Made by a program: the position numbers and the translations under genes. From Aliiglaciecola lipolytica (GTDB lineage Bacteria > Pseudomonadota > Gammaproteobacteria > Enterobacterales > Alteromonadaceae): a stretch of 64,000 nucleotides of DNA. Positions 1 to 64,000 of this stretch are shown here, one piece after another. The DNA is taken from NCBI RefSeq assembly GCF_018860635.1, contig NZ_JAHKPT010000021.1, positions 280,674 to 344,673 of the forward strand, written 5' to 3'. Each line of letters begins with the position of its first letter. Positions within the stretch are counted from its first letter, which is position 1. The notes beneath the pieces are model-generated. The model saw nothing but the letters and a program-made list of their open reading frames with translations, was not told the origin of the DNA and made no database searches.

Positions 1-2022
1 GTTCCAGATAATAATGTCGATCAAATTATTGATGTAGAAGGTCATTTAGATTGGAAGGCTTGGCACAACTCAGGCTCTATATCTTTAACATTAAAATCAA
101 CCAAGCAGGTTAAGATTAGCGCTATTAATCCAGTATGGTCTAATCAGGGGCAAGGCATAAATCCGGCTATTAAAAATAAACATAAACAAAATATTACCTT
201 AGCACTGGCTTATAACCTGACAGCAAACCAAGAGGTGCAGTGGTTTGATTTGGAACAAACACCAGTTACCGACATAAAAGTTGTCTCAAAACACTCAACT
301 GTTTCTTTTGAAGCTGCAAATAATGCATGGGAAATTAAACTGCCAGAGATAGAGCAATCAAAACGATTAAGTCGAACCTCCCTTGATGTTTTAAATCGAA
401 CAACAACAAATCGTTTTTCTTTGAGCAATGATAGTGCTCAAGCGCAAACGGTGAATTTACGATTTATACATCCCAAACACTCAAAAATCGGTTTTGTGCC
501 TATTTTGCGTGACCATAATGGTATCCAAACAGGCTGGCCCATTCAGGTCAGCAAAAATTGGCACGTTCGTGCAGGACTGCCACGGATAGAGAATGATGGC
601 GCTTGGATTCATACATCTATTAGTTTAAAAGTGCCGGCAAAAAGTCATCACAACTATACCTATGAAATAGTGCATGCCAATTGGAATGGCGTACCAGCAG
701 CATCAGTAGCGCAATTAAGTTTAGTAGGTTGGGGCGGCAATGGCTTTTGGTTGCAAGCGGCTTTAGGCAATTGGAGTGAACACTTTTGTTTTCAACCTGG
801 CAGAGCCCTACGTCGGTCAATGATCACTGATATTAGGCCGCTGTTCCAAAAAGGTATGAAAAACAAAAGTGATGATAAGGGCTATGACTGGACCAGCAAT
901 ATTGGCGGTGGTGATACTGGATTATTACATGATGAAAACGGCCGCTACATTCAATGGAAACAAGCAAAAACAGAGTTCCATTCACTAGGTCCTATTTTAT
1001 CTGAAGTATCGATAGCAGAAATCACCACAAATGATTCTGCAACATTGCGCAGTACTTTTATCATGCCACGTAGTGATGATTTAAATCGTAGTTATATAAA
1101 ACTTGAATTTGAAGTGCTGAAGCCTTTAGCTATTTCGCGTTTTGCACTCTTTCAATTTGGCACAGATTATTATGCATCAGGGCGCTCGTTATCTGTGAAA
1201 TATGGCCAAGGTAATAAGGTAGACGAACTTTCACAACAGTTAACTCCGTTGCAAAGTGCGAAACAAATCAAATCAGCTGCGGTTCCTTGGCCTGGAAACG
1301 CTCCTTGGGCTTTGTTGCCTGCACAGCTCAACCCTCATAATTTACGCACCGGTTATGGAAATCGTGCGGCAATACTTCGTGACTTTAACGCAACTATTGC
1401 GGGTAAAAAACTGAATAATGCTTGGCTACATTCGTACGAAGTCGGTGACAACAACGAAGCTGGCAATGTGAATATTGAGTTAGGAATTGATCCACAAATA
1501 ACACAATTAATGCCGGGGGATATTATCAATGCCACGGTTGAAGTCCTAGCGTTACCAGCTAGTGCTAACTTTTACGTTGGAAAAGATGCCAACATCAAAG
1601 AAATTATAAAGGGTACAAATGGAATACAAGCCTTAACCATCAATGAGGCGGTCAAAAACCAAGTTACCATTATCAGAGCTGATGGTACGAATGTGGAGTC
1701 AACACTACCTGAAATAACTTACGCCGAAGCGATACAAGGATTTAGTGTTTCAGGTGGGCAAGGATGGTACCCCATTAAAGTGATTGGATTGCCGCGGCCT
1801 ACAAGCGTTTACTGGGCCGAAAAGGTTAATACTGGTTATGAGCCACTGGGGAGCAGCTTCGACGAAGAAAAAGAAGCTCAGTGGAATTGGCAAGCTGATA
1901 ACAATACTTGGAACAGCGTATTAAGCCTGCGTTCGTTAAAAAAACATGAACAAATTCGACGTTTTAAATTAATTCCAAGACCCGCATTAGAAGATGAAGA
2001 AACGATACTTTTATCAAAATAA
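1..2022 (+). CDS. Unrecognised large protein of the polysaccharide locus, 5' end cut off
   Basis: The frame is open from the first base, so the gene begins upstream of the window. The first in-window start-like codon (GTG 235) is internal. About 673 residues are visible. I do not recognise the family. The sequence is rich in Trp, Gly and beta-type segments (for example GWGGNGFWLQAALGNWSEH), as in secreted beta-sandwich or carbohydrate-active proteins, but no catalytic motif is evident. It ends 20 bases before a sulfatase gene on the same strand, so the two are probably co-transcribed. A role in sulfated polysaccharide breakdown is inferred from context only. The N-terminus that would show a signal peptide is missing. 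Confidence 0.75.
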   Translation, partial: VPDNNVDQIIDVEGHLDWKAWHNSGSISLTLKSTKQVKISAINPVWSNQGQGINPAIKNKHKQNITLALAYNLTANQEVQWFDLEQTPVTDIKVVSKHSTVSFEAANNAWEIKLPEIEQSKRLSRTSLDVLNRTTTNRFSLSNDSAQAQTVNLRFIHPKHSKIGFVPILRDHNGIQTGWPIQVSKNWHVRAGLPRIENDGAWIHTSISLKVPAKSHHNYTYEIVHANWNGVPAASVAQLSLVGWGGNGFWLQAALGNWSEHFCFQPGRALRRSMITDIRPLFQKGMKNKSDDKGYDWTSNIGGGDTGLLHDENGRYIQWKQAKTEFHSLGPILSEVSIAEITTNDSATLRSTFIMPRSDDLNRSYIKLEFEVLKPLAISRFALFQFGTDYYASGRSLSVKYGQGNKVDELSQQLTPLQSAKQIKSAAVPWPGNAPWALLPAQLNPHNLRTGYGNRAAILRDFNATIAGKKLNNAWLHSYEVGDNNEAGNVNIELGIDPQITQLMPGDIINATVEVLALPASANFYVGKDANIKEIIKGTNGIQALTINEAVKNQVTIIRADGTNVESTLPEITYAEAIQGFSVSGGQGWYPIKVIGLPRPTSVYWAEKVNTGYEPLGSSFDEEKEAQWNWQADNNTWNSVLSLRSLKKHEQIRRFKLIPRPALEDEETILLSK

Positions 2023-2042
2023 ACTGATTTGAGAATACTATT

Positions 2043-3935
2043 ATGATAACCATTAAAAAAATCGCATTTTTCAGTGCAGTCTTAATTTCAGGTTGCACCA
2101 CCGTGCATGAAGAGGTTGTGCATCAGCGCCCTGAAAAACCCAATATAATTTTACTGCTAACTGACGATCTTGGTTGGCAGGATGTGAAAATTTATGACAT
2201 TGATGAGCCGTCGCCATTCGAAACACCAAACATCGATGCACTAGCAAGTAAGGGGACTATGTTTTGGCAGGGTTATTCGCCAGCACCGTCTTGCGCACCT
2301 AGTCGTGGTGCCATTATGACAGGGGCGCATCCAGCCCGCACTCAATACACCCATGTTATCGGTGGCACACCGCCAGCGCCGTTTCATAAAACTGCTCATC
2401 GCATGATGCCACCTTGGTATAGTGGACGTGTATCAACAGATTATGTTTCGCTGCCGCAAGCACTTAAAAACAACGGCTACACTACAGGGCATAGTGGTAA
2501 GTGGCACATGGCTAGAACTTATCCTGAACCAGAGGATCTTGGCTTTGATTGGACGCGGACTAATCAAGGCACTACTAGACGGATGAAGCCACATAGGTTA
2601 ACGGGGTTTGCGACGAACAATCCCAAAGATCCGTATCGTCTTGATGAAAACGGATTTGCTACCCACCAACTGAGTGAAGATGCATTAACCTTTGTGCGCG
2701 AAAATAAAGCTGACCCATTTTTTCTTTATTATGCCACTAAGCTAGTGCATGCGCCTATTCATACACGCAGCGAACGTTTGCTTAACAAATATGTGAAAAA
2801 AATGGGTGTTGAATTACCGGAAAACCCGCAAGAATGGAAAGGTGAGGGACAAACAAACCCTTTTTATGCTGCTATGGTTGAGGAGCTTGATTATTACGTT
2901 GGACAAATGTTCGACTATTTAGATAATACAGAAGATCCCCGTTGGCCTGGACATAAGTTGAGTGAAAACACCTATATTATCTTTACTTCGGATAACGGTG
3001 GTATGGAAAACATGCCGGGTGAAAAGATCGCCGAAAATTACCCATTGGATCGTGGTAAAATTTCTGCCATGGAAGGGGGGACACGAGTGCCTCTGATTAT
3101 TGTTGGTCCTGGAATTAAAGCTGGTGTGCAAACCGATGTTATGGCCTCCGGTCTCGATTTTTATCCGACTATTCTTTCTTGGACGAATACACCGAAGCCG
3201 ACAGGTAGTCAGTTTGACGGTAGTGACCTTTCCAAACTTCTCGCCACAGATGCTACCGACCCGCAATTGGTGAAACAACAAGATGGGCAGGTACGCGACA
3301 CTCTTTTGTGGCACTTTCCGAACGCTTTGGCGCTGGAGAGTACGATTCGAATCGGCGACTATAAGTTGGTGCGTAACTATGATCATCTAGATCCTAAAAA
3401 TGACGAGTTAGAGCTGTATCAACTTTATAAAACTGAGGGTGGAAAGCAAATTCGTGTGGACATCGAAGAAGCCAATAATTTAGCCACCAAGATGCCTGAT
3501 AAGGCGCAGGCGATGAATGCGAAGTTGACCGAGAAGTTAGAAGCCATGGATGCGAGTTACCCTTATTATAATCCGCATTATAGTGACTCACTCCCAAATA
3601 AAGAAGCAGTACCAACGGTATTGTCTCACCAAAGAAATGGCAATGTGGTTGAATATCGTTATCAAGAAAATGGTGCGAAGCTGGCACGTGCGCAATTGAT
3701 GTATACACTTAATGGAGGCGCTAAGAAGGAGGAATGGTTCCGCATGCCTGCTCAGGTCTTACCTGGCAATAAAGTGACTGTCACCTTGCCCGAAGGGACA
3801 ACCCACTATCTGATCAACTTAATCGATGAGAACAATTTCCTCGTGAGCTATCCATACGTGAAAAAATCATCACGGGGTAATAACTTGCCGTCGAAAGTGG
3901 CGCCGTCTGTTGAGGAAAACTTGAAAAAGAAATAA
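2043..3935 (+). CDS. Sulfatase, S1 family, predicted lipoprotein
   Basis: This is a formylglycine-dependent sulfatase of 630 residues, predicted to remove sulfate esters from a polysaccharide outside the cytoplasm. The N-terminus is a lipoprotein signal with lipobox LISGC (Cys18). PNIILLLTDD (about 33-42) carries the metal-binding Asp pair. C-A-P-S-R with Cys84 is the site converted to formylglycine, so an anaerobic- or FGE-type maturase is needed elsewhere. GKW at 152-154 and FTSDNGG near 314-320 complete the active site. About 120 C-terminal residues extend past the usual sulfatase core. It follows the partial gene by 20 bases and is closed by a strong terminator at 3955. The S1 subfamily and substrate cannot be read by eye. 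Confidence 0.93.
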   Translation: MITIKKIAFFSAVLISGCTTVHEEVVHQRPEKPNIILLLTDDLGWQDVKIYDIDEPSPFETPNIDALASKGTMFWQGYSPAPSCAPSRGAIMTGAHPARTQYTHVIGGTPPAPFHKTAHRMMPPWYSGRVSTDYVSLPQALKNNGYTTGHSGKWHMARTYPEPEDLGFDWTRTNQGTTRRMKPHRLTGFATNNPKDPYRLDENGFATHQLSEDALTFVRENKADPFFLYYATKLVHAPIHTRSERLLNKYVKKMGVELPENPQEWKGEGQTNPFYAAMVEELDYYVGQMFDYLDNTEDPRWPGHKLSENTYIIFTSDNGGMENMPGEKIAENYPLDRGKISAMEGGTRVPLIIVGPGIKAGVQTDVMASGLDFYPTILSWTNTPKPTGSQFDGSDLSKLLATDATDPQLVKQQDGQVRDTLLWHFPNALALESTIRIGDYKLVRNYDHLDPKNDELELYQLYKTEGGKQIRVDIEEANNLATKMPDKAQAMNAKLTEKLEAMDASYPYYNPHYSDSLPNKEAVPTVLSHQRNGNVVEYRYQENGAKLARAQLMYTLNGGAKKEEWFRMPAQVLPGNKVTVTLPEGTTHYLINLIDENNFLVSYPYVKKSSRGNNLPSKVAPSVEENLKKK

Positions 3936-3954
3936 CTTAAAGGAATAAATGTTT

Positions 3955-3986
3955 AAAAGCCTATTGAAAAATAGGCTTTTTTATTT
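3955..3986 (+). terminator. Rho-independent terminator after the sulfatase
   Basis: A perfect 10-bp stem (AAAAGCCTAT at 3955-3964 with ATAGGCTTTT at 3971-3980) encloses a 6-base loop and is followed by T residues. It lies 19 bases past the sulfatase stop and closes that transcript. Confidence 0.85.
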
Positions 3987-4077
3987 GAATGCTGTTTTGA
4001 ACAGTAATAGCGTAATTTTATTACGCCCCATCACTCACATGGCTGGTATTTGGCTCATCATTACCGTTCTAGTAGAG

Positions 4078-4422
4078 CTGCGCCGTAATATGAGCGTGGT
4101 GTTACAAGAAAGTATGCTTTTTTCTGGCACCAGTAAAGACAATATTTGCCAGAGCCTACCACAAGTTTACGAGCAAACTACGTTACAAGCAGCAGAGCTT
4201 GCAGGTGTTACTGCCTTTACTAGCGAATTACCAGAGGGGTATTACACTCAAGTGGGTGAGCGTGGCAGCGGTTTGTCGGGTGGTCAAAGGCAACGGGTGG
4301 CATTAGCAAGAGCACTCATCACCAACCCTAAAATTCTTATTTTATACGAAGCCACGAGCGTCTTTGATTATGAATCAGAAGCGGCAATTATGGTTTATCT
4401 TGGGGGGATTATTAGCTGGTAA
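4078..4422 (+). pseudogene. Remnant of an ABC transporter ATPase (HlyB / type I secretion type)
   Basis: The translated segment resembles the second half of a HlyB-like nucleotide-binding domain: VVLQESMLFSG (Q-loop region), ELPEGYYTQVGERGSGLSGGQRQRVALARAL (signature motif) and a Walker B region ending SEAAIM. The Walker A lobe and all membrane segments are absent. The Walker B Asp-Glu is changed (LILYEATS instead of the usual LIFDEATS), and the D-loop reads VFD. An open frame runs back to 3949, but its first codons are the upstream sulfatase terminator, so it is not a real start. This is best read as a decaying fragment left by rearrangement, not a working ATPase. Confidence 0.8.
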
Positions 4423-4967
4423 TTCTTGTTGCCACTAATAATACCGGCAAAATATATAAAGTTGAAACAGGCCTGCTTATGGCAAGGATGGTGATTAACG
4501 ATATTAAATTATATCGTTCATTTTATAAAGGAAGAACAGCATGACATGTGAGCATAATACGAAAGAAAACAAAAAGGAAATTTGTGGTGTTTTTCGTGAA
4601 ATCACCGTCGTTAGTCAGCGTCATAGTTAATCGTAGTTTTAATATAAATTATTGTGTTATGCGCGGTAGCGCCAGAGTCGTGCATCCTCCTTGCTATACA
4701 ATAAGTTACACTCACTCAATTCAAATATAAAATGTACTTTTACATACACCTTGGCTTTATGTTAACCTGATGTTACTAATTTGCAATGTCGCTGTAGAAC
4801 GTTATTCGTTTAGTACTTGAAAAGTGAAAGGAAGAGTTTTTCGAGTTTCATCTGAGTTGCTTAATGCGCACATTGTGAATGGATCGTTAAATGTTAAACG
4901 AAGAAGTTTATGGCAACTATTGGATTGACGCTGACAAATAAACTTCCATTAAAAAAGAGGTGTAATT
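4423..4967. other. Non-coding stretch, nothing clear
   Basis: This is about 545 AT-rich bases between the ABC remnant and the EF-hand gene. A 60-codon open frame at 4548-4730 has neither a ribosome site nor a recognisable product. GAGG at 4957-4960 is the ribosome site of the following gene. Otherwise I see nothing; it may include further decayed transporter sequence. Confidence 0.5.
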
Positions 4968-5258
4968 TTGAAAAATTTATTAAAAACAGTGATTGCTACA
5001 GCATTTGTAACAACATTATTTGCATGTTCAACAACTTCAACAACCTCAAATACTAAGCAAGACCGATTTAGCAAAGTAGATGCTAATTCTGATGGTCGCG
5101 TAACCGTCGAGGAATTTTCGTCTAGTATTAAAAAGCCTAAAAATGGACCAAAGCGCTTCGGCCTACTCGATGTTGATAAAAACGGCTACCTTAATAGAAC
5201 CGAACTTGAGGCCGAAAGAAAGAACAAGAAAAACAAGAAAAAAAAGAAAGAAAATTAA
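4968..5258 (+). CDS. Small EF-hand calcium-binding lipoprotein
   Basis: The product is 96 residues, beginning at TTG with GAGG seven bases upstream. The N-terminus is a lipoprotein signal ending LFAC (Cys20), so the protein should be membrane anchored outside the cytoplasm. Two EF-hand loops follow: DANSDGRVTVEEF (about 39-51) and DVDKNGYLNRTEL (about 68-80), with acidic ligands at the expected 1, 3, 5 and 12 positions. The last 15 residues are almost all Lys and Asn. Calcium binding is well supported by the loops. The physiological role is unknown, and the basic tail is unusual and could contact nucleic acid or anionic polymer. Confidence 0.8.
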   Translation: MKNLLKTVIATAFVTTLFACSTTSTTSNTKQDRFSKVDANSDGRVTVEEFSSSIKKPKNGPKRFGLLDVDKNGYLNRTELEAERKNKKNKKKKKEN

Positions 5259-5355
5259 TTGAATCATTTGGTAAAAATGCCGTGATATCAACAGACAATA
5301 TTGTGATGACTGATAAAATTATTATTTACATTAGGGCTGAAATGGAAAAAGAATT

Positions 5356-6828
5356 ATGATGTTTTTAATTAAGCTAATAAGCATTATAACAACCCTATGT
5401 TGTTTCTCTTCATCGCTTGTCTTTGCCCATGATATTTTTAAGGCCGATGAATATTATACTGCGAAAAATTTTAAACTCGCAAAAGCTAGCTATTCGGATG
5501 CGGCAAAAGTAGGAAACCCTTATGCATACTATCGGCTTGCTACTATGTATTTCAAAGGCTTAGGGACCGATAAAGATGCGTTCAAAGCACTTATATATCT
5601 TTCATTCGCGGCCGAATACGACTTTCATGATTCAAAATCGTTAGTAGAGAAAATATTAAGTAACATGGCTACTAAAGAAAGGCTAAACATTCAAAAATTT
5701 CTGAATAAGTTACTAAGCGAAAAAGGTAAAAAATACATCAGTAAAAAATATTTGCCTGAACTTGCTGCAAACAAATTGGCAAACAAGATTACCTTTGATG
5801 GAAAGGCGCAATTAGAATTAGACGATTTTGAATTAGAGCTTGCTGACAATGACTTGCTAGTTGATTCTGATTACGATATGGGCGGTGACAGTGAAGACTC
5901 GTTCGATATGGATTTCAGTTTCACGACGACGTCTAGCGAGCCCTTTGTCATTATCGATTTTGACCTTGCGCCTGACGGCTCTGTTCGAAATATTGTAGAA
6001 GTGCAGCGCGATGGGCGTGCCACTACTTTGCTCGATCAATTCTCTCGGTATTCTTTAGCTAAGCCTACAATACAACACGAAACCGTTGAGTTTGTTGCTA
6101 GAGTCAATTTAGGTATTGCTAGTTACGATAAACTCACTTTGCGTAGAAAAAACGCGCAAATGTACCTATCGCTGCTTCGCCAGAGTGAAAAACTCAAGGC
6201 GAGTTCTAGCTTAAAAGACCGTTTTCAATATGCGCAGCTATTGCAATATTTTAGTTGGTTAGAGCAGTATGAAGGAGAAGCAAACGAACGCCTTAAAAGC
6301 TTGGCCGAAGAGGGCCTTCCTGACGCTATGTATGAATACGGCCTTAAGCTTTATCGAGAACAGGATGATATTGAACAAGCCATTGATTGGATTGGGCAAG
6401 CCAGTACTTATGGTTTGGCGAAAGCAGAATCTCGCTTAGGTAAATTATTAATTAGTAGCCCTTGGGTGCAGAAAGACGAAACGAAAGCCTTGTTTTGGTT
6501 AGAATCTGCAGCGAAGAAAGATGATATTTCGGCTACCTTAAAGGCTGCAGAATTGAGACTATTTGCTCAAGATAAAGCATTACGCAACTTTTCTTTGGCA
6601 TTAGAATATCTAACAAAAATAGGCGAGCAACAAAAATGGAATCCTGAATACTACTATTTACTTTCACAAGCATATCGTTTTGGTGAACAGCGTAATTTTC
6701 AACAAGTTATTCAATATCTAAAACGGGCAATAAGCATGGGAGAAAGAGTCAACTGGGACATTGAGCCATGGCAAACGCTGTTAGCACAACTCACCATTGG
6801 GAAAGTGTTTATTAGTGAAGAAAGTTAA
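5356..6828 (+). CDS. Secreted Sel1/TPR-repeat protein with a TonB-C-like middle segment
   Basis: The product is 490 residues with a signal peptide ending near SLVFAH. Residues about 30-95 and 300-470 form Sel1/TPR-type helical repeats (YAYYRLATMYFKGLGTDKDAFKAL; DAMYEYGLKLYREQDDIEQAIDWI; TKALFWLESAAKKDD). Between them, a strongly acidic stretch leads into PFVIIDFDLAPDGSVRNI, which looks like the C-terminal domain of TonB-type proteins. Sel1 proteins usually mediate protein contacts in envelope or signalling complexes. No partner can be named. It starts 97 bases after the EF-hand gene on the same strand. Confidence 0.75.
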   Translation: MMFLIKLISIITTLCCFSSSLVFAHDIFKADEYYTAKNFKLAKASYSDAAKVGNPYAYYRLATMYFKGLGTDKDAFKALIYLSFAAEYDFHDSKSLVEKILSNMATKERLNIQKFLNKLLSEKGKKYISKKYLPELAANKLANKITFDGKAQLELDDFELELADNDLLVDSDYDMGGDSEDSFDMDFSFTTTSSEPFVIIDFDLAPDGSVRNIVEVQRDGRATTLLDQFSRYSLAKPTIQHETVEFVARVNLGIASYDKLTLRRKNAQMYLSLLRQSEKLKASSSLKDRFQYAQLLQYFSWLEQYEGEANERLKSLAEEGLPDAMYEYGLKLYREQDDIEQAIDWIGQASTYGLAKAESRLGKLLISSPWVQKDETKALFWLESAAKKDDISATLKAAELRLFAQDKALRNFSLALEYLTKIGEQQKWNPEYYYLLSQAYRFGEQRNFQQVIQYLKRAISMGERVNWDIEPWQTLLAQLTIGKVFISEES

Positions 6829-7224
6829 GAAAATTTCAATACAATATCAAGCTGTTATTTTGGCACTGTAGTTGTCGCTGAGCATCAGTAACTGTGCGAT
6901 AATTTTTCGCAAGAAAATATTAAAATATAGGCGGGTTATCGCTACTCATCTCATATTCCAGACGATTTTGGCGAAGTTAGCTCCCCGTGTGCTAGCCATT
7001 GTTCTTCTATAGATTTCCGTAATTGCGGTTTGGAACAAACACATAGGGCGTAGTAAACACAACATGATGATCCATATAGGTGCGTCAAATGGGGGAGGTA
7101 ACACGCTGACAAACCATAAGTCGCCAACATTTCCTTGATACTCGGTCATAATAGATTTTAAGTTGCACCTGTGCCACGTTGGTAAATAGAACAGACCATA
7201 TGATAGGTATGACAAGAGTTAATT
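6829..7224. other. Non-coding stretch between convergent genes
   Basis: About 396 bases separate the Sel1 gene from the convergent end of the minus-strand polysaccharide operon. An 89-codon minus-strand open frame (6946-7215) has no ribosome site and no product I recognise. No clear terminator stem was found. Confidence 0.4.
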
Positions 7225-9711
7225 TCATTTATTGAAGGTGCTTCTTTTTAGGCTTGATACACTTTTCAACTGCAGATCTTTATCCATTTGGAGCATCAAT
7301 TCGATGACTTCCTGATTGCGCACCAATTTAAGGTTGAGTAGATCCGCAGGTGTACGTTTCAAGGTTTGATTTAATTGACGTAACTTAGAAACTGATTGGC
7401 CATTAACATTCTGAATAACATCGCCTGCTATTAACCCCGCTTTAGAAGCTTTGCTATCTTTTGGCACTGTTTTTATCACAACTCCACCTGCTTGTTTACT
7501 GACGCCAAAAGCAGAAAAGTCATTACCGGAAAGGTTTACTAAACTGGCCCCCATCCATTTACCTGTAAACGATGGCTGTGCTTTACGTTTGGTTTTTACC
7601 GGAGCGCTAAGGTTCGGGGTTCGAGCGATAGCACGTAAAGATGCTTTTTTGACACCAAATTGATCCATCGGAAAATTCTTGAAACCGATCTTCAACGCAG
7701 GGGAGTTAGGCTTCACACGGAAGTCTCCGTTTTTCGGGTCGACAAACATCGGATCGCCAAAGGCTGAGTTTTTATCCCAACTTAGGTTGTCGGAAACCGA
7801 CATTACTTTTTCTTTGCTTTCGCCATAGAAGTTTTTATCTACCATAACTTGATCAACAAAGGGATGAGTCATTCGAGCAGGCTTGTGCCGAGACATGAAA
7901 ATGTTGTTATAAACTTTATCACCACTTTCTTTATACCAAACATGTGGGTGCAAACCACTGTGAACTGCAATGTTATTCCAGGCGTGGCGGCGAAAACCTT
8001 CACGCAATTTTAACCCTCCAGCTAACATCAGGTTATTATAAATATCGTAATTAGTAGAGCCGTCATCTAAGTCAATATCCCAGCCGTGATCACTGCGCCA
8101 GCGACTATTACGGATGGTGGTCGTTTCGACTGCATCCAAAAATGGTAAGTCGGGAGCCTCATCAATCGCTTGTTGTGATGTGGCTTGGTCACTTCGCCAG
8201 TAACGATCTCGTCCCCAAGAATTGAACGAGCCGTGGTCATGTGTTTCTAGCACGGTGTCAAACACATCAACGCGCTCAATCAAATGCCCACCCCACGTAC
8301 CGTCACCAATATTGATTCCCGCTCTAGCTGTATCGTAAATTGAAACATCGCGAACCGTAATACCTTTTGCCATAGAAATCTGCACACCAGCAGGCTGACG
8401 TTCTACACTGCCTATTTTGTGGATAAGACAATCTTCCACAGTTGAATTAGCTGGATAGTTATTCGTTTTTGGCCCTGGAGTCCGGTCAATTTTAGACAAG
8501 TCATTTGTTTGCTTATATTCAAATAAAGGATTACGCACGGCATCAGGATCACCAACAAAGGCTACACCACTGGCACCCGTATCATGAATATGACACCCTT
8601 TAATCAATACGTTACGATTATAGTTGTTGACGAAAATAGCATTGCCACCGACCTGATCGAATTCGGTATCTAAAATATGAATGTTTTCAGTGCCCGTAAG
8701 AAGGAATGCGCCTCCGCGATAGATTGTCCAATCTGAACGTAGCAAAGGCTCCTTAGTTTTCATGAAAGTGCGAGACGCATGACGTACAACAAAACCTTGT
8801 AGGGTAATGTGTTTTACTGGGTTTAATTCAGTACCCTTAAACTCTACAAGATGACTCAGGCGTGCCACTTCTACCTTAGCTGTATTTAGATTTATCCCTT
8901 TGGCTGGTTTAAAATAAAGTTTATTTTTTGGGGCGTCATGAAACCATTCGCCTGGTGCATCAAGTTCTTCGAATATATTTTCAACCATTCGAAAGTCTTT
9001 ATGCATGCCCAGTTGACGGTTATTTTGCCAACCACCTTCATAAGTTATTTCGTTATTGCTTTTCTTGCCAGTGATTTGATAATGGTATCCGCCCCATTGT
9101 GAACGATGCATTGCATGAATATAACCACCCCTAGGATCGGCCCAGTCTGCCGCTCGTTCTGCAGAAAAAGCATCGGCCGCATACCCTTGATAGGCTGCTG
9201 TTTTTTTGCTCGAATCATAATTGGGGTATCGTGCCATACGCTGATTTTGACCATCAATAAAAAGTTGATCAATGTTTAAACCTACAGGTGTATCGGTTTG
9301 GAAAATACCATTTTTATAAGCAGACCAAGTAAGCTTCAATTTTGTACCACCACTTAACACCGCTAGCCCTTCATTCTCTGCTTTGTAAATAATGGGATAT
9401 CGCTCACTACCAGAGTCCGCCGGTTCAAAAATCAATGTCTCGGGCAAATAATAAACGCCATCAGCAACATGTACTATTACCGCTTCTTTTCCTGCAAAAG
9501 ACTGAGCGAGTTGTTTGGCTTTAGCTATTGACGCAAGCGGTTTCCCTTGTCGCCCGCTGTTGTTATCCGTTCCTGTTGGTGCGACATAGATCTCAGCTGC
9601 GTGGACACTAGACATGCAACTAAAAATACATAGTATTATTGGTGCTATAGCAGATTTATAAACTGCGCTTTTGTGAGTGTTAAAGGGGTTTATCAAGTAT
9701 TTAGTAGGCAT
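7225..9711 (-). CDS. Right-handed beta-helix glycosidase-like protein (GH141-like) with C-terminal PDZ domain
   Basis: The product is 828 residues, with a signal peptide ending near SSVHAA. The start is supported by AGGA seven bases upstream. The opening IYVAPTGTDNNSGRQGKPLASIAKA is the classic beginning of parallel beta-helix carbohydrate enzymes. Repeated IHILDTEFDQVGGNAIF and VLIKGCHIHDTGASGV-type rungs follow to about residue 650. The overall plan matches GH141 (alpha-L-fucosidase/xylanase family founded by BT1002), which would fit the fucosidases beside it. Residues about 730-800 (GVVIKTVPKDSKASKAGL, AGDVIQNVNGQSV) are a PDZ domain. It is the last gene of the minus-strand operon, 47 bases after a sulfatase. 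The family assignment is from memory of architecture, not a search. Confidence 0.75.
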   Translation of the reverse strand: MPTKYLINPFNTHKSAVYKSAIAPIILCIFSCMSSVHAAEIYVAPTGTDNNSGRQGKPLASIAKAKQLAQSFAGKEAVIVHVADGVYYLPETLIFEPADSGSERYPIIYKAENEGLAVLSGGTKLKLTWSAYKNGIFQTDTPVGLNIDQLFIDGQNQRMARYPNYDSSKKTAAYQGYAADAFSAERAADWADPRGGYIHAMHRSQWGGYHYQITGKKSNNEITYEGGWQNNRQLGMHKDFRMVENIFEELDAPGEWFHDAPKNKLYFKPAKGINLNTAKVEVARLSHLVEFKGTELNPVKHITLQGFVVRHASRTFMKTKEPLLRSDWTIYRGGAFLLTGTENIHILDTEFDQVGGNAIFVNNYNRNVLIKGCHIHDTGASGVAFVGDPDAVRNPLFEYKQTNDLSKIDRTPGPKTNNYPANSTVEDCLIHKIGSVERQPAGVQISMAKGITVRDVSIYDTARAGINIGDGTWGGHLIERVDVFDTVLETHDHGSFNSWGRDRYWRSDQATSQQAIDEAPDLPFLDAVETTTIRNSRWRSDHGWDIDLDDGSTNYDIYNNLMLAGGLKLREGFRRHAWNNIAVHSGLHPHVWYKESGDKVYNNIFMSRHKPARMTHPFVDQVMVDKNFYGESKEKVMSVSDNLSWDKNSAFGDPMFVDPKNGDFRVKPNSPALKIGFKNFPMDQFGVKKASLRAIARTPNLSAPVKTKRKAQPSFTGKWMGASLVNLSGNDFSAFGVSKQAGGVVIKTVPKDSKASKAGLIAGDVIQNVNGQSVSKLRQLNQTLKRTPADLLNLKLVRNQEVIELMLQMDKDLQLKSVSSLKRSTFNK

Positions 9712-9758
9712 TAAACGTTCCTATCAATATATTTTGCAATTGGTGTCTACTCGCTGCA

Positions 9759-11270
9759 TTACTGAAGAGCTTGTGCATAAAGTTGTGCCGCCTTTTTCCG
9801 CATTTCTGCTAAAGTCGATTTGTAATTTGGATCAGATACGAGGTTGTTTTGCTCATCAGGGTCATTTGCTAGCTCGTAAAGCTCCTCAATTACTGGCGAA
9901 TGTTCGAAATACTCAAAATACTGATACTGTTTTGTTCGTATCCCACGGCTACGATAAGAGCGATTATTTTTTATAACTTCATTATTCTTGGCTTCAACCT
10001 GCTTTCCTTTGGTTCTTAACAGCTCCTGAATAAAAAAGTTCTCTGTCAAAACGCCTTCCCGCCATTTTTTCATGTCTTGCTTACCCTCCATGAGTGGACT
10101 TAAGTCATGACCTTTCATTACCGGCGGTATGTCTAAGCCTGCCAAAGACAAAATCGTGGGGGCAATATCTGCAGACGAAACCATGGCATCAATCCTACGA
10201 CCATGGTTTTCTTTAGAGGCTCTTCCATCAAATACAATCAGTGGTTGTTTAATGGCTTCATCGTATTGAATCGCTTTGTCGTAAAGCCCACGTGAACCGT
10301 GGTAACGTCCATTGTCACTGGTGTAAATGATGATTGTGTTATCTAGTAGGTCAAGCTCTTCTAATTTAGCGACTAAACGACGAACTTGCTCATCTACACT
10401 ATAACTCTGCACTGCAAAACGTCGAGCAAGTGTTTGGTAAAGTTCAGGCGTGGATGTCCGTTGCATGTGAAGGTAGGTGCTGCGGCTATAGTCTAATACT
10501 TTAGGCAACTGGTCATTTTTGCCTTCTACCCAATTAGCAGGTACCTGCATTTTCTTGTCTTTAAACAGTTCAACATGTGGACCATACATGTCAGTATCAC
10601 GGTCATTCTTGACCGCATCGAAACTGACTGAAAGGCTAAAAGGTTGACCCTTCGGCTGCGTTTCTAAAAACCGGATCATTGCATCCCCTTTAATCAACGT
10701 TCGCTCTTTAGGGTTACGATCCTTACGATAGATATGAGCTAGCTTTTTATCACTTTTAGGAAAGTGAGGGCCTTTTTTACTTGTTGTTGAAATACCTGCA
10801 TAAAAGTCAAAGTGGTCGGCAACGGTTTCGGGTAATGCTTCTAAGCTAACGCCAAACTTACCAACAAACCCTGTGCGATAGCCTGCTGCTTTCATCAGCG
10901 CTGGATAGCTTTGGGCAAACTCTGTTGCAGGTAATGTGCGATTATAAGGGTAGGTGAAACCTACACGATGATCTGAAAAATAACGTCCGGTGAAAATCGT
11001 TGTTCTACTTGGCATGCAAATAGCTACAGCATGATAGGCATTGTCAAAACTAACTCCTTGAGCGGCAAGCTTATCAATATTGGGAGTAATTGCATCTTTA
11101 CTACCGTAGCTACCTATAGTGTCCCAACGCTGATCGTCCGTCATTAAAAACACAATATTAGGAGGAAGGTCTGTTTTAGTTGATGGGGTAGGAGTAACTG
11201 CCAATAAAGCTGTTGATTGCGAAAAAAATAATATCAAAAATGAAATATTGAAGAAATTAAATTTTTTCAA
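9759..11270 (-). CDS. Sulfatase, S1 family, secreted
   Basis: The product is 503 residues, starting at TTG with AGGAG eight bases upstream. The signal peptide ends near ALLAV. IVFLMTDDQRWD (39-50) supplies the metal-binding Asp45/46, C-M-P-S-R with Cys85 is the formylglycine site, and GKF at about 137 and YTSDNG complete the catalytic set. The C-terminus ends with the common sulfatase phrase ELYELANDPDEQNNL. It is distinct from the other two sulfatases here, which suggests different sulfate positions on the same glycan. It lies between the GH29 and beta-helix genes, 143 and 47 bases away. The substrate is inferred from context. Confidence 0.93.
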   Translation of the reverse strand: MKKFNFFNISFLILFFSQSTALLAVTPTPSTKTDLPPNIVFLMTDDQRWDTIGSYGSKDAITPNIDKLAAQGVSFDNAYHAVAICMPSRTTIFTGRYFSDHRVGFTYPYNRTLPATEFAQSYPALMKAAGYRTGFVGKFGVSLEALPETVADHFDFYAGISTTSKKGPHFPKSDKKLAHIYRKDRNPKERTLIKGDAMIRFLETQPKGQPFSLSVSFDAVKNDRDTDMYGPHVELFKDKKMQVPANWVEGKNDQLPKVLDYSRSTYLHMQRTSTPELYQTLARRFAVQSYSVDEQVRRLVAKLEELDLLDNTIIIYTSDNGRYHGSRGLYDKAIQYDEAIKQPLIVFDGRASKENHGRRIDAMVSSADIAPTILSLAGLDIPPVMKGHDLSPLMEGKQDMKKWREGVLTENFFIQELLRTKGKQVEAKNNEVIKNNRSYRSRGIRTKQYQYFEYFEHSPVIEELYELANDPDEQNNLVSDPNYKSTLAEMRKKAAQLYAQALQ

Positions 11271-11381
11271 AATGAAAGCTCCTTACGTTCGTATATGTCA
11301 CTACGGGATAACGCTTTTTCATTTGTTATCAGCTCAATTGTTGATCTATGTTTTCTGTCTAAAAACAAAGGCGTTAATTAA

Positions 11382-11400
11382 ACACATCTTGTCGATGTGT
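11382..11400 (-). terminator. Possible weak terminator or processing hairpin after the GH29 gene
   Basis: Seven-base arms ACACATC (11382-11388) and GATGTGT (11394-11400) enclose a 5-base loop, 14 bases beyond the GH29 stop on the minus strand. The following TTAATT is a poor U-tract. It may only partly reduce read-through to the next sulfatase gene. Confidence 0.35.
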
Positions 11401-11413
11401 AGGCCAATTAGGG

Positions 11414-13240
11414 TTATTTGAAAATGATCTCTACAGCAAATCCATTTTCAGCCTTTTGCCAATCACGGGCATCGATAACAAGGGCGTGATCAGTTTGTTT
11501 CCAAGATAGTTTTTGAGTACTGCCGAGTAATCTAACCGCGTCTATATGTCCGCTGCCTTTGCCCAAAGAAAGTATTTCAATGCTGTCCTGTGGCGGCATT
11601 AACGACATTGCATATACTTTGTTTTGTTTTGCCGTGAACCAAAAGTCTTGATTAGTAAATTGACGATTAAAACCGGATTTTGCGCGATGGCCGGTGCCTG
11701 ACAATAAGGTTTCGTTTGCGCCCTCATAACTGGTATCCCAACGTGTTGTGCCAAAAATTGCAGCGCTATTGGTTTGTATCCATTGGCCCATTTCAGCAAG
11801 ACGTTGAGCGCTTTCTGGCGGGACATTGCCTTGACCGTCGGGCCCTATATTGAGCAAATAGTTGCCACCTTTGGACAGAATATCGATAAAGTAGTAAAGC
11901 AGCTCTTTGGTGCTCTTCCAGTCGTCATCATAAAATTTAAAGCCCCAAGAATTATTGGTGGTGCCGACTGTCTCCCATTGTTTATTCATTTTCTCTGATG
12001 CAGAAGGAATAACATTGTCACCCGCATCTAGGTAGTCGCCAAATTGATAACCAACACGACGGCTCACTAACACGTTGGGATTGATATCGTATGCCAATTT
12101 ATAAAAGTCAAAAGCTTGTTTTTCGGTAATAAGTCCGTCGCCATCAAACCAAATTAACCGTAGTTTTGGCAATAAGGTGAGTAATTCTTTAATTTGCGGG
12201 TAAGCTTTGTTGTTTAAGTACTCTGCATGGGTATTCAAACTAGGATCCCATAGGTTCTTACCTTGTGCATGGGTATAAATTCCTAATTTGTCGTTTTGTT
12301 TTTTAACGTTTGCGTAGTTGCCATCTGTCCCGTCAAACCAATCGTTGCCATGGGAATAGTAGATACCAAACTCGATGCCCTCTGATAGACAAGCATCATA
12401 CAGCTCTTTGATTAGATCGCCCTGATACGGCGTTGCATCAACAATATCGTAATCGGACACTGCTGAGTCGTAAAGCGCAAAGCCATCGTGATGCTTAGAG
12501 GTAATAACGAGGTATTTCATGCCAGCTTTCTTGGCCAGTTGTGCGAAATTTTGCGCAAAGGATTTGTCAGGGTTAAAAGTACTCGCCAGCTGTTGATATT
12601 CTGCGCGAGGTATTCTGAAGGTCGACATTAGCCACTCTGCCACTCGAGGACCAGGGTAGGGCGAATCTTCTATACGGTTTTTTTTCCACATGCCACCTGC
12701 CTGAGAATATAACCCCCAATGAATAAACATGCCAAAGCGCGCTTCTTTAAACCAACGCAGTGCTTGTTGCTTTTCCGGTGACTGGTGCATAGTTAGCCAT
12801 TCGTTATAGTATTGACCAGTGCCAATTGGGTTGGAGCGGTGGGGAACAATTCTAATTTGTTTGACTGGCAGTGTTGTTGTTAATGATAGCTGGTATTGGT
12901 TGTTAGCCTCCAAAATTACAGGGCTGCTAAACTCATATACAGAGCCCGATTCAATTTTGTATTTCCCGGTCAACACTTCGCTTTGGTTCTGGCCGTTAAT
13001 GTTTAACTTACTTAAGGCCTCTTCTCCAGTATCATTAGTGACCAATTGCACGACAAATTTGCCTTTGTGTTTAGCTAAGAACGACTGATCTCGAAATTTG
13101 CTTGCTGAATTAATATCGATCACAACCCAATCTTGTCGAGTTGGATTTGATTTGTTGACAGCTAATGAGCTACATCCATTACACAACAAAACGATGCTAA
13201 TGAAAGTGATACAAGTGGAGACTCTATTGAATATTGTCAT
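11414..13240 (-). CDS. Alpha-L-fucosidase, GH29 family, predicted lipoprotein
   Basis: The product is 608 residues. It removes terminal alpha-L-fucose with retention of configuration. An N-terminal lipoprotein-type signal (LLCNGC, Cys23) is followed by a beta-sandwich segment of about 130 residues. The GH29 barrel follows: WFKEARFGMFIHWGLYS (163-179), TSKHHDGFALY (247-257) and LIWFDG with Asp366 as the expected nucleophile. LLNIGPDGQG near the end is also typical. The acid/base residue cannot be assigned by eye. It sits in the minus-strand operon between two sulfatases, so desulfation and defucosylation are probably coordinated. Confidence 0.94.
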   Translation of the reverse strand: MTIFNRVSTCITFISIVLLCNGCSSLAVNKSNPTRQDWVVIDINSASKFRDQSFLAKHKGKFVVQLVTNDTGEEALSKLNINGQNQSEVLTGKYKIESGSVYEFSSPVILEANNQYQLSLTTTLPVKQIRIVPHRSNPIGTGQYYNEWLTMHQSPEKQQALRWFKEARFGMFIHWGLYSQAGGMWKKNRIEDSPYPGPRVAEWLMSTFRIPRAEYQQLASTFNPDKSFAQNFAQLAKKAGMKYLVITSKHHDGFALYDSAVSDYDIVDATPYQGDLIKELYDACLSEGIEFGIYYSHGNDWFDGTDGNYANVKKQNDKLGIYTHAQGKNLWDPSLNTHAEYLNNKAYPQIKELLTLLPKLRLIWFDGDGLITEKQAFDFYKLAYDINPNVLVSRRVGYQFGDYLDAGDNVIPSASEKMNKQWETVGTTNNSWGFKFYDDDWKSTKELLYYFIDILSKGGNYLLNIGPDGQGNVPPESAQRLAEMGQWIQTNSAAIFGTTRWDTSYEGANETLLSGTGHRAKSGFNRQFTNQDFWFTAKQNKVYAMSLMPPQDSIEILSLGKGSGHIDAVRLLGSTQKLSWKQTDHALVIDARDWQKAENGFAVEIIFK

Positions 13241-13292
13241 GTTGATTTTGTTTACCTGAATAAATTAAATGTGAAAGCGTTTAATCTCATTA

Positions 13293-14861
13293 TCAATAAA
13301 GTTCTTTTACTAATGTCTGTGCTCTGGTTCGATAGTACTCAAGCTGTTTTGCGTACTTGGGATCTTTAGCTAGATTGGTCAATTCATTAGGATCCGCCAC
13401 TATATTAAATAACTCTTCATAAATAGGTTCTTCATTGCTAGCAAAAGACTGTTGTGGCAAATACCGCATTCTGTCTTGCTTCTTACTAAACGAACGAATG
13501 TATTTGAATTTTTTATCGCGCACGCCTTCTTGTCTTGGATAGCCTTGGTCGGTAAACAAGTTTTCAAGAAAAATATCTTGTCTCCATGACGATTCTGTTT
13601 TCGTTTCTTCTATCAGTGGAACTAAACTTTTACCTTGGTATGAAGATGGGACATCGGTGCCAGCCATATCTAAAAGCGTTGCCACTATATCTTGCCCAAC
13701 CACTAAGTCATCGATGTGCTTGCCTTGGATGTCAGTGTCGAAGAAAGGAGAGTAGATAATAAGCGGGACGTGCACAGACTCGTCATACAGAATCGTTTTT
13801 CCACCAAGTCCATGCTCACCAAGTAACAAGCCGTTATCTGAAGCGAAAACGATGATAGTATTTTCATCTTCAGAGATCGTTTTTAATAGTTGACGTAGTT
13901 GTCCAACAAACTGGTCAATGGCGTATACAGCCCGCGCCATCTTTAATTTGTCATTTAACAATTTAGGTTTATTTTCAGTGACATAATATTTCATTAGGTC
14001 AGTACTGGCGTACACATCTTTAGGCAAGCTAATAGGCACAGGATAGCCCGCTGGTAGGTCAATTTGATCAACTTTATCTTGGAATAGCGTCTTATAGATA
14101 ACAGGGTCGCTTTCCAATTTACCCATTGTGCCAATGCTAGAAGCATGGGGTAAATTAAAGTTAATCCACGCAGCAAAGGGCTTATTGGGATCTCTGCGGT
14201 GTATACTTCTTTTCGTCGAAGGTTCGGCATTTTCATAAAAATAATCGTAATCTTCGTTTTGCGATAAATAGGCTTGAGTCGCCTCCATTAAGCCTTCAAT
14301 TTGTGTTTTGTTTTTCAAATTTGAGAAGGTTTTATGGCGTTTAAGATGAAAACCCAAATGGCCAGATGCAAAGTATGAAAAATCGATATTTTTACGTAAA
14401 GGACTGTCGTTTTTATCAGCTATTTTTGTATGGTGTTTGCCAATAAAGGCTGTGGAGTAACCCTGCTTTTTAAGCTGCATTAACCAACTATTGTTAAAAA
14501 CTTCTTCAGTAATTACGTTTTTAGACATGGAATGAAAGCCAATTTTGTTTTTTCGCTCCCATTGGCCTGTAAACATGTTCGCTCTGCTGGGGCCACAAAT
14601 TGGGCTGGTAATAAATGCGTTATCAAAGAAAACCCCTTCTTTAGCCAACTGATCGATGTGCTTAGTGGGCGATAGTGGATCGCCCGTCATAGTCAGAGAA
14701 TTAAAACGTTGATCGTCAGTAAAAATGAAAATCACGTTTGGTTGCTTGTTTTCTTTACTAAGGGGGGTTGATGTTGTGGATTCAGCAAACGCTGGCATGT
14801 TCATTGTGAGTGTGCAGGCAAGAGATAAACACTGGAATAAGAATATTGAATTTCGACGCAT
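13293..14861 (-). CDS. Sulfatase, S1 family, secreted
   Basis: From the chosen start the product is 522 residues. The open frame extends 25 codons further to 14936, but that would overlap the upstream gene. The ATG at 14861 has AAGAGGT just before it and gives a proper signal peptide ending MPAFAE. NVIFIFTDDQRFN (42-54) carries Asp49/50, and C-G-P-S-R (Cys89) is the formylglycine site. FASDNGLLLGEHG is the downstream metal site. The C-terminus has the usual YEELFNIVADPNELTNL. It starts 5 bases after the GH95-like gene ends and 52 bases before the GH29 gene starts, so all are one operon. Confidence 0.92.
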   Translation of the reverse strand: MRRNSIFLFQCLSLACTLTMNMPAFAESTTSTPLSKENKQPNVIFIFTDDQRFNSLTMTGDPLSPTKHIDQLAKEGVFFDNAFITSPICGPSRANMFTGQWERKNKIGFHSMSKNVITEEVFNNSWLMQLKKQGYSTAFIGKHHTKIADKNDSPLRKNIDFSYFASGHLGFHLKRHKTFSNLKNKTQIEGLMEATQAYLSQNEDYDYFYENAEPSTKRSIHRRDPNKPFAAWINFNLPHASSIGTMGKLESDPVIYKTLFQDKVDQIDLPAGYPVPISLPKDVYASTDLMKYYVTENKPKLLNDKLKMARAVYAIDQFVGQLRQLLKTISEDENTIIVFASDNGLLLGEHGLGGKTILYDESVHVPLIIYSPFFDTDIQGKHIDDLVVGQDIVATLLDMAGTDVPSSYQGKSLVPLIEETKTESSWRQDIFLENLFTDQGYPRQEGVRDKKFKYIRSFSKKQDRMRYLPQQSFASNEEPIYEELFNIVADPNELTNLAKDPKYAKQLEYYRTRAQTLVKELY

Positions 14862-14866
14862 GGTAT

Positions 14867-17299
14867 TTACCTCTTGTAGTAATAGTGATGGCCAGGTAGG
14901 CGTTTGGTTTTTTCGTTTAAGCCAAACATATTCCATTCCTCAGGATTGATTGGGGTTGGCTTAATGCTTAACGCGGTGTTTTCGATGTTTGCTTTGGTTA
15001 AAATCGCGCGCTCGCCTTTGCTGAGTTTTATCTGATAAAAACCAGAATCATCACGAAACGCTTGTGTTTCGTTAGCAAGTTTACCTTGAATATAAATCTT
15101 AGGGTTATCAATGTCTGTTTGAATCACCAAAGGCTTACCAGCGAGGCTTTGTACTTCAACGAACTGGGTTATGCCTTGTTGTTTACTGGCACTAACTAAA
15201 AACGCACCTTGTGTACGAAGTTGATAAAAGGCGAGTTCCTGCCAATGCGCAGGGCTTGCTGGAAATACTCGAATTTTGCCGCCCCAACTTTGCAATAACA
15301 TGTCGTGTACCGATGTAGCGTAGGATAATGGGCTCTCAATTACAGGATAGTTTCTGGATTCTGAGTACATTGTGGTGGGGGAAACATTCTGGTGCTGAAT
15401 AAAATAATCGAGGTATTGATACGCTTTTACTGAATCACCTAACATCGCGTAAATCGAAGTTGCGCCAGTTGCGGTATAACCGGTTACCGGCATAGCATCT
15501 ATTTTAATATTTTTATTCATTGAAGTTTCTAGCCAATGATCGACACTGGTGCGCAACAATTGCTTGTTTTCAGGTTTTTCTGGCGTGATCACCGCCAGAG
15601 GGTAAAACGGTAATAAATGTGAATAGTGACGATGGGGTTTACTAAACGGAATATCCTTACCTATTCGCAACCCATTTTCATCAATTTGGAATCCAACTAT
15701 ATTATCTAGGATATGTTGCCATTCGTCGGCTAGCGGATCTTGTATATCATAATTTTGGTTGAGATCGATTAGCGTTTGTAAACTCCAGCGCATCAGCCCG
15801 ATTGTGAAGTTAATATCTTGACCATGGCCTGGTTTATATTCAGGGGACCAACTATGTTTTATGTGTATTGTGCCACTTTTTGAAGGGACGGGGTTTTCGT
15901 CCAAGTAATTGCGATAGCTGTTTACGGTTTTACGTAAAATCGGAAACAGTCCGTCTCGCATGCAATTATCATCTGCTAAATATTCGCAATGTAGCCAATA
16001 GTCGTGAAGTAACCAAGCCAACATATCTGGTACTTTTCGAGCGTTGTCAGAAACCATGTCTTGTGGAAATAATGCACCTACTGCAGCGCTGTCTTTCCAA
16101 TCCACAGGAACGTTTTTGGTTAAATTTGTTGCGTACTTATTAATATTATTTATTAAAGAATCACCCAAAGACATTCGGTTTGCGGTGAGGTGTGTCCAGT
16201 ATATTAGCTGCACGTTAAGATCGCCCCAGACCATTGGCCAGAAGGTTTTATGATACCAAGGCCCCATTAAATCAAGTAGCGGACCATTTCCCCGGTTGGC
16301 AGACGCTAGCTTGTACATTTGAATCCAATAAAATGCTTGTTTCTCAGGCTCGCTAATACTTAAATAACTTTGCGGATAATAGTTGTGCCACCACTGTTGA
16401 TGTGAAGAAATAAACTGCTCGTTTTGGACCGTCTTACGTGCTTTTTGAAGGTTTTCCTTGACCGTTTGCAAACTGTTTTTTTCTGGGAAACTATGGTGAA
16501 TACTCGCATATAAAGCTTGCTGGCCATCTGCTTTACCTGTGACTTCCCAGCCAGTTGTTGTTTCGCCTCTATGTTGATACAAAGGCTGAAAGCTAAACGT
16601 AAAGCCGTCCGATTCTATTTCGGTTGCTGCTGGAGGCATCGGCATAGGTGCAGTTCGCATCTCATCCCAATAGGACGACTTAGGGCCTATACCATCGTCT
16701 AAAAATGCTCGCACAGAAGGGAAGGGCACGTCTGGATGCCAACTAATGGTGATTGATTCTCCGTCTTTAGCATCCGTTTCGAAATAAATAATATCCCTTT
16801 GGCTATGGGTTAAACCTCTAACTGAATAGCTGCCTCGACTTGTACTAATTGTTCCGGTGAGTTCAGCATCCCAGAGGCTTAATCTAAGATCCACATCAGT
16901 GATCTTACCGATAGAAGTCAGTTTAAAATGGCCTAAAGGTAGTCTGCCTCTATATATCCATGGCATTTCTTTTCCGTCGTGAGGTAAACGGTGGTCATAG
17001 TAATCGTGTCGTCCAACATGCAAGGAAATGCTGTTGTCTTTATCACTTTGGGACTGATAGAACAAAAAGCCGATATTTCCGTTACCGCTAAAAGGCGCGA
17101 CTGGCCAACTATCGGGTAGCCGATCCCAAACTAAATCTTGTTGCTTTAAGAACTCAGCGTAATCAACATCCAAGCTTACTTTTAAGTCCGAACTTTGTGT
17201 GGAAACGACTGAACTATTATGTACAACGCTATGTACTGAAGGAGACAGTAATAATGCGATACATGCTAATTTTATCGTTGTTAGCCAGAAAAAATTCAT
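14867..17299 (-). CDS. GH95-like alpha-L-fucosidase, secreted
   Basis: The product is 810 residues with a signal peptide ending near SVHS. The N-terminal part has FSGNGNIGFLFY, like the GNG segment of GH95 beta-sandwich domains. The middle and C-terminal parts form an (alpha/alpha)6-type barrel with WPMVWGDLNVQLIYW, SWSPEYKPGHG, HRHYSHLLPFYPLAV and LLQSWGGKIRVFPA, which match the GH95 pattern (inverting alpha-L-fucosidases or galactosidases). Similarity is partial, and a related unnamed family such as DUF5703-type proteins is possible. It is the first gene of the minus-strand operon. AGGA is the ribosome site, and its ATG directly abuts the stop of an upstream short open frame holding tandem repeats. 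Confidence 0.78.
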   Translation of the reverse strand: MNFFWLTTIKLACIALLLSPSVHSVVHNSSVVSTQSSDLKVSLDVDYAEFLKQQDLVWDRLPDSWPVAPFSGNGNIGFLFYQSQSDKDNSISLHVGRHDYYDHRLPHDGKEMPWIYRGRLPLGHFKLTSIGKITDVDLRLSLWDAELTGTISTSRGSYSVRGLTHSQRDIIYFETDAKDGESITISWHPDVPFPSVRAFLDDGIGPKSSYWDEMRTAPMPMPPAATEIESDGFTFSFQPLYQHRGETTTGWEVTGKADGQQALYASIHHSFPEKNSLQTVKENLQKARKTVQNEQFISSHQQWWHNYYPQSYLSISEPEKQAFYWIQMYKLASANRGNGPLLDLMGPWYHKTFWPMVWGDLNVQLIYWTHLTANRMSLGDSLINNINKYATNLTKNVPVDWKDSAAVGALFPQDMVSDNARKVPDMLAWLLHDYWLHCEYLADDNCMRDGLFPILRKTVNSYRNYLDENPVPSKSGTIHIKHSWSPEYKPGHGQDINFTIGLMRWSLQTLIDLNQNYDIQDPLADEWQHILDNIVGFQIDENGLRIGKDIPFSKPHRHYSHLLPFYPLAVITPEKPENKQLLRTSVDHWLETSMNKNIKIDAMPVTGYTATGATSIYAMLGDSVKAYQYLDYFIQHQNVSPTTMYSESRNYPVIESPLSYATSVHDMLLQSWGGKIRVFPASPAHWQELAFYQLRTQGAFLVSASKQQGITQFVEVQSLAGKPLVIQTDIDNPKIYIQGKLANETQAFRDDSGFYQIKLSKGERAILTKANIENTALSIKPTPINPEEWNMFGLNEKTKRLPGHHYYYKR

Positions 17300-17494
17300 T
17301 TATGACAATCCTGAAGGCGTTATTTTCACGTAGAAAAACCTTAATATAGAGCTGTACAGATAAAATGGTTTTCTGCTTACTGTAGCGAACCACTCAAACC
17401 ACTCAAACCACTCAAACCACTCAAACCACTCAAACCACTCAAGCCTCAGTGCATTCATCTGCAAAAACCTGAACTCATAATAGTGATACCTCAT
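17300..17494 (-). other. Short open frame with (Glu-Trp-Phe) repeats, possible leader peptide
   Basis: A 64-codon frame upstream of the GH95-like gene ends TAA directly before that gene's ATG (TAAATG). It contains five Glu-Trp-Phe units produced by the 9-bp tandem repeat. There is no convincing ribosome site before its ATG, so translation is doubtful. If translated, it would be an unusually aromatic leader, and ribosomes ending there could reinitiate on the GH95-like gene. It could equally be an untranslated leader. Confidence 0.3.
17390..17443. repeat. Six tandem copies of a 9-bp unit (CCACTCAAA)
   Basis: Five perfect copies of CCACTCAAA and a sixth ending in G lie end to end. They fall in the divergent regulatory region, about 90 bases upstream of the GH95-like start. 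Nine bases keep any reading frame, so copy number changes would not shift the short frame that spans it. Such arrays can change length by slippage. Confidence 0.95.
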
Positions 17495-17499
17495 TTTAA

Positions 17500-17861
17500 A
17501 TATAAAACAAAATATTATATGTGGAATTTATTGGAATGTTATGATTTTGTCAATTATTTGTTTTTTTGCGCTGTATTAGCACAATAAATTTTGAACACTT
17601 TAGTAGACTTAGTTCAACAACTACCTCTATATTCGTAGTGATATTTCAAATATAAAATTATATTGAGTATATGAAATTAATCGTGTATGTTAATTTTTTG
17701 TTGGATAGGCTGCTTAAAAATGTGTTAATTAAGAATAGATAACCCTTAGAAGCAGTTAGGAATACCTCATCTAATCGCATCTGTGTACAAATAGTTTATT
17801 ACTGATTAATAGCAAAAGGTACAGCAAACGAGATGCCGCTATGGTTTTTTTAAAGGTTAAA
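17500..17861. promoter_or_regulatory. Divergent control region of the polysaccharide locus
   Basis: This very AT-rich region lies between the minus-strand operon and the plus-strand genes, and must hold promoters for both. The motif TTTYAAATATAAAA occurs near 17494-17507 and 17644-17657; a close relative is at 21649 before the fucP-like gene. It could be a regulator site, but this is weak because the sequence is so AT-rich. No confident -35/-10 pair was assigned. Confidence 0.4.
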
Positions 17862-19076
17862 ATGAAGATTAAAACATCAACTCTAATCTGCTTTATATTA
17901 ATGGCAACGTTTTTATCTGGTGCGCTTCGTGAGGCCCATGCTTCTCAATTATCAAACAATCCGTCACAGTCTCAAGTCACCAGTGCTTACCCTAACTTTA
18001 ATTGGGATACTGTTCCTGTTTATGCTCATTTTGGTCGCACAAAGGGAGACCTTAGCCATGAAGAGAACCTGTTTATTGCTAGCCACTATGACTTTGTCAC
18101 ATTGGAAAAAGGACATGGATTAAAAAAGCATGGCAGCTCTGAAAAGGGCATTATTGCTGGGGCGAAAGCATTAAAACAGCTCAACCCGAATATGAAAGTA
18201 CTGTTTTACTGGAATGGGTTACTTGATTATTCGCTGTATGACGCTCATGACACATTTTCAAAAATAAAAAACGGCGCAATTAAGACTAAAAGTGGCGAAT
18301 TGGACCTCAAACGCGGACATTTGAAAAAGTATGATCTAGCCAATCCTGAAGTGCGAAGCTGGTGGATAAAAGTTGCCAACGATGCCATTCAACAGGGGCA
18401 ATTAGATGGCGTCTTTATTGACGCATTACCACAGATCTCGATCAAGCCTGAGGTGAGCGCAAAAAGACTTGGCACTGCTCGCTTTAAAGCGTTAGAAGAG
18501 GGAGTCATCAAATTATTGGATGAAACTAGCGCTACCCTTGGTGCTGAAAAACTTATCATTTATAACGGTATTCGTTCTATTCCTGGAGGTTGGGAAGACG
18601 GTGGTTTACGTTATCTCAATCATGCAAATGGAGTCATAGTTGAGCATTTTGATCAGTTTCAAAGTCGTTCTAAGGAGATGATTCAACTGGACATGGAACG
18701 CATGATGCAGGCCGCGAAAACCGGAAAAATTGTCATTTTCAAAGCTTGGCCTGGATTTAATTTTACTGACAAGCAAATGATGAAAAAGCCAGAAAAAGAA
18801 CTGTATGAACTGGCCAAAAAGGCCATTGATTTCCCCCTTGCCTGTTTTTTAGTCATTGCTCAGCCTTATTCTTACTTTAATAACACTTGGGGTTACCGCG
18901 ATCATCATGGCGCATTGCAGTGGTATCCTGAGTTAGATCGAAAACTCGGCGCCCCCTTATCTGATGCGAAGCAAGAAGGGTGGACTTATACACGAGAGTT
19001 TGAGCATGCTTCTGTTGTCGTCAATATCGATACCAAAACCGCCAAAATTACCTGGGGTCAACATGAAGATTCATAG
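17862..19076 (+). CDS. Putative TIM-barrel glycoside hydrolase, GHL15-like, secreted
   Basis: The product is 404 residues from ATG 17862, which has AAAGG five bases upstream and begins a proper signal peptide ending AHAS. An ATG at 17841 in the same frame has no ribosome site. WDTVPVYAHFGR, VLFYWNGLLDY, ANPEVRSWWI and DGVFIDALPQIS (an Asp at a barrel strand end) resemble the putative glycosyl-hydrolase group GHL15 (PF14885). VIVEHFDQF and FKAWPGF are further candidate active-site segments. The substrate is unknown; by location it probably acts on the same fucose-rich glycan, perhaps as an endo-enzyme. It overlaps or directly precedes the esterase gene. Confidence 0.7.
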   Translation: MKIKTSTLICFILMATFLSGALREAHASQLSNNPSQSQVTSAYPNFNWDTVPVYAHFGRTKGDLSHEENLFIASHYDFVTLEKGHGLKKHGSSEKGIIAGAKALKQLNPNMKVLFYWNGLLDYSLYDAHDTFSKIKNGAIKTKSGELDLKRGHLKKYDLANPEVRSWWIKVANDAIQQGQLDGVFIDALPQISIKPEVSAKRLGTARFKALEEGVIKLLDETSATLGAEKLIIYNGIRSIPGGWEDGGLRYLNHANGVIVEHFDQFQSRSKEMIQLDMERMMQAAKTGKIVIFKAWPGFNFTDKQMMKKPEKELYELAKKAIDFPLACFLVIAQPYSYFNNTWGYRDHHGALQWYPELDRKLGAPLSDAKQEGWTYTREFEHASVVVNIDTKTAKITWGQHEDS

Positions 19077-20529
19077 TCACTTTACCAGTATCAATGCCAC
19101 AGACTTATGCTGGCAGATTACCAAACGAAGTGGGCGATACTTTCATCTACGCCATATTATTAATTTCATTTCCCATAAAATATTCGCAGATGATGCAGTG
19201 ACGACAAGTTTTAGGAGGTTCGCAGTTGTTGTCATTTTTAGTGGTTTTTTACATGGCTGCAAGGCAATACAGCAGGAGGATACTGGCGCTAATATAAATG
19301 TAGACATGTACTTTTCCAAACTGGCTAAAGAACATGTTGCACAGGTTGTATCATCAAAGCTACGCGCTGATGGCATGCTTGAACTCTACTTAGAAGGTGA
19401 ACCCTACACCGATAAAAGTGGACAACGTAAAACCACTAAAATATTTGCTCTTTATAAGTTTCCAGAACACCCACTGACAACGCCATCGGGTAAAACCCCT
19501 GGCATGGTTTTAGTGCATGGGGGAGGGGGGACAGCCTTTAAAAATTGGGTTGATAAATGGAATGATGCAGGCTTTGCGGCAATTTCTGTCGCTGTGGAAG
19601 GGCAAACTGACATTCCCGCCGATGATCTTGAAGAAGCAAAAATCAATGACACTTTGAGGTGGCAAAAACATCTAGGTTCTGGCCCTTCTAGACAAGGAAT
19701 TTATGCAGATTCTGATAGACCACTGCAAGATCAATGGATGTTTCATGCTGTGTCGGCGGTAATTCGAGCTAAACACTTTTTGACCGCACAAGCGGATATT
19801 GATAAGCAACATATTGGCCTGACCGGAATATCTTGGGGCGGGGTCATTACTTCAACCGTCATGGGATTTGACGGTAGCTTCGACTTTTCTATCCCCATAT
19901 ATGGTTGCGGTTTTCTTGATGGGATGCAGAATCAATATCAGCAAGCCTTAATGGGAAATTCTGCATACCAAAATACATGGGAGCCCGGACATCGCATAAG
20001 CAATTATCGTCAACCTTCTCTTTGGTTGACATGGCGTGACGACAAACATTTTGCACTCGATGCGCAGGCGAGTACATATCAGCAACTAAGCGGTGATTAT
20101 TCAGTGAGTATCAAGCCGGGAATTAGGCATGGACACAAGCTTGGTTGGGATCAGCCTGAATCCTATCTTTTTGCTAGACAGATTGTGCGTCAAGGCACAG
20201 TCTGGGCTAAATCGCTTTCAGTTAAACAGCTCAACTCTGGCAAAGCTCAAGCTGAATTTTCGATCAATTTAGATAACAAAGATTATCAAGTCGCTAAAGC
20301 GACAATTCACTATACAGCAGACCAAGGACATACAGGTAAAGCCTCATGGACTCAAGCTGACACTAACTTAGTGACGCCTAGTTCGATACCCGGGCAATAT
20401 ATTGCAACCTTTGATGCACTTCCTTTGGATGTCCGTCACTGGTTTGTTAATTTGCAGGTGTTGGTCACTGATGAAAATCATAAGGAAAATCAGACATACA
20501 CAGTAAGCAGTGAACTATTTTCAAATTAA
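19063..20529 (+). CDS. Alpha/beta-hydrolase, carbohydrate-esterase-like, probable lipoprotein
   Basis: The core carries LVHGGGGTAF (oxyanion region), GLTGISWGGVITS (G-x-S-x-G nucleophile) and a late His in IRHGHKLGW, as in acetyl-xylan-esterase or dienelactone-hydrolase relatives. It probably removes acyl groups from a polysaccharide. A C-terminal beta-domain of about 100 residues follows. The start is uncertain. ATG 19063 overlaps the previous stop by 14 bases and has GGGG upstream, but it places about 45 odd residues before the signal. GTG 19198 would give a clean lipoprotein signal (SFRRFAVVVIFSGFLHGC). The open frame reaches back further to 18964 inside the previous gene. Confidence 0.8.
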   Translation: MKIHSHFTSINATDLCWQITKRSGRYFHLRHIINFISHKIFADDAVTTSFRRFAVVVIFSGFLHGCKAIQQEDTGANINVDMYFSKLAKEHVAQVVSSKLRADGMLELYLEGEPYTDKSGQRKTTKIFALYKFPEHPLTTPSGKTPGMVLVHGGGGTAFKNWVDKWNDAGFAAISVAVEGQTDIPADDLEEAKINDTLRWQKHLGSGPSRQGIYADSDRPLQDQWMFHAVSAVIRAKHFLTAQADIDKQHIGLTGISWGGVITSTVMGFDGSFDFSIPIYGCGFLDGMQNQYQQALMGNSAYQNTWEPGHRISNYRQPSLWLTWRDDKHFALDAQASTYQQLSGDYSVSIKPGIRHGHKLGWDQPESYLFARQIVRQGTVWAKSLSVKQLNSGKAQAEFSINLDNKDYQVAKATIHYTADQGHTGKASWTQADTNLVTPSSIPGQYIATFDALPLDVRHWFVNLQVLVTDENHKENQTYTVSSELFSN

Positions 20530-20764
20530 CTCAAAGTTGATTTTGTTTTAAAAGGTCAGACTCTACGGGTTTTGAAATCTACTCTATTCAACAAAATTGA
20601 TAGTTTATAATCAAAGGGAATGTAGCTATTAATCTAACGAGTCTGACGCCTAGTTAGTTAAATAAGCAATAATAACGTTTGCAAAAAACAGACTTGTTCT
20701 TACAAAAAATGTAAAGCATTATGCTGCAGAACAAATATTACCAAGGGTTAAACAGGGAACAAAA

Positions 20765-21562
20765 ATGACAAAAGCGACTGACAAATCAGAAAACTCTAAA
20801 CGCAAAACTTACAGTGCCCCAGCACTTGAGAAAGGGTTAGATATTCTGGAGCTGCTAGCCAATCAAGCTGAAGGCATGAACATTGGTGAGATTACCAAAA
20901 CGCTAAATAGATCAGTCGGCGAGTTATTTAGGATGTTAGTGGTGTTGGAACAACGTGGTTATGTTTCACTTCAACCGGGCAGTGACAGGTACATGCTAAC
21001 CTTAAAAATGTTTGGTTTAGCCCATCGCTTCCCGCCCGTTAAACGCTTGACCAGTGTTGCGACTCCGGTGTTACAACGCTTGTCCTACGCGATAGAGCAA
21101 TCTTGCCATTTAGTCATATATTATGAAGGTAAAGGGCACGTAGTCGTACAGCAGGATTCACCATCAGAAAGGGTATTTAGTGTGCGTTTGGGCGCTGAAG
21201 CACCTTTAATGAACACCTGTTCAGGACACTTGTTGTTGGCATTTGCAGACCAACATACTCGCGAACAAATGTTAAGTCGTATTCCTGCACATCACTCTAC
21301 TGATCTTGACTTTAATTTGGATAAAATGGTTAGAAAAGTTCTGAGTCAAGGTTACGAATGTATCCATAGTGCGCAAGCACAGGGGATTCAAGATATCGGT
21401 TATCCAGTTTTTGATTATCAAGATCAAGCAGTAGCCGCGTTAATTGTCCCTTTCTTTGAGTATCTGGATGGGTCACATCAAACTAATATCGACGACGCCC
21501 ATAAATTGATCAAACAGGCAGCGCTTGAGATATCCACCGCGTTAGGATTTGATGCTTCCTAA
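20765..21562 (+). CDS. IclR-family transcriptional regulator
   Basis: The product is 265 residues. An N-terminal winged helix-turn-helix (about 17-80: APALEKGLDILELLANQ, MNIGEITKTLNRSVGELFRMLVVLEQRGYV) is followed by the IclR effector-binding domain (about 90-260: APLMNTCSGHLLLAF, GIQDIGYPVFDYQDQAVAALIVPF). It sits between the esterase and the fucose permease, so it most likely senses a fucose-pathway intermediate and controls this locus. It could be activator or repressor. No operator was confidently found. Confidence 0.92.
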   Translation: MTKATDKSENSKRKTYSAPALEKGLDILELLANQAEGMNIGEITKTLNRSVGELFRMLVVLEQRGYVSLQPGSDRYMLTLKMFGLAHRFPPVKRLTSVATPVLQRLSYAIEQSCHLVIYYEGKGHVVVQQDSPSERVFSVRLGAEAPLMNTCSGHLLLAFADQHTREQMLSRIPAHHSTDLDFNLDKMVRKVLSQGYECIHSAQAQGIQDIGYPVFDYQDQAVAALIVPFFEYLDGSHQTNIDDAHKLIKQAALEISTALGFDAS

Positions 21563-21853
21563 CTATTTGCGAAGCACCTAATTGGCTTTTGTCATTATAA
21601 ATTTATTCGAAAGTACAACTGTAAATTAAGTTTGCATATGAAATTATGTTTTAAATGTAAAATAATTCTTGCCCTTGTTATCGCTTTGTGAGAATCTTTG
21701 ATTGATTTTGTAAAAGCGTGAATTCGCTTTTGTTTACAAAAAGATTTGTCTTGGGTTAGATGCAAAACCAATAATTTGCATCACCTGAGTCGATGAATTT
21801 TAGAGGCAACTCAATCACTGTCTGTCATTTAAATTAATTAAGTTGGAAAGAAT

Positions 21854-23278
21854 ATGACATTGCAAGTCGAAGCAGTTAGTGCACAACAAGCGTCAAAACA
21901 GAAATCCACATCTCATCCGCGCATAATCGGTGAAGGCATGTTAGTGCCTTTTATCCTTGTAGCGATGCTTTTCCCATTATGGGGTTTTGCCAATGACGTA
22001 ACCAATCCGCTTGTAAAAGCTTTTAAAGATATTTTTCTAATCACCAATGCACAAAGTAGTATGGTGCAATTTGCCTTTTACCTTGGCTACGGCATCATGG
22101 CTGTTCCGGCTGCGATATTTATTCGTAAATATTCTTATAAATCAGGTATTTTGTTGGGGCTTGCGCTTTACGCCGTGGGCGCTCTATTATTTATTCCCGC
22201 CAGTGTCCAGCAAGAATTCAATTTCTTTCTTGCAGCACTATGTATTTTGACTTGTGGTTTAGCGTTGTTAGAAACCACTGCAAATCCCTATATTTTGTCT
22301 ATGGGTGATCCGGCAACAGCTACTCGTCGTCTTAATTTAGCTCAGGCATTTAATCCAATTGGTTCGTTAACCGGTATGTTTGTCGCATCCACGGTTATCT
22401 TAAATAAATTGCAGGTAGAAGAATTCCGCGCCGCTGAGCGTGCGGTTCATCCTGAATATGCTGAGATGCTGCCTAGCGTTGTTGACGGCAAATTGACTGC
22501 CGCGTTAAGTGAATTTGCGCAAAACCAGCCTGTCGCCCATCAAGCAATGCAATCGGCTGATTTGATCACCGTAAGAGGCCCTTACATCGCTATAGCTGTG
22601 GTGGTAGGAATTTTGTTTTTAGTGTTTCTATTTAGCAAATTACCACGCACGATTTCCCATGATAAACCATTAACTCTAAAAGAATTAGGCGCAACCTTTG
22701 GGCGCTTATTCACTAATGGTCGTTACATTGAGGGAGTGATAGCACAGGCCTTTTATGTGGGGGCACAAATCATGTGTTGGACATTTATTATCCACTATGG
22801 CATGACCGCTGTAGGCCTCACTGCATCGGAGGCGCAAGGTTACAACATTGTGGCAATGTCACTGTTTCTAATTAGTCGTTTTGTATGTACTTTTTTATTA
22901 GGGTTTATTCGTCCTGGTCCGCTGCTGATGTTGTTAGCATTAGGCGGTATTACATTGTCTTTGGGTACGATATTTTTAGGCGGAATGTTAGGGTTATGGT
23001 GCTTGATTGGTATTTCAGTTTGTATGTCACTGATGTTCCCCACGATTTACGGTATTGCTCTAAAAGATTTAGGCGATGATGCCAGTTTGGGTTCTGCTGG
23101 TTTAGTTATGGCCATTGTTGGCGGTGCATTAATGCCTCCTTTGCAAGCAGCGATGATTGATGCAGCGCCTATTATTGGTGACATTCCGTCAGTAAAAACC
23201 TCCTTTTTATTACCTTTGCTATGTTTTGTGGTGATTAGCCTATTTGGTTATCGCGCACATCACGTATACAAAGTTTAA
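21854..23278 (+). CDS. fucP: L-fucose:H+ symporter, FucP-type MFS permease
   Basis: The product is 474 residues with about 12 hydrophobic segments. LFPLWGFANDVTNPLVKAFKDIF in the first helix and LALLETTANPYI in the fourth match the FucP subfamily; the Asp and Glu in them correspond to the residues FucP uses for proton coupling. It imports free L-fucose, or a related hexose, from the periplasm. That fits with the fucosidases encoded upstream. A loop of about 60 residues near position 185-240 separates the two halves. The mutarotase gene follows 46 bases later. Another FucP-family hexose is possible, but the context favours fucose. Confidence 0.88.
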   Translation: MTLQVEAVSAQQASKQKSTSHPRIIGEGMLVPFILVAMLFPLWGFANDVTNPLVKAFKDIFLITNAQSSMVQFAFYLGYGIMAVPAAIFIRKYSYKSGILLGLALYAVGALLFIPASVQQEFNFFLAALCILTCGLALLETTANPYILSMGDPATATRRLNLAQAFNPIGSLTGMFVASTVILNKLQVEEFRAAERAVHPEYAEMLPSVVDGKLTAALSEFAQNQPVAHQAMQSADLITVRGPYIAIAVVVGILFLVFLFSKLPRTISHDKPLTLKELGATFGRLFTNGRYIEGVIAQAFYVGAQIMCWTFIIHYGMTAVGLTASEAQGYNIVAMSLFLISRFVCTFLLGFIRPGPLLMLLALGGITLSLGTIFLGGMLGLWCLIGISVCMSLMFPTIYGIALKDLGDDASLGSAGLVMAIVGGALMPPLQAAMIDAAPIIGDIPSVKTSFLLPLLCFVVISLFGYRAHHVYKV

Positions 23279-23324
23279 AAGATAAAAAACATTTATAGCC
23301 ATTGTGCGAAAGGGGAACCGACCT

Positions 23325-23675
23325 ATGGATAATCAGCGTTATTGTCTTCGTCTTGAATTGCAAGACGATGATGAATTGATTCGCTTATACGAGCAATATC
23401 ATCAGCCCGGTGCAGTGTGGCCAGAGGTACTTGAGAGTATCCGCGCTTCTGGCATTGAAAATATGCAAATTTTTCGACTTGATACGCATTTAGTGATGGT
23501 GTTGGACGTTAAGCCTAGCTTTAGTTTTGAAACTAAAGCTAAGTTAGACAGTGAAAATCCTAAAGTGCAGGAATGGGAAAGGCTGATGGAACGTTTCCAG
23601 AAAGTCGACAGCCAGCAGCAAAACGCTAAATGGCAACCTATGCAAAACATATTTGATCTGCAAAAAAATGGCTGA
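23325..23675 (+). CDS. L-rhamnose/L-fucose mutarotase family protein
   Basis: The product is 116 residues of the RhaM-like family (PF05336, COG3254), which interconverts alpha and beta anomers of 6-deoxyhexoses. YCLRLELQDDDELIRLYEQYH, VWPEVLESIRASGIENMQIFR and the C-terminal WQPMQNIFDL are characteristic. The start is set at ATG 23325, with AGGGGA eight bases upstream; the open frame begins at 23304. Following a FucP-type permease, it most likely acts on L-fucose entering the cell. It is the last gene before a strong terminator. Confidence 0.88.
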   Translation: MDNQRYCLRLELQDDDELIRLYEQYHQPGAVWPEVLESIRASGIENMQIFRLDTHLVMVLDVKPSFSFETKAKLDSENPKVQEWERLMERFQKVDSQQQNAKWQPMQNIFDLQKNG

Positions 23676-23693
23676 TTAATTGTGACCTTACTC

Positions 23694-23727
23694 AGCTAAG
23701 GTAGCCTTTGCCTACCTTAGCTTTACT
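23694..23727 (+). terminator. Terminator after the mutarotase gene
   Basis: A perfect 11-bp stem (AGCTAAGGTAG at 23694-23704, CTACCTTAGCT at 23712-23722) has a 7-base loop and is followed by TTACTTTA. It marks the end of the polysaccharide locus. The convergent Smr gene ends about 60 bases later, so it may serve both strands. Confidence 0.8.
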
Positions 23728-23788
23728 TTACTACTGTATCTTGTACACACCCTTCGCAAAACATCATCAAACTCGGCTTGTTAACCGG

Positions 23789-24373
23789 CTATTTTTTACG
23801 ATGTAATTCTCGATTAGTGGCTTTGTCTGTTTCACTCTTTTTCAGCAGCACATACACGGATGCTGAACCGCCATGGTGTTTTTGCGCCGTATGAAAGGCC
23901 AAAACTTGCGGCATTTGCTGTAACCATTTGTACACATAACTTTTTAGAAATGCAGGGAAAGGCTGACTATTCAAACCTATTCCATGTTTTACTAATAACG
24001 TTCTAATACCCTTTTGTTGGGATTGCAGAACTGTTTCAAACAGTGCTTGTCTAGCTTGTTCAAATTTATACTGCTGCATATTAAGGGTCGCGTCGATCTT
24101 GTATTTGCCTAAACGTAAATTTTTAAATACACCTTCTTGAACTCCCGACTTTTTGTAAATAAGGTGATCGTAGGGGTCTAAAGGTTCTACGTACTCGGTA
24201 CTTAAATGATTTTGCGCTAAATTTAACTCTCTTTGCAAAGCCTCTCGTTTTAAGCTTTGTGCGAGGGTTGGCTTGGTTTTCAAGGTGGTTACTGTATCTT
24301 GTTTAGGGAGGGGCTTAACATCTTGCATCGCATCCAAAAACGTCGAAATATCTTGTTCATTTTGTTTAGCCAT
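23789..24373 (-). CDS. Smr-domain protein (SmrA-like) with altered first motif
   Basis: The product is 194 residues from ATG 24373, which has GGGGGAG directly upstream; a TTG at 24391 extends the frame by six codons. The last 110 residues form an Smr domain as in SmrA/YdaL nucleases: RLGKYKIDATLNMQQYKFEQARQAL then LLVKHGIGLNSQ and a final HHGGSASVYVLLKK. In most relatives the first motif reads L-D-L-H; here it is L-N-M-Q, so the conserved His is missing. The protein may be nuclease-inactive or bind nucleic acid only. It is transcribed away from the M1 peptidase gene. Confidence 0.85.
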   Translation of the reverse strand: MAKQNEQDISTFLDAMQDVKPLPKQDTVTTLKTKPTLAQSLKREALQRELNLAQNHLSTEYVEPLDPYDHLIYKKSGVQEGVFKNLRLGKYKIDATLNMQQYKFEQARQALFETVLQSQQKGIRTLLVKHGIGLNSQPFPAFLKSYVYKWLQQMPQVLAFHTAQKHHGGSASVYVLLKKSETDKATNRELHRKK

Positions 24374-24489
24374 AACTCCCCCTGTCGACAATTAATGTTT
24401 CACTTAACCTAGCTTTAAATTAACGGCTATGCTTTCGGTTCTAACTAGTTTTATGTCACAATTAGCTAAAAAGTTCACTAGGAAAATAA

Positions 24490-26397
24490 ATGAAAAGTAT
24501 TCGTTATCTTGCATTTTTATGGATATCTACTTTGCTGGCATGTTCAAATCCTGAACAACCCGCTGAAATCAAAGCACCACAAACACCACAGAAAACACCA
24601 CAGCAAACATCAAAACAAACGCAAATAGACCATGCTAAAGATTATCATTCTTTTGCTAATCCGGATGTTGTGAAAGTTTCACACATCGATTTAGATTTGA
24701 CCGCAGATTTTGACAAAAAACAATTGATAGGCACGGCAACGCTTACTTATCAAAAAGTTGATGAGCAAGGGAAAACCCTGATTTTGGATACTCGGGGATT
24801 AACCATTTTGGAGGTGACTTCAGGAAATACACCGGTTGCCTTTGAGCTTCAAAAAGAAGTTCCAAATCTGGGCTCAGCGCTGCACATTACGTTGCCCGAA
24901 CAAGGTAATCAAGTCAGCATAAGTTACCACACCTCAAAAGATGCGTCAGGCGCTCAGTGGTTAACACCAGAACAAACTGCCGGTAAACAGTATCCATTTC
25001 TATTTACCCAAGCACAGGCTGTTCATGCTCGTAGTTTCATTCCATTACAAGACTCACCACAGGTGAGAGTGACCTATACAGCCACTATTCGCACACCTAA
25101 AGAATTGCTCGCGGTAATGAGTGCTGCAAATGATCCTGTTACACCCCGAGACGGCGTTTATGAATTTAATATGCCGCAACCTATACCGTCTTATTTAATC
25201 GCATTGGCAATAGGTGACCTTCATTTCAAAGCCATGGGCGAGCGCACAGGTGTTTACGCCGAGCCATCAATCCTTGATGCCGCGGCGAGTGAGTTCGAAG
25301 ACACCGAAAGTATGTTAGAAGCGACTGAAAAGACCTATGGGCCCTATAGTTGGGATCGTTACGATTTATTGATTTTACCGCCGTCATTCCCTTTTGGTGG
25401 AATGGAGAATCCGCGTTTATCCTTTATAACACCGACAGTTATTGCAGGAGACAAAAGTCTAGTGTCTCTAATTGCTCATGAGCTTGCGCACAGTTGGTCT
25501 GGCAATACAGTGACGAATGCGACTTGGCGGGATCTATGGTTAAACGAAGGTTTTACGACTTATTTAACCTATCGGATTATGGAAATGATCTACGGAACAG
25601 ACCGCTACAATATGGAAGCGGTTTTGGGATACCAAGACTTACAAGCCGATATTGCTGCGTTACCTGAAAATGATGAAATTCTGGCGATTGATTTACGAGG
25701 ACGTAATCCTGATGACGTATTTTCAAATATTCCTTACGAAAAGGGCGCTTTATTTCTTCGCGAAATCGAACAAAAAGTAGGGCGAGATAATTTCGATAAG
25801 TTTCTACTTGAATATTTTAATCATTTTGCGTTCAAAAGTATTACAACCGATCAATTTGTGAGCTATTTGGATCAAACGTTACTGACTACTTACGCAGATG
25901 TTTTAGACAAAGAGCGTATTCATCAATGGATTTTTGAACCGGGTATTCCAGATGGAGCACCCATGCCAGAATCAGATGCATTTAGTAAAGTTGATACAGT
26001 ACGTGATGCTTGGTTAGAGGGAAGTTTAAGCGCTAAACAGATTAATACTCAAGATTGGACTGTTCATCAATGGCTGTACTTTTTAAATAATATGCCACAG
26101 AAGCTAAACGATATGCAGTTGGTTGAACTTGATAGTACCTTCCAATTAACGGCGAGTAAGAACAATGAAATTGCTCACAGCTGGTTATTAATCGCAGTGA
26201 AAAATGAATATAAACCTGCCTATGAGAGACTCTATAGTTATTTGGTCGGAATTGGTCGCAATAAGTTAGTCAAACCTTTGTATCGAGAGTTAGCTAAAAC
26301 TGTAGAAGGTAAAGCATTTGCCAAACGCGCATTTGAAGAGGCTAAGCCTGGTTATCATCCATTGACAGTGCATGCTAATCAGGGATTTGTTGAATAA
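24490..26397 (+). CDS. M1-family metallo-aminopeptidase, lipoprotein
   Basis: The product is 635 residues. A lipoprotein signal with LLAC (Cys18) precedes a Gln/Thr/Pro-rich linker (about 21-50), the N-terminal beta-domain and the catalytic domain. GGMEN (303-307) is the exopeptidase motif, and H330-E331-x-x-H334 with Glu353 in NEGFTTY bind zinc. The C-terminal helical domain resembles leukotriene-A4-hydrolase-type aminopeptidases. It should trim N-terminal residues from peptides outside the cytoplasm. It stands alone with its own terminator and appears unrelated to the neighbouring loci. Confidence 0.94.
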   Translation: MKSIRYLAFLWISTLLACSNPEQPAEIKAPQTPQKTPQQTSKQTQIDHAKDYHSFANPDVVKVSHIDLDLTADFDKKQLIGTATLTYQKVDEQGKTLILDTRGLTILEVTSGNTPVAFELQKEVPNLGSALHITLPEQGNQVSISYHTSKDASGAQWLTPEQTAGKQYPFLFTQAQAVHARSFIPLQDSPQVRVTYTATIRTPKELLAVMSAANDPVTPRDGVYEFNMPQPIPSYLIALAIGDLHFKAMGERTGVYAEPSILDAAASEFEDTESMLEATEKTYGPYSWDRYDLLILPPSFPFGGMENPRLSFITPTVIAGDKSLVSLIAHELAHSWSGNTVTNATWRDLWLNEGFTTYLTYRIMEMIYGTDRYNMEAVLGYQDLQADIAALPENDEILAIDLRGRNPDDVFSNIPYEKGALFLREIEQKVGRDNFDKFLLEYFNHFAFKSITTDQFVSYLDQTLLTTYADVLDKERIHQWIFEPGIPDGAPMPESDAFSKVDTVRDAWLEGSLSAKQINTQDWTVHQWLYFLNNMPQKLNDMQLVELDSTFQLTASKNNEIAHSWLLIAVKNEYKPAYERLYSYLVGIGRNKLVKPLYRELAKTVEGKAFAKRAFEEAKPGYHPLTVHANQGFVE

Positions 26398-26426
26398 CAA
26401 AGGGCAGCAGTGAAGTTGTTTTAAAT

Positions 26427-26454
26427 AAAAAGGGAGCTGATAAGGCTCCTTTTT
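26427..26454. terminator. Terminator between convergent M1 peptidase and marC-like genes
   Basis: AAAAAGGGAGC (26427-26437) pairs with GCTCCTTTTT (26445-26454) across a 7-base loop, with A and T runs on either side. It lies 30 bases past the peptidase stop and 18 bases past the stop of the opposite gene, so it probably works in both directions. Confidence 0.8.
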
Positions 26455-26471
26455 GATCTTTATTTAGTTAC

Positions 26472-27086
26472 TTAAGAGAAACTACTAATCCACTTCTCAA
26501 TAGATAATGCTTCAATCACAAACTCAACAGAAAGTGCGGCTAAAATCATCCCCATAATGCGGGTAAGAATAGAGGCTCCACCAGAGCCGATAATGCGTAT
26601 GATTTTTCCAGACAGCAGCAACAATACAAGGGTGATAAGCAATACACTTAACATCACCAAAGCGGTAGTAATTTGTTCTTCAATAGGATGAGTATAATTA
26701 TCGGTTAATAGGATAACCGCTAAAATTGCTCCTGGAGAGGCAGTAGCTGGAATCGCCAAAGGGAACACGGCCATATCATGATCTTTATCCATTTCTTTAC
26801 GGCTTGAATTATCATCAAAAATCATTTTAATTCCAAACAGAAATAAAATGATTCCGCCGGCCACTTTAAAAGACAACAGACTAATTCCCATTGCCGTTAG
26901 GATGATTTGACCAACTACAATTGCTCCCAAAAGTACCAAGCTGGAATAAATTATTGTTTTGAATGCTGTTTTACGGCGCTCTGCTGGCGTAAGGCTACTG
27001 GTTAACCCAGCAAAAAGCGCCATAGTGCCTATTGGGTCAACAGTTGCCCAAATAATTAAAAAGTCATTTATTGTTTGTTCCATCAT
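26472..27086 (-). CDS. MarC-family inner-membrane protein
   Basis: The product is 204 residues with about six hydrophobic helices. It matches the MarC/NAAT family: IWATVDPIGTMALFAGLTSSL at the N-terminus, GGIILFLFGIKMIFDD in the middle and IPATASPGAILAVILL. The biochemical role of the family is poorly defined; it was once linked to multiple antibiotic resistance, but that link is no longer held. It is a single gene. The upstream region has a 7-bp inverted repeat (27128-27134 / 27141-27147). The second Met (codon 2) is an equally good start. Confidence 0.88.
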   Translation of the reverse strand: MMEQTINDFLIIWATVDPIGTMALFAGLTSSLTPAERRKTAFKTIIYSSLVLLGAIVVGQIILTAMGISLLSFKVAGGIILFLFGIKMIFDDNSSRKEMDKDHDMAVFPLAIPATASPGAILAVILLTDNYTHPIEEQITTALVMLSVLLITLVLLLLSGKIIRIIGSGGASILTRIMGMILAALSVEFVIEALSIEKWISSFS

Positions 27087-27487
27087 GCTGTATTTACTTC
27101 TCGGTCAAAATATCGAATGTTGATCGCATCAAACCTGATAGTTTGATCATCGGTTAAAAAATGGGGTCAAAAAGGCTATTTCAAGGCAGGTATTATGCTT
27201 GAGATCTTGATAGCAAAATCTTACAAACTAATTTCCAACTAGAACTTAAGCGCAATTGTAAACTTTTTTGCCTCACTTTTCGTAAATTAATTGGTCATCG
27301 GTTGGATTGTATCGAAGCTGAGTAACCTGTATAAATGCTACTTACCATTTGTTATTGTTTAAATGGGATTTGTTGATTCATTTACAACTATATCTGTTCG
27401 TCATTTAGTTAAAAAATGCTTAATACTGGCATTAAAAGCTATTAAGAAAATTATTGGAAAGTTTAACTAAGATATTAAGGAAAGTAC
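27087..27487. other. Intergenic region between divergent marC-like and antiporter genes
   Basis: About 400 AT-rich bases must hold promoters for both genes. The only structure noted is the inverted repeat ATCAAAC / GTTTGAT at 27128-27147, near the marC-like start. AAGGA at 27477-27481 is the ribosome site for the TTG-initiated antiporter. No confident promoter was found. Confidence 0.4.
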
Positions 27488-29317
27488 TTGATTGATATTA
27501 CTGCTGGACTGGTTTTGGTAGGATTGTTATCCATTTTTTGTCAATATTTTGCCTATCGCATAAAACTACCCGCAATCTTACCTCTGTTAATTGTTGGGAT
27601 TATAGTTGGCCCCGTTACCGGTGTGATTAATGCCGATCAAATCTTTGGTGACTTATTGTTTCCTGTGGTGTCGTTGTCTGTCGCGATTATTCTCTTTGAA
27701 GGTGCGTTAACACTAAGGTTTGAAGATTTACGCGGACACGGTTCGATGGTTCGAAATTTGTGTACATCAGGCGCGGTTTTGACCTGGTGTTTAGTGGCTG
27801 TGATCACTCATCTAGTTTTAGATATGTCTTGGGAAATGGCATTTCTATTTGGTGCAATTGTTACCGTGACTGGACCAACCGTTATTGTTCCCATGCTGCG
27901 TACCGTCAGACCAAGCAATAAATTAGCAAATATTCTGCGCTGGGAAGGGATTATTATTGATCCTATAGGCGCCTTGTTAGCAGTCTTGGTATACGAATAT
28001 ATTATTTCTACGCAGGATGCGCTGAGTCACACTCTATGGGCATTTAGCATAACAGTAGGGATAGGTCTTGGTGTTGGTGCTGTAATGGGGTATTTGCTCG
28101 GACTTGCCCTGAGACGAAATCTCATTCCTCATTATTTACGCAATACCGCTGTGCTTACCTTGATGTTAGGCGCATTTGCCGGTTCAAACATGATGGCTCA
28201 CGAGTCTGGATTACTCACTGTGACAATTATGGGGATGTGGTTGGCTAATATGCGCGATGTTGATGTCGATGACATACTAGAATTTAAAGAAACCTTAAGT
28301 GTACTGTTAATTTCTGGCTTGTTTATCTTATTGGCCTCGAGGATTCAGTTGGATTCCATTCTCAATGTAGGCTGGGGCGCGATCATTGTTTTATTGGCAA
28401 TAATGTTTGTTGTCAGGCCAATTTCGGTGATGGTTTCTTCCTTGAAAACAGGTTTAAATTGGCGCGAGCAAGCATTCTTAAGTTGGGTTGCACCCAGAGG
28501 AATTGTTGCTGCGGCAGTATCTGCTTTGTTTTCATTGAAGTTAGAGGCGCTTAATTATGCGCATATTGAAGTACTAGTACCTTTAGTTTTTCTCGTGATC
28601 ATTTCTACCGTTGTGGTGCAGAGTTTAACCGCCGTTCACGTGGCCCAATGGCTTGGCATTCGTGCCCCTAAACCAAATGGGTATTTGATCTTTGGAGGGG
28701 GTGAATTTTGTAGAATGTTTGCCAAAGAACTGATGGATAATGATGTAAATGTGTGTGTAGCCGATACAAACTGGGACTCTATTCGGTCCGCTAGAATGCT
28801 GAATATTCCCACTTACTTTGGTAATCCAATGTCTGAACATGCTTCACGGACCTTGGATTTCACCCTATTTGGCAGAGTGCTGGTCATGTCGCCTTACCGC
28901 CAATTAAATCCTATGGTGACCTTTCATTTCGAAGATGAAATGGGGAAAGGAACTGTATTAGGTTTAAGTAATAATGAGCAACAACAAAGACCTAGCCATC
29001 AAGTATCAGAATCCTATGCGAAAAAATTGGGATTATTTTCGGACGGAATTACCTATGGAAAGTTAGCAAGTTGGGTGGCCAAAGGTGCCAAAATCAAAAC
29101 AACTCGGTTAACGGAAAGTTTTTCCATGGAAGATTATTTGCAAGAATACGAAGGTAATTTATTGCTTTTGTGCGCATTTGATAGTCACAATAAATTACGC
29201 ATGATTACGAACAAAAAATCGTTAGAACCTAAAGCTGGGTGGCGAATAATGAGCTTAGTGATCCCCAAACAAATAGAATCAGAAACGGCTGTTAAATCTA
29301 AGGATGATAAGTCATAA
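27488..29317 (+). CDS. Na+/H+ (cation:proton) antiporter, CPA1/NhaP type, with cytosolic RCK-like domain
   Basis: The product is 609 residues, starting at TTG with AAGGA six bases upstream. Residues 1-390 hold 11-13 membrane helices with TVTGPTVIVPMLRTVRP and RWEGIIIDPIGALLAVLVYEY, the ion-site region of CPA1 antiporters, and SWVAPRGIVAAAVSALF. Residues about 395-590 form a soluble region beginning YLIFGGGEFCRMFAKEL, a Rossmann-type TrkA-N/RCK fold that may bind nucleotide and gate transport. It exchanges Na+ or K+ for protons across the inner membrane. It stands alone upstream of the phytochrome operon. Confidence 0.9.
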   Translation: MIDITAGLVLVGLLSIFCQYFAYRIKLPAILPLLIVGIIVGPVTGVINADQIFGDLLFPVVSLSVAIILFEGALTLRFEDLRGHGSMVRNLCTSGAVLTWCLVAVITHLVLDMSWEMAFLFGAIVTVTGPTVIVPMLRTVRPSNKLANILRWEGIIIDPIGALLAVLVYEYIISTQDALSHTLWAFSITVGIGLGVGAVMGYLLGLALRRNLIPHYLRNTAVLTLMLGAFAGSNMMAHESGLLTVTIMGMWLANMRDVDVDDILEFKETLSVLLISGLFILLASRIQLDSILNVGWGAIIVLLAIMFVVRPISVMVSSLKTGLNWREQAFLSWVAPRGIVAAAVSALFSLKLEALNYAHIEVLVPLVFLVIISTVVVQSLTAVHVAQWLGIRAPKPNGYLIFGGGEFCRMFAKELMDNDVNVCVADTNWDSIRSARMLNIPTYFGNPMSEHASRTLDFTLFGRVLVMSPYRQLNPMVTFHFEDEMGKGTVLGLSNNEQQQRPSHQVSESYAKKLGLFSDGITYGKLASWVAKGAKIKTTRLTESFSMEDYLQEYEGNLLLLCAFDSHNKLRMITNKKSLEPKAGWRIMSLVIPKQIESETAVKSKDDKS

Positions 29318-29383
29318 AGATGGTGAGAAATTTATATATTACCCTGAAAAATTCCATCATTTTGCTAGTTACGTACTCACAAA

Positions 29384-29995
29384 ATGAATAACCGAATTAA
29401 TAACCCAAGTATGGATATTGGTGTATTTGTAAAAACTGAAACAGCGGAACTTCATCGTTCAGTAGAAAGTGATTTGTCTAGGTTTCTATTTCTTAGAAAC
29501 CTGAGCTGCAATACCTATTTGCAAATTCTACAGGCATTTTATGCAAGTTATGCGGCAATGGAAAATGTGCTTCGTGACTACCCAGAGACTAACGAGTTAA
29601 TCGCGGGCAGAAGCAAGTTGCAATGGTTACAAAATGATATTGAATATTTGTCGTCACAGTTGCAAACCATTCCCGCCATTGTTAATCAAAACATCGAAAT
29701 TGTTGCCTCCAGCAGTGCTGAGGCGATGGGAATGTTATATGTCATGGAAGGAGCTACCTTGGGGGGAGCGCATATTGAACTACGGTTGAATAAACATGAT
29801 TGGCTTAGTGAATCTGCAGGTCTGTCATTTTTCAAAAGTTACGGTGATTTTCGTTTAGCAAAGTGGCGCGAGTTTAGCGAAGCGCTCAAAATGTTCCATC
29901 AACAAAATGTTTTGAGTGAGTTGGATATTCAAAAAGGTGCGCAAAAAGCGTTTCATTGTATCCAAAGCTGCTTAAGGGGAGCGCTTAATGAATGA
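29384..29995 (+). CDS. bphO: Biliverdin-forming heme oxygenase, BphO type
   Basis: The product is 203 residues. It opens heme to biliverdin, the chromophore of bacteriophytochromes. KTETAELHRSVESDLSRF contains the proximal His ligand (TAELH), and AMGMLYVMEGATLGGAHIELRL is the conserved distal helix of BphO-type heme oxygenases. Its last 8 bases overlap the phytochrome gene, indicating translational coupling and a two-gene unit that makes both chromophore and receptor. The true start could be slightly downstream (ATG at codon 10). Confidence 0.93.
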   Translation: MNNRINNPSMDIGVFVKTETAELHRSVESDLSRFLFLRNLSCNTYLQILQAFYASYAAMENVLRDYPETNELIAGRSKLQWLQNDIEYLSSQLQTIPAIVNQNIEIVASSSAEAMGMLYVMEGATLGGAHIELRLNKHDWLSESAGLSFFKSYGDFRLAKWREFSEALKMFHQQNVLSELDIQKGAQKAFHCIQSCLRGALNE

Positions 29996-32327
29996 GCAAT
30001 TCGATGTAACCATAGATAATTGTCATAAAGAACCAATTCATATACCTGGCTCAATACAGCCTCATGGTTACCTGCTAGTGGTGCATCCTGAGACTTTTCG
30101 TGTGCATTACGTTAGTGAAAATATGGCAGAGTTGACAGCTATTCCGTTGACCGAATTGGTTTCAATACCACTAGATAAGTTGCTGGACAACGACTTTGTA
30201 GAGCTTCTAAAGAAACTGGAGTTCGAGCATGGATTCAGTGAGATCAATCCTCAACGTGTAAGCCTTCTTACTCAACAATCTAGCGCGCAAAAATTTAATG
30301 CGGTGATGAGCATTAATGAGCGATTTCTAATTATTGAATTAGAACCTAAAATTAATGAGGATGCTGTCTCGTTTAATCCAGTAAAGAACTTGATTAATTT
30401 GTCACTCAATAACTTGATGGTAACCCACGATATTGAGAGTGTATTCGAGCATGCAGTCGATCAAATACGAGATATCACAGGTTTTGATAGAGTGATGCTG
30501 TATAAGTTTGATCAAGATTATAACGGTGAAGTGGTTGCAGAATCCAAAGTAGACTCGTTAAATTCATTTTTAAAACAACATTTCCCTGAATCTGACATCC
30601 CTAAACAGGCTAGAGAACTTTATATAAAAAATCCAATTCGCTTACTAGCAGATGTGGATGCGATTCAATCGCCGCTCTATCCTCAAGACCAACCTGTGGA
30701 TCTTGGGCAAGTGGTGCTAAGAAGTGTTTCTCCGATACATTGTCAGTATCTTCGTAATATGGGCGTAAAGTCGTCGATGTCCATTAGCTTAATTGTTTCT
30801 GGCAAGTTATGGGGGCTAATCGCATGTCATCACTATTCACCTCACGTTGTTAATTTTGAAACCCGCGAAGTGGCGCTTTATTTTGGTTTAATGCTGTCAT
30901 ATATCATTTCCTTAAAAGTGCAGGCGGACGCCGAGCATCGAGATTCAGTCGTACGTTCGCTAAACGCCTCAATTACTGAAAAAATGGCGGAACATATTTT
31001 CTTTACGGACGGGTTGCGTGAAGAGTCAAAAAATTTAAAACGAATGATGAATTCAACCGGTGTAGCTTGGCGTTTAGAAGATAAAACCGAGTGTTTCGGG
31101 GTAACACCTCCTACTGAGCGTATTGAAGCACTTTATGAGTGGGCGACGTCTAATAAATTAATCAACGATACCATTTATTACACTAACACATTGAGTAAAG
31201 ACTACCCCGAATTTGCAGATATCAGCGATATTGCCAGCGGTGTTTTTATTCTGTCAGTTTCCTCAGTCAGTAATCTATTTATTATTTGGTTTAGAAAAGA
31301 AGTAGAACAAACCAAAGATTGGGGAGGAAAACCAGAAAAAATGATTGAATTTCTCGATGACGGTAGTCACCGTCTGATGCCACGCAGTTCATTTAGGTTG
31401 TGGCGCGAAAATGTGAAAAATCAAGCGCTGGCATGGGAACCCATAGAGTTGTCTTGTGCGCTAAAATTTAGAAATACTGTGGTTAATTATGTGCTGTCTA
31501 AATCGGAACGTTTAGAGCAAATAAACGAAACCTTGGAACAGAAAGTGGCGGCCCGGACAGAGCAGCTCAGAATAGAAATTGCAAACAAAGAGCGAGCTCA
31601 ACTCGAACTTGTGGAAGCACTCTCGAAATCTGAAGAATCTAACCGAGAACTAGAGCGTTTCGCTTTTGTTGCTTCCCATGACTTACAAGAACCTTTGCGA
31701 AAGATTCAATCATTTGGTGGACGAATTGAATATTCGGAGTCAACATTAAGTGATAAAGGCAAAGTTTATCTCGAAAAAATGATGACTTCAGCGCAAAGAA
31801 TGCAAACGTTGATAAAAGGTATTCTGAGCTTTTCGCGTATTCATCGTGCCAATGATGGATTCATTAATTTGAGTTTTGATCAGTTAATTCAAGACGTTAT
31901 TCTTGATTTGGAAATGTTAATCGCGGAAAAAGACGTGATTATCAATACCGCTCACATTGGCGAAGTTTATGGTGACCAAAATCAATTACGTCGTGTGGTA
32001 CAAAACATAATTCAAAATTCCATCAAATTTACTTCACAAGGAACACAGCCAAAAATTGATATTGATGTCACCCATAAAGATGAAAAATTTGTGACTATTG
32101 CGTTCAAAGATAATGGAGTAGGTTTCGATGGTATTCATATGCAAAAGATATTCGGTTTGTTTGAACGGCTTCATGGTAAGTCAGAGTATGAAGGCACAGG
32201 CTTGGGATTAGCTATCTGTAAAAAGATATTGAGCCGTCATGGCGGTAAAATTTGGGCAGATTCAGAACTTGGAAAAGGCGCTACATTTTTCATAACCGTG
32301 CCTCTTATTGACCCTAAAATTAACTAG
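29988..32327 (+). CDS. bphP: Bacteriophytochrome histidine kinase
   Basis: The product is 779 residues with domains in order PAS (about 10-115), GAF (about 130-315), PHY (about 320-505), coiled linker, HisKA and HATPase. Cys12 in DNCHKEPIHIPGSIQPHG is the expected biliverdin-attachment site. FPESDIPKQARELY is the GAF D-I-P motif, and LMPRSSFRLW is the PHY tongue. FVASHDLQEPLRKIQ holds the phosphorylated His, and DNGVGFD plus GTGLGLAICKKI are the ATP-binding boxes. It should report red/far-red light to a response regulator, most likely the one encoded 94 bases downstream. Confidence 0.95.
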   Translation: MNEQFDVTIDNCHKEPIHIPGSIQPHGYLLVVHPETFRVHYVSENMAELTAIPLTELVSIPLDKLLDNDFVELLKKLEFEHGFSEINPQRVSLLTQQSSAQKFNAVMSINERFLIIELEPKINEDAVSFNPVKNLINLSLNNLMVTHDIESVFEHAVDQIRDITGFDRVMLYKFDQDYNGEVVAESKVDSLNSFLKQHFPESDIPKQARELYIKNPIRLLADVDAIQSPLYPQDQPVDLGQVVLRSVSPIHCQYLRNMGVKSSMSISLIVSGKLWGLIACHHYSPHVVNFETREVALYFGLMLSYIISLKVQADAEHRDSVVRSLNASITEKMAEHIFFTDGLREESKNLKRMMNSTGVAWRLEDKTECFGVTPPTERIEALYEWATSNKLINDTIYYTNTLSKDYPEFADISDIASGVFILSVSSVSNLFIIWFRKEVEQTKDWGGKPEKMIEFLDDGSHRLMPRSSFRLWRENVKNQALAWEPIELSCALKFRNTVVNYVLSKSERLEQINETLEQKVAARTEQLRIEIANKERAQLELVEALSKSEESNRELERFAFVASHDLQEPLRKIQSFGGRIEYSESTLSDKGKVYLEKMMTSAQRMQTLIKGILSFSRIHRANDGFINLSFDQLIQDVILDLEMLIAEKDVIINTAHIGEVYGDQNQLRRVVQNIIQNSIKFTSQGTQPKIDIDVTHKDEKFVTIAFKDNGVGFDGIHMQKIFGLFERLHGKSEYEGTGLGLAICKKILSRHGGKIWADSELGKGATFFITVPLIDPKIN

Positions 32328-32421
32328 TGTACGTTATCGTTATTAACAATCAGAACCTTGTGATATATTCGCGATTAAAAATAATAACAAAGACCTTTGT
32401 AAGGGAAAACAGGTTCCAGTC

Positions 32422-32871
32422 ATGAATAATATAAGTTCAGTAGCGACAAAACTTAGAGCGGTCAGTTACATTTTAGTGGCGGAAGATGATTTGGATGATC
32501 AAGAGCTGATCCGTGACGCGCTAACTGAAAATAATCTGACATTGGATAAAATTAAGTTTGCGCAAGATGGCGAAGAGCTAATATCGGTGCTTAATAGTGC
32601 TGAAGTGCTGCCAAACTTGATACTGCTAGATTTAAATATGCCGCGTAAATCGGGGAGAGAAGCGCTGGCAGAAATTAAGCAAGATCCAAGACTCAAACAT
32701 ATACCGGTTATAATTTTCACAACGTCTGATTCTGAAATTGATATCAAAGAGTGTTATTTTCTGGGCAGTAACGCTTATTTAACTAAACCAAACAACTACT
32801 TTGCTCTTGTAGCATTAATGAAAGACCTAATTAACTTTTGGTTTTGCCAAGCGCAAATGGTTATCGATTAA
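32422..32871 (+). CDS. Single-domain response regulator (phytochrome partner, RcpA-like)
   Basis: The product is 149 residues consisting only of a receiver domain. The acidic cluster E21-D22-D23, phosphoacceptor Asp70 in LLDLNMP, Thr100 and Lys122 are all present. The insert between strands and the short C-terminal tail (LINFWF) resemble the CheY-like partners of phytochromes such as cyanobacterial Rcp1. It has no output domain, so it must act by protein contact. It follows the phytochrome by 94 bases and its own AAGGGAAAA ribosome region. Confidence 0.92.
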   Translation: MNNISSVATKLRAVSYILVAEDDLDDQELIRDALTENNLTLDKIKFAQDGEELISVLNSAEVLPNLILLDLNMPRKSGREALAEIKQDPRLKHIPVIIFTTSDSEIDIKECYFLGSNAYLTKPNNYFALVALMKDLINFWFCQAQMVID

Positions 32872-32909
32872 CGATGACAAACTCCCCCTTTATAAACATT
32901 CTAATCAAA

Positions 32910-32986
32910 TGGCGTCCCCTAGAGGATTCGAACCTCTGGCCTACCCCTTAGGAGGGGGTCGCTCTATCCAGCTGAGCTAAGGGGAC
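32910..32986 (-). tRNA. tRNA-Arg (anticodon CCT)
   Basis: The minus strand folds to a complete cloverleaf: acceptor GTCCCCT/AGGGGAC, D-arm AGCTCAGCTGGATAGAGC, and anticodon stem ACCCC/GGGGT with loop CTCCTAA giving anticodon CCT. The T-arm is CAGAGG TTCGAATCCTCTAG, and the CCA end is encoded. It reads AGG codons. Such tRNA genes are common integration sites, but no integrase is nearby. Confidence 0.95.
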
Positions 32987-33130
32987 ATGTTCCAACATCA
33001 GAGCGGGCAAGACTATACTAAATTTGGCAGTATTAAGACAAGTCTGGGTTTACTGGTTTTTAATGAGAAATCGAATAGCAATTTCGATGTGCTTAAAAGG
33101 ACATCAATAATCTAATCGCAAGCCCCTAAT

Positions 33131-34309
33131 TTATTGTCTGGAAACAAAATCATTGGCTTGAATATTGGCCAGTAAAGTACCGTCTTTTGATACCGCAACC
33201 GCAGTCCCTGGCGAAACACTCACAACTCGCACTGGGGTAGGGTGTAGATTAAACTGGGTAAAGGTTTGGCCCTGAGGGTTGTGTTTCTGTTGCAGCTGAA
33301 ATAGGGTGAATTCATCACCGTTTTGAATGCCTTGGTTGCTACCAATATTGAGGGTTAGTTGATCACCTCTTACTTGTATTATGCGTCCGTACGTAGGCGA
33401 ACAAGCTAACTTTTCGTCAACGTTAATAGCAATATCCTGCATGATTGAGGAAATTGCCACACCGTAAGCACTTTGCCACAACAGGCCGCTATTTATGTCG
33501 ACACTTTGATGAGTATCGAAGTCCCATGGTGCGTTTGAAGAATATAATTTCTGCCACATCAATGTACCAGTGTAACCGTCATAAAGGGCAACTTGATAGC
33601 TGAAATTTCTTATTGGTGTAGGGTTATTCCAAAATTGCCATTTAGACTGGTTAACATTGTTTAAACTTAGATCCTTAACGGTGGCAGTTAGCACATATTG
33701 AGAGCTTGATTGTTTGGCTAGTGCCATTGCATCGTTGATCATTGAAAGCGGTTGTTGCGCATAGTAGAAAGGTAATATGGTTTGAATACTCGATTGCTGT
33801 GCGAAGTCTTCGAAGTTTTGTTGAAGTACTTCTGGCAACCTAGTACCTATTTCAAATAGATTGCCGGTAGTGGCTTGCTCTCGGTTGTCTATTGGGTGCC
33901 AAGTGGTAACTATACTTTTAGGGTATTCTGATGATTGACATGTGTTTTTTTGAGGGAAAATATCTGCCCGCAAGGAAACTGTGAGGTAGCCATCTCTAAA
34001 AACTTCATCTATTAATTCAATACTATTGACTTCGCCACTGGCGCGAATCGTTAAGTCATCATTTTGCAATACGCCGTTTGCCATTTTTTGCACACTGTGT
34101 ACCGAAGCTCCGGCAAATAACAATACTTGCTTAATTGCTTCTTGGGTCGCATTTTGCCGCGCTAACTCAATATTGCCGTTTCTTATTGCCGCTTGACCAC
34201 TGGACTCGAACCAAGCTGCCAACGACTGCGCTGAAAAGAGTGCTGCGCAAAAGGCACAGAACAAAGTGATTAACTTAACAGAAAAAATTTGGCAGTTTAT
34301 GGGCTTCAT
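33131..34309 (-). CDS. flgT: Flagellar assembly protein FlgT
   Basis: The product is 392 residues from ATG 34309; the open frame extends to 34378. The signal peptide ends near AQSLAA, immediately followed by WFESSGQAAIRNGNIELARQNATQEAIKQVLLFAGA, the typical FlgT N-terminal domain. The C-terminal domain ends with an SH3-like stretch (GIQNGDEFTLFQLQQ). FlgT forms part of the H ring that strengthens the polar sheathed flagellar basal body in Vibrio-type motors. It is divergent from flgP, as is usual for this group. Confidence 0.9.
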   Translation of the reverse strand: MKPINCQIFSVKLITLFCAFCAALFSAQSLAAWFESSGQAAIRNGNIELARQNATQEAIKQVLLFAGASVHSVQKMANGVLQNDDLTIRASGEVNSIELIDEVFRDGYLTVSLRADIFPQKNTCQSSEYPKSIVTTWHPIDNREQATTGNLFEIGTRLPEVLQQNFEDFAQQSSIQTILPFYYAQQPLSMINDAMALAKQSSSQYVLTATVKDLSLNNVNQSKWQFWNNPTPIRNFSYQVALYDGYTGTLMWQKLYSSNAPWDFDTHQSVDINSGLLWQSAYGVAISSIMQDIAINVDEKLACSPTYGRIIQVRGDQLTLNIGSNQGIQNGDEFTLFQLQQKHNPQGQTFTQFNLHPTPVRVVSVSPGTAVAVSKDGTLLANIQANDFVSRQ

Positions 34310-34630
34310 TTCAAAAAATATCCAATTAACGCTTAAATTCAAAACGGCTTTAACGTGTGTATTTGCATGCGTAGCCACTTTTTACGTATTTAGTTACTAT
34401 AGTTAGTAAATCAGGTAATGCATCTTTTGTACCTGTTTTCAGATGGCGGTTAATCAGTAACCAATTTTCTTCTATCACAGTTGGTCTACTTACTTGGATC
34501 TCAATTTTTTTGTGATAAGGAACAAATATTGCAGTGAAAAATCTTGAAGACAGTTTGAAATGGTTTTGAATTATCAATTGAAGCCTAATGCAGCTTAACA
34601 ATGCGCTGTAAAGATACTACTGAGAAAAAT
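34310..34630. other. Divergent region between flgT and flgP
   Basis: About 320 bases hold the control signals for both genes. An 83-codon minus-strand frame (34350-34601) has no ribosome site or recognisable product. I see no clear sigma-54 or sigma-28 promoter. Unlike in vibrios, no flgO gene is present here. Confidence 0.5.
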
Positions 34631-35095
34631 ATGAAACTAATTTATACCTTTGTGATTGCGGGATGTCTAGCCGGATTAATCGGTTGTCAAAACATCATAG
34701 ACAAACAAGTAGAGTGGGAAACCATCGAACCTGATTCTTATCCTGTTATTCGCTCTATCGGCTATGCGCCAATAGATGCTCAACGGGGAAATAACCGTTC
34801 AGCGAAAGTACTAATGGCAGTGAAAGCATCGAAACTGGATGCTTACCGTGAGCTAACTGAGCAGGTTTATGGACAAAAAATTGACGGTGAACAGTCTTTG
34901 GCTAATCTTGTGCTCACTGATACTCAACTAATGGCCAGTGTTCAAGGTGTGATCCGCGGTGCACGAGTAGTAAAAAGCTACCCCATTGGCAATGACTCTT
35001 ATGCCACAGAGTTGGAGTTGGATTTTAGCCTAGTGCATGATTTATATCTGAGTACTGCCAAGCCGAAACAAGTGAAGAAAGTTCGTTATTATTAA
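34631..35095 (+). CDS. flgP: Flagellar outer-membrane lipoprotein FlgP (LPP20 family)
   Basis: The product is 154 residues from ATG 34631; the open frame begins ten codons earlier. A lipoprotein signal ends LIGC. KVLMAVKASKLDAYRELTEQVYGQKIDG and LMASVQGVIRGARVVKSYP are diagnostic of LPP20/FlgP proteins. FlgP forms part of the outer-membrane-associated basal disk or H ring of polar flagella. The gene converges on flgN with a 25-base gap. Confidence 0.9.
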   Translation: MKLIYTFVIAGCLAGLIGCQNIIDKQVEWETIEPDSYPVIRSIGYAPIDAQRGNNRSAKVLMAVKASKLDAYRELTEQVYGQKIDGEQSLANLVLTDTQLMASVQGVIRGARVVKSYPIGNDSYATELELDFSLVHDLYLSTAKPKQVKKVRYY

Positions 35096-35120
35096 ATTCT
35101 ATTCCTTTGAGAACGAACTT

Positions 35121-35546
35121 TTAAACGGTCACACTCTTACCTGAAGAACCACCTTTAGGTTTGCCGCTTTTATCGTAAGTCATGGTTTCTTTAGCTCGGG
35201 ATTCTAACAGCAAAGTGCGAAGATGTTGCAAGCGCAACTGACCTTGTTCTACCGCTTTTTGATTGATCTCGGTTCTGAATTTACATTGGGACAAAGATTG
35301 ATTAATTTGATCAAATAAGTCTGTTACAGCTTGCTCTGATGTTGCTTCAGGTTGTTTCTCAACTTCCTGCTCAACGCTTTTGTCAGTGCTGGCAATCGAT
35401 TCTAACAATTCCGATTTTTCATTGATAACGGAAGTGAGTGATTCAGCGTCTCGCGTACTGATTAAATGCAGCTCAGACTCAAGCAATAAAATAAGTGAAT
35501 CAAGTTGTTGTTTCTGTTTTTGGAGGAGGGCAATTAGGTTTTTCAT
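35121..35546 (-). CDS. flgN: Flagellar chaperone FlgN
   Basis: The product is 141 residues, almost entirely helical. KNLIALLQKQKQQLDSLILLLESELHLISTRDAESLTSVINEKSELL is typical of FlgN, the export chaperone for hook-filament junction proteins FlgK and FlgL, both encoded in this window. It lies 48 bases after flgM in the same orientation, probably in one transcript. Confidence 0.9.
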   Translation of the reverse strand: MKNLIALLQKQKQQLDSLILLLESELHLISTRDAESLTSVINEKSELLESIASTDKSVEQEVEKQPEATSEQAVTDLFDQINQSLSQCKFRTEINQKAVEQGQLRLQHLRTLLLESRAKETMTYDKSGKPKGGSSGKSVTV

Positions 35547-35594
35547 TTAGCTTTGCTTTTATTTTGAGAAGCTAAACCAATCTGGCATCAAATT

Positions 35595-35927
35595 CTAATC
35601 TTCAATGCCAAATACTTGAGCTTCGAGTTTGCTAATTTTTTGCGCCAATACTTCAGGGTTAACGCGATATTCTCCATTCTGTATGGCTTTTTTCAATTTG
35701 TCGACCTTTTCCTGATTGACAGGTGTATCACTAGATTTCTTTTGAACCTGGCTAAGCTGCTGAGCAGATTGCGTGAGTGATACTGAATCTTGACGTGGCG
35801 CTTCTGCAGACTTAGATTGCTGAGCAGCAGATTGCGCAGTCGCTTGACTCTGAGATTGCTGTTGATTCAGCCTCTGATTCTCAAGTTGTGGCTTTTGATT
35901 TCCACTATTTATATTGTTAATTGCCAT
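35595..35927 (-). CDS. flgM: Anti-sigma-28 factor FlgM
   Basis: The product is 110 residues. The N-terminal half is Gln/Ser rich and disordered. The C-terminal half (VDKLKKAIQNGEYRVNPEVLAQKISKLEAQVFG) is the sigma-28-binding region. FlgM holds FliA inactive until the hook is finished and FlgM is exported, after which flagellin genes are switched on. A near-perfect sigma-28 promoter precedes it, giving feedback. The Gln-rich insert makes it slightly longer than the usual 95-100 residues. Confidence 0.93.
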   Translation of the reverse strand: MAINNINSGNQKPQLENQRLNQQQSQSQATAQSAAQQSKSAEAPRQDSVSLTQSAQQLSQVQKKSSDTPVNQEKVDKLKKAIQNGEYRVNPEVLAQKISKLEAQVFGIED

Positions 35928-35961
35928 AATGACCTCGAATACCTAATTTGCCTCACTTATC

Positions 35962-35988
35962 TTATCGGCCGGAACTTAAAGACCTTTA
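35962..35988 (-). promoter_or_regulatory. Sigma-28 promoter of flgMN
   Basis: On the minus strand, TAAA (35985-35988), 15 bases, then GCCGATAA (35962-35969) is an exact match to the FliA consensus. It lies about 35 bases upstream of the flgM start. Confidence 0.9.
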
Positions 35989-36077
35989 GCTAAATGTAGA
36001 AAAAAATTAAATATTATTTAGATAAGCTCAAATCTGCGCTAACCAGATGTAATAACCCATAGTTTACGCTAATTATA

Positions 36078-36809
36078 TTAAATCTGCACCACTACTTGAT
36101 GGGTATTCACCACCTGTGCATGCACCACTCTATTCGACTTGCTGTTTTTCACCGCAATCGTATCGCCAAGGTTACCATCCTGTTGGGCTATACCTTTGGT
36201 TTTAATGCTTACCCCACCAGTATCAGCGGTAATCAGAATACTGTCTCCTTTACATACAAAACAAAGTTGGCCGGGGACTACGGGTTGGCCAGGTCGACTT
36301 CTTTTTTTCATTCGAGCGCCTACCACAGTGCTGATATCGGCAAAGGTACTCGTTCTTATTAGGTTTTTATCAAGCATCACAACTTTAACATCATTCTCAT
36401 TTAAAACAGTGCCAGGACTGACCGAGGTGGTGAGCACGACTACGGGTTGCACGCGAGTGGCTTTTACCATCATATATAAGTACCAATTCGTTTGTTCACA
36501 ACTGGTTCTCACCGTTATGTTACTTTGCGCTAGCGCTTCTTTACTAGCCGATATGGTAAATGGAGTAGGGCAATCAGGAATGACTATCCTTTCGTCTAAT
36601 GGCATCGCTTTTACTAGCAAGTTATCATCACTTGCTGCAGCTATATGCCTCAGCTGCGTATTAACGTAATTTTCTACTGCTTGACTAAGTTGTTGGTGAG
36701 CAGGGTTAGTGTCGCTGGACGCCGCAGCGAAACCACTGTTGAGAGTTAAACAGGCGCTGAAGAAAACACTTAATAACTTACCAGTTGTACGAATTAACGA
36801 TATTTTCAT
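36078..36809 (-). CDS. flgA: Flagellar basal-body P-ring formation chaperone FlgA
   Basis: The product is 243 residues with a signal peptide ending near GFAAAS. The C-terminal SAF-type domain (VLTTSVSPGTVLNENDVKVVMLDKNLI, ARMKKRSRPGQPVVPGQLC) is typical of FlgA, a periplasmic chaperone for P-ring protein FlgI. Two Cys residues occur in CFVCKGD. It is followed by flgM 150 bases on, but flgM has its own promoter. cheV is divergent on the other side. Confidence 0.92.
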   Translation of the reverse strand: MKISLIRTTGKLLSVFFSACLTLNSGFAAASSDTNPAHQQLSQAVENYVNTQLRHIAAASDDNLLVKAMPLDERIVIPDCPTPFTISASKEALAQSNITVRTSCEQTNWYLYMMVKATRVQPVVVLTTSVSPGTVLNENDVKVVMLDKNLIRTSTFADISTVVGARMKKRSRPGQPVVPGQLCFVCKGDSILITADTGGVSIKTKGIAQQDGNLGDTIAVKNSKSNRVVHAQVVNTHQVVVQI

Positions 36810-36966
36810 GTTCAGGTGCCGCCGTTTTGTCTATGCTTATTAAATCGTTAAGCAAACAAAGATAAACGTCAAAATTCAGTCACAAATACGATTTTTGGCG
36901 CTAAAATTAGTTAAACTTGGTTTTCTAATAGGGACAACGCAACAATTGTGCCTACTTTAAATTTAA

Positions 36967-37905
36967 TTGGGGTGGTATATGTCGGGAGTTCTTGACTCAG
37001 TTAATCAACGCACACAACTTGTTGGTCAAAACCGACTTGAATTGCTGCTATTTAGATTGAATGGCAGACAGCGATTTGGCATCAATGTATTTAAAGTGCG
37101 TGAAGTATTGCAGTGCCCCCAGTTAACCTCAATACCTAAGCAAAATAAGTTAATTCGAGGTGTTGCTCATATTCGTGGCCAAACGATCTCAGTAATTGAC
37201 TTGAGTATGGCAACCGGCGGCAGAAAAATAGAAGACGTTCGCAACGCATTTATTATAATTGCTGAGTACAACCGTTCAGTGCAGGGTTTTTTAGTCGGCT
37301 CAGTTGAACGTATCATCAATACCAATTGGGATGCAATTATGCCTCCTCCTCAAGGTACCGGGAAAGCAAGTTATTTGACTGCAGTGACGGAAGTTGATGA
37401 TGAGTTGATTGAAATTCTTGATGTGGAAAAGATTCTAAATGAAATCTCACCATTAAAAACTGAAGTCAGTGAAGATTTAGCAGCGGATTTAAATATGTCA
37501 GAATCTCCTGCAAATGATAAAATTATCTTTATCGCTGATGATTCATCAGTGGCAAGAAGCCAAGTTAAAAAAGCACTTGCTGCGTTGGGATTAAACATTG
37601 AAGTGGCTAAAAATGGACTTGAAGCGCTTAATCGTTTAAAAGAAATTGCCGCAGAAACTGGCGACGTCACCGATAAAGTTGGTGTGTTGGTGTCTGACAT
37701 AGAAATGCCGGAAATGGATGGTTATACACTTACTGCAGAGATCAAAAACACACCGGAGCTAAGCAAACTCAAAGTAGTATTGCATACTTCTTTAAGCGGT
37801 GTATTTAATCAAGCAATGGTACAAAAAGTTGGAGCAGACGACTTTATTGCTAAATTTCACCCAGATGAGCTAGCGTCAGCTGTGCAAAAATGGTTTAACA
37901 AATAA
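36967..37905 (+). CDS. cheV: Chemotaxis coupling protein CheV
   Basis: The product is 312 residues. A CheW-like domain (about 20-165: ELLLFRLNGRQRFGINVFKVREV, IRGVAHIRGQTISVIDLSMA) is fused to a receiver domain (about 180-310: IIFIADDSSVARSQVKKAL, VGVLVSDIEMPEMDGY with the phosphoacceptor Asp, and FIAKFHPDEL). It couples chemoreceptors to CheA and may act as a phosphate-controlled adaptor. The next gene is cheR, 29 bases away. ATG at codon 5 is an alternative start. Confidence 0.94.
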   Translation: MGWYMSGVLDSVNQRTQLVGQNRLELLLFRLNGRQRFGINVFKVREVLQCPQLTSIPKQNKLIRGVAHIRGQTISVIDLSMATGGRKIEDVRNAFIIIAEYNRSVQGFLVGSVERIINTNWDAIMPPPQGTGKASYLTAVTEVDDELIEILDVEKILNEISPLKTEVSEDLAADLNMSESPANDKIIFIADDSSVARSQVKKALAALGLNIEVAKNGLEALNRLKEIAAETGDVTDKVGVLVSDIEMPEMDGYTLTAEIKNTPELSKLKVVLHTSLSGVFNQAMVQKVGADDFIAKFHPDELASAVQKWFNK

Positions 37906-37934
37906 AGCTCTACTTTACCTACGGAAATTAATGT

Positions 37935-38771
37935 TTGAAATTAGATCAATTAGCGCCGCACGAATTCTTAGAGTTTACGCATTTTTTAGAGCGTCAGTGC
38001 GGTATTGTACTAAATGAGAAAAAAAGCTATTTAGTTTATAGTCGCCTAGGACCCTTGGTTCGCCAAGAAAACTTGGCAAGTATTTCTGAGTTACTGAAGA
38101 TCGCGTATAGCGGCCATTCCCCCAAGATGCGGGAAAAAGTCGTTGATGCTATGACTACTAATGAAACGTTGTGGTTCCGTGACAAATACCCCTTCGAAAT
38201 TCTATCTAATAGATTGTTAACTGAGCTTTCTAAAGCAAAGCGTAAAGTGAGAATTTGGAGCGCAGCTTGTTCGTCCGGGCAAGAACCATTTTCCATTGCA
38301 ATGTGTATTCAAGAATATAAAAGAGCTAATCCTAGAGCCTTCCCGTTAGGCGTGGAGATTGTTGCTACCGATATCTCAACTGATATGCTTCAGCGGGCTA
38401 AAACCGGCAAGTTTGATAGTATTTCGATTAGCAGAGGTTTGTCGGAGGAACGTAAAGAGCGTTTTTTTAAAGCGGTCGATAACAACCACATGCAATTGGA
38501 TAAAGAAATCGTCTCTATGGTGAATTTTAAACCTCAGAACTTACTAAATAGTTATTCTGGGCTAGGCCGATTTGACGTGGTTTTTTGTCGAAATGTGCTG
38601 ATTTATTTTTCTGTAAACAATAAGCGGAAAATACTGCAACAAATTGCCGCTTGCCTGCAAAACGATGGGGCTTTATTTCTTGGCGCATCTGAATCTATCG
38701 CTGAATTGAATCAATTATTCAGTTTGGTGCGCAATAATCCCGGTCTATTTTATATTAAAAAAGCTAACTAA
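37935..38771 (+). CDS. cheR: Chemoreceptor methyltransferase CheR
   Basis: The product is 278 residues, starting at TTG. The N-terminal helical domain is followed by the SAM-binding domain with VRIWSAACSSGQEPFSIAM and the catalytic-region motif VVFCRNVLIYF. CheR adds methyl groups to glutamates of chemoreceptors for adaptation. It forms an operon with cheV just before the rod genes, the usual order in Vibrio and Alteromonadales. Confidence 0.95.
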   Translation: MKLDQLAPHEFLEFTHFLERQCGIVLNEKKSYLVYSRLGPLVRQENLASISELLKIAYSGHSPKMREKVVDAMTTNETLWFRDKYPFEILSNRLLTELSKAKRKVRIWSAACSSGQEPFSIAMCIQEYKRANPRAFPLGVEIVATDISTDMLQRAKTGKFDSISISRGLSEERKERFFKAVDNNHMQLDKEIVSMVNFKPQNLLNSYSGLGRFDVVFCRNVLIYFSVNNKRKILQQIAACLQNDGALFLGASESIAELNQLFSLVRNNPGLFYIKKAN

Positions 38772-38823
38772 TACATACTGTTATGTAATATCCACGGTTC
38801 ATCCGTATCCACCTCCCTATGTC

Positions 38824-38840
38824 TTGGCATAACCCTTGCT
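38824..38840 (+). promoter_or_regulatory. Sigma-54 promoter of the flgB operon
   Basis: TTGGCAT at 38824-38830 and TTGCT at 38836-38840 give the required GG-N10-GC spacing. It lies about 38 bases upstream of flgB, so middle-class flagellar control by an FlrC-like activator is expected. Confidence 0.85.
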
Positions 38841-38877
38841 AAATTTCTCACAAGCGAGTTTTTAAGATGAGAACAAC

Positions 38878-39282
38878 ATGGCAATCAGTCTTGATAAATT
38901 AACCGGACTTCACGACCGAGCAATGCAGGTTAGAACCGAAACTATGGAAGTTATTTCTGGAAATTTGGCAAATGCTAATACACCAGGATACAAAGCCCGT
39001 GGCGTAGATTTTCAGAAAGCCATGCAATCAGCAAATCAAGAGCGTCAGCAAAATATGACACGTACCCATGAAAAGCACTTTGAAGGTTCAATGCAATCTC
39101 AAGCAAGTATTGAATTTCGAATTCCATTACAACCTGATACTGGTGATGGTAATACGGTAGAGGTGCAAGCTGAACGTAATGCCTTTTTGGAAAATGGAAT
39201 GCGCTATCAGGCAAGCATCCAATTTTTGACTGGCAAGATTAAAGGTATGAAAAAAGCACTAGCTGGAGGGCAAGGCGCATGA
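38878..39282 (+). CDS. flgB: Flagellar proximal rod protein FlgB
   Basis: The product is 134 residues. The N-terminal SGNLANANTPGYKARGVDFQKAM is the FlgB version of the rod signature, and the C-terminus ends in the usual amphipathic helix. It forms the proximal rod with FlgC and FlgF. It overlaps flgC by 4 bases and is the first gene behind a sigma-54 promoter. Confidence 0.95.
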   Translation: MAISLDKLTGLHDRAMQVRTETMEVISGNLANANTPGYKARGVDFQKAMQSANQERQQNMTRTHEKHFEGSMQSQASIEFRIPLQPDTGDGNTVEVQAERNAFLENGMRYQASIQFLTGKIKGMKKALAGGQGA

Positions 39283-39701
39283 GTTTATTTAGAGTTATGG
39301 ATATTGCAAGCACTGGCATGTCTGCAGAGAGTGTTCGATTGAATACAACGGCCAGTAACATTGCCAATGCAAATAGTGTCAGTAGTAGTTATGACGCCAC
39401 ATACAAGGCTCGCCATCCTGTTTTTGCTGCCGAAATGCAACGTGCAACAGAGTCACAATCTCAAGGCGCAGGCGTACAAGTATTAGGTATTGTTGAAAGC
39501 CAAAAGCCACTGCAAATCGAATACAGCCCAGGTCACCCAATGGCAGACAGTAATGGCTATATCTACAAGCCAAATGTGAATGTGGTTGAGGAAATGGCTG
39601 ACATGATGTCAGCGTCAAAATCTTATGAAACTAATGTTCAGTTGGCAGACACTACAAAACGTATATTCAGACGTGTGTTGCAACTTGGTCAGGGTCAATA
39701 A
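39279..39701 (+). CDS. flgC: Flagellar proximal rod protein FlgC
   Basis: The product is 140 residues. SLFRVMDIASTGMSAESVRLNTTASNIANANS is the rod-family N-terminus, and VNVVEEMADMMSASKSYETNVQLADTTKRIFRRVLQLGQ is the matching C-terminus. It overlaps flgB by 4 bases (ATGA). It is part of the proximal rod. Confidence 0.96.
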   Translation: MSLFRVMDIASTGMSAESVRLNTTASNIANANSVSSSYDATYKARHPVFAAEMQRATESQSQGAGVQVLGIVESQKPLQIEYSPGHPMADSNGYIYKPNVNVVEEMADMMSASKSYETNVQLADTTKRIFRRVLQLGQGQ

Positions 39702-39727
39702 ATCACTGATTTAGTGAGGAAAGTAAC

Positions 39728-40414
39728 GTGGAAATATCAAAATCGACAGGATTAGATTCTAGCCTGTATGTACAAGAAGAAACCGTGCCTATTGATGATG
39801 GCAGTAATGAAAGGTTAAGTCAGGAAGACTTTTTCTCTTTGCTAACTGAGCAATTAGCTAATCAAGATCCTACCAAACCTGTAGATAACGATCAGATGGT
39901 ATCACAAATGACCAGCTTCAGTATTTCTGAAGGTATTGATTCACTGAATACTAAATTTTCTGAATTTGCTTCTAGCATGACCTCAAACCAAGCATTACAG
40001 GCTTCCAGCCTTATTGGCCAAGATGTCTTATTACAAGGTAACGTTGGATATTTAAGCGATACTAGTAACGGCGTAACCGGGGTGGTTATTTCCGATCAAA
40101 CCACTCAAGATTTACAAATTACCATTGAGTCTGAAGCCGGCGAATTAATTAAAACCATTGAAGCTGGTACACAGTCGGCAGGTAATATTGAATTTAGTTG
40201 GGATGGTAAAGATGCTAACGGCAATCCTTTGCCAGCCGGCAATTATGCAGTTTATGCACAAGGTACACAAAACGGCGAGTCAACAACCTTACCTACAGCG
40301 GTCAATAGGCATGTGGATAGCGTTAGTTTTGCGAGTAACAATCAAGGTGTCATTTTAAATTTGGATGGCGAAACAAGTGTCAATTTGAGTGATGTCATTC
40401 AAATCGGTGGTTAA
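39728..40414 (+). CDS. flgD: Hook-capping scaffold protein FlgD
   Basis: The product is 228 residues, starting at GTG with GAGGAAAG upstream. LSQEDFFSLLTEQLANQDPTKPVDNDQMVSQMTSFS is the FlgD signature, and FSWDGKDANGNPLPAGNYAVYAQG is its Ig-like domain. It guides FlgE polymerisation into the hook and is then lost. It lies between flgC and flgE as usual. Confidence 0.96.
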   Translation: MEISKSTGLDSSLYVQEETVPIDDGSNERLSQEDFFSLLTEQLANQDPTKPVDNDQMVSQMTSFSISEGIDSLNTKFSEFASSMTSNQALQASSLIGQDVLLQGNVGYLSDTSNGVTGVVISDQTTQDLQITIESEAGELIKTIEAGTQSAGNIEFSWDGKDANGNPLPAGNYAVYAQGTQNGESTTLPTAVNRHVDSVSFASNNQGVILNLDGETSVNLSDVIQIGG

Positions 40415-40454
40415 TTAAAAAATGTTAGCCCTTTAGTTTAGGAGAGAATAAACG

Positions 40455-41837
40455 ATGTCTTTTAACATAGCATTAAGCGGTGTATCAGCTGCTCAAAAAG
40501 ATCTAGATGTCACTGCAAATAACATTGCAAACGTAAATACTGTCGGTTTTAAAGAATCTCGTGCCGAATTCGGTGACGTTTATGCTTCGTCGCTATTGGC
40601 AGCTGGTAATACAAAAGTTGGCGACGGTGTCTTAACCCAAGATGTTGCTCAGCAATTTTCTCAAGGTAGTCTTCAGTTTACCAATACAGCACTGGATTTG
40701 GCGATTACTGGAAATGGTTTTTTTGCCACGACTCCTGAAATAACCTCTCGTGATTTTTCATTTACTCGAGCAGGGCAGTTTAAGCTTGATCAAGATAACT
40801 TTGTGGTTAATTCCAACGGTGATAACTTAATGGGCTTCCCGGTCAACGCTGATGGTACCTCTTCATCTGTGGCTTTGAGCACAACTATTCCGGTGAGAAT
40901 TCCAGACTCTTCAGGCTCACCACAACAAACCACCGAAGTTGCACCTCGCTTTAATTTGCCAGCAGGTGATGATGCTAAAGATATAACACTTTTTGATCCT
41001 AACGATCCACTTACCTATAACGCAGCTACATCTATTACCGTTTATGATTCGTTGGGTGATAGTCATGTGATGACCTATTACTTTATGAAAGATTCTGCAG
41101 CAACCAATGAATGGGTAGTAGTTAATTATGTGGATGACACTGCTATTGATATAGCAGGTGACACTGAAAACGTTGCTGGTACAGATCCTAATAACATTGC
41201 AGGTTCAGTATCCTTAGGAGCTGATGCGGTCTCTGGGTTTAGAATGCAGTTTAGTAGCGGCGGTGATTTTATTGGTATTCAAAATGGTGATGGTACCCCT
41301 GTTGCCACCGGCGATGTGACGACTGTTCAGTTAGGTAACCCGCCGTTGATAAACGGTTCTGATGCAACTCAGACGATTACTACCAACTTCGCGCTTGAAG
41401 TTGGTAGTGCAACGGCAGATGAACCGACTCAGTTTGCCTCTTCGTTCGAAGTTACGTCATTAGAACAAGATGGTCTAGCCGTTGGAAGACTTACAGGTAT
41501 TGACATAGGTCCGGATGGTTTAGTGCGCGCTACTTTTTCAAATGGTACATCTGAACCTGTAGTTCGTGTTGCCCTAGCTCGTTTTGCAAATGAACAAGGC
41601 CTAACCCAACAAAGTAGTACACAGTGGAAAGAAAGTATTTTGTCTGGCGAAGCGCTAGCAGGGGAAGCGACCACCGGTACCTTCGGTGATGTTAACTCTT
41701 CAGCGCTTGAACAAGCGAACGTGAATTTAACCACGGAGTTAATCGATATGATTATCGCCCAGCGTAACTTCCAAGCGAATTCACGGGCACTTGAGGTGAA
41801 TAACCAACTTAACCAAACTATCTTAAATATTCGATAA
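40455..41837 (+). CDS. flgE: Flagellar hook protein FlgE
   Basis: The product is 460 residues. SFNIALSGVSAAQKDLDVTANNIANVNTVGFKESRAEF is the hook N-terminus, and ALEQANVNLTTELIDMIIAQRNFQANSRALEVNNQLNQTILNIR is the C-terminus. The middle surface domains make it longer than the enterobacterial protein (about 400). It is the last gene of the flgB operon, followed by a terminator. Confidence 0.96.
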   Translation: MSFNIALSGVSAAQKDLDVTANNIANVNTVGFKESRAEFGDVYASSLLAAGNTKVGDGVLTQDVAQQFSQGSLQFTNTALDLAITGNGFFATTPEITSRDFSFTRAGQFKLDQDNFVVNSNGDNLMGFPVNADGTSSSVALSTTIPVRIPDSSGSPQQTTEVAPRFNLPAGDDAKDITLFDPNDPLTYNAATSITVYDSLGDSHVMTYYFMKDSAATNEWVVVNYVDDTAIDIAGDTENVAGTDPNNIAGSVSLGADAVSGFRMQFSSGGDFIGIQNGDGTPVATGDVTTVQLGNPPLINGSDATQTITTNFALEVGSATADEPTQFASSFEVTSLEQDGLAVGRLTGIDIGPDGLVRATFSNGTSEPVVRVALARFANEQGLTQQSSTQWKESILSGEALAGEATTGTFGDVNSSALEQANVNLTTELIDMIIAQRNFQANSRALEVNNQLNQTILNIR

Positions 41838-41855
41838 TCTGCCATCAATTTAACA

Positions 41856-41886
41856 ATGCCGCTCTAATCAAGAGCGGTATTTTTTT
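41856..41886 (+). terminator. Terminator after flgE
   Basis: ATGCCGCTCT (41856-41865) pairs with AGAGCGGTAT (41871-41880) across a 5-base loop, followed by six T. It separates the flgBCDE and flgF-J units. Confidence 0.92.
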
Positions 41887-41963
41887 GTTAAATTTCAAAG
41901 GAATACAGAAACTTCATCAAGCCTTCTGCATTTACACGCTTTTAATTCTGTTTTTATGTGCCA

Positions 41964-41980
41964 ATGGCATCTTTATTGCA
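41964..41980 (+). promoter_or_regulatory. Sigma-54 promoter of the flgF operon
   Basis: TGGCA at 41965-41969 and TTGCA at 41976-41980 keep the GG-N10-GC spacing. It is about 39 bases before flgF and just after the flgE terminator. Confidence 0.8.
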
Positions 41981-42018
41981 ATCTTTTAGGTTACGTTAAC
42001 CAGAGTCAATAAGTTGTC

Positions 42019-42762
42019 ATGGATAAATTACTCTATATATCAGCCAGCGGAGCCAGCCAAGACCTATTGGGCACGGCTGTGCGAGCGAACAATTTAGCAA
42101 ATGCACAAACCAATGGCTTCAAAGCCATGTTGGAAAACGCTAGAGCGATGCCGGCATACGGCGAAGGTTTGCCGACTCGGGTCTTTTCCATGACTGAATC
42201 CCCGTTTAATAATTACGCTGGTGGCGCAATGATCCAAACTGATCGTGAGTTGGATGTTGCTATCCAAGGGGACGGCTGGTTTAGCGTGTTGGATGCACAA
42301 GGAAACGAAGCTTATACCCGCGCTGGAAATTTGCAATTAGGCGCTGATGGTGGTCTCGAAGATGCCCACGGAAATTCGGTTATAGGCGATGCCGGAGGCA
42401 TATTTTTGCCGATTCCTTTATCCAACATCAATATTGCTAACGACGGAACAATTTCAGTACGACCACAAGGCGCGCCTGAAACCGTTTTAGAAGAAATTGG
42501 CAGATTAAAAATGGTCAATCCGAATGTCGCAGATATGGAGCGCGGTGAAGACGGTTTATTTCGACTTAAAAATGGTCAAGAAGCAAATGAAGATATCAAC
42601 GTTAGACTTCGTACCGGCATGGTGGAAGGGAGTAACGTAAATGCGATTGACGAAATGGTAAATATGATCAGCTTGCAACGTCACTACGAACTGCAAGTCA
42701 AGATGATGAAAAAGGCCGATACGCTAGATATGCGCGGCAATCAACTACTCAGAATTATTTAG
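42019..42762 (+). CDS. flgF: Flagellar proximal rod protein FlgF
   Basis: The product is 247 residues. DKLLYISASGASQDLLGTAVRANNLANAQTNGFKA at the N-terminus and NAIDEMVNMISLQRHYELQVKMMKKAD near the C-terminus are FlgF hallmarks. It is a rod component joining the FlgB/C part to FlgG. It is the first gene of the second rod/ring unit. Confidence 0.95.
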   Translation: MDKLLYISASGASQDLLGTAVRANNLANAQTNGFKAMLENARAMPAYGEGLPTRVFSMTESPFNNYAGGAMIQTDRELDVAIQGDGWFSVLDAQGNEAYTRAGNLQLGADGGLEDAHGNSVIGDAGGIFLPIPLSNINIANDGTISVRPQGAPETVLEEIGRLKMVNPNVADMERGEDGLFRLKNGQEANEDINVRLRTGMVEGSNVNAIDEMVNMISLQRHYELQVKMMKKADTLDMRGNQLLRII

Positions 42763-42792
42763 TACTAAAACTTAAAATAGCGGAGGTGAATT

Positions 42793-43581
42793 ATGCACCC
42801 AGCACTTTGGATAAGTAAAACAGGACTCGATGCAGCCCAAACAGATGTATCGGTTATCTCAAATAACTTGGCTAACGCCAGCACAGTGGGTTTCAAAAAA
42901 GATAGAGCGATATTTGAAGATTTACTCTATCAAAACATCAACCAACCAGGTGGACGTTCATCTGCTGACACTGAACTACCCTCGGGACTAATGTTAGGTG
43001 CAGGTAGTAAGGTGGTTGCGACCCAAAAATCCCACACCCAAGGGAATATGTTGACCACTGATAATGCACTCGATATGTCGATTCAAGGACGCGGTTTTTT
43101 CGAAATACTGCAGCCTGATGGCACTATAGCTTATACCCGAAATGGTCAATTTACGTTGGACGATCAAGGGCAAATTGTGACACCCGGTGCCGGTTTTTTA
43201 TTGCAACCGAACATCACAATTCCTGAAGACGCGCAACAAATAACTATTTCACAAGATGGTGAAGTCTCAGCTTCTATTCGTGGACAGGCGGATCCTACAG
43301 TTTTAGGACAAATCAGTTTATCGGATTTTATTAATCCAACTGGTTTACAGCCTATCGGCCAAAATTTGTATGTTGAATCTGCGGTAAGCGGAGCACCGAT
43401 ACAAGGCGTACCTGGCTTGGAAGGTTTGGGCACCATCGTTCAAGGGGCATTAGAGACTTCAAATGTCAACGTTACCGAGGAATTGGTTAACCTAATTGAA
43501 AGTCAAAGACTGTATGAAATGAACTCGAAAGTGATTTCTTCAGTTGACCAAATGTTGGGTCAGGTAATTCAGCAACTATAG
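42793..43581 (+). CDS. flgG: Flagellar distal rod protein FlgG
   Basis: The product is 262 residues, matching the family length. HPALWISKTGLDAAQTDVSVISNNLANASTVGFKKDRAIFEDLLYQ and the C-terminal SNVNVTEELVNLIESQRLYEMNSKVISSVDQML identify it. It makes the distal rod. The gene has AGCGGAGG upstream and is directly followed by flgH. Confidence 0.97.
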   Translation: MHPALWISKTGLDAAQTDVSVISNNLANASTVGFKKDRAIFEDLLYQNINQPGGRSSADTELPSGLMLGAGSKVVATQKSHTQGNMLTTDNALDMSIQGRGFFEILQPDGTIAYTRNGQFTLDDQGQIVTPGAGFLLQPNITIPEDAQQITISQDGEVSASIRGQADPTVLGQISLSDFINPTGLQPIGQNLYVESAVSGAPIQGVPGLEGLGTIVQGALETSNVNVTEELVNLIESQRLYEMNSKVISSVDQMLGQVIQQL

Positions 43582-43592
43582 TGAGCTTAATT

Positions 43593-44282
43593 ATGGCTAA
43601 GTTAACTTATTTTCTGACTACATTAACTCTATTCGTGCTGACTGGGTGTGTAAGTTCACCTATGGTCGGCCCTTTGCCAAATGATCCAAGTTATGCGCCA
43701 GTTATACCTGACATGCCTCGCCAAAAGTTAACTCAGGATGGGGCAATTTTTCAGGCAGACATGGCAAACAGCATTTATTCAGATGTAAAGGCTAGACGCA
43801 TCGGCGATATTATCACCGTGAATTTGCAGGAAAACACCAGCGCTACCAAGTCGGCAGGTACTTCAACCTCAAAAGAAACGGATGTTAACGTTGATACGAT
43901 CATTGGTTTGGGCGGTGAAGCGTTGAATATTGGTGGTAAAAGCATTCAGTTGGGTGTTGGTGCCGACAATGAGTTTACTGGCGATGCACAGGCCAACCAA
44001 AGCAATAACTTGAGTGGCAATATCTCTGTCACCGTTATTCAGGTTCTGCCGAATCAAAATTTAGTGGTGCGCGGAGAAAAGTGGCTGACCTTAAATAATG
44101 GCGATGAATACATCCGCTTAACGGGCGTCGTTCGTCCAGCTGATATTAGTCCTACTAATGAAATTGTTTCTACAAAAATTGCCAATGCCCGTATTCAATA
44201 CAGTGGTACAGGAACCTTTGCCAATGCCCAAAAACAAGGCTGGTTAAATAAATTCTTTTCCTCTGAGTGGTGGCCATTTTAA
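43593..44282 (+). CDS. flgH: Flagellar L-ring lipoprotein FlgH
   Basis: The product is 229 residues from ATG 43593; a GTG at 43581 would overlap the flgG stop. The lipoprotein signal ends [35 protein letters not shown] and the C-terminal [30 protein letters not shown] are FlgH signatures. It forms the outer-membrane bushing around the rod. Its TAA stop overlaps the flgI ATG by one base. Confidence 0.96.
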
Positions 44283-45406
44283 TGAAAAATTCAACGTTAC
44301 GTTCATCGCTCATTTATTTGCTGATGGTGGTTCTGGTCACGCCTTTTGCCCATGCACAGCGGATCAAAGATCTTGCTTCCATACAAGGGGTACGTAGTAA
44401 CCAATTGGTAGGTTATGGCTTAGTAGTTGGTCTGCCAGGAACGGGTGAACAGAGTCCATTCACTGAACAGAGTTTCCGTACCATGTTGAGCAATTTTGGG
44501 ATTAGCTTATCGTCGAGTGTGAAACCAAAGATAAAAAATGTAGCGGCTGTCGCCGTGCATGCCGAATTGCCCGCTTTTATGAAACCTGGCCAAACAATCG
44601 ATGTCACCGTTTCTTCTGTAGGTGAGGCTGCCAGTTTGCGCGGTGGAACCTTATTGCAAACCTTTCTTAAAGGGTTAGATGGCAAAGTGTATGCCGTAGC
44701 CCAAGGGAGCTTGGTGGTAAGTGGATTTGGTGCTGAAGGCGCTGATGGTTCTAAAATCGTTTCTAATACACCCACGGTTGGACGCATTGTTAATGGTGCT
44801 TTAGTTGAAAGAGCGGTTCCCAGTGGACTTATGCAAAATGACTTTTTAACTCTGAACTTGAATTATCCGGATTTTTCTACCGCCAAATCTTTGGCGGATA
44901 CAATTAACCAACGTTTGGGAGCAGATCCTGAAATGGGTTATTTGATAGCCACGCCTATTGATGCCGCGTCGGTGCGAGTGTCAGCGCCAAGGGACGTAGG
45001 GCAACGGGTTAACTTTGTGGCTACCCTAGAAAACTTCACTTTTACCCCAGCTGATGCACCGGCAAAAGTCATTATTAATAGTCGTACCGGCACTATTGTT
45101 ATCGGTAAAGATGTGCGTTTATTGCCTGCTGCCATTACCCATGGTGGACTCACGGTCACAATTTCGGAATATCAAACCGTTTCTCAACCTAATGCTCTTG
45201 CCCAAGGACAAACTGCGGTCACCAATCAGTCGATTGTTGACGTGAGTTTGGATGATAGCCGTATGTTTAAATTTGATCCTGGAGTGAGTTTAGATGAGCT
45301 GGTTCGTGCTGTGAATGAAGTCGGCGCGGCTCCTGGAGATTTAATGGCCATTCTTGAAGCCTTACAACAAGCGGGCGCCTTGCAAGGCGAACTCATCGTT
45401 ATTTAA
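44282..45406 (+). CDS. flgI: Flagellar P-ring protein FlgI
   Basis: The product is 374 residues from ATG 44282, which shares one base with the flgH stop (TAATG), implying coupled translation. The signal peptide ends near [36 protein letters not shown] is the FlgI N-terminus, and [38 protein letters not shown] is the C-terminus. It forms the periplasmic P ring with help from FlgA. Confidence 0.97.
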
Positions 45407-45431
45407 TTGTTTGTGAATCAGTGAATTTATT

Positions 45432-46409
45432 ATGGAAATGAACAACCACATTGATCAACAACTTGAATTATCGCGCAATGTCCACGATTTAAAGGGCATC
45501 GATAATTTGCGTCAGGCTGCCCAGCGTGGTGATAAACAAGCATTAGACGAAGCGGCTAAACAATTTGAAGCGATATTTGTGCAGATGATGCTCAAATCAA
45601 TGCGTAAAGCCCAAGATGCATTGGCTGACAAAGACAGCCCGTTCAATTCTCAACAAGTTAAATTTTACCGAGATATGCACGATCAACAATTGGCTGTTGA
45701 TTTATCGTCAAGAGGCGGAGTGGGGATTGCGGATTTGATCGTTCAACAACTCAGCCCTGGCGAAAACGGATTCATGCCGGCCAGTGCGGTTCGTGAAAAT
45801 GCCAATTTGCATAATATGGTTCGTCAAGCAAGTATGGAGTACTCAAGCACTCAGAACGACAGTGCTGCTGTACAACCAAGCCAAAATGCGACTAAACAAA
45901 GCGCCTTCGCTTCTCCGTCTGAATTTATGCAAACATTGTTGCCCCATGCGCAAGAAATAGCACAAAAAATAGGTATTGATCCTAAGGCTTTATTAGCTCA
46001 AGCAGCCGTTGAGACAGGCTGGGGACAATATATGATCCATACCGGAAGTGGTCAAAATACACATAATTTATTTGGCATCAAAGCTGATAATCGCTGGCAA
46101 GGAGAGACAACCGCAATCAACACTGTTGAGTTTGAACAAGGTGTGGCTAAGCAACAAAAAGCGCAGTTTAGAACCTATGATTCTTTTGCCGATGGCTTAA
46201 ATGATTATGTGTCTTTTGTGGCCGATAATCCAAGATATCAACAAGCGTTGGAAAACGTTAAAGATCCTCAAGCCTATTTTAGTGCTTTGCAATCCGCTGG
46301 TTATGCTACTGATCCTCAATACGCGAACAAAATTCTGTCGGTATTAAACAGTGATACGTTCAAATCAGCGTTGTCCACATTAGCGTTTGGAAAGCAAAAT
46401 GCTGAATAA
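45432..46409 (+). CDS. flgJ: Flagellar rod-cap/peptidoglycan hydrolase FlgJ
   Basis: The product is 325 residues. The rod-binding domain (about 25-110: KQFEAIFVQMMLKSMRKAQDAL, SPFNSQQVKFYRDMHDQQLAVDLSSRGGVGIADL) is joined by a Ser/Gln-rich linker to a glucosaminidase domain (about 165-320: AQEIAQKIGIDPKALLAQAAVETGWGQ, LFGIKADNRWQGET). It caps the growing rod and opens the cell wall. Both halves are intact. Confidence 0.96.
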   Translation: MEMNNHIDQQLELSRNVHDLKGIDNLRQAAQRGDKQALDEAAKQFEAIFVQMMLKSMRKAQDALADKDSPFNSQQVKFYRDMHDQQLAVDLSSRGGVGIADLIVQQLSPGENGFMPASAVRENANLHNMVRQASMEYSSTQNDSAAVQPSQNATKQSAFASPSEFMQTLLPHAQEIAQKIGIDPKALLAQAAVETGWGQYMIHTGSGQNTHNLFGIKADNRWQGETTAINTVEFEQGVAKQQKAQFRTYDSFADGLNDYVSFVADNPRYQQALENVKDPQAYFSALQSAGYATDPQYANKILSVLNSDTFKSALSTLAFGKQNAE

Positions 46410-46433
46410 CGGATTTCAGTGGGAGTCACACAG

Positions 46434-48530
46434 ATGATCAGAGCTGCCGATCTATACACGATAGCAACCAGTGGTGTGCGCGCCAGTAATCAGCTGCTTG
46501 CCACTACCAGTAACAACATAGCGAACGTTAACTCCGAGGGCTATGTTAGAGAGCGCACAACCTTTGAAAGCCAATTAGTGGGCGGAGTTGGTCGTGGCAC
46601 CACCGAACGTGTTTTAGACACCTTTGCACAAAATCAACTGCGCCGAGATACGACACAAGTTGGCGAATTCGAAACCTATTTCCAGCGCTCTAGTGTGTTA
46701 GATAATATCTTTGCTAGCGAAGCAAATAGCATATCAAGCAGCATGAGTCGATTTTTCAGTTCATTGCAAACAGCGACTGATGAGCCCACAAACATGGCGG
46801 CTCGACAGCTCGTTTTAGGTGAAGCAAATGCCTTAGTCGGCCAAGTGAGTACTTTGTCTAAGTTTATGGACGATAAAGAAAAAGAACTTAACTTAGAATT
46901 AGATGCAACAATCAACCAAGCGAATAAACTGATTGAGACCATTGCCGAGCTTAATGCGAATATTCGGATTGCAGAGGGCAACAATATATTTGACGAGCCT
47001 GGCGTGCTGAAAAATCAGCGCGATAATGCGATTTTGGAATTGGCTGAGATAATGTCGATTGAAACCCGCGACAATGGCAATGATGACGGTTCATTAATGG
47101 TGAATCTCACATCTGGAGAATCACTGGTTTTGGAAGACGGATCTTTTAATCTGTTTCAGCTAAGTGGTGATCCAGATCCCGATTATCGAAACCTGTATTT
47201 AGCCAGCACCGGTAAACCAACCACATTGAGATTACCTGAGCAAAATTTAGGTGGCCAAATGGGCGGATTATTCCGCTATCGAGATGAGGTTTTGGCGGAA
47301 GGCCAGCGAGAACTTGGACAAATATCCATTGCATTGACCAGTGCTGTAAATCAACAAAATCGTCTGGGAATGGATTTTGACCAGCAACTTGGTGGTAATA
47401 TCTTTTCGAACCCTGAATTTCAGGGATTAAATTATTCTGCCAATTCTGATTTGTCGTTAACAATGAACGGTAGAGTGGCTGAAGATGGCGCGAATAAAAT
47501 CACCGCGGCTGATTATTTAGTTGAAATTACCGGGACTTCACCAGGTACACCCGATACCGTTGATATAAGCGTGACCTTAGTCAACCCCGATGGTTCCTAC
47601 GTCACCGATGTTGATGGCAACACACTTACGCAGTCTTACTCAGGTTTAGAAGCACAAGCCGATACATTTACCGAAGTGCTCGGTGGTCTTGAGTTGGAAT
47701 TTCCCAATGGAGATAGTTACGCTGTGGGAGATCGGTATTTATTTCAGCCAACCAAAAGCACAGCGCAAGCAATAGATGTGGTGATGACCCGACCCGAAGA
47801 CATCGCGTTAGCTTCGCCATTTCGAGTCGATAGTAATTTGGATAATTTGGGGGATGCTCGATTAACCGCATCTACTGTTACCAATACCTTTGTCGATACT
47901 ACATTGACCGATGCTAGAGCCTCCACCTTCGATGGTAGTGGCGGATTTGTCGCAGGTAGTCCAGCAAGTATTGTGTTTAATAGTGAATCTGAATTTGAAA
48001 TTTTTGACGAAGCCAATAATTCATTGTTAGTGGTGTCAGGGGTTACTGACTACAATAATTTAATGCAACAAGCCGCAAGTGATGGCAGTTGGCCATTCTC
48101 AGCTTTAGCGGATTTTCCCGGCTATGACTTTAGTTTACAAGGCACACCAGTTGCTGGGGATCAGTTTACAATTAGTTATAACACCGATGGTGTAGATGAT
48201 AACCGTAATGGCTTAGAGTTGGCTGGTTTGCAAGACCAAGATATCATGCAACAAAACAACAACGGTGGCAGTAATTTGGTTACTTTCCATGAATCTTACG
48301 CCAATATTGTAAGTGCTATCGGTGCAAAGACTGCCTCTGCAAATATTTCGTTGCAAGCGGCTGAAGCCATGCAAACTCAATCCAGTGATTGGTTTCAATC
48401 GGTATCTGGGGTGAATTTAGATGAGGAAGCAGCAAACTTGATTCGTTTTCAACAAACTTATGCGGCGGCAGCAAGAATTTTAACTACCGCAAACGAATTG
48501 TTTGACACCATTTATAGTGCTACAAGGTAA
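46434..48530 (+). CDS. flgK: Hook-filament junction protein FlgK (HAP1)
   Basis: The product is 698 residues from ATG 46434, with GGGAG upstream; a GTG at 46419 is in frame but has no need to be used. The N-terminus ADLYTIATSGVRASNQLLATTSNNIANVNSEGYVRERTTFES and C-terminus SGVNLDEEAANLIRFQQTYAAAARILTTANELFDTI identify it. It is longer than the enteric protein (about 550) because of extra middle domains. It forms the hook-filament junction with FlgL and uses chaperone FlgN. Confidence 0.96.
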   Translation: MIRAADLYTIATSGVRASNQLLATTSNNIANVNSEGYVRERTTFESQLVGGVGRGTTERVLDTFAQNQLRRDTTQVGEFETYFQRSSVLDNIFASEANSISSSMSRFFSSLQTATDEPTNMAARQLVLGEANALVGQVSTLSKFMDDKEKELNLELDATINQANKLIETIAELNANIRIAEGNNIFDEPGVLKNQRDNAILELAEIMSIETRDNGNDDGSLMVNLTSGESLVLEDGSFNLFQLSGDPDPDYRNLYLASTGKPTTLRLPEQNLGGQMGGLFRYRDEVLAEGQRELGQISIALTSAVNQQNRLGMDFDQQLGGNIFSNPEFQGLNYSANSDLSLTMNGRVAEDGANKITAADYLVEITGTSPGTPDTVDISVTLVNPDGSYVTDVDGNTLTQSYSGLEAQADTFTEVLGGLELEFPNGDSYAVGDRYLFQPTKSTAQAIDVVMTRPEDIALASPFRVDSNLDNLGDARLTASTVTNTFVDTTLTDARASTFDGSGGFVAGSPASIVFNSESEFEIFDEANNSLLVVSGVTDYNNLMQQAASDGSWPFSALADFPGYDFSLQGTPVAGDQFTISYNTDGVDDNRNGLELAGLQDQDIMQQNNNGGSNLVTFHESYANIVSAIGAKTASANISLQAAEAMQTQSSDWFQSVSGVNLDEEAANLIRFQQTYAAAARILTTANELFDTIYSATR

Positions 48531-48538
48531 ATTGTACT

Positions 48539-49765
48539 ATGGCCAGAATATCCACTAATCAGTTGTATGACAGAAGCATTAACACTATTACGCAGAACCA
48601 GGGAACCTTGTCTGATGTGCAGCAGCAATTGTCTTCAGGGAAAAAACTATTACGACCTTCTGATGATCCAGTTGGCGCCGCTCAAGTTGTTCGATTAACC
48701 GAAGACCTGGACAAAATCACCCAATTCAAACGAAATAATGATTTGCTGGCCAATTCATTGCAGCAGGAAGAAGTTGTCCTAAGGAATATTAATAGTGCTT
48801 TGGATAAAGCAAGGCAATTAATGGTTCAATCAGGCAATGGAGTTTACGACGAATCTGATTTACAAGCGATTGGAATTGAAATTGGTGCGATTCGAGACGA
48901 AGTATTTAGTTTGATGAATACCCAAAATTCCAATGGTGAATTTATTTTCGCCGGTTATCAATCTCAAACCGAAGCGTTTACTTATAATCCTTCAGCGGTC
49001 GGTGAAAAGTATACGTTTTCTGGGGATGATGGAGTGAAAAAAATCCAAGTCTCCGACGCGCTGAGTATTCAGTCTAATAGCTCTGGAAAATCTGTTTTTG
49101 AAAATGTACAAGCTAGGCTTAATTTTAGTGTCACCGGAGACGTTGGTATATCGTCAATTTCCTCTGTTATTACTGAGCAAGCTGCTTTCGATAAATTTCA
49201 TAAAAATAATTACGATGCTGTGACCCCGGCGAACAACCAGTTTCAAGCGACTATACTAGCGGGCAATCAACTGCAAATTGATAACTTGGGTAGCGGCGAT
49301 ACAATTGCTACAGTTAATTTTATTTCTGGGGAACCCCTAGTGTTTAATGGCATTGAATTTAATGTTGAAGGAAGTGTCGGTAATACCTTTGACTTTGAAT
49401 TAGATAAGCCAGAAAAGAAAAATATAGCCGAAACATTAAACAACTTTTATCTGGCGCTGAATAATGGCGATTTGACTGATAAAGGACTTAATGAAGCCAT
49501 AGCCGATGCACTGGTGGGTATTGATAATGGTTCAAAGGCGTTAGCTAATGCAACTTCATCCTTAGGTGGCCGCATGAATGTTGCCGAGTCGGTTTATGAA
49601 TCGAATTTGGATCTTGAAATCGCCAATAAAACAGCCCGTGCGAACATCGAAGATGTGGATTATGCAGAGGCCGTTTCTGAATTGAGTAAACAAGAAACCG
49701 CATTGCAAGCAGCTCAAGCAACTTTTTCGCGCGTAACTGGACTAACGTTATTTGACTATATTTAA
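48539..49765 (+). CDS. flgL: Hook-filament junction protein FlgL (HAP3)
   Basis: The product is 408 residues. ARISTNQLYDRSINTITQNQGTLSDVQQQLSSGKKLLRPSDDPVGAAQVVRLTEDLD and the flagellin-like C-terminus ALQAAQATFSRVTGLTLFDYI are clear FlgL marks. It starts 8 bases after flgK. It ends 7 bases from the convergent beta-propeller gene with no obvious terminator between. Confidence 0.96.
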   Translation: MARISTNQLYDRSINTITQNQGTLSDVQQQLSSGKKLLRPSDDPVGAAQVVRLTEDLDKITQFKRNNDLLANSLQQEEVVLRNINSALDKARQLMVQSGNGVYDESDLQAIGIEIGAIRDEVFSLMNTQNSNGEFIFAGYQSQTEAFTYNPSAVGEKYTFSGDDGVKKIQVSDALSIQSNSSGKSVFENVQARLNFSVTGDVGISSISSVITEQAAFDKFHKNNYDAVTPANNQFQATILAGNQLQIDNLGSGDTIATVNFISGEPLVFNGIEFNVEGSVGNTFDFELDKPEKKNIAETLNNFYLALNNGDLTDKGLNEAIADALVGIDNGSKALANATSSLGGRMNVAESVYESNLDLEIANKTARANIEDVDYAEAVSELSKQETALQAAQATFSRVTGLTLFDYI

Positions 49766-49772
49766 TTTTAGA

Positions 49773-50702
49773 TCAAAGGTTTAGCTGCGCTAAATAGATG
49801 TGACTTTGATTGTCGATATGACTTGAATAATAGCTAACGTATATTTTTTCATTATAGCGCACCATGCCCGCATAACTGCAGTCGCCACCTGAGGGTAGAA
49901 CAACCTTTAGGATCAACTTTTTAGTTTCAATGTTCATTTGCCAAAGCGCAGTTTTAAATTTTCCATTCAACCAAGCCCTACCACAAATCAATATATTTTC
50001 CGGACCATGTGAAATGATAACAGGCGCACCAATATATTGTTGCAAATCAAACCACTGCCAACGGTTATAGGGAGGTTTTGAAAAGCCACATTGCGCAGTA
50101 AACGAGTCAGCATCTCTGCGAACCACGGCATAAGCATCGCCATTTTTCATAAAACACAAATCACTTTCATTAGGATAACCAAGTCCGTGACTGGCTAGAC
50201 TAAGCACATTAGGTTTTACACAATCAAAGGTGCGTAATGGATTACCTTTATATAGGTTCAGTTGTTGTTGAGCACGTTTGTAAGCAAATCCATAGGCTTG
50301 TTCTCCTTGCCAGCGTATTCGCCAAATCCACCAATTTTTTTCTGCAAACCAATGTTGACTCGACCAACTTAATCCATCTTGGGAAAACCAACACAACGAA
50401 CGACTATGCCGCCACTTGCCAGTTTCATCATAACAACGAGCGTAGGCAGTCATCAGTAATTTGCCATCGGGCATGACCGTTAACTTAGGATCTCGCAAAT
50501 CACAATTTGCCATTTTAAGGGTGGTGCTGTTAATTTTTTTACCAAATAGGTCGCAAGTAACGATGCGTATGTCACCATCTTGACTCATGTGATCTGACGC
50601 TTCTCTAAAACTAACAAATAGTTTGTCAGCAAACTCACAAAGATCGGTAAAAGCGCTGTGTTTAGATGTTTTCCAAATCGAATTAGTCCAATTAATCATC
50701 AT
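49773..50702 (-). CDS. Cytoplasmic beta-propeller protein, sialidase-like (Asp-box)
   Basis: The product is 309 residues with no signal peptide. LRDPKLTVMPDGKLLMTAYA and CWFSQDGLSWSSQHW (an S-x-D-G-x-x-W Asp-box) place it with six- or five-bladed sialidase-type propellers. YAVVRRDADSFTAQCGFSKPPY and SGGDCSYAGMVRYNEKIYVSYYS resemble later blades with possible substrate-binding Arg and Tyr residues. It lies on the opposite strand between flgL and the first flagellin gene. A link to the nonulosonic (sialic-like) sugar made by the pse genes is an attractive inference, not shown. It could also be a general glycosidase-fold protein. Confidence 0.72.
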   Translation of the reverse strand: MMINWTNSIWKTSKHSAFTDLCEFADKLFVSFREASDHMSQDGDIRIVTCDLFGKKINSTTLKMANCDLRDPKLTVMPDGKLLMTAYARCYDETGKWRHSRSLCWFSQDGLSWSSQHWFAEKNWWIWRIRWQGEQAYGFAYKRAQQQLNLYKGNPLRTFDCVKPNVLSLASHGLGYPNESDLCFMKNGDAYAVVRRDADSFTAQCGFSKPPYNRWQWFDLQQYIGAPVIISHGPENILICGRAWLNGKFKTALWQMNIETKKLILKVVLPSGGDCSYAGMVRYNEKIYVSYYSSHIDNQSHIYLAQLNL

Positions 50703-50770
50703 TTTTAAAATTTATTTTTATCTAAAAAGCTATTGAATCTCAATTAATTACAATTTGCAAAGCGGAAATT

Positions 50771-50799
50771 TTTTGCCGTTTTTATAAAAAACGGCAAAA
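50771..50799. repeat. Perfect 13-bp inverted repeat upstream of flagellin 1
   Basis: TTTTGCCGTTTTT (50771-50783) and AAAAACGGCAAAA (50787-50799) have a 3-base spacer. The T-run is on the wrong side for a terminator in either direction. It lies six bases before the sigma-28 -35 element of flagellin 1 and upstream of the divergent propeller gene, so it may be an operator. Confidence 0.7.
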
Positions 50800-50805
50800 T
50801 TTAGT

Positions 50806-50832
50806 TAAAGGGATTTTTTAACCCGTCGATAC
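50806..50832 (+). promoter_or_regulatory. Sigma-28 promoter of flagellin 1
   Basis: TAAA (50806-50809), 15 bases, then GTCGATAC (50825-50832), six of eight matching GCCGATAA. It leaves a leader of roughly 120 bases before the ATG. Confidence 0.8.
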
Positions 50833-50904
50833 CCTATCTGAGAGAGCCAGTAACACCGATCTAGTTTTGACTAAGATTGATGTTCTTGAATGTGTTTTTT
50901 AACC

Positions 50905-50950
50905 ACCGATTTTTATCGGTTGCCAGCGAAACGCTGGACTGAGAGTGTAG
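50905..50950 (+). promoter_or_regulatory. Structured 5' leader of flagellin 1
   Basis: Two adjacent hairpins occur: ACCGAT-TTTT-ATCGGT (50905-50920) and CCAGCG-AAA-CGCTGG (50923-50937). They are followed by GGACTGAGAGTGTAG and the ribosome site GGAG. Exposed GGA triplets suggest CsrA-type control; this is inference. The 15-base GGACTGAGAGTGTAG recurs at 54447. Confidence 0.55.
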
Positions 50951-50960
50951 GAGATATCCC

Positions 50961-51785
50961 ATGGGATTATACGTTAACACCAACGTTTCGTCTTTGAATG
51001 CGCAACGTCAATTATTTGATTCATCTAACCGTTTAGGCACGTCTTTTGAGCGTTTGTCTTCTGGTTTCCGTATAAACCGTGCAGCGGATGATGCTGCTGG
51101 TTTGCAAATTACCGACCGTTTAACCACCCAGGTTCAAGGTCTTAACCAAGCTGTAAGAAATGCCAATGATGCGATTTCTTTAGCACAAACTGCTGAGGGC
51201 GCGTTAGGAGAAGTTACAAACTCACTTCAACGTATCCGTACTCTTGCAGTCCAATCACAAAATGGTATTAATACCTCTGCTGACCGTTTAGCACTACAAA
51301 AAGAAGTTTCAGCACTTAAAACTGAAATTTCACGTATTGCTCAAACTTCACAGTTTGCCGGTGTCGACATCCTTGATGGGGCATTTTCAGCTGCATTCCT
51401 AGTGGGTGCAAACGGTGGTCAAACTATTTCTGTTAATTTGTCTAGAACTAGTGGTTTTGGGGCTTCTGGCCTAGGTATCGCTGCTACGTCAGTTGCGAGT
51501 ATTGAATCTGCATCTGCAGCGTTAACAGAGATTACTGCTGCAATTTCAACTGTAGGAGCTGTACGTGCCGATTTAGGTGCTCTGCAAAACCGTTTCCAAT
51601 CAACTATCAGAAACTTAAGTAATATATCTGAAAATGTTGCTGGAGCTCGTTCACGTATTCGTGATACAGATTTTGCTACAGAAACTGCTGAATTGACACG
51701 TAATCAGATTATCCAACAGGCAAGTTTAACTGTTTTGTCTCAGGCTAATCAGCGTCCACAATCAGCGCTTCAGCTTCTAGGTTAA
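50961..51785 (+). CDS. Flagellin 1 (short, type A)
   Basis: The product is 274 residues, essentially only the D0 and D1 domains. [83 protein letters not shown] is the N-terminal coiled region. [46 protein letters not shown] is the C-terminal one. It is closest to flagellin 4. It has a sigma-28 promoter, a structured leader and GTAGGAG as ribosome site. Surface Ser/Thr in the central part could carry pseudaminic acid. Confidence 0.97.
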
Positions 51786-51806
51786 TAGAATACGATTGGG
51801 AAATTA

Positions 51807-51884
51807 AAGCCAGGGGGTAGTGATTCTGCTTTTAATGGCCCATAACGTAGAGAGTGCGCTCTTTCCCTCCTAACGTGAGAGCGC
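51807..51884 (+). ncRNA. Structured 3' trailer of flagellin 1 with CTCCTAACGT loop
   Basis: AAGCCAGGGGGTAGTGA (51807-51823) also occurs, with one change, after flagellin 2. A hairpin GCGCTCT (51856-51862) / AGAGCGC (51878-51884) presents the loop containing CCTCCTAACGTG. The same loop with a different stem occurs after flagellin 3. It is directly followed by a terminator, as in 3'-derived small RNAs. Its function is unknown. Confidence 0.5.
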
Positions 51885-51887
51885 TTC

Positions 51888-51914
51888 GCCGACTAATTTA
51901 GTCGGCTTTTTTCT
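51888..51914 (+). terminator. Terminator after flagellin 1
   Basis: GCCGACTA (51888-51895) pairs with TAGTCGGC (51899-51906) across a 3-base loop, followed by six T. Confidence 0.92.
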
Positions 51915-51966
51915 CAACCTAACTAATTGATATTAATAGGGATAATAATTTAGCTTAAATTTATGC

Positions 51967-51994
51967 TAAAGGATTTTTCGATCCTGTTCGATAA
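51967..51994 (+). promoter_or_regulatory. Sigma-28-like promoter of flagellin 2
   Basis: TAAA (51967-51970), 16 bases, then TTCGATAA (51987-51994). The -10 part matches six of eight consensus positions. The leader to the ATG at 52150 is long, about 145 bases, and very AT-rich with (AAT)n-type runs near 52100. Confidence 0.7.
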
Positions 51995-52149
51995 AGATTC
52001 CAAGAGCGATGTACAAAATAAAAAAATAATAAGTACACGCCTAAATAAGTGACGTAATAAAACTAATAATAGCGCACTTAGAATCACCGCAAAAACCACT
52101 AATAATAATAATAGGTTTGGCGGATTGCTTAAATCGTTAGGAGAAAAAA

Positions 52150-52992
52150 ATGTCTTTATACGTCAACACAAATGTGTCGTCGTTGAATGCGAGTCGTCAG
52201 CTATTCACGTCGAACAATAATTTAAGTACAGCGTTTGAACGCTTATCTTCAGGTTTGCGCATAAACAATGCGAAAGATGATGCCGCCGGACTGCAAATCT
52301 CCAATCGACTTACCACGCAAATTCTGGGCCTTAATATGGCTGTAAGAAATGCAAATGATGGTATTTCGCTTGCGCAAACTGCAGAAGGTGCATTGGCCGA
52401 AACTACATCTGCATTGCAACGCATACGTGTATTAGCGGTGCAATCTCAAAATGGTATTAATGGATCGGCAGATCGATTAGCACTACAAAAAGAAGTAGAT
52501 GCCTTAAAACAAGAAATAAGTCGAATTGCCGCAACTTCGCAATTCGGTGGCGTTAATATTCTTGGTGGTGCCTATTCGTCCGCCTTTTTGGTGGGTGCTA
52601 ATCCAGGTCAAACTATCAGTGTCAATATCTCTAGAGCAGGTGGATACGGGACTTCCGGCTTATTCGGTTCTCAGAGTATTGAAGCAAATTTAATATCTGT
52701 TGCTACTGAGGCCGATGCGTCTCGTGCTATGACGGCTGTATTAGGTGCAATTTCTATTATCGATGCTAAACGCGCTGATTTAGGTGCGATTCAAAATAGA
52801 TTTCAATCAACTATCAGAAACTTAAGCAACATTTCAGAAAATGTTTCAGCGGCGAGATCTCGTATCCGCGATACAGACTTTGCGGCTGAAACCGCTGAAC
52901 TAACCCGCTGGCAGATAATTCAACAGGCCAGTATTACAGTGTTGGGACAAGCGAATCAACGTCCTCAAGCTGCATTGCAACTGTTGCAATAA
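52150..52992 (+). CDS. Flagellin 2 (short, type B)
   Basis: The product is 280 residues. [83 protein letters not shown] groups it with flagellin 3, not with 1 and 4. The C-terminus ends [12 protein letters not shown], with Gln as the last residue. RWQIIQQASITVLGQ near the end has Trp where the others have Asn or Ala. It has the ribosome site TAGGAG. Confidence 0.97.
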   Translation: MSLYVNTNVSSLNASRQLFTSNNNLSTAFERLSSGLRINNAKDDAAGLQISNRLTTQILGLNMAVRNANDGISLAQTAEGALAETTSALQRIRVLAVQSQNGINGSADRLALQKEVDALKQEISRIAATSQFGGVNILGGAYSSAFLVGANPGQTISVNISRAGGYGTSGLFGSQSIEANLISVATEADASRAMTAVLGAISIIDAKRADLGAIQNRFQSTIRNLSNISENVSAARSRIRDTDFAAETAELTRWQIIQQASITVLGQANQRPQAALQLLQ

Positions 52993-53195
52993 TATAAGTA
53001 GAGAAAAATCATGAAATATGATGCTGAGCAAGCAAAAGGGGCAGGCTGCAACATTGAAGATTGATTGAACAAAAGAAAACGGTCGGATTGCAAATTGTGG
53101 GGGCAGGCTGCAACCGACCGAAGAAGGAACGTTTTACTAGAACAATTAGATAACTCACGCTATGCAAAGGCGCGGGCGAATTCTCACTCCATAAT
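52993..53195 (+). ncRNA. Structured element after flagellin 2 with a duplicated 15-mer
   Basis: GGGGCAGGCTGCAAC occurs twice (53038-53052 and 53100-53114). CGGTCGG+TTGCA (53080-53092) pairs with TGCAA+CCGACCG (53109-53120) with a one-base bulge. No open frame fits. It may be part of a long flagellin 3' region, an independent small RNA or a repeat element. Confidence 0.4.
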
Positions 53196-53213
53196 AAAGC
53201 CTTAGGCTTTTTT
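53196..53213 (+). terminator. Terminator about 200 bases after flagellin 2
   Basis: AAAGCC (53196-53201) pairs with GGCTTT (53205-53210) across TTA, followed by more T. The stem is short but well placed. Confidence 0.6.
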
Positions 53214-53480
53214 AATGGGCAGTCGACTGGGCAGAAAAGAAGCCAGGAGGTAGTGAGGGGTATTGAGGTATAGGCCATCAATCCCGCCCGTCGACTTGAG
53301 CTTTCGCTCATGCTTTTTGTACAGCTTCGTCAAACGTAATTGTTTGGCAAAACTGTCAGCCATGGTAATGACTGACAATATGGATTTAGCATTATGTGTG
53401 CCAAATTTATATTTAACTGAGTTGCCTACACTTATTCTATTATAAAACTTTTGATAAACAGTAAGTTAGTTAAAGTTTAG
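53214..53480 (+). other. Second structured stretch before flagellin 3
   Basis: AGTCGAC (53221-53227) can pair with GTCGACT (53290-53296), enclosing AAGCCAGGAGGTAGTGA (53240-53256), a near copy of the flagellin 1 trailer element. A small stem TGAGC-TTTC-GCTCA (53297-53310) followed by TGCTTTTT is a second terminator-like end. Beyond it, AT-rich DNA leads to flagellin 3. No sigma-28 promoter was found there. Confidence 0.45.
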
Positions 53481-53491
53481 GAGTGTGGATA

Positions 53492-54319
53492 ATGACATTG
53501 TTTGTGAATACAAATATTTCATCAATTAATGCCAAGCGGCAATTAATTACCACCAATAATGAGTTAAGTACCGCTTTTGAACGTTTATCGTCTGGCTTTA
53601 GAATTAATGGCGCTAAAGATGATGCAGCCGGTCTGCAAATATCTAATCGTCTAACCACACAAATTTTAGGCTTGGATATGGCGGTGAGAAATGCAAATGA
53701 TGGCATTTCCTTAGCCCAGACTGCAGAAGGAGCGTTAGCAGAAAGCACGGTAGCGCTTCAACGTATAAGAGTTTTAGCCGTACAATCTCAAAATGGGATT
53801 AATAATTCAGCGGATCGCTTAGCCCTGCAAAAAGAAGTGTCGGCATTAAAAACTGAAATAAGCCGTATTGCCAGCTACAGTCAGTTCGGCGGAGTAAACT
53901 TACTCGATGGATTTTATTCTTCAAAATTTCTAGTCGGGGCCAATGCTGGTCAAACGATTAGTGTCAATATATCCCGAGAGGGTGGATATGGTATTTCGGG
54001 TTTATTTGCCGGATTTAATCTTTCGGTTGCAACAGAAGCTCAGGCTTCAGCGGCGTTAACCAGAGTAAGCCAAGCGATTTCCATTATTGATGCTAAGCGG
54101 GCTGATTTAGGGGCGATTCAAAATCGCTTTCAATCCACTATTCGTAATTTAAGTAATATATCTGAGAACGTATCAGCGGCAAGATCGCGTATTCAAGATA
54201 CAGATTTTGCCACAGAAACGGCAAGTCTTACCCGCGCACAAATTTTACAGCAAGCCAATTTAACTGTTTTGTCCCAGGCTAATCAACGGCCTCAGGCTGC
54301 ATTACAGTTGCTCGGGTAA
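53492..54319 (+). CDS. Flagellin 3 (short, type B)
   Basis: The product is 275 residues from ATG 53492, with AGGAG eight bases upstream; the frame opens at GTG 53483. [75 protein letters not shown] places it with flagellin 2. It differs from the rest in [33 protein letters not shown]. No sigma-28 promoter precedes it, so it may be expressed differently or by read-through. Confidence 0.96.
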
Positions 54320-54521
54320 TATAGAGATAATCAAATTTCTGAGGGTAGGAAATGAGAGGCCAACCCAGAGGCACATTGGAAATGTGTCTAGATAGGCCAG
54401 GGATGGCGGTGGTGTCGGCACCACCTAAATAAAAAGCCGACTAACAGGACTGAGAGTGTAGAAGTTTGGTTGAGAGGCCAGTATTCATTCTCTAACCCTG
54501 CCAGCCGGACAGAAACAGTAT
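54320..54521 (+). other. Structured trailer after flagellin 3, possible scar of a lost flagellin gene
   Basis: Hairpins at 54369-54389 (AGGCACATT/AATGTGTCT, loop GGA) and 54408-54425 (GGTGGTG-TCGG-CACCACC) are followed by AAAAAGCCGACTAA and then GGACTGAGAGTGTAG (54447-54461). The last is identical to the flagellin 1 leader. About 70 bases later comes a flagellin-1-like trailer hairpin and a terminator. A leader piece joined to a trailer piece without a gene between suggests deletion of a flagellin gene. This is inference. Confidence 0.4.
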
Positions 54522-54546
54522 TTGCTCGTACTCCTAACGTGAGCAA
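54522..54546 (+). ncRNA. Second CTCCTAACGT-loop hairpin
   Basis: TTGCTC (54522-54527) pairs with GAGCAA (54541-54546). The 13-base loop contains CTCCTAACGT, the same as in the flagellin 1 trailer at 51863-51877. The outer stem pairs differ but remain complementary. Confidence 0.5.
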
Positions 54547-54549
54547 GTT

Positions 54550-54578
54550 GGCCAGGTCATTTGATCTGGCCTTTTTTT
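54550..54578 (+). terminator. Terminator downstream of flagellin 3
   Basis: GGCCAGGTCA (54550-54559) pairs with TGATCTGGCC (54562-54571), closing on a tight loop and followed by seven T. Confidence 0.9.
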
Positions 54579-54993
54579 ATTCTTATGCCAAAAAAATGGC
54601 TTTTCTATTTTGTCTCACGTTTATACTTGCATAACTTAGCAATCGCTGTGCCAAAACTCGCTCAAGTCTAAAAGTGAAATATTCAAAGTAACAAACACAT
54701 TTAAATTACAACAAAGTAATATTGCTCAGTTGGCGGTCACCTACGTTAACCAAATCGCATTTAACTTTGCTTCCTTGAGGTGACTCTGACTCAATGCGCA
54801 ATATTTAGTTCAAACCAATTAAATGGGCGTTGAAAAATAAACATTGGGCTTCCTACATAAAACCAGCCTAAACACCTTTTTATCTCCTGCTATTCACTTA
54901 TCTTTTTAAAATAAATATTCATTATTTTTCATCTTTATATAAAAATTGTTATTTTTCAATTATTTACATTTAACGAAAAAATAATAAAAAAAC
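54579..54993. other. AT-rich intergenic DNA before flagellin 4
   Basis: About 415 bases with no open frame, no RNA gene and no clear structure. Base composition falls sharply to AT towards 54900-54990, just before the sigma-28 promoter. Confidence 0.5.
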
Positions 54994-55020
54994 TAAAGAT
55001 CTTCAAGTAGCGGTCGATAA
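54994..55020 (+). promoter_or_regulatory. Sigma-28 promoter of flagellin 4
   Basis: TAAA (54994-54997), exactly 15 bases, then GTCGATAA (55013-55020), seven of eight matching the FliA consensus. The leader to the ATG is about 150 bases. Confidence 0.88.
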
Positions 55021-55180
55021 CATTAGTTGAGGGGAATTCTTTTTAAAGAATTTTATGTTGAGAATCGGTAGAGGTGCTGATTCTTAAACAAAGAGAGGAG
55101 GCTTACAAGATTTATTTCTTGGAAGTCAAAATTGAGGCGAATTACCTTATCAGTTAATAGGTAGTTCTCAGGAGGTAAAT

Positions 55181-56005
55181 ATGGGTTTATATGTAAACAC
55201 CAATGTGTCGTCTTTGAATGCGCAGCGCCAGTTGTTTGATTCAGGACAGGCACTTAGCACATCATTTGAAAGATTGTCGTCAGGCTTTCGTATCAACCGA
55301 GCAGCAGATGATGCGGCCGGTTTACAAATCTCAGATCGTCTTACTACTCAGGTACAAGGTCTAAACCAAGCGGTACGTAATGCAAACGATGCTATTTCAC
55401 TAGCACAAACAGCTGAAGGTGCATTAGGTGAGGTTACATCATCATTGCAACGTATTCGTACTCTGGCGGTACAATCTCAAAACGGGATTAATACATCTGC
55501 TGACCGTTTAGCACTGCAAAAAGAAGTTTCTGCATTGAAAACGGAAATCTCACGTATCTCAACCGATTCACAATTCGCCGGTGTTGATATTTTGAAGGGA
55601 TCTTTCTCGGCAGCTTTCTTAGTTGGAGCAAATGGCGGACAAACTATATCCGTGAACTTATCTCGCTCTGGCGGTTACGGTTCTTCTGGTTTGAATATAG
55701 GTTCTCTTTCAGTTGCCACTATCGCAGGTGCATCTGGTGCACTAACTTCGATTGATAATGCAATATCAACAGTGGGTGCTGTGCGAGCCGATTTAGGTGC
55801 GTTGCAAAACCGTTTCCAATCAACCATTCGTAACCTTAGCAATATTTCAGAAAACATTGCCGGTGCACGTTCACGTATTCGTGATACAGACTTTGCAACG
55901 GAAACAGCTGAACTAACCCGTAATCAAATTGTTCAACAGGCCTCTTTGTCTGTGCTTAGCCAAGCAAATCAGCGACCTCAGTCGGCGTTGTCTTTGCTAG
56001 GATAA
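55181..56005 (+). CDS. Flagellin 4 (short, type A)
   Basis: The product is 274 residues, the same length as flagellin 1 and very similar to it: [75 protein letters not shown] at the N-terminus and [12 protein letters not shown] at the end. The main differences are in the central 60 residues. AGGAGG is a near-perfect ribosome site. It has the strongest sigma-28 promoter of the four, so it may be the major filament subunit. flaG follows. Confidence 0.97.
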   Translation: MGLYVNTNVSSLNAQRQLFDSGQALSTSFERLSSGFRINRAADDAAGLQISDRLTTQVQGLNQAVRNANDAISLAQTAEGALGEVTSSLQRIRTLAVQSQNGINTSADRLALQKEVSALKTEISRISTDSQFAGVDILKGSFSAAFLVGANGGQTISVNLSRSGGYGSSGLNIGSLSVATIAGASGALTSIDNAISTVGAVRADLGALQNRFQSTIRNLSNISENIAGARSRIRDTDFATETAELTRNQIVQQASLSVLSQANQRPQSALSLLG

Positions 56006-56043
56006 TTTGATTAGCTTTTTTAAGGTTAGTCTAACAATGATAA

Positions 56044-56072
56044 TGCCACTATACTCTATACAGTTAGTGGCA
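56044..56072 (+). promoter_or_regulatory. Hairpin between flagellin 4 and flaG
   Basis: TGCCACTA (56044-56051) pairs with TAGTGGCA (56065-56072) across a 13-base loop. There is no T-run, so it is not a simple terminator; it may stabilise the flagellin message or tune read-through to flaG. Confidence 0.5.
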
Positions 56073-56097
56073 AATTGCTTTTAAGTGGAGGTGGAAG

Positions 56098-56523
56098 ATG
56101 GATGTCAATTTTTCACAGTATGGCCAGAATTTTGCACAGCAAGAGGTATCAACACCTGTTTCTGTAAACGTATCTGAACAAAATCAACTCAGAAACGAAC
56201 AGAAAGCGGTCGCCGAGTTTGCGCAAAATGGTCAAGAAAAAGAAAGGCAGGCCGATAACAACGCATCAAACAATGAAAGTTCTTTGAACATTGAAAGTGC
56301 GGTTAGTGAAATAAGTGATTTTCTACAGGCAACTAATCGTCAACTGTCGTTTTCTGTTGATGAAAAGAGTGAACGACAAGTGGTTAAAGTAACCGACTCA
56401 GAGTCTGGGGAAGTGATTAGACAAATCCCCTCTGAAGAAGTACTTGCTTTGTCTGAGAGAATCAAAGATCTCCAGTCTGACGTTGGCAGCGCAGTAGGGG
56501 TATTATTAAACAAACAAGCTTAG
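56098..56523 (+). CDS. flaG: Flagellar protein FlaG
   Basis: The product is 141 residues. The C-terminal half RQLSFSVDEKSERQVVKVTDSESGEVIRQIPSEEVLALSERIKDL is the FlaG domain, while the N-terminal half is low-complexity. FlaG limits filament length in several polar flagellates. GGAGGTGG is the ribosome site. It sits between the flagellins and fliD, as is usual. Confidence 0.92.
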   Translation: MDVNFSQYGQNFAQQEVSTPVSVNVSEQNQLRNEQKAVAEFAQNGQEKERQADNNASNNESSLNIESAVSEISDFLQATNRQLSFSVDEKSERQVVKVTDSESGEVIRQIPSEEVLALSERIKDLQSDVGSAVGVLLNKQA

Positions 56524-56542
56524 TTTTTAAAAGAGGTTCGTT

Positions 56543-58003
56543 ATGACTATTCAATCGTTAGGTGTAGGTTCTGGGCTGGCGTTAGATGATTTAGTCACTC
56601 AGCTAATTGCGGCTGAGCGAGCACCAAAACAGACTCGTTTAGACGACAAAGAAGAGGCCTTAGACGCGGAAATTTCTGGTATTGGCCAGCTAAAATCCAA
56701 AATGAGTGACTTTTTAGACACCGTAGATGAATTGCGCAGCGATAATAATTTGCAAGGGCGTGAGCCTAAGATTACCAACCCAGATGATAGCATCGAGCCT
56801 TTTACTGCTGAAGCTGCCAATAGTGCTGTTAAAGGCGAATATCAAGTAGCTATTACTCAATTAGCTAGTGGTAGCCGGCTAGAAACTGCGGATGCAAGTG
56901 ATGGCGGCTTTGCAAGCAAAAGCGACTCTGTTTTATCCTCAGGTAGCGGTAGTCTTACATTTAAAGTTGATAGCAGCGGCGATAGTTTCGATATTAATGT
57001 TACTGCGGGTCAAACCCTCCAACAACTTGCCAATGCAATAAATAGCTCAGATGATAATTTCGGTATTAACGCCAGTATTATTGATACTGGTACTGCATCT
57101 GGTGGCGCTAAGCTGGTTTTAACTTCATCAACTACAGGTGAAGGAAATGATTTAGTCATTGTCAATAATGATAATTTGGCCGATTTGGATAGAGTTTCCA
57201 CCACAGATTCTACTGAAGTTGCAACCTATCTAGAGCCCGTGGTAAGTGCACAAAATGCGAAAGCGACGATCGACGGCATTGCGGTGGAATCCAGTACTAA
57301 CGAATTTGAAAATACTATTTCAAGTGTTTCGTTTGAAGCATCAACGCTCTCCACTAAAGATTCTTTAGGGGAATTTCAGACTTCCACTCTAAAAATAGGT
57401 TACGACACTGAAGGTTTAGATAAAAAAATTCGAGATTTTGTCGATAACTTTAATGCACTTGCCAAAGAGATCGATACGCTCACCAAATATGGTACCTCTG
57501 AACTAGAAGACGACGGCGTGTTGGCCGGTGATTTTATGGCGCGAAGCATTACTTCTGGCTTAACGAGTATTATCGGCTCTAGTGTGGAATCATCTGCTTT
57601 GGGTGGTTTATTCGCAATCGGAGTAGAGCTTAATTCTGAAGGTAAATTGGAAATTAGTTCATATGATGAGTTTGGACTAGGTAGCGGTGAAGATCGTCTG
57701 GCTGAAGCATTGGAAGATAATTTTGATGATATCGCAGCACTATTTACAGATGATGAGGATGGTATAGCCGCTAGATTGTACGACTATACTAAAGAATACA
57801 CTACTTTTAGTGGGCTGTTAGCTACTCGAGAGCGCTCAGCAAAAGATGAAAAAGATCTGTTGTCTGATGAGCGAGAACAATTCGAGCTTCGCATGCTCGG
57901 CTTTGAAGAAATTTTACGTGATAAATATTTAAATCTTGACCAAACTGTAACTAAACTGAACCAAACCGGTAGTGCGTTATTGGCATCGCTAGGTCAAGCA
58001 TAA
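56543..58003 (+). CDS. fliD: Flagellar filament cap protein FliD (HAP2)
   Basis: The product is 486 residues. TIQSLGVGSGLALDDLVTQLIAAERAPKQTRLDDKEEALDAEISGIGQLKSKMSDFLDTVDEL is the FliD N-terminus, and YLNLDQTVTKLNQTGSALLASLGQ is the C-terminus. GQTLQQLANAINSSDDNFGINASIIDTG is the central domain motif. It caps the filament and directs flagellin insertion, and it starts 19 bases after flaG. Confidence 0.96.
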   Translation: MTIQSLGVGSGLALDDLVTQLIAAERAPKQTRLDDKEEALDAEISGIGQLKSKMSDFLDTVDELRSDNNLQGREPKITNPDDSIEPFTAEAANSAVKGEYQVAITQLASGSRLETADASDGGFASKSDSVLSSGSGSLTFKVDSSGDSFDINVTAGQTLQQLANAINSSDDNFGINASIIDTGTASGGAKLVLTSSTTGEGNDLVIVNNDNLADLDRVSTTDSTEVATYLEPVVSAQNAKATIDGIAVESSTNEFENTISSVSFEASTLSTKDSLGEFQTSTLKIGYDTEGLDKKIRDFVDNFNALAKEIDTLTKYGTSELEDDGVLAGDFMARSITSGLTSIIGSSVESSALGGLFAIGVELNSEGKLEISSYDEFGLGSGEDRLAEALEDNFDDIAALFTDDEDGIAARLYDYTKEYTTFSGLLATRERSAKDEKDLLSDEREQFELRMLGFEEILRDKYLNLDQTVTKLNQTGSALLASLGQA

Positions 58004-58016
58004 GGAGTTGTAATTT

Positions 58017-58448
58017 ATGGCGCTTAAAGGCATCAATGCTTATAAAAAAGGCAATTTAAAACAAGATGTGGCATCTGCGGATCCTCACAAAATTACCCTG
58101 ATGTTGATGCAGGGCGCTTTAGACCGCATGGCCTATGGTAAGGGCTGCATTGAGCGCAGAGATTTTGAAGGTAAGTCAGAGCACTTATCTCGAGTCTCCG
58201 CTATTTTAATGAATCTTCGGGATACCTTAGATTTAGAAATCGGCAGTGAAGTGAGTCAGAATTTATTTAATTTGTATGACTACATGATCCAGCGCGTAAC
58301 TGACGCTAATATTCAGAATGACTTGAAGATCATGGATGAAGTGATTAATCTGTTGTTACCTATTAAGAATGCCTGGGCGAGTATCCCCGAAGATGCGAAA
58401 CAAGAAGCTTATGAAGCGCAAAGGCAAAAACGTACTGCAGTCGTGTGA
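58017..58448 (+). CDS. fliS: Flagellin export chaperone FliS
   Basis: The product is 143 residues. YKKGNLKQDVASADPHKITLMLMQGALDRMAYGKGCIERRDFEGKSEHLSRVSAILMNLRDTLD is typical of FliS, which holds flagellin unfolded in the cytosol. It starts 13 bases after fliD and overlaps the following small gene by 4 bases. Confidence 0.95.
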   Translation: MALKGINAYKKGNLKQDVASADPHKITLMLMQGALDRMAYGKGCIERRDFEGKSEHLSRVSAILMNLRDTLDLEIGSEVSQNLFNLYDYMIQRVTDANIQNDLKIMDEVINLLLPIKNAWASIPEDAKQEAYEAQRQKRTAVV

Positions 58449-58753
58449 GTAAACTAACCTTAAATCATCGATTTACACCAGATAACCTTAAAGATATCAA
58501 TGGCCAAATTGAAGCTGTTTTAGACGCTAAAGAACTTGATAATGAGTTGCTCAAGCAACTAATTATAAAACGCGATGTTGTGGTCACAAATCACCTTAAA
58601 TCCCTAGAGCGAGACAATGAAAAAGTTTTTGCTGAGCATGAAATAATAGTTAACAATACGCTTTCAACGATAGTAGAAAGCCAACTTAAAGAATCTTTAA
58701 CACAATTAAGTGGATTAATTAGAGGCAAGAAAATAGTCAACAAATACAAATAA
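58445..58753 (+). CDS. Small helical protein, FliT-like position
   Basis: The product is 102 residues, beginning at GTG overlapping the fliS stop (GTGA). It is mostly helical and charged (GQIEAVLDAKELDNELLKQLIIKRDVVV). Genes in this place are often FliT, the FliD export chaperone, and length and helicity fit, but the sequence match is not strong enough to be sure. It ends the fliD operon. Confidence 0.65.
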   Translation: MSKLTLNHRFTPDNLKDINGQIEAVLDAKELDNELLKQLIIKRDVVVTNHLKSLERDNEKVFAEHEIIVNNTLSTIVESQLKESLTQLSGLIRGKKIVNKYK

Positions 58754-59229
58754 TTCACTAATATCAATGTTCTTTACTGTCCAAATAGCGTTAAAAATTC
58801 AGCCTGCAAAGTTAGTCAATTATAAAACCTTTCGTTATTAATAATCTCCGAAACATTTTAGTTATGCCGCAATTCTCATAAGCTAATATATTACTTATAC
58901 TGGATTTTTGAACGCAGTATTAGATAATCATTTTTCATAATTGATAGCTCTGAGTTTAGGTTGTGTCACTTAAACCAATAGGAATGGAAATTGCTTGTTA
59001 TGACTATATAGAGGTATAGTTTCAAAAGTTTGACGTTACTTATTGGATTTGAATTGCAAACTACCAAATAGTGATTACATTTAAATCAATTAAGTCGTTG
59101 CTGCGTTTATTAGCGGTTGAAAAACTAAATAGACATATAGCTAGAAACACATATAAACCAACATAAAATTACAAGCAAAAACGCAGTTACATCTTTTCGC
59201 GTTTCAACAGTGTTAGGTAGACAAGATAA
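58754..59229. other. Intergenic region before the pse operon
   Basis: About 476 AT-rich bases between the fliD operon and pseB. I see no open frame, terminator or sigma-28/sigma-54 promoter. It must contain the pse operon promoter. Oligo-A and oligo-T tracts near 59040-59170 may bend the DNA. Confidence 0.5.
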
Positions 59230-60231
<1,002 letters not shown>

Positions 60232-60240
60232 GGCCCAATA

Positions 60241-61404
60241 TTGAATAATCCAAATGATTTGATTCCTTACGGTAAGCACTTTGTTGATGACGACGATGTT
60301 GCTGCTGTAATTGATGTCCTGCAAAACCAATTCCTAACCCAAGGCTGTGTTGTTCCTAAATTCGAGCGAGCATTAACCGATTATACTAATGCCAAATATG
60401 CCACTGCAGTGAATAGTGGTACATCTGGACTGCATGTGGCGTGTTTAGCGCTTGGCGTTGGAAAAGGAGATGTTGTTTGGACTTCTCCCATTTCCTTTGT
60501 TGCCAGTGCAAATTGTGCTTTGTACTGTGGTGCATCAATTGATTTTGTGGACATTGATAGTGCGACGCGAAACATCAGCGTTGAAGCCCTTGAAAACAAA
60601 TTAGCAGAAGCTGCAAACGTTAATCGGTTACCCAAAGCTATTGTCGTCGTACACTTTTCTGGCGCGAGTGGCCCGATGCAAGAAATTGCAAAACTTTGTA
60701 GGCAATACAAAGTGCAGATTATTGAAGATGCGGCGCATGGTTTGGGGGGAAGTTATCAGAATTACAAAATCGGCAGTTGCCAATACTCTGATTTGGCGGT
60801 TTTGAGCTTCCATCCGGTTAAATCTATTACCACCGCTGAAGGCGGTGCTGTGCTGACAAATAATGAAGAATTGCATGAGCGCGCTAAACTGTTCGCTAAG
60901 CATGGGGTAACTCGGGATCCGAAACAAATGCAAGGGCCATCTGATGGACCTTGGTATTATCAACAAGTAGAACTCGGGTATAACTACCGCTTGAGTGATC
61001 TACACGCAGCTTTAGGCTTATCGCAACTCAAAAAATTAGACGGTTTTATTACAAAACGTCAGAATCTAGCCCATCGTTATCAAGACTTGTTGAAACATTT
61101 ACCACTAAAATTACCAGACATGGATAATGCCGATAATGGTGCCTGGCATGTTTATATGATTGAAGTTAAACAGCACGACCGAAGTGCAGTTTATAATGGG
61201 TTAATTGCACGGGGAATCGGCGTTAATGTGCATTATATCCCAATACATCTGCAGCCTTATTATCAAAAGCTTGGTTTTTCTGAGGGGGATTTCCCTAATG
61301 CAGAAGTTTATTATCAAAATGCGTTAACTTTACCTTTATTTCCTAGCATGACAGCCGATGATCAAGACAGAGTTGTGCAAGCATTAAATGAGGTATTAGC
61401 TTGA
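60241..61404 (+). CDS. pseC: UDP-4-keto-6-deoxy-sugar aminotransferase, PseC
   Basis: The product is 387 residues, starting at TTG. It is a PLP enzyme of the DegT/DnrJ/EryC1/StrS group, the second step of pseudaminate synthesis. ATAVNSGTSGLHVACLALGV, VIIEDAAHGLGGSY-type (IIEDAAHGLGG) and SFHPVKSITTAEGGAVLTN with the PLP Lys are seen. YNYRLSDLHAALGLSQL is the family C-terminal motif. Its stop overlaps the next start (TTGA). Confidence 0.95.
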   Translation: MNNPNDLIPYGKHFVDDDDVAAVIDVLQNQFLTQGCVVPKFERALTDYTNAKYATAVNSGTSGLHVACLALGVGKGDVVWTSPISFVASANCALYCGASIDFVDIDSATRNISVEALENKLAEAANVNRLPKAIVVVHFSGASGPMQEIAKLCRQYKVQIIEDAAHGLGGSYQNYKIGSCQYSDLAVLSFHPVKSITTAEGGAVLTNNEELHERAKLFAKHGVTRDPKQMQGPSDGPWYYQQVELGYNYRLSDLHAALGLSQLKKLDGFITKRQNLAHRYQDLLKHLPLKLPDMDNADNGAWHVYMIEVKQHDRSAVYNGLIARGIGVNVHYIPIHLQPYYQKLGFSEGDFPNAEVYYQNALTLPLFPSMTADDQDRVVQALNEVLA

Positions 61405-62093
61405 ATCTAGCTATCATTCCCGCACGAGGCGGAAGTAAACGTATACCGGCAAAAAATATTCGTGATTTTGCGGGCAAGCCGCTTATTGCCTATTCTATTC
61501 AAGCAGCTCAGGAAGCAAACTTGTTTGATAAAATTTGGGTATCTACAGATTCTCAAGAAGTGGCTGATATTGCGATAAAATACGGTGCAGAGGTACCTTT
61601 TCTGCGACCAGAAAATTTATCCAATGATGTCATTGGAACGCGTCCAGTGACTAATCATGGGATACAATATTGTATCGATAATTTTGAAAAACCAGAATTT
61701 TGTTGCTGTATCTATGCTACAGCGCCTTTTTTGCAAGCTGAGTATTTGCAAAAAGGTTTAGTGTCTTTGCAGCAAGATAAAGATAAATCTTTTTCTTTTG
61801 CAGTCACCAGTTTTGCATTTCCTATTCAAAGAGCTATCAGTGTTCAACAAGGTATTGTTGAACCAATGTTCAAGCAAGATATATTTAAGCGTTCACAAGA
61901 TTTAGAAGAAGCTTATCACGATGCTGGACAATTTTATTGGGGCCGAACCGATGACTATTTGTCTAAAAAAGGCATATTTTCGCAACACAGTGTGCCCATT
62001 GTTCTTCCTCGTCATTTGGTTCAAGACATTGACACCCCCGAAGATTGGCAACGTGCAGAATTGATGTATCAAGCCTACGTCAAAGGAATTTAA
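61401..62093 (+). CDS. pseF: Pseudaminic acid cytidylyltransferase, PseF
   Basis: The product is 230 residues, starting at TTG and overlapping pseC by 4 bases. It activates pseudaminic acid with CTP. LAIIPARGGSKRIPAKNIRDFAGKPLIAYSIQAA is the nucleotide-binding motif of CMP-nonulosonate synthetases. DAGQFYWG and LPRHLVQDIDTPEDW are typical of PseF rather than NeuA. Confidence 0.95.
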   Translation: MNLAIIPARGGSKRIPAKNIRDFAGKPLIAYSIQAAQEANLFDKIWVSTDSQEVADIAIKYGAEVPFLRPENLSNDVIGTRPVTNHGIQYCIDNFEKPEFCCCIYATAPFLQAEYLQKGLVSLQQDKDKSFSFAVTSFAFPIQRAISVQQGIVEPMFKQDIFKRSQDLEEAYHDAGQFYWGRTDDYLSKKGIFSQHSVPIVLPRHLVQDIDTPEDWQRAELMYQAYVKGI

Positions 62094-62094
62094 C

Positions 62095-63054
62095 ATGAGT
62101 AAAGTTTTAGTAATCCGTATGCTAGAAATGGGCGATGTCGCTAGCATTGCTGTACCCACTATTCGTCAGCTTCAGCAGCAAAATCCAGATACTGAAGTCT
62201 ACTGTTTGACCCATGGCGGTGGTGTAGATGTACTGCAACTTGCTGTCCCTAATGCGAAAATATTGAGTTTACCTGACCAGCATTGGCCAGATAATATTCT
62301 GCATGCTTTAGAAGCTTTTATTGGTTTAGCCGAGCAAATTATTGAGCTTGGCTTTGAACAAATTCTAAACTTAGATACTGCATTCATGCCTTGTATTTTG
62401 GCTCGATTTCTTAAAGATGCCGGTGAACCTGTGCAGGGTAATTATTTGAGTATACCTCTGCAAAGCCTTCTCGAACAGATTCAAAATCAAAGTTTGAAAC
62501 CTGAATACGTGAATAACGCGGGTGAGTACATGCAGAGTACGTTTATGGGGATGAGCCGCTGGCATAGTCAATGGTGGACAAGTGATAATCTGCCTGATGG
62601 GGGCTACCCTGAATTTTATCTGACTCGTTGTTGTGGTTTTAAAAATATGTCTATGGATTGGCATATTGAGGTTAAACCAGCTCAAAAATATCAAGATGTT
62701 AGTCAGCGCATTATCTATTTGGCACTGAATGATATACAGCATCCTTACCCACAATTACATGAACTGGAAACAATACTAAAAAATAACGGATACCTAGTCA
62801 TACTAGACGACGAACAAGAGACTTTGGGGCTGCGTCTACAAGGCTTGAAAGCGAGTGATCTTTTAGTTTGCTTACCTAATGCAATGTTCTCTTTAGCCAG
62901 TTGTGTTGAGACACCTACTTTATTAATACCAGGGCAACTTGATCCTCGCATTTTGATGCCTGATTATGCAACAGATCAAAACAGTGAGTTTCCTCAGGCT
63001 AATGAACTTGCGCAGAGTATTACGTCAATATTTGAGGCCCAAGAAAATGCATGA
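62095..63054 (+). CDS. GT9-like (heptosyltransferase-type) glycosyltransferase in the pse operon
   Basis: The product is 319 residues. MSKVLVIRMLEMGDVASIAVPTIRQLQQQNPDTEVYCLTHGG matches the N-terminus of heptosyltransferase-type GT9 proteins (GT-B fold). The C-terminal half is divergent (LKASDLLVCLPNAMFSLASCVETPTLLIPGQ), though the last part looks like the nucleotide-sugar site. It occupies the place where pseG often lies, but it is not PseG by sequence. It may transfer a sugar in surface or flagellar glycosylation, or serve an unknown step. It starts 1 base after pseF and overlaps pseI by 8 bases. Confidence 0.7.
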   Translation: MSKVLVIRMLEMGDVASIAVPTIRQLQQQNPDTEVYCLTHGGGVDVLQLAVPNAKILSLPDQHWPDNILHALEAFIGLAEQIIELGFEQILNLDTAFMPCILARFLKDAGEPVQGNYLSIPLQSLLEQIQNQSLKPEYVNNAGEYMQSTFMGMSRWHSQWWTSDNLPDGGYPEFYLTRCCGFKNMSMDWHIEVKPAQKYQDVSQRIIYLALNDIQHPYPQLHELETILKNNGYLVILDDEQETLGLRLQGLKASDLLVCLPNAMFSLASCVETPTLLIPGQLDPRILMPDYATDQNSEFPQANELAQSITSIFEAQENA

Positions 63055-64000
63055 TATCGCCATTGGAGAGCGATTAATTGGTCCTTCACATCCGCCTTTC
63101 ATTATTGCAGAACTAAGCGGTAACCATAGTCAAGATTTTGAACTTGCCGTTGCTATGGTTGAAGCTGCCGCAAAGGCCGGTGCTCACGCAATAAAATTAC
63201 AAACTTACACTGCCGATAGCATGACATTAAACGTCGATTCGGTTGATTTTGTGATTCAAGAAAAAGACAGTTTATGGCACGGTGAAGCGCTACATAGTTT
63301 ATATGCAAAAGCATCTACACCTTATGAGTGGCATAGTCGGTTATTTGCGCGTGCAAAAGCCCTTGGAATGGAAGCTTTTAGCTCGCCATTTGATGAGGCT
63401 GCGGTGGATTTTTTGGAAACCTTAGACGTCCCTTGTTATAAAATTGCCTCTTTTGAATTAACTGATATTCCGTTGATACGCAAAGCTGCGGCAACTGGAA
63501 AACCGTTAATTATGTCAACGGGCATGGCAACTTTAGCTGAAATAGAACAAGCGGTAGATTGTGCTAAAAAAGCAGGATGCGAAGATATTATACTGCTCAA
63601 ATGCACTAGCACTTATCCAGCACAACCGAGCAATACCAACTTAGTGACTATTCCTCACTTACGAGGTTCATTTAATCAACAAGTAGGCCTATCTGATCAC
63701 ACTGCTGGTATCGGAGTCTCGGTGGCAGCAGTCGCACTAGGTGCAACTGTGATTGAAAAACATTTTGTTCTCGATCGAAATGCTGGGGGGGTAGATGCCG
63801 CATTTTCATTAGAGCCTGCGGAATTGAAATCGCTGGTAGAGGAGAGTGCGCGAGCCTTCGATGCTATGGGTAAAGTGACCTATGGGGGAAGTGCGGCAGA
63901 AGAAAAGTCAAAGCATTATCGACGTTCTATTTTTGTCAGTGTTGATGTGAAAAAAGGCCAAACTTTAAGCCGTGAAAATCTAAGAATTGTACGTCCTGCA
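63047..64000 (+). CDS. pseI: Pseudaminic acid synthase, PseI (3' end cut off)
   Basis: The first 318 residues are visible; the C-terminal antifreeze-like SAF domain is just beginning at the window edge. It condenses the hexose intermediate with phosphoenolpyruvate. PPFIIAELSGNHSQDFELAVAMVEAAAKAGAHAIKLQTYTADSMTL is the PseI/NeuB N-terminus, with the PseI-type form. KCTSTYPAQPSNTNL and VGLSDHTAGIGVSVAAVALGATVIEKHF are metal and substrate motifs. GAGG precedes the start. pseG and pseH may follow beyond the window. Confidence 0.95.
   Translation, partial: MHDIAIGERLIGPSHPPFIIAELSGNHSQDFELAVAMVEAAAKAGAHAIKLQTYTADSMTLNVDSVDFVIQEKDSLWHGEALHSLYAKASTPYEWHSRLFARAKALGMEAFSSPFDEAAVDFLETLDVPCYKIASFELTDIPLIRKAAATGKPLIMSTGMATLAEIEQAVDCAKKAGCEDIILLKCTSTYPAQPSNTNLVTIPHLRGSFNQQVGLSDHTAGIGVSVAAVALGATVIEKHFVLDRNAGGVDAAFSLEPAELKSLVEESARAFDAMGKVTYGGSAAEEKSKHYRRSIFVSVDVKKGQTLSRENLRIVRPA

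Follow-up and report, generated by a model that had tools for sequence, protein, structure and literature searches.

Two described small RNAs demonstrate that the 3' regions of flagellar genes yield regulatory RNAs. FliX of E. coli is derived from the 3' UTR of fliC, is sigma28-dependent and acts back on flagellin (PMC10578931). FlmE (CJnc230) of Campylobacter jejuni originates from the 3' region of flgE, carries a potential anti-Shine-Dalgarno (anti-SD) sequence and represses other messages (PMC11187230, excerpts). Additionally, flagellin mRNA of C. jejuni is controlled by CsrA-FliW via GGA protein sites (PMC4894983, excerpts).

The locus analysed here lies in a 64,000-nucleotide stretch of DNA (the window), whose closest genus by its flagellins, among the matches listed, is Aliiglaciecola (Alteromonadaceae). 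Four genes in a row were assigned as flagellins by Pfam, namely fla1 (50961-51785), fla2 (52150-52992), fla3 (53492-54319) and fla4 (55181-56005), and downstream of fla4 are flaG, fliD and fliS. To our knowledge, it has not been worked out how multi-flagellin bacteria of this kind set the ratio of their flagellins. Loci of relatives (at least 70) were obtained by protein search of named genomes, and flagellins were re-found across the collected loci by tblastn, giving 283 gene copies with overlapping loci included. RpoN-like promoters, sought with one strict pattern, were found 5' of none of the inner flagellins (0/51 and 0/36).

As with FliX, the RNA predicted here comes from a flagellin 3' UTR, and sigma28-like promoters are present 5' of fla1 and of the last flagellin. 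FliX pairs inside the coding sequences of fliC and ribosomal proteins (PMC10578931), whereas the loop described below fits the ribosome sites of sister flagellins. FlmE likewise derives from the 3' region of a flagellar gene and has a potential anti-SD sequence, but the excerpts of PMC11187230 describe a single-stranded stretch containing CCUU between two stem-loops, processing by RNase III and targets including flgM; here, a nearly invariant 8-nt word is held in a hairpin loop and fits GUUAGGAG of flagellin genes. CsrA-FliW is a further case of post-transcriptional control exerted on the flagellin message, although in place of the GGA sites described in the excerpts of PMC4894983 the leader forms a junction of four helices whose long strands are invariant. 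The present case differs from FliX and FlmE in seed, target sites, fold and the relation to a leader. No description of these flagellin trailer and leader elements was found in the open-access literature searched, in which an unnamed RNA, AltRNa2, is placed at 4.31 Mb of its A. macleodii genome (PMC4223743, excerpts).

The decamer CTCCTAACGT occurs on the + strand at 51867-51876, after fla1, and at 54531-54540, after fla3. Two copies in 64 kb compare with 0.06 expected and were reached in 0/100 shuffles; these are the only two in the whole 5.03 Mb genome, and both are hairpin loops with an intrinsic terminator directly 3' of them. The hairpin of the fla1 trailer (type B) spans 51856-51884 (+), with the stem GCGCTCT/AGAGCGC formed by 51856-51862 and 51878-51884, and its terminator, called from sequence and fold, lies at 51888-51912 (+). 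The hairpin of the fla3 trailer (type A) spans 54521-54547 (+), with the stem TTGCTC/GAGCAA formed by 54522-54527 and 54541-54546, and is followed by the terminator at 54550-54578 (+). Folding against shuffles gave z -3.50 for the fla1 trailer and z -3.77 for the fla3 trailer. Judged by sequence and fold, the elements lie inside the mRNA 3' UTR and end with the terminator. Both hairpins lie where the preliminary description had placed them, with a terminator after each; that observation is confirmed, and it proved larger than first described. The loop, which had been called constant, is so in the decamer, while the full loops differ (TTCCCTCCTAACGTG versus GTACTCCTAACGT). As for the undescribed flagellin 3' RNA regulator that had been suspected, a conserved, structured 3' RNA with an anti-SD loop is present, and the Rfam 15 covariance models matched the flagellin region only at E 2.4 and 3.2, below gathering; a regulatory function is predicted for it.

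Type B trailers have the motif GCCAGG(A/G)GGTAGTG, or one close to it, followed in some by the octamer loop CTCCTAAC. In the window this SD-mimic motif is GCCAGGGGGTAGTG (51809-51822, +), with the core AGGGGG, and a kindred motif was found in 47/52 fla1 trailers. The octamer is present in 23/52 fla1 trailers and absent from 29/52, including nine of ten from Paraglaciecola and many from Alteromonas. Motif and octamer occur together in 22 of the 52, the octamer alone in one and the motif without the octamer in 25.

Type A trailers are built of GCCGACTAACAGGACTGAGAGTGTAGAAG, GGTTGAGAGGCCAGT and CCTGCCAG, in that order, then the hairpin and then the terminator. In the window, an upstream element GGGTAGGAAATGAGAGGCCAACCC (54343-54366, +), with a similar block in the relatives shown, precedes the core at 54436-54511 (+), which contains a helix (54445-54448 with 54497-54500) and the strands S1, GGACTGAGAGTGTAGAAG (54447-54464), and S2, TTGAGAGGCCAGT (54470-54482). 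Further copies in relatives, on which the preliminary description had staked its proposal, amount to 63 distinct type A trailers with the octamer hairpin; the filter for this hairpin rejected six type A core copies, five without a hairpin and one (L064) with an altered loop. Tandem type A copies were seen in L094 and L095. Because loci L073-L097 had been fetched by a pattern containing the octamer, the loop count was redone without them, and among the matches listed for loci fetched by flagellin protein alone the octamer was found in 44/45 hairpins 3' of a type A core. Over all loci it was found in 60/61 type A hairpins, and the three bases 5' of it vary.

Alignment A1 comprised trailers picked by GGTTGAGAGGCCAG and CTCCTAAC (44 of the 63 distinct trailers), and in it, as in the leader alignment A2, the window sequence served as its own genome's copy. 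In these 44 rows 97.0% of cells pair, compared with 90.9% in shuffles, and both-side changes occur in 12/20 pairs, compared with 5.6. The covariation resides mostly in the terminator (8/9 pairs) and in the core helix CAGG/CCTG, 5' of the hairpin (3/4 pairs). The stem of the anti-SD hairpin itself is nearly invariant, with both-side changes in 1/7 pairs, so the earlier report of stems that change yet stay complementary applies when type A is compared with type B, but hardly to type A taken by itself. A sigma28 promoter belonging to the fla3 trailer was considered and rejected: no sigma28-type promoter was found between the stop codon and the type A core in any of 75 copies, duplicates included, so the RNA would derive from the parent message.

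The loop octamer has its exact complement in GTTAGGAG. This word was found 5' of 51/52 flagellins directly after fla1 and of 29/37 next inner flagellins, and it is rare at the last flagellins (3/53), which serve as an internal control, and at other starts in the same loci (2/221), these counts being non-independent draws from related genomes. The two non-flagellin starts are fliS by sequence, as judged by eye. The 16S-like anti-SD sequence is CUCCUUA; the loop reads CUCCUAAC instead, and thus fits UUAGGAG rather than the generic UAAGGAG. In the window's own genome GTTAGGAG followed by ATG is not enriched (10 places, compared with 12 for a reversed-pattern control), which looks like a narrow target set and not like general anti-SD action.

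Within the window, the proposed target at fla2 is the ribosome site CGTTAGGAG (52135-52143, +), an exact 9-nt complement of the loop that has a weak predicted match to the 16S tail (-7.3). The proposed target at fla3 is the region TTTAGGAG (53476-53483, +), which complements 7/8 of the octamer; GTTAGGAG itself is found there in most relatives and is missing from fla3 of the window and its nearest relatives. Among the 40 SD-bearing starts of the window, fla2 was predicted to rank first for both loops (-14.4 and -14.8 kcal/mol). For fla3 the predicted rank was 3 when paired with the loop of its own trailer and 11, one ahead of fla4, with the fla1-trailer loop; that of fla1 was 11 and 15, respectively. 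With the fla1-trailer loop, two non-flagellin starts scored near fla2 (-13.9 and -13.6). The preliminary description had recognized the complementarity of the loop to ribosome sites, had named AGGAGG of fla4 as an example and had called for a test of pairing with flagellin leaders. The anti-SD complementarity holds, and the best partner of both loops is fla2; fla4 matches only moderately, with predictions of 5 bp and -7.7 kcal/mol (rank 18/40) for the fla3-trailer loop and of 6 bp and -10.4 kcal/mol (rank 12/40) for the fla1-trailer loop. The loop presents a conserved, predicted-unpaired seed complementary to candidate target ribosome sites, and fla4 is a sister gene without the target word.

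A co-change of loop and site was also sought. The fla2 genes in this comparison were chosen by TTAGGAG, so the unbiased counts of GTTAGGAG are those over all flagellin starts. Loop base 9 and the fla2 site agree in 35/37 loci, an agreement that comes from few changes: where the loop base is G the site has C in 30/31 loci, and where it is T the site has the matching A in 5/6. Bowmanella and Neptunicella have the loop CTCCTAACTT and the fla2 site AAGTTAGGAG; outside these genera the pair is G and C, with two exceptions. On the tree there were three changes of the loop base and two of the fla2 base, with two independent pairs on supported branches and a sign test median p of 1.

We propose, at a probability of roughly one half, that a dedicated regulatory RNA module closes both the fla1 and the fla3 message, and that its loop pairs with the ribosome sites of inner flagellins and represses fla2, and in most relatives fla3, from the 3' UTR, probably as a cut short RNA. 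The structure and the loop are conserved, the elements follow flagellin genes, and it is at the inner flagellins that matching sites cluster; what we infer is intracellular pairing, repression and processing to a short RNA. The 3' hairpins of fla1 and fla3 would offer CUCCUAAC in their loops to the ribosome site GUUAGGAG, that of fla2 above all and that of fla3 where the word is present. Occlusion of the SD represses translation, and on this basis pairing would hide the SD and block translation of the inner flagellins, so that more fla1 or fla3 message would limit them. The RNA would act from the 3' UTR, probably after its release as a short RNA. Several observations count against this target model. 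The presence of GTTAGGAG at both fla2 and fla3 could reflect inheritance between paralogues, fla2 conserves bases beyond the complement as well, and the word is lacking at fla3 of the window; the octamer is missing in 29/52 fla1 trailers; the fla3 hairpin stem is almost without covariation; the co-change of loop and fla2 is far from significant; and to these are added the unenriched GTTAGGAG before ATG in the window's genome and the two non-flagellin starts that come near fla2. If correct, the model would describe a compact, conserved RNA layer that can be read from sequence alone and that offers an 8-nt seed open to testing, along with defined candidate targets.

Two features escaped the preliminary description, the structured leader of fla1 and the strands that it shares, in swapped order, with the fla3 trailer. 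The sigma28-like promoter of fla1, TAAAGGGA-N11-GTCGATAC (50806-50832, +), was called with the sigma28 consensus, and a match was found in 52/52 relatives' fla1 genes (picked by a leader word), 115-138 nt 5' of the ATG. The leader begins just 3' of the promoter, occupies the 5' UTR at 50840-50960 (+) and forms a structured RNA of four helices in which covariation is strong. Helix P1 (50848-50851 with 50938-50941) encloses the hairpins H1 (50852-50884), H2 (50905-50920) and H3 (50923-50937), and the strands S2 (50840-50851), GAGAGAGCCAGT, and S1 (50936-50953), CTGAGAGTGTAGGAG, which includes the SD, are nearly invariant. Over 55 distinct rows, pairing holds in 93.6% of cells, compared with 82.6% in shuffles, and both-side changes occur in 15/21 pairs, compared with 9.1, in an alignment that leans towards the structure because it was fitted to it. 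Alignment-free folds of single sequences gave a hairpin at all three places in 59/61 leaders by a rough positional rule. The S1 word is present in 43/43 rows of alignment A2, rows chosen by that word (leaders picked by GAGAGTGTAGGAG; 43 of 47 distinct leaders). As in riboswitches and protein-binding leaders, covarying helices enclose invariant strands and the SD lies inside the element.

In type A trailers, the conserved S1 and S2 of the leader recur in reversed order, joined to the anti-SD hairpin. S2 precedes S1 in 43/43 leaders, and S1 comes first in 36/36 trailers with an exact S1 (36 of 44). In both elements S1 lies directly 3' of a helix strand, CAGG in type A and GCTGG in the leader, and the SD TAGGAG of the leader S1 is altered in type A, mostly to TAGAAG. 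Genome-wide there are exactly two copies of the S1 word and none that differs from it by a single base; S2 (GAGAGN1-2CCAGT) has three copies, of which two adjoin S1. A circular permutation with its opening in the H3 loop and its closure between the SD and S2 would look like this arrangement, and we infer that leader and trailer fold alike. A pseudoknot of UUCUA with UAGGA in both elements was weighed by eye and dropped because its register and bases vary.

The covariance search for relatives that had been suggested earlier was carried out with a model of the leader (R1) and one of the type A trailer (R2). Of 147 family genomes, R1 matched 47 and R2 matched 46, all of the latter among the former, leaving one genome with the leader only; two of these shared matches are weak, with E 0.0085 for G054 and E 7.5e-5 for G129. 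Counted by genus, each model matched 18/52 in the family sample. The same six genomes held both elements in a sample of the order (197 genomes), all within the family, and in a sample of the class (229 genomes, leader model only) the sole match was the window's genome. Outside the family there was thus no match to R1 or R2 in the order sample and none to R1 in the class sample, both searched with strict filters, so that weak distant relatives may be missed.

The shared strands allow a different reading, in which one factor, a protein or small molecule, would bind both the leader and the fla3 trailer, each adopting the same fold. The factor would control fla1 through the leader, and the trailer would serve either as a decoy or as a sensor by which the anti-SD loop is exposed or hidden. 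The scarcity of S1 and S2 in the genome, their consistently swapped order and the match of both models to the same 46/147 genomes fit this reading, as do the covarying leader fold and the double changes in 3/4 pairs of the trailer helix CAGG/CCTG. However, the helix common to both, P1, has double changes in 0/4 pairs in leader and trailer alike, 14/44 trailers break one of its pairs, and the competing trailer helices GCC/GGC and TAAC/GGTT fit 98.7% of cells, without double changes of their own. Common descent also explains the co-occurrence of leader and trailer as well as function does. We know of no ligand for either element, and we consider the one-factor reading doubtful. The conserved trailer hairpin, with a loop that matches the ribosome sites of neighbouring flagellin genes, and the rearranged leader strands in one trailer together point to a so far undescribed RNA circuit for balancing the output of the flagellins. 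In a tentative form of this idea, the fla1 leader would be a ligand- or protein-sensing RNA, a permuted copy of its core in the fla3 3' UTR would be combined with a trans-acting anti-SD hairpin, and one signal would govern fla1 in cis while reaching fla2 and fla3 in trans. For a gene array to carry a common RNA core at both ends in permuted order would, if true, be an unusual design.

It is unlikely that the anti-SD loop instead acts in cis, pairing with its own trailer's SD-like motif (AGGAGG for type B and TAGGA for type A) in a pseudoknot that protects the end of the message, with the matches to ribosome sites as a by-product. Such pairing is consistent with the 22/52 fla1 trailers that hold motif and octamer, compared with the single one holding the octamer alone, and with motif changes from A to G, after which G-U pairing is retained, but 25/52 have the motif without the octamer, and the GTT of GTTAGGAG and its rarity at the last flagellin are left unexplained. 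Still less probable is an ordinary 3' hairpin and terminator with its sequence kept by recent descent or by gene conversion between flagellin loci. The restriction of the elements to one family in the samples searched and the tandem copies in L094 and L095 would suit that explanation, whereas the terminator arms vary freely (double changes in 8/9 pairs) and the anti-SD loop does not, which indicates that the sequences had time to diverge. CsrA binds GGA in loops, and GGA is found at the core of 32/44 type A trailers and in the fla1 leader, so the trailers might be CsrA sponges; a CsrA-Aln1 system has been described in A. macleodii (PMC5864184, excerpts). A role as CsrA/RsmA sponge was rejected as highly improbable since GGA is not conserved in the trailers: it is lost in 12/44 type A cores, the conserved loop has none, and the type B motif of the window reads AGGGGG.

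Minor features of the array remain to be mentioned beside the proposed repression of inner flagellins. One tRNA was found in the window by Rfam scan. The fla2 trailer carries a second SD-mimic motif, GCCAGGAGGTAGTG (53242-53255, +), identified by sequence. Most loci keep AAATC 5' of the fla2 site, that is, bases beyond the complement of the loop.

The 3' untranslated region (trailer) of the second flagellin gene, fla2, folds unusually well when taken in its entirety (z -5.11). It contains an exact 15-nt direct repeat, with GGGGCAGGCTGCAAC present at 53038-53052 and again at 53100-53114 of the window. Further along the same trailer, AGTCGACT lies within an imperfect palindrome (53205-53244), close to where the second SD-mimic motif (53242..53255, forward strand) begins.

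The type A trailer is the fla3-type arrangement of a conserved core followed by a hairpin with an anti-SD loop and a terminator. At two flagellin loci (L094 and L095) its core is found in tandem, and only the last copy carries the anti-SD hairpin. In Paraglaciecola and its kin (L010, L013, L017, L019, L032, L054, and L059), an additional hairpin with a loop identical to that of the type A hairpin is located approximately 250 nt upstream of the latter, and its 5' part differs. Aestuariibacter sp. AA17 has additional flagellin genes (L008, L021, and L024), each with a variant of the structured fla1-type leader. Downstream of fliS in the window (59230-62093) are genes that, judged by their sequence, look like the flagellin glycosylation genes pseB, pseC, and pseF.
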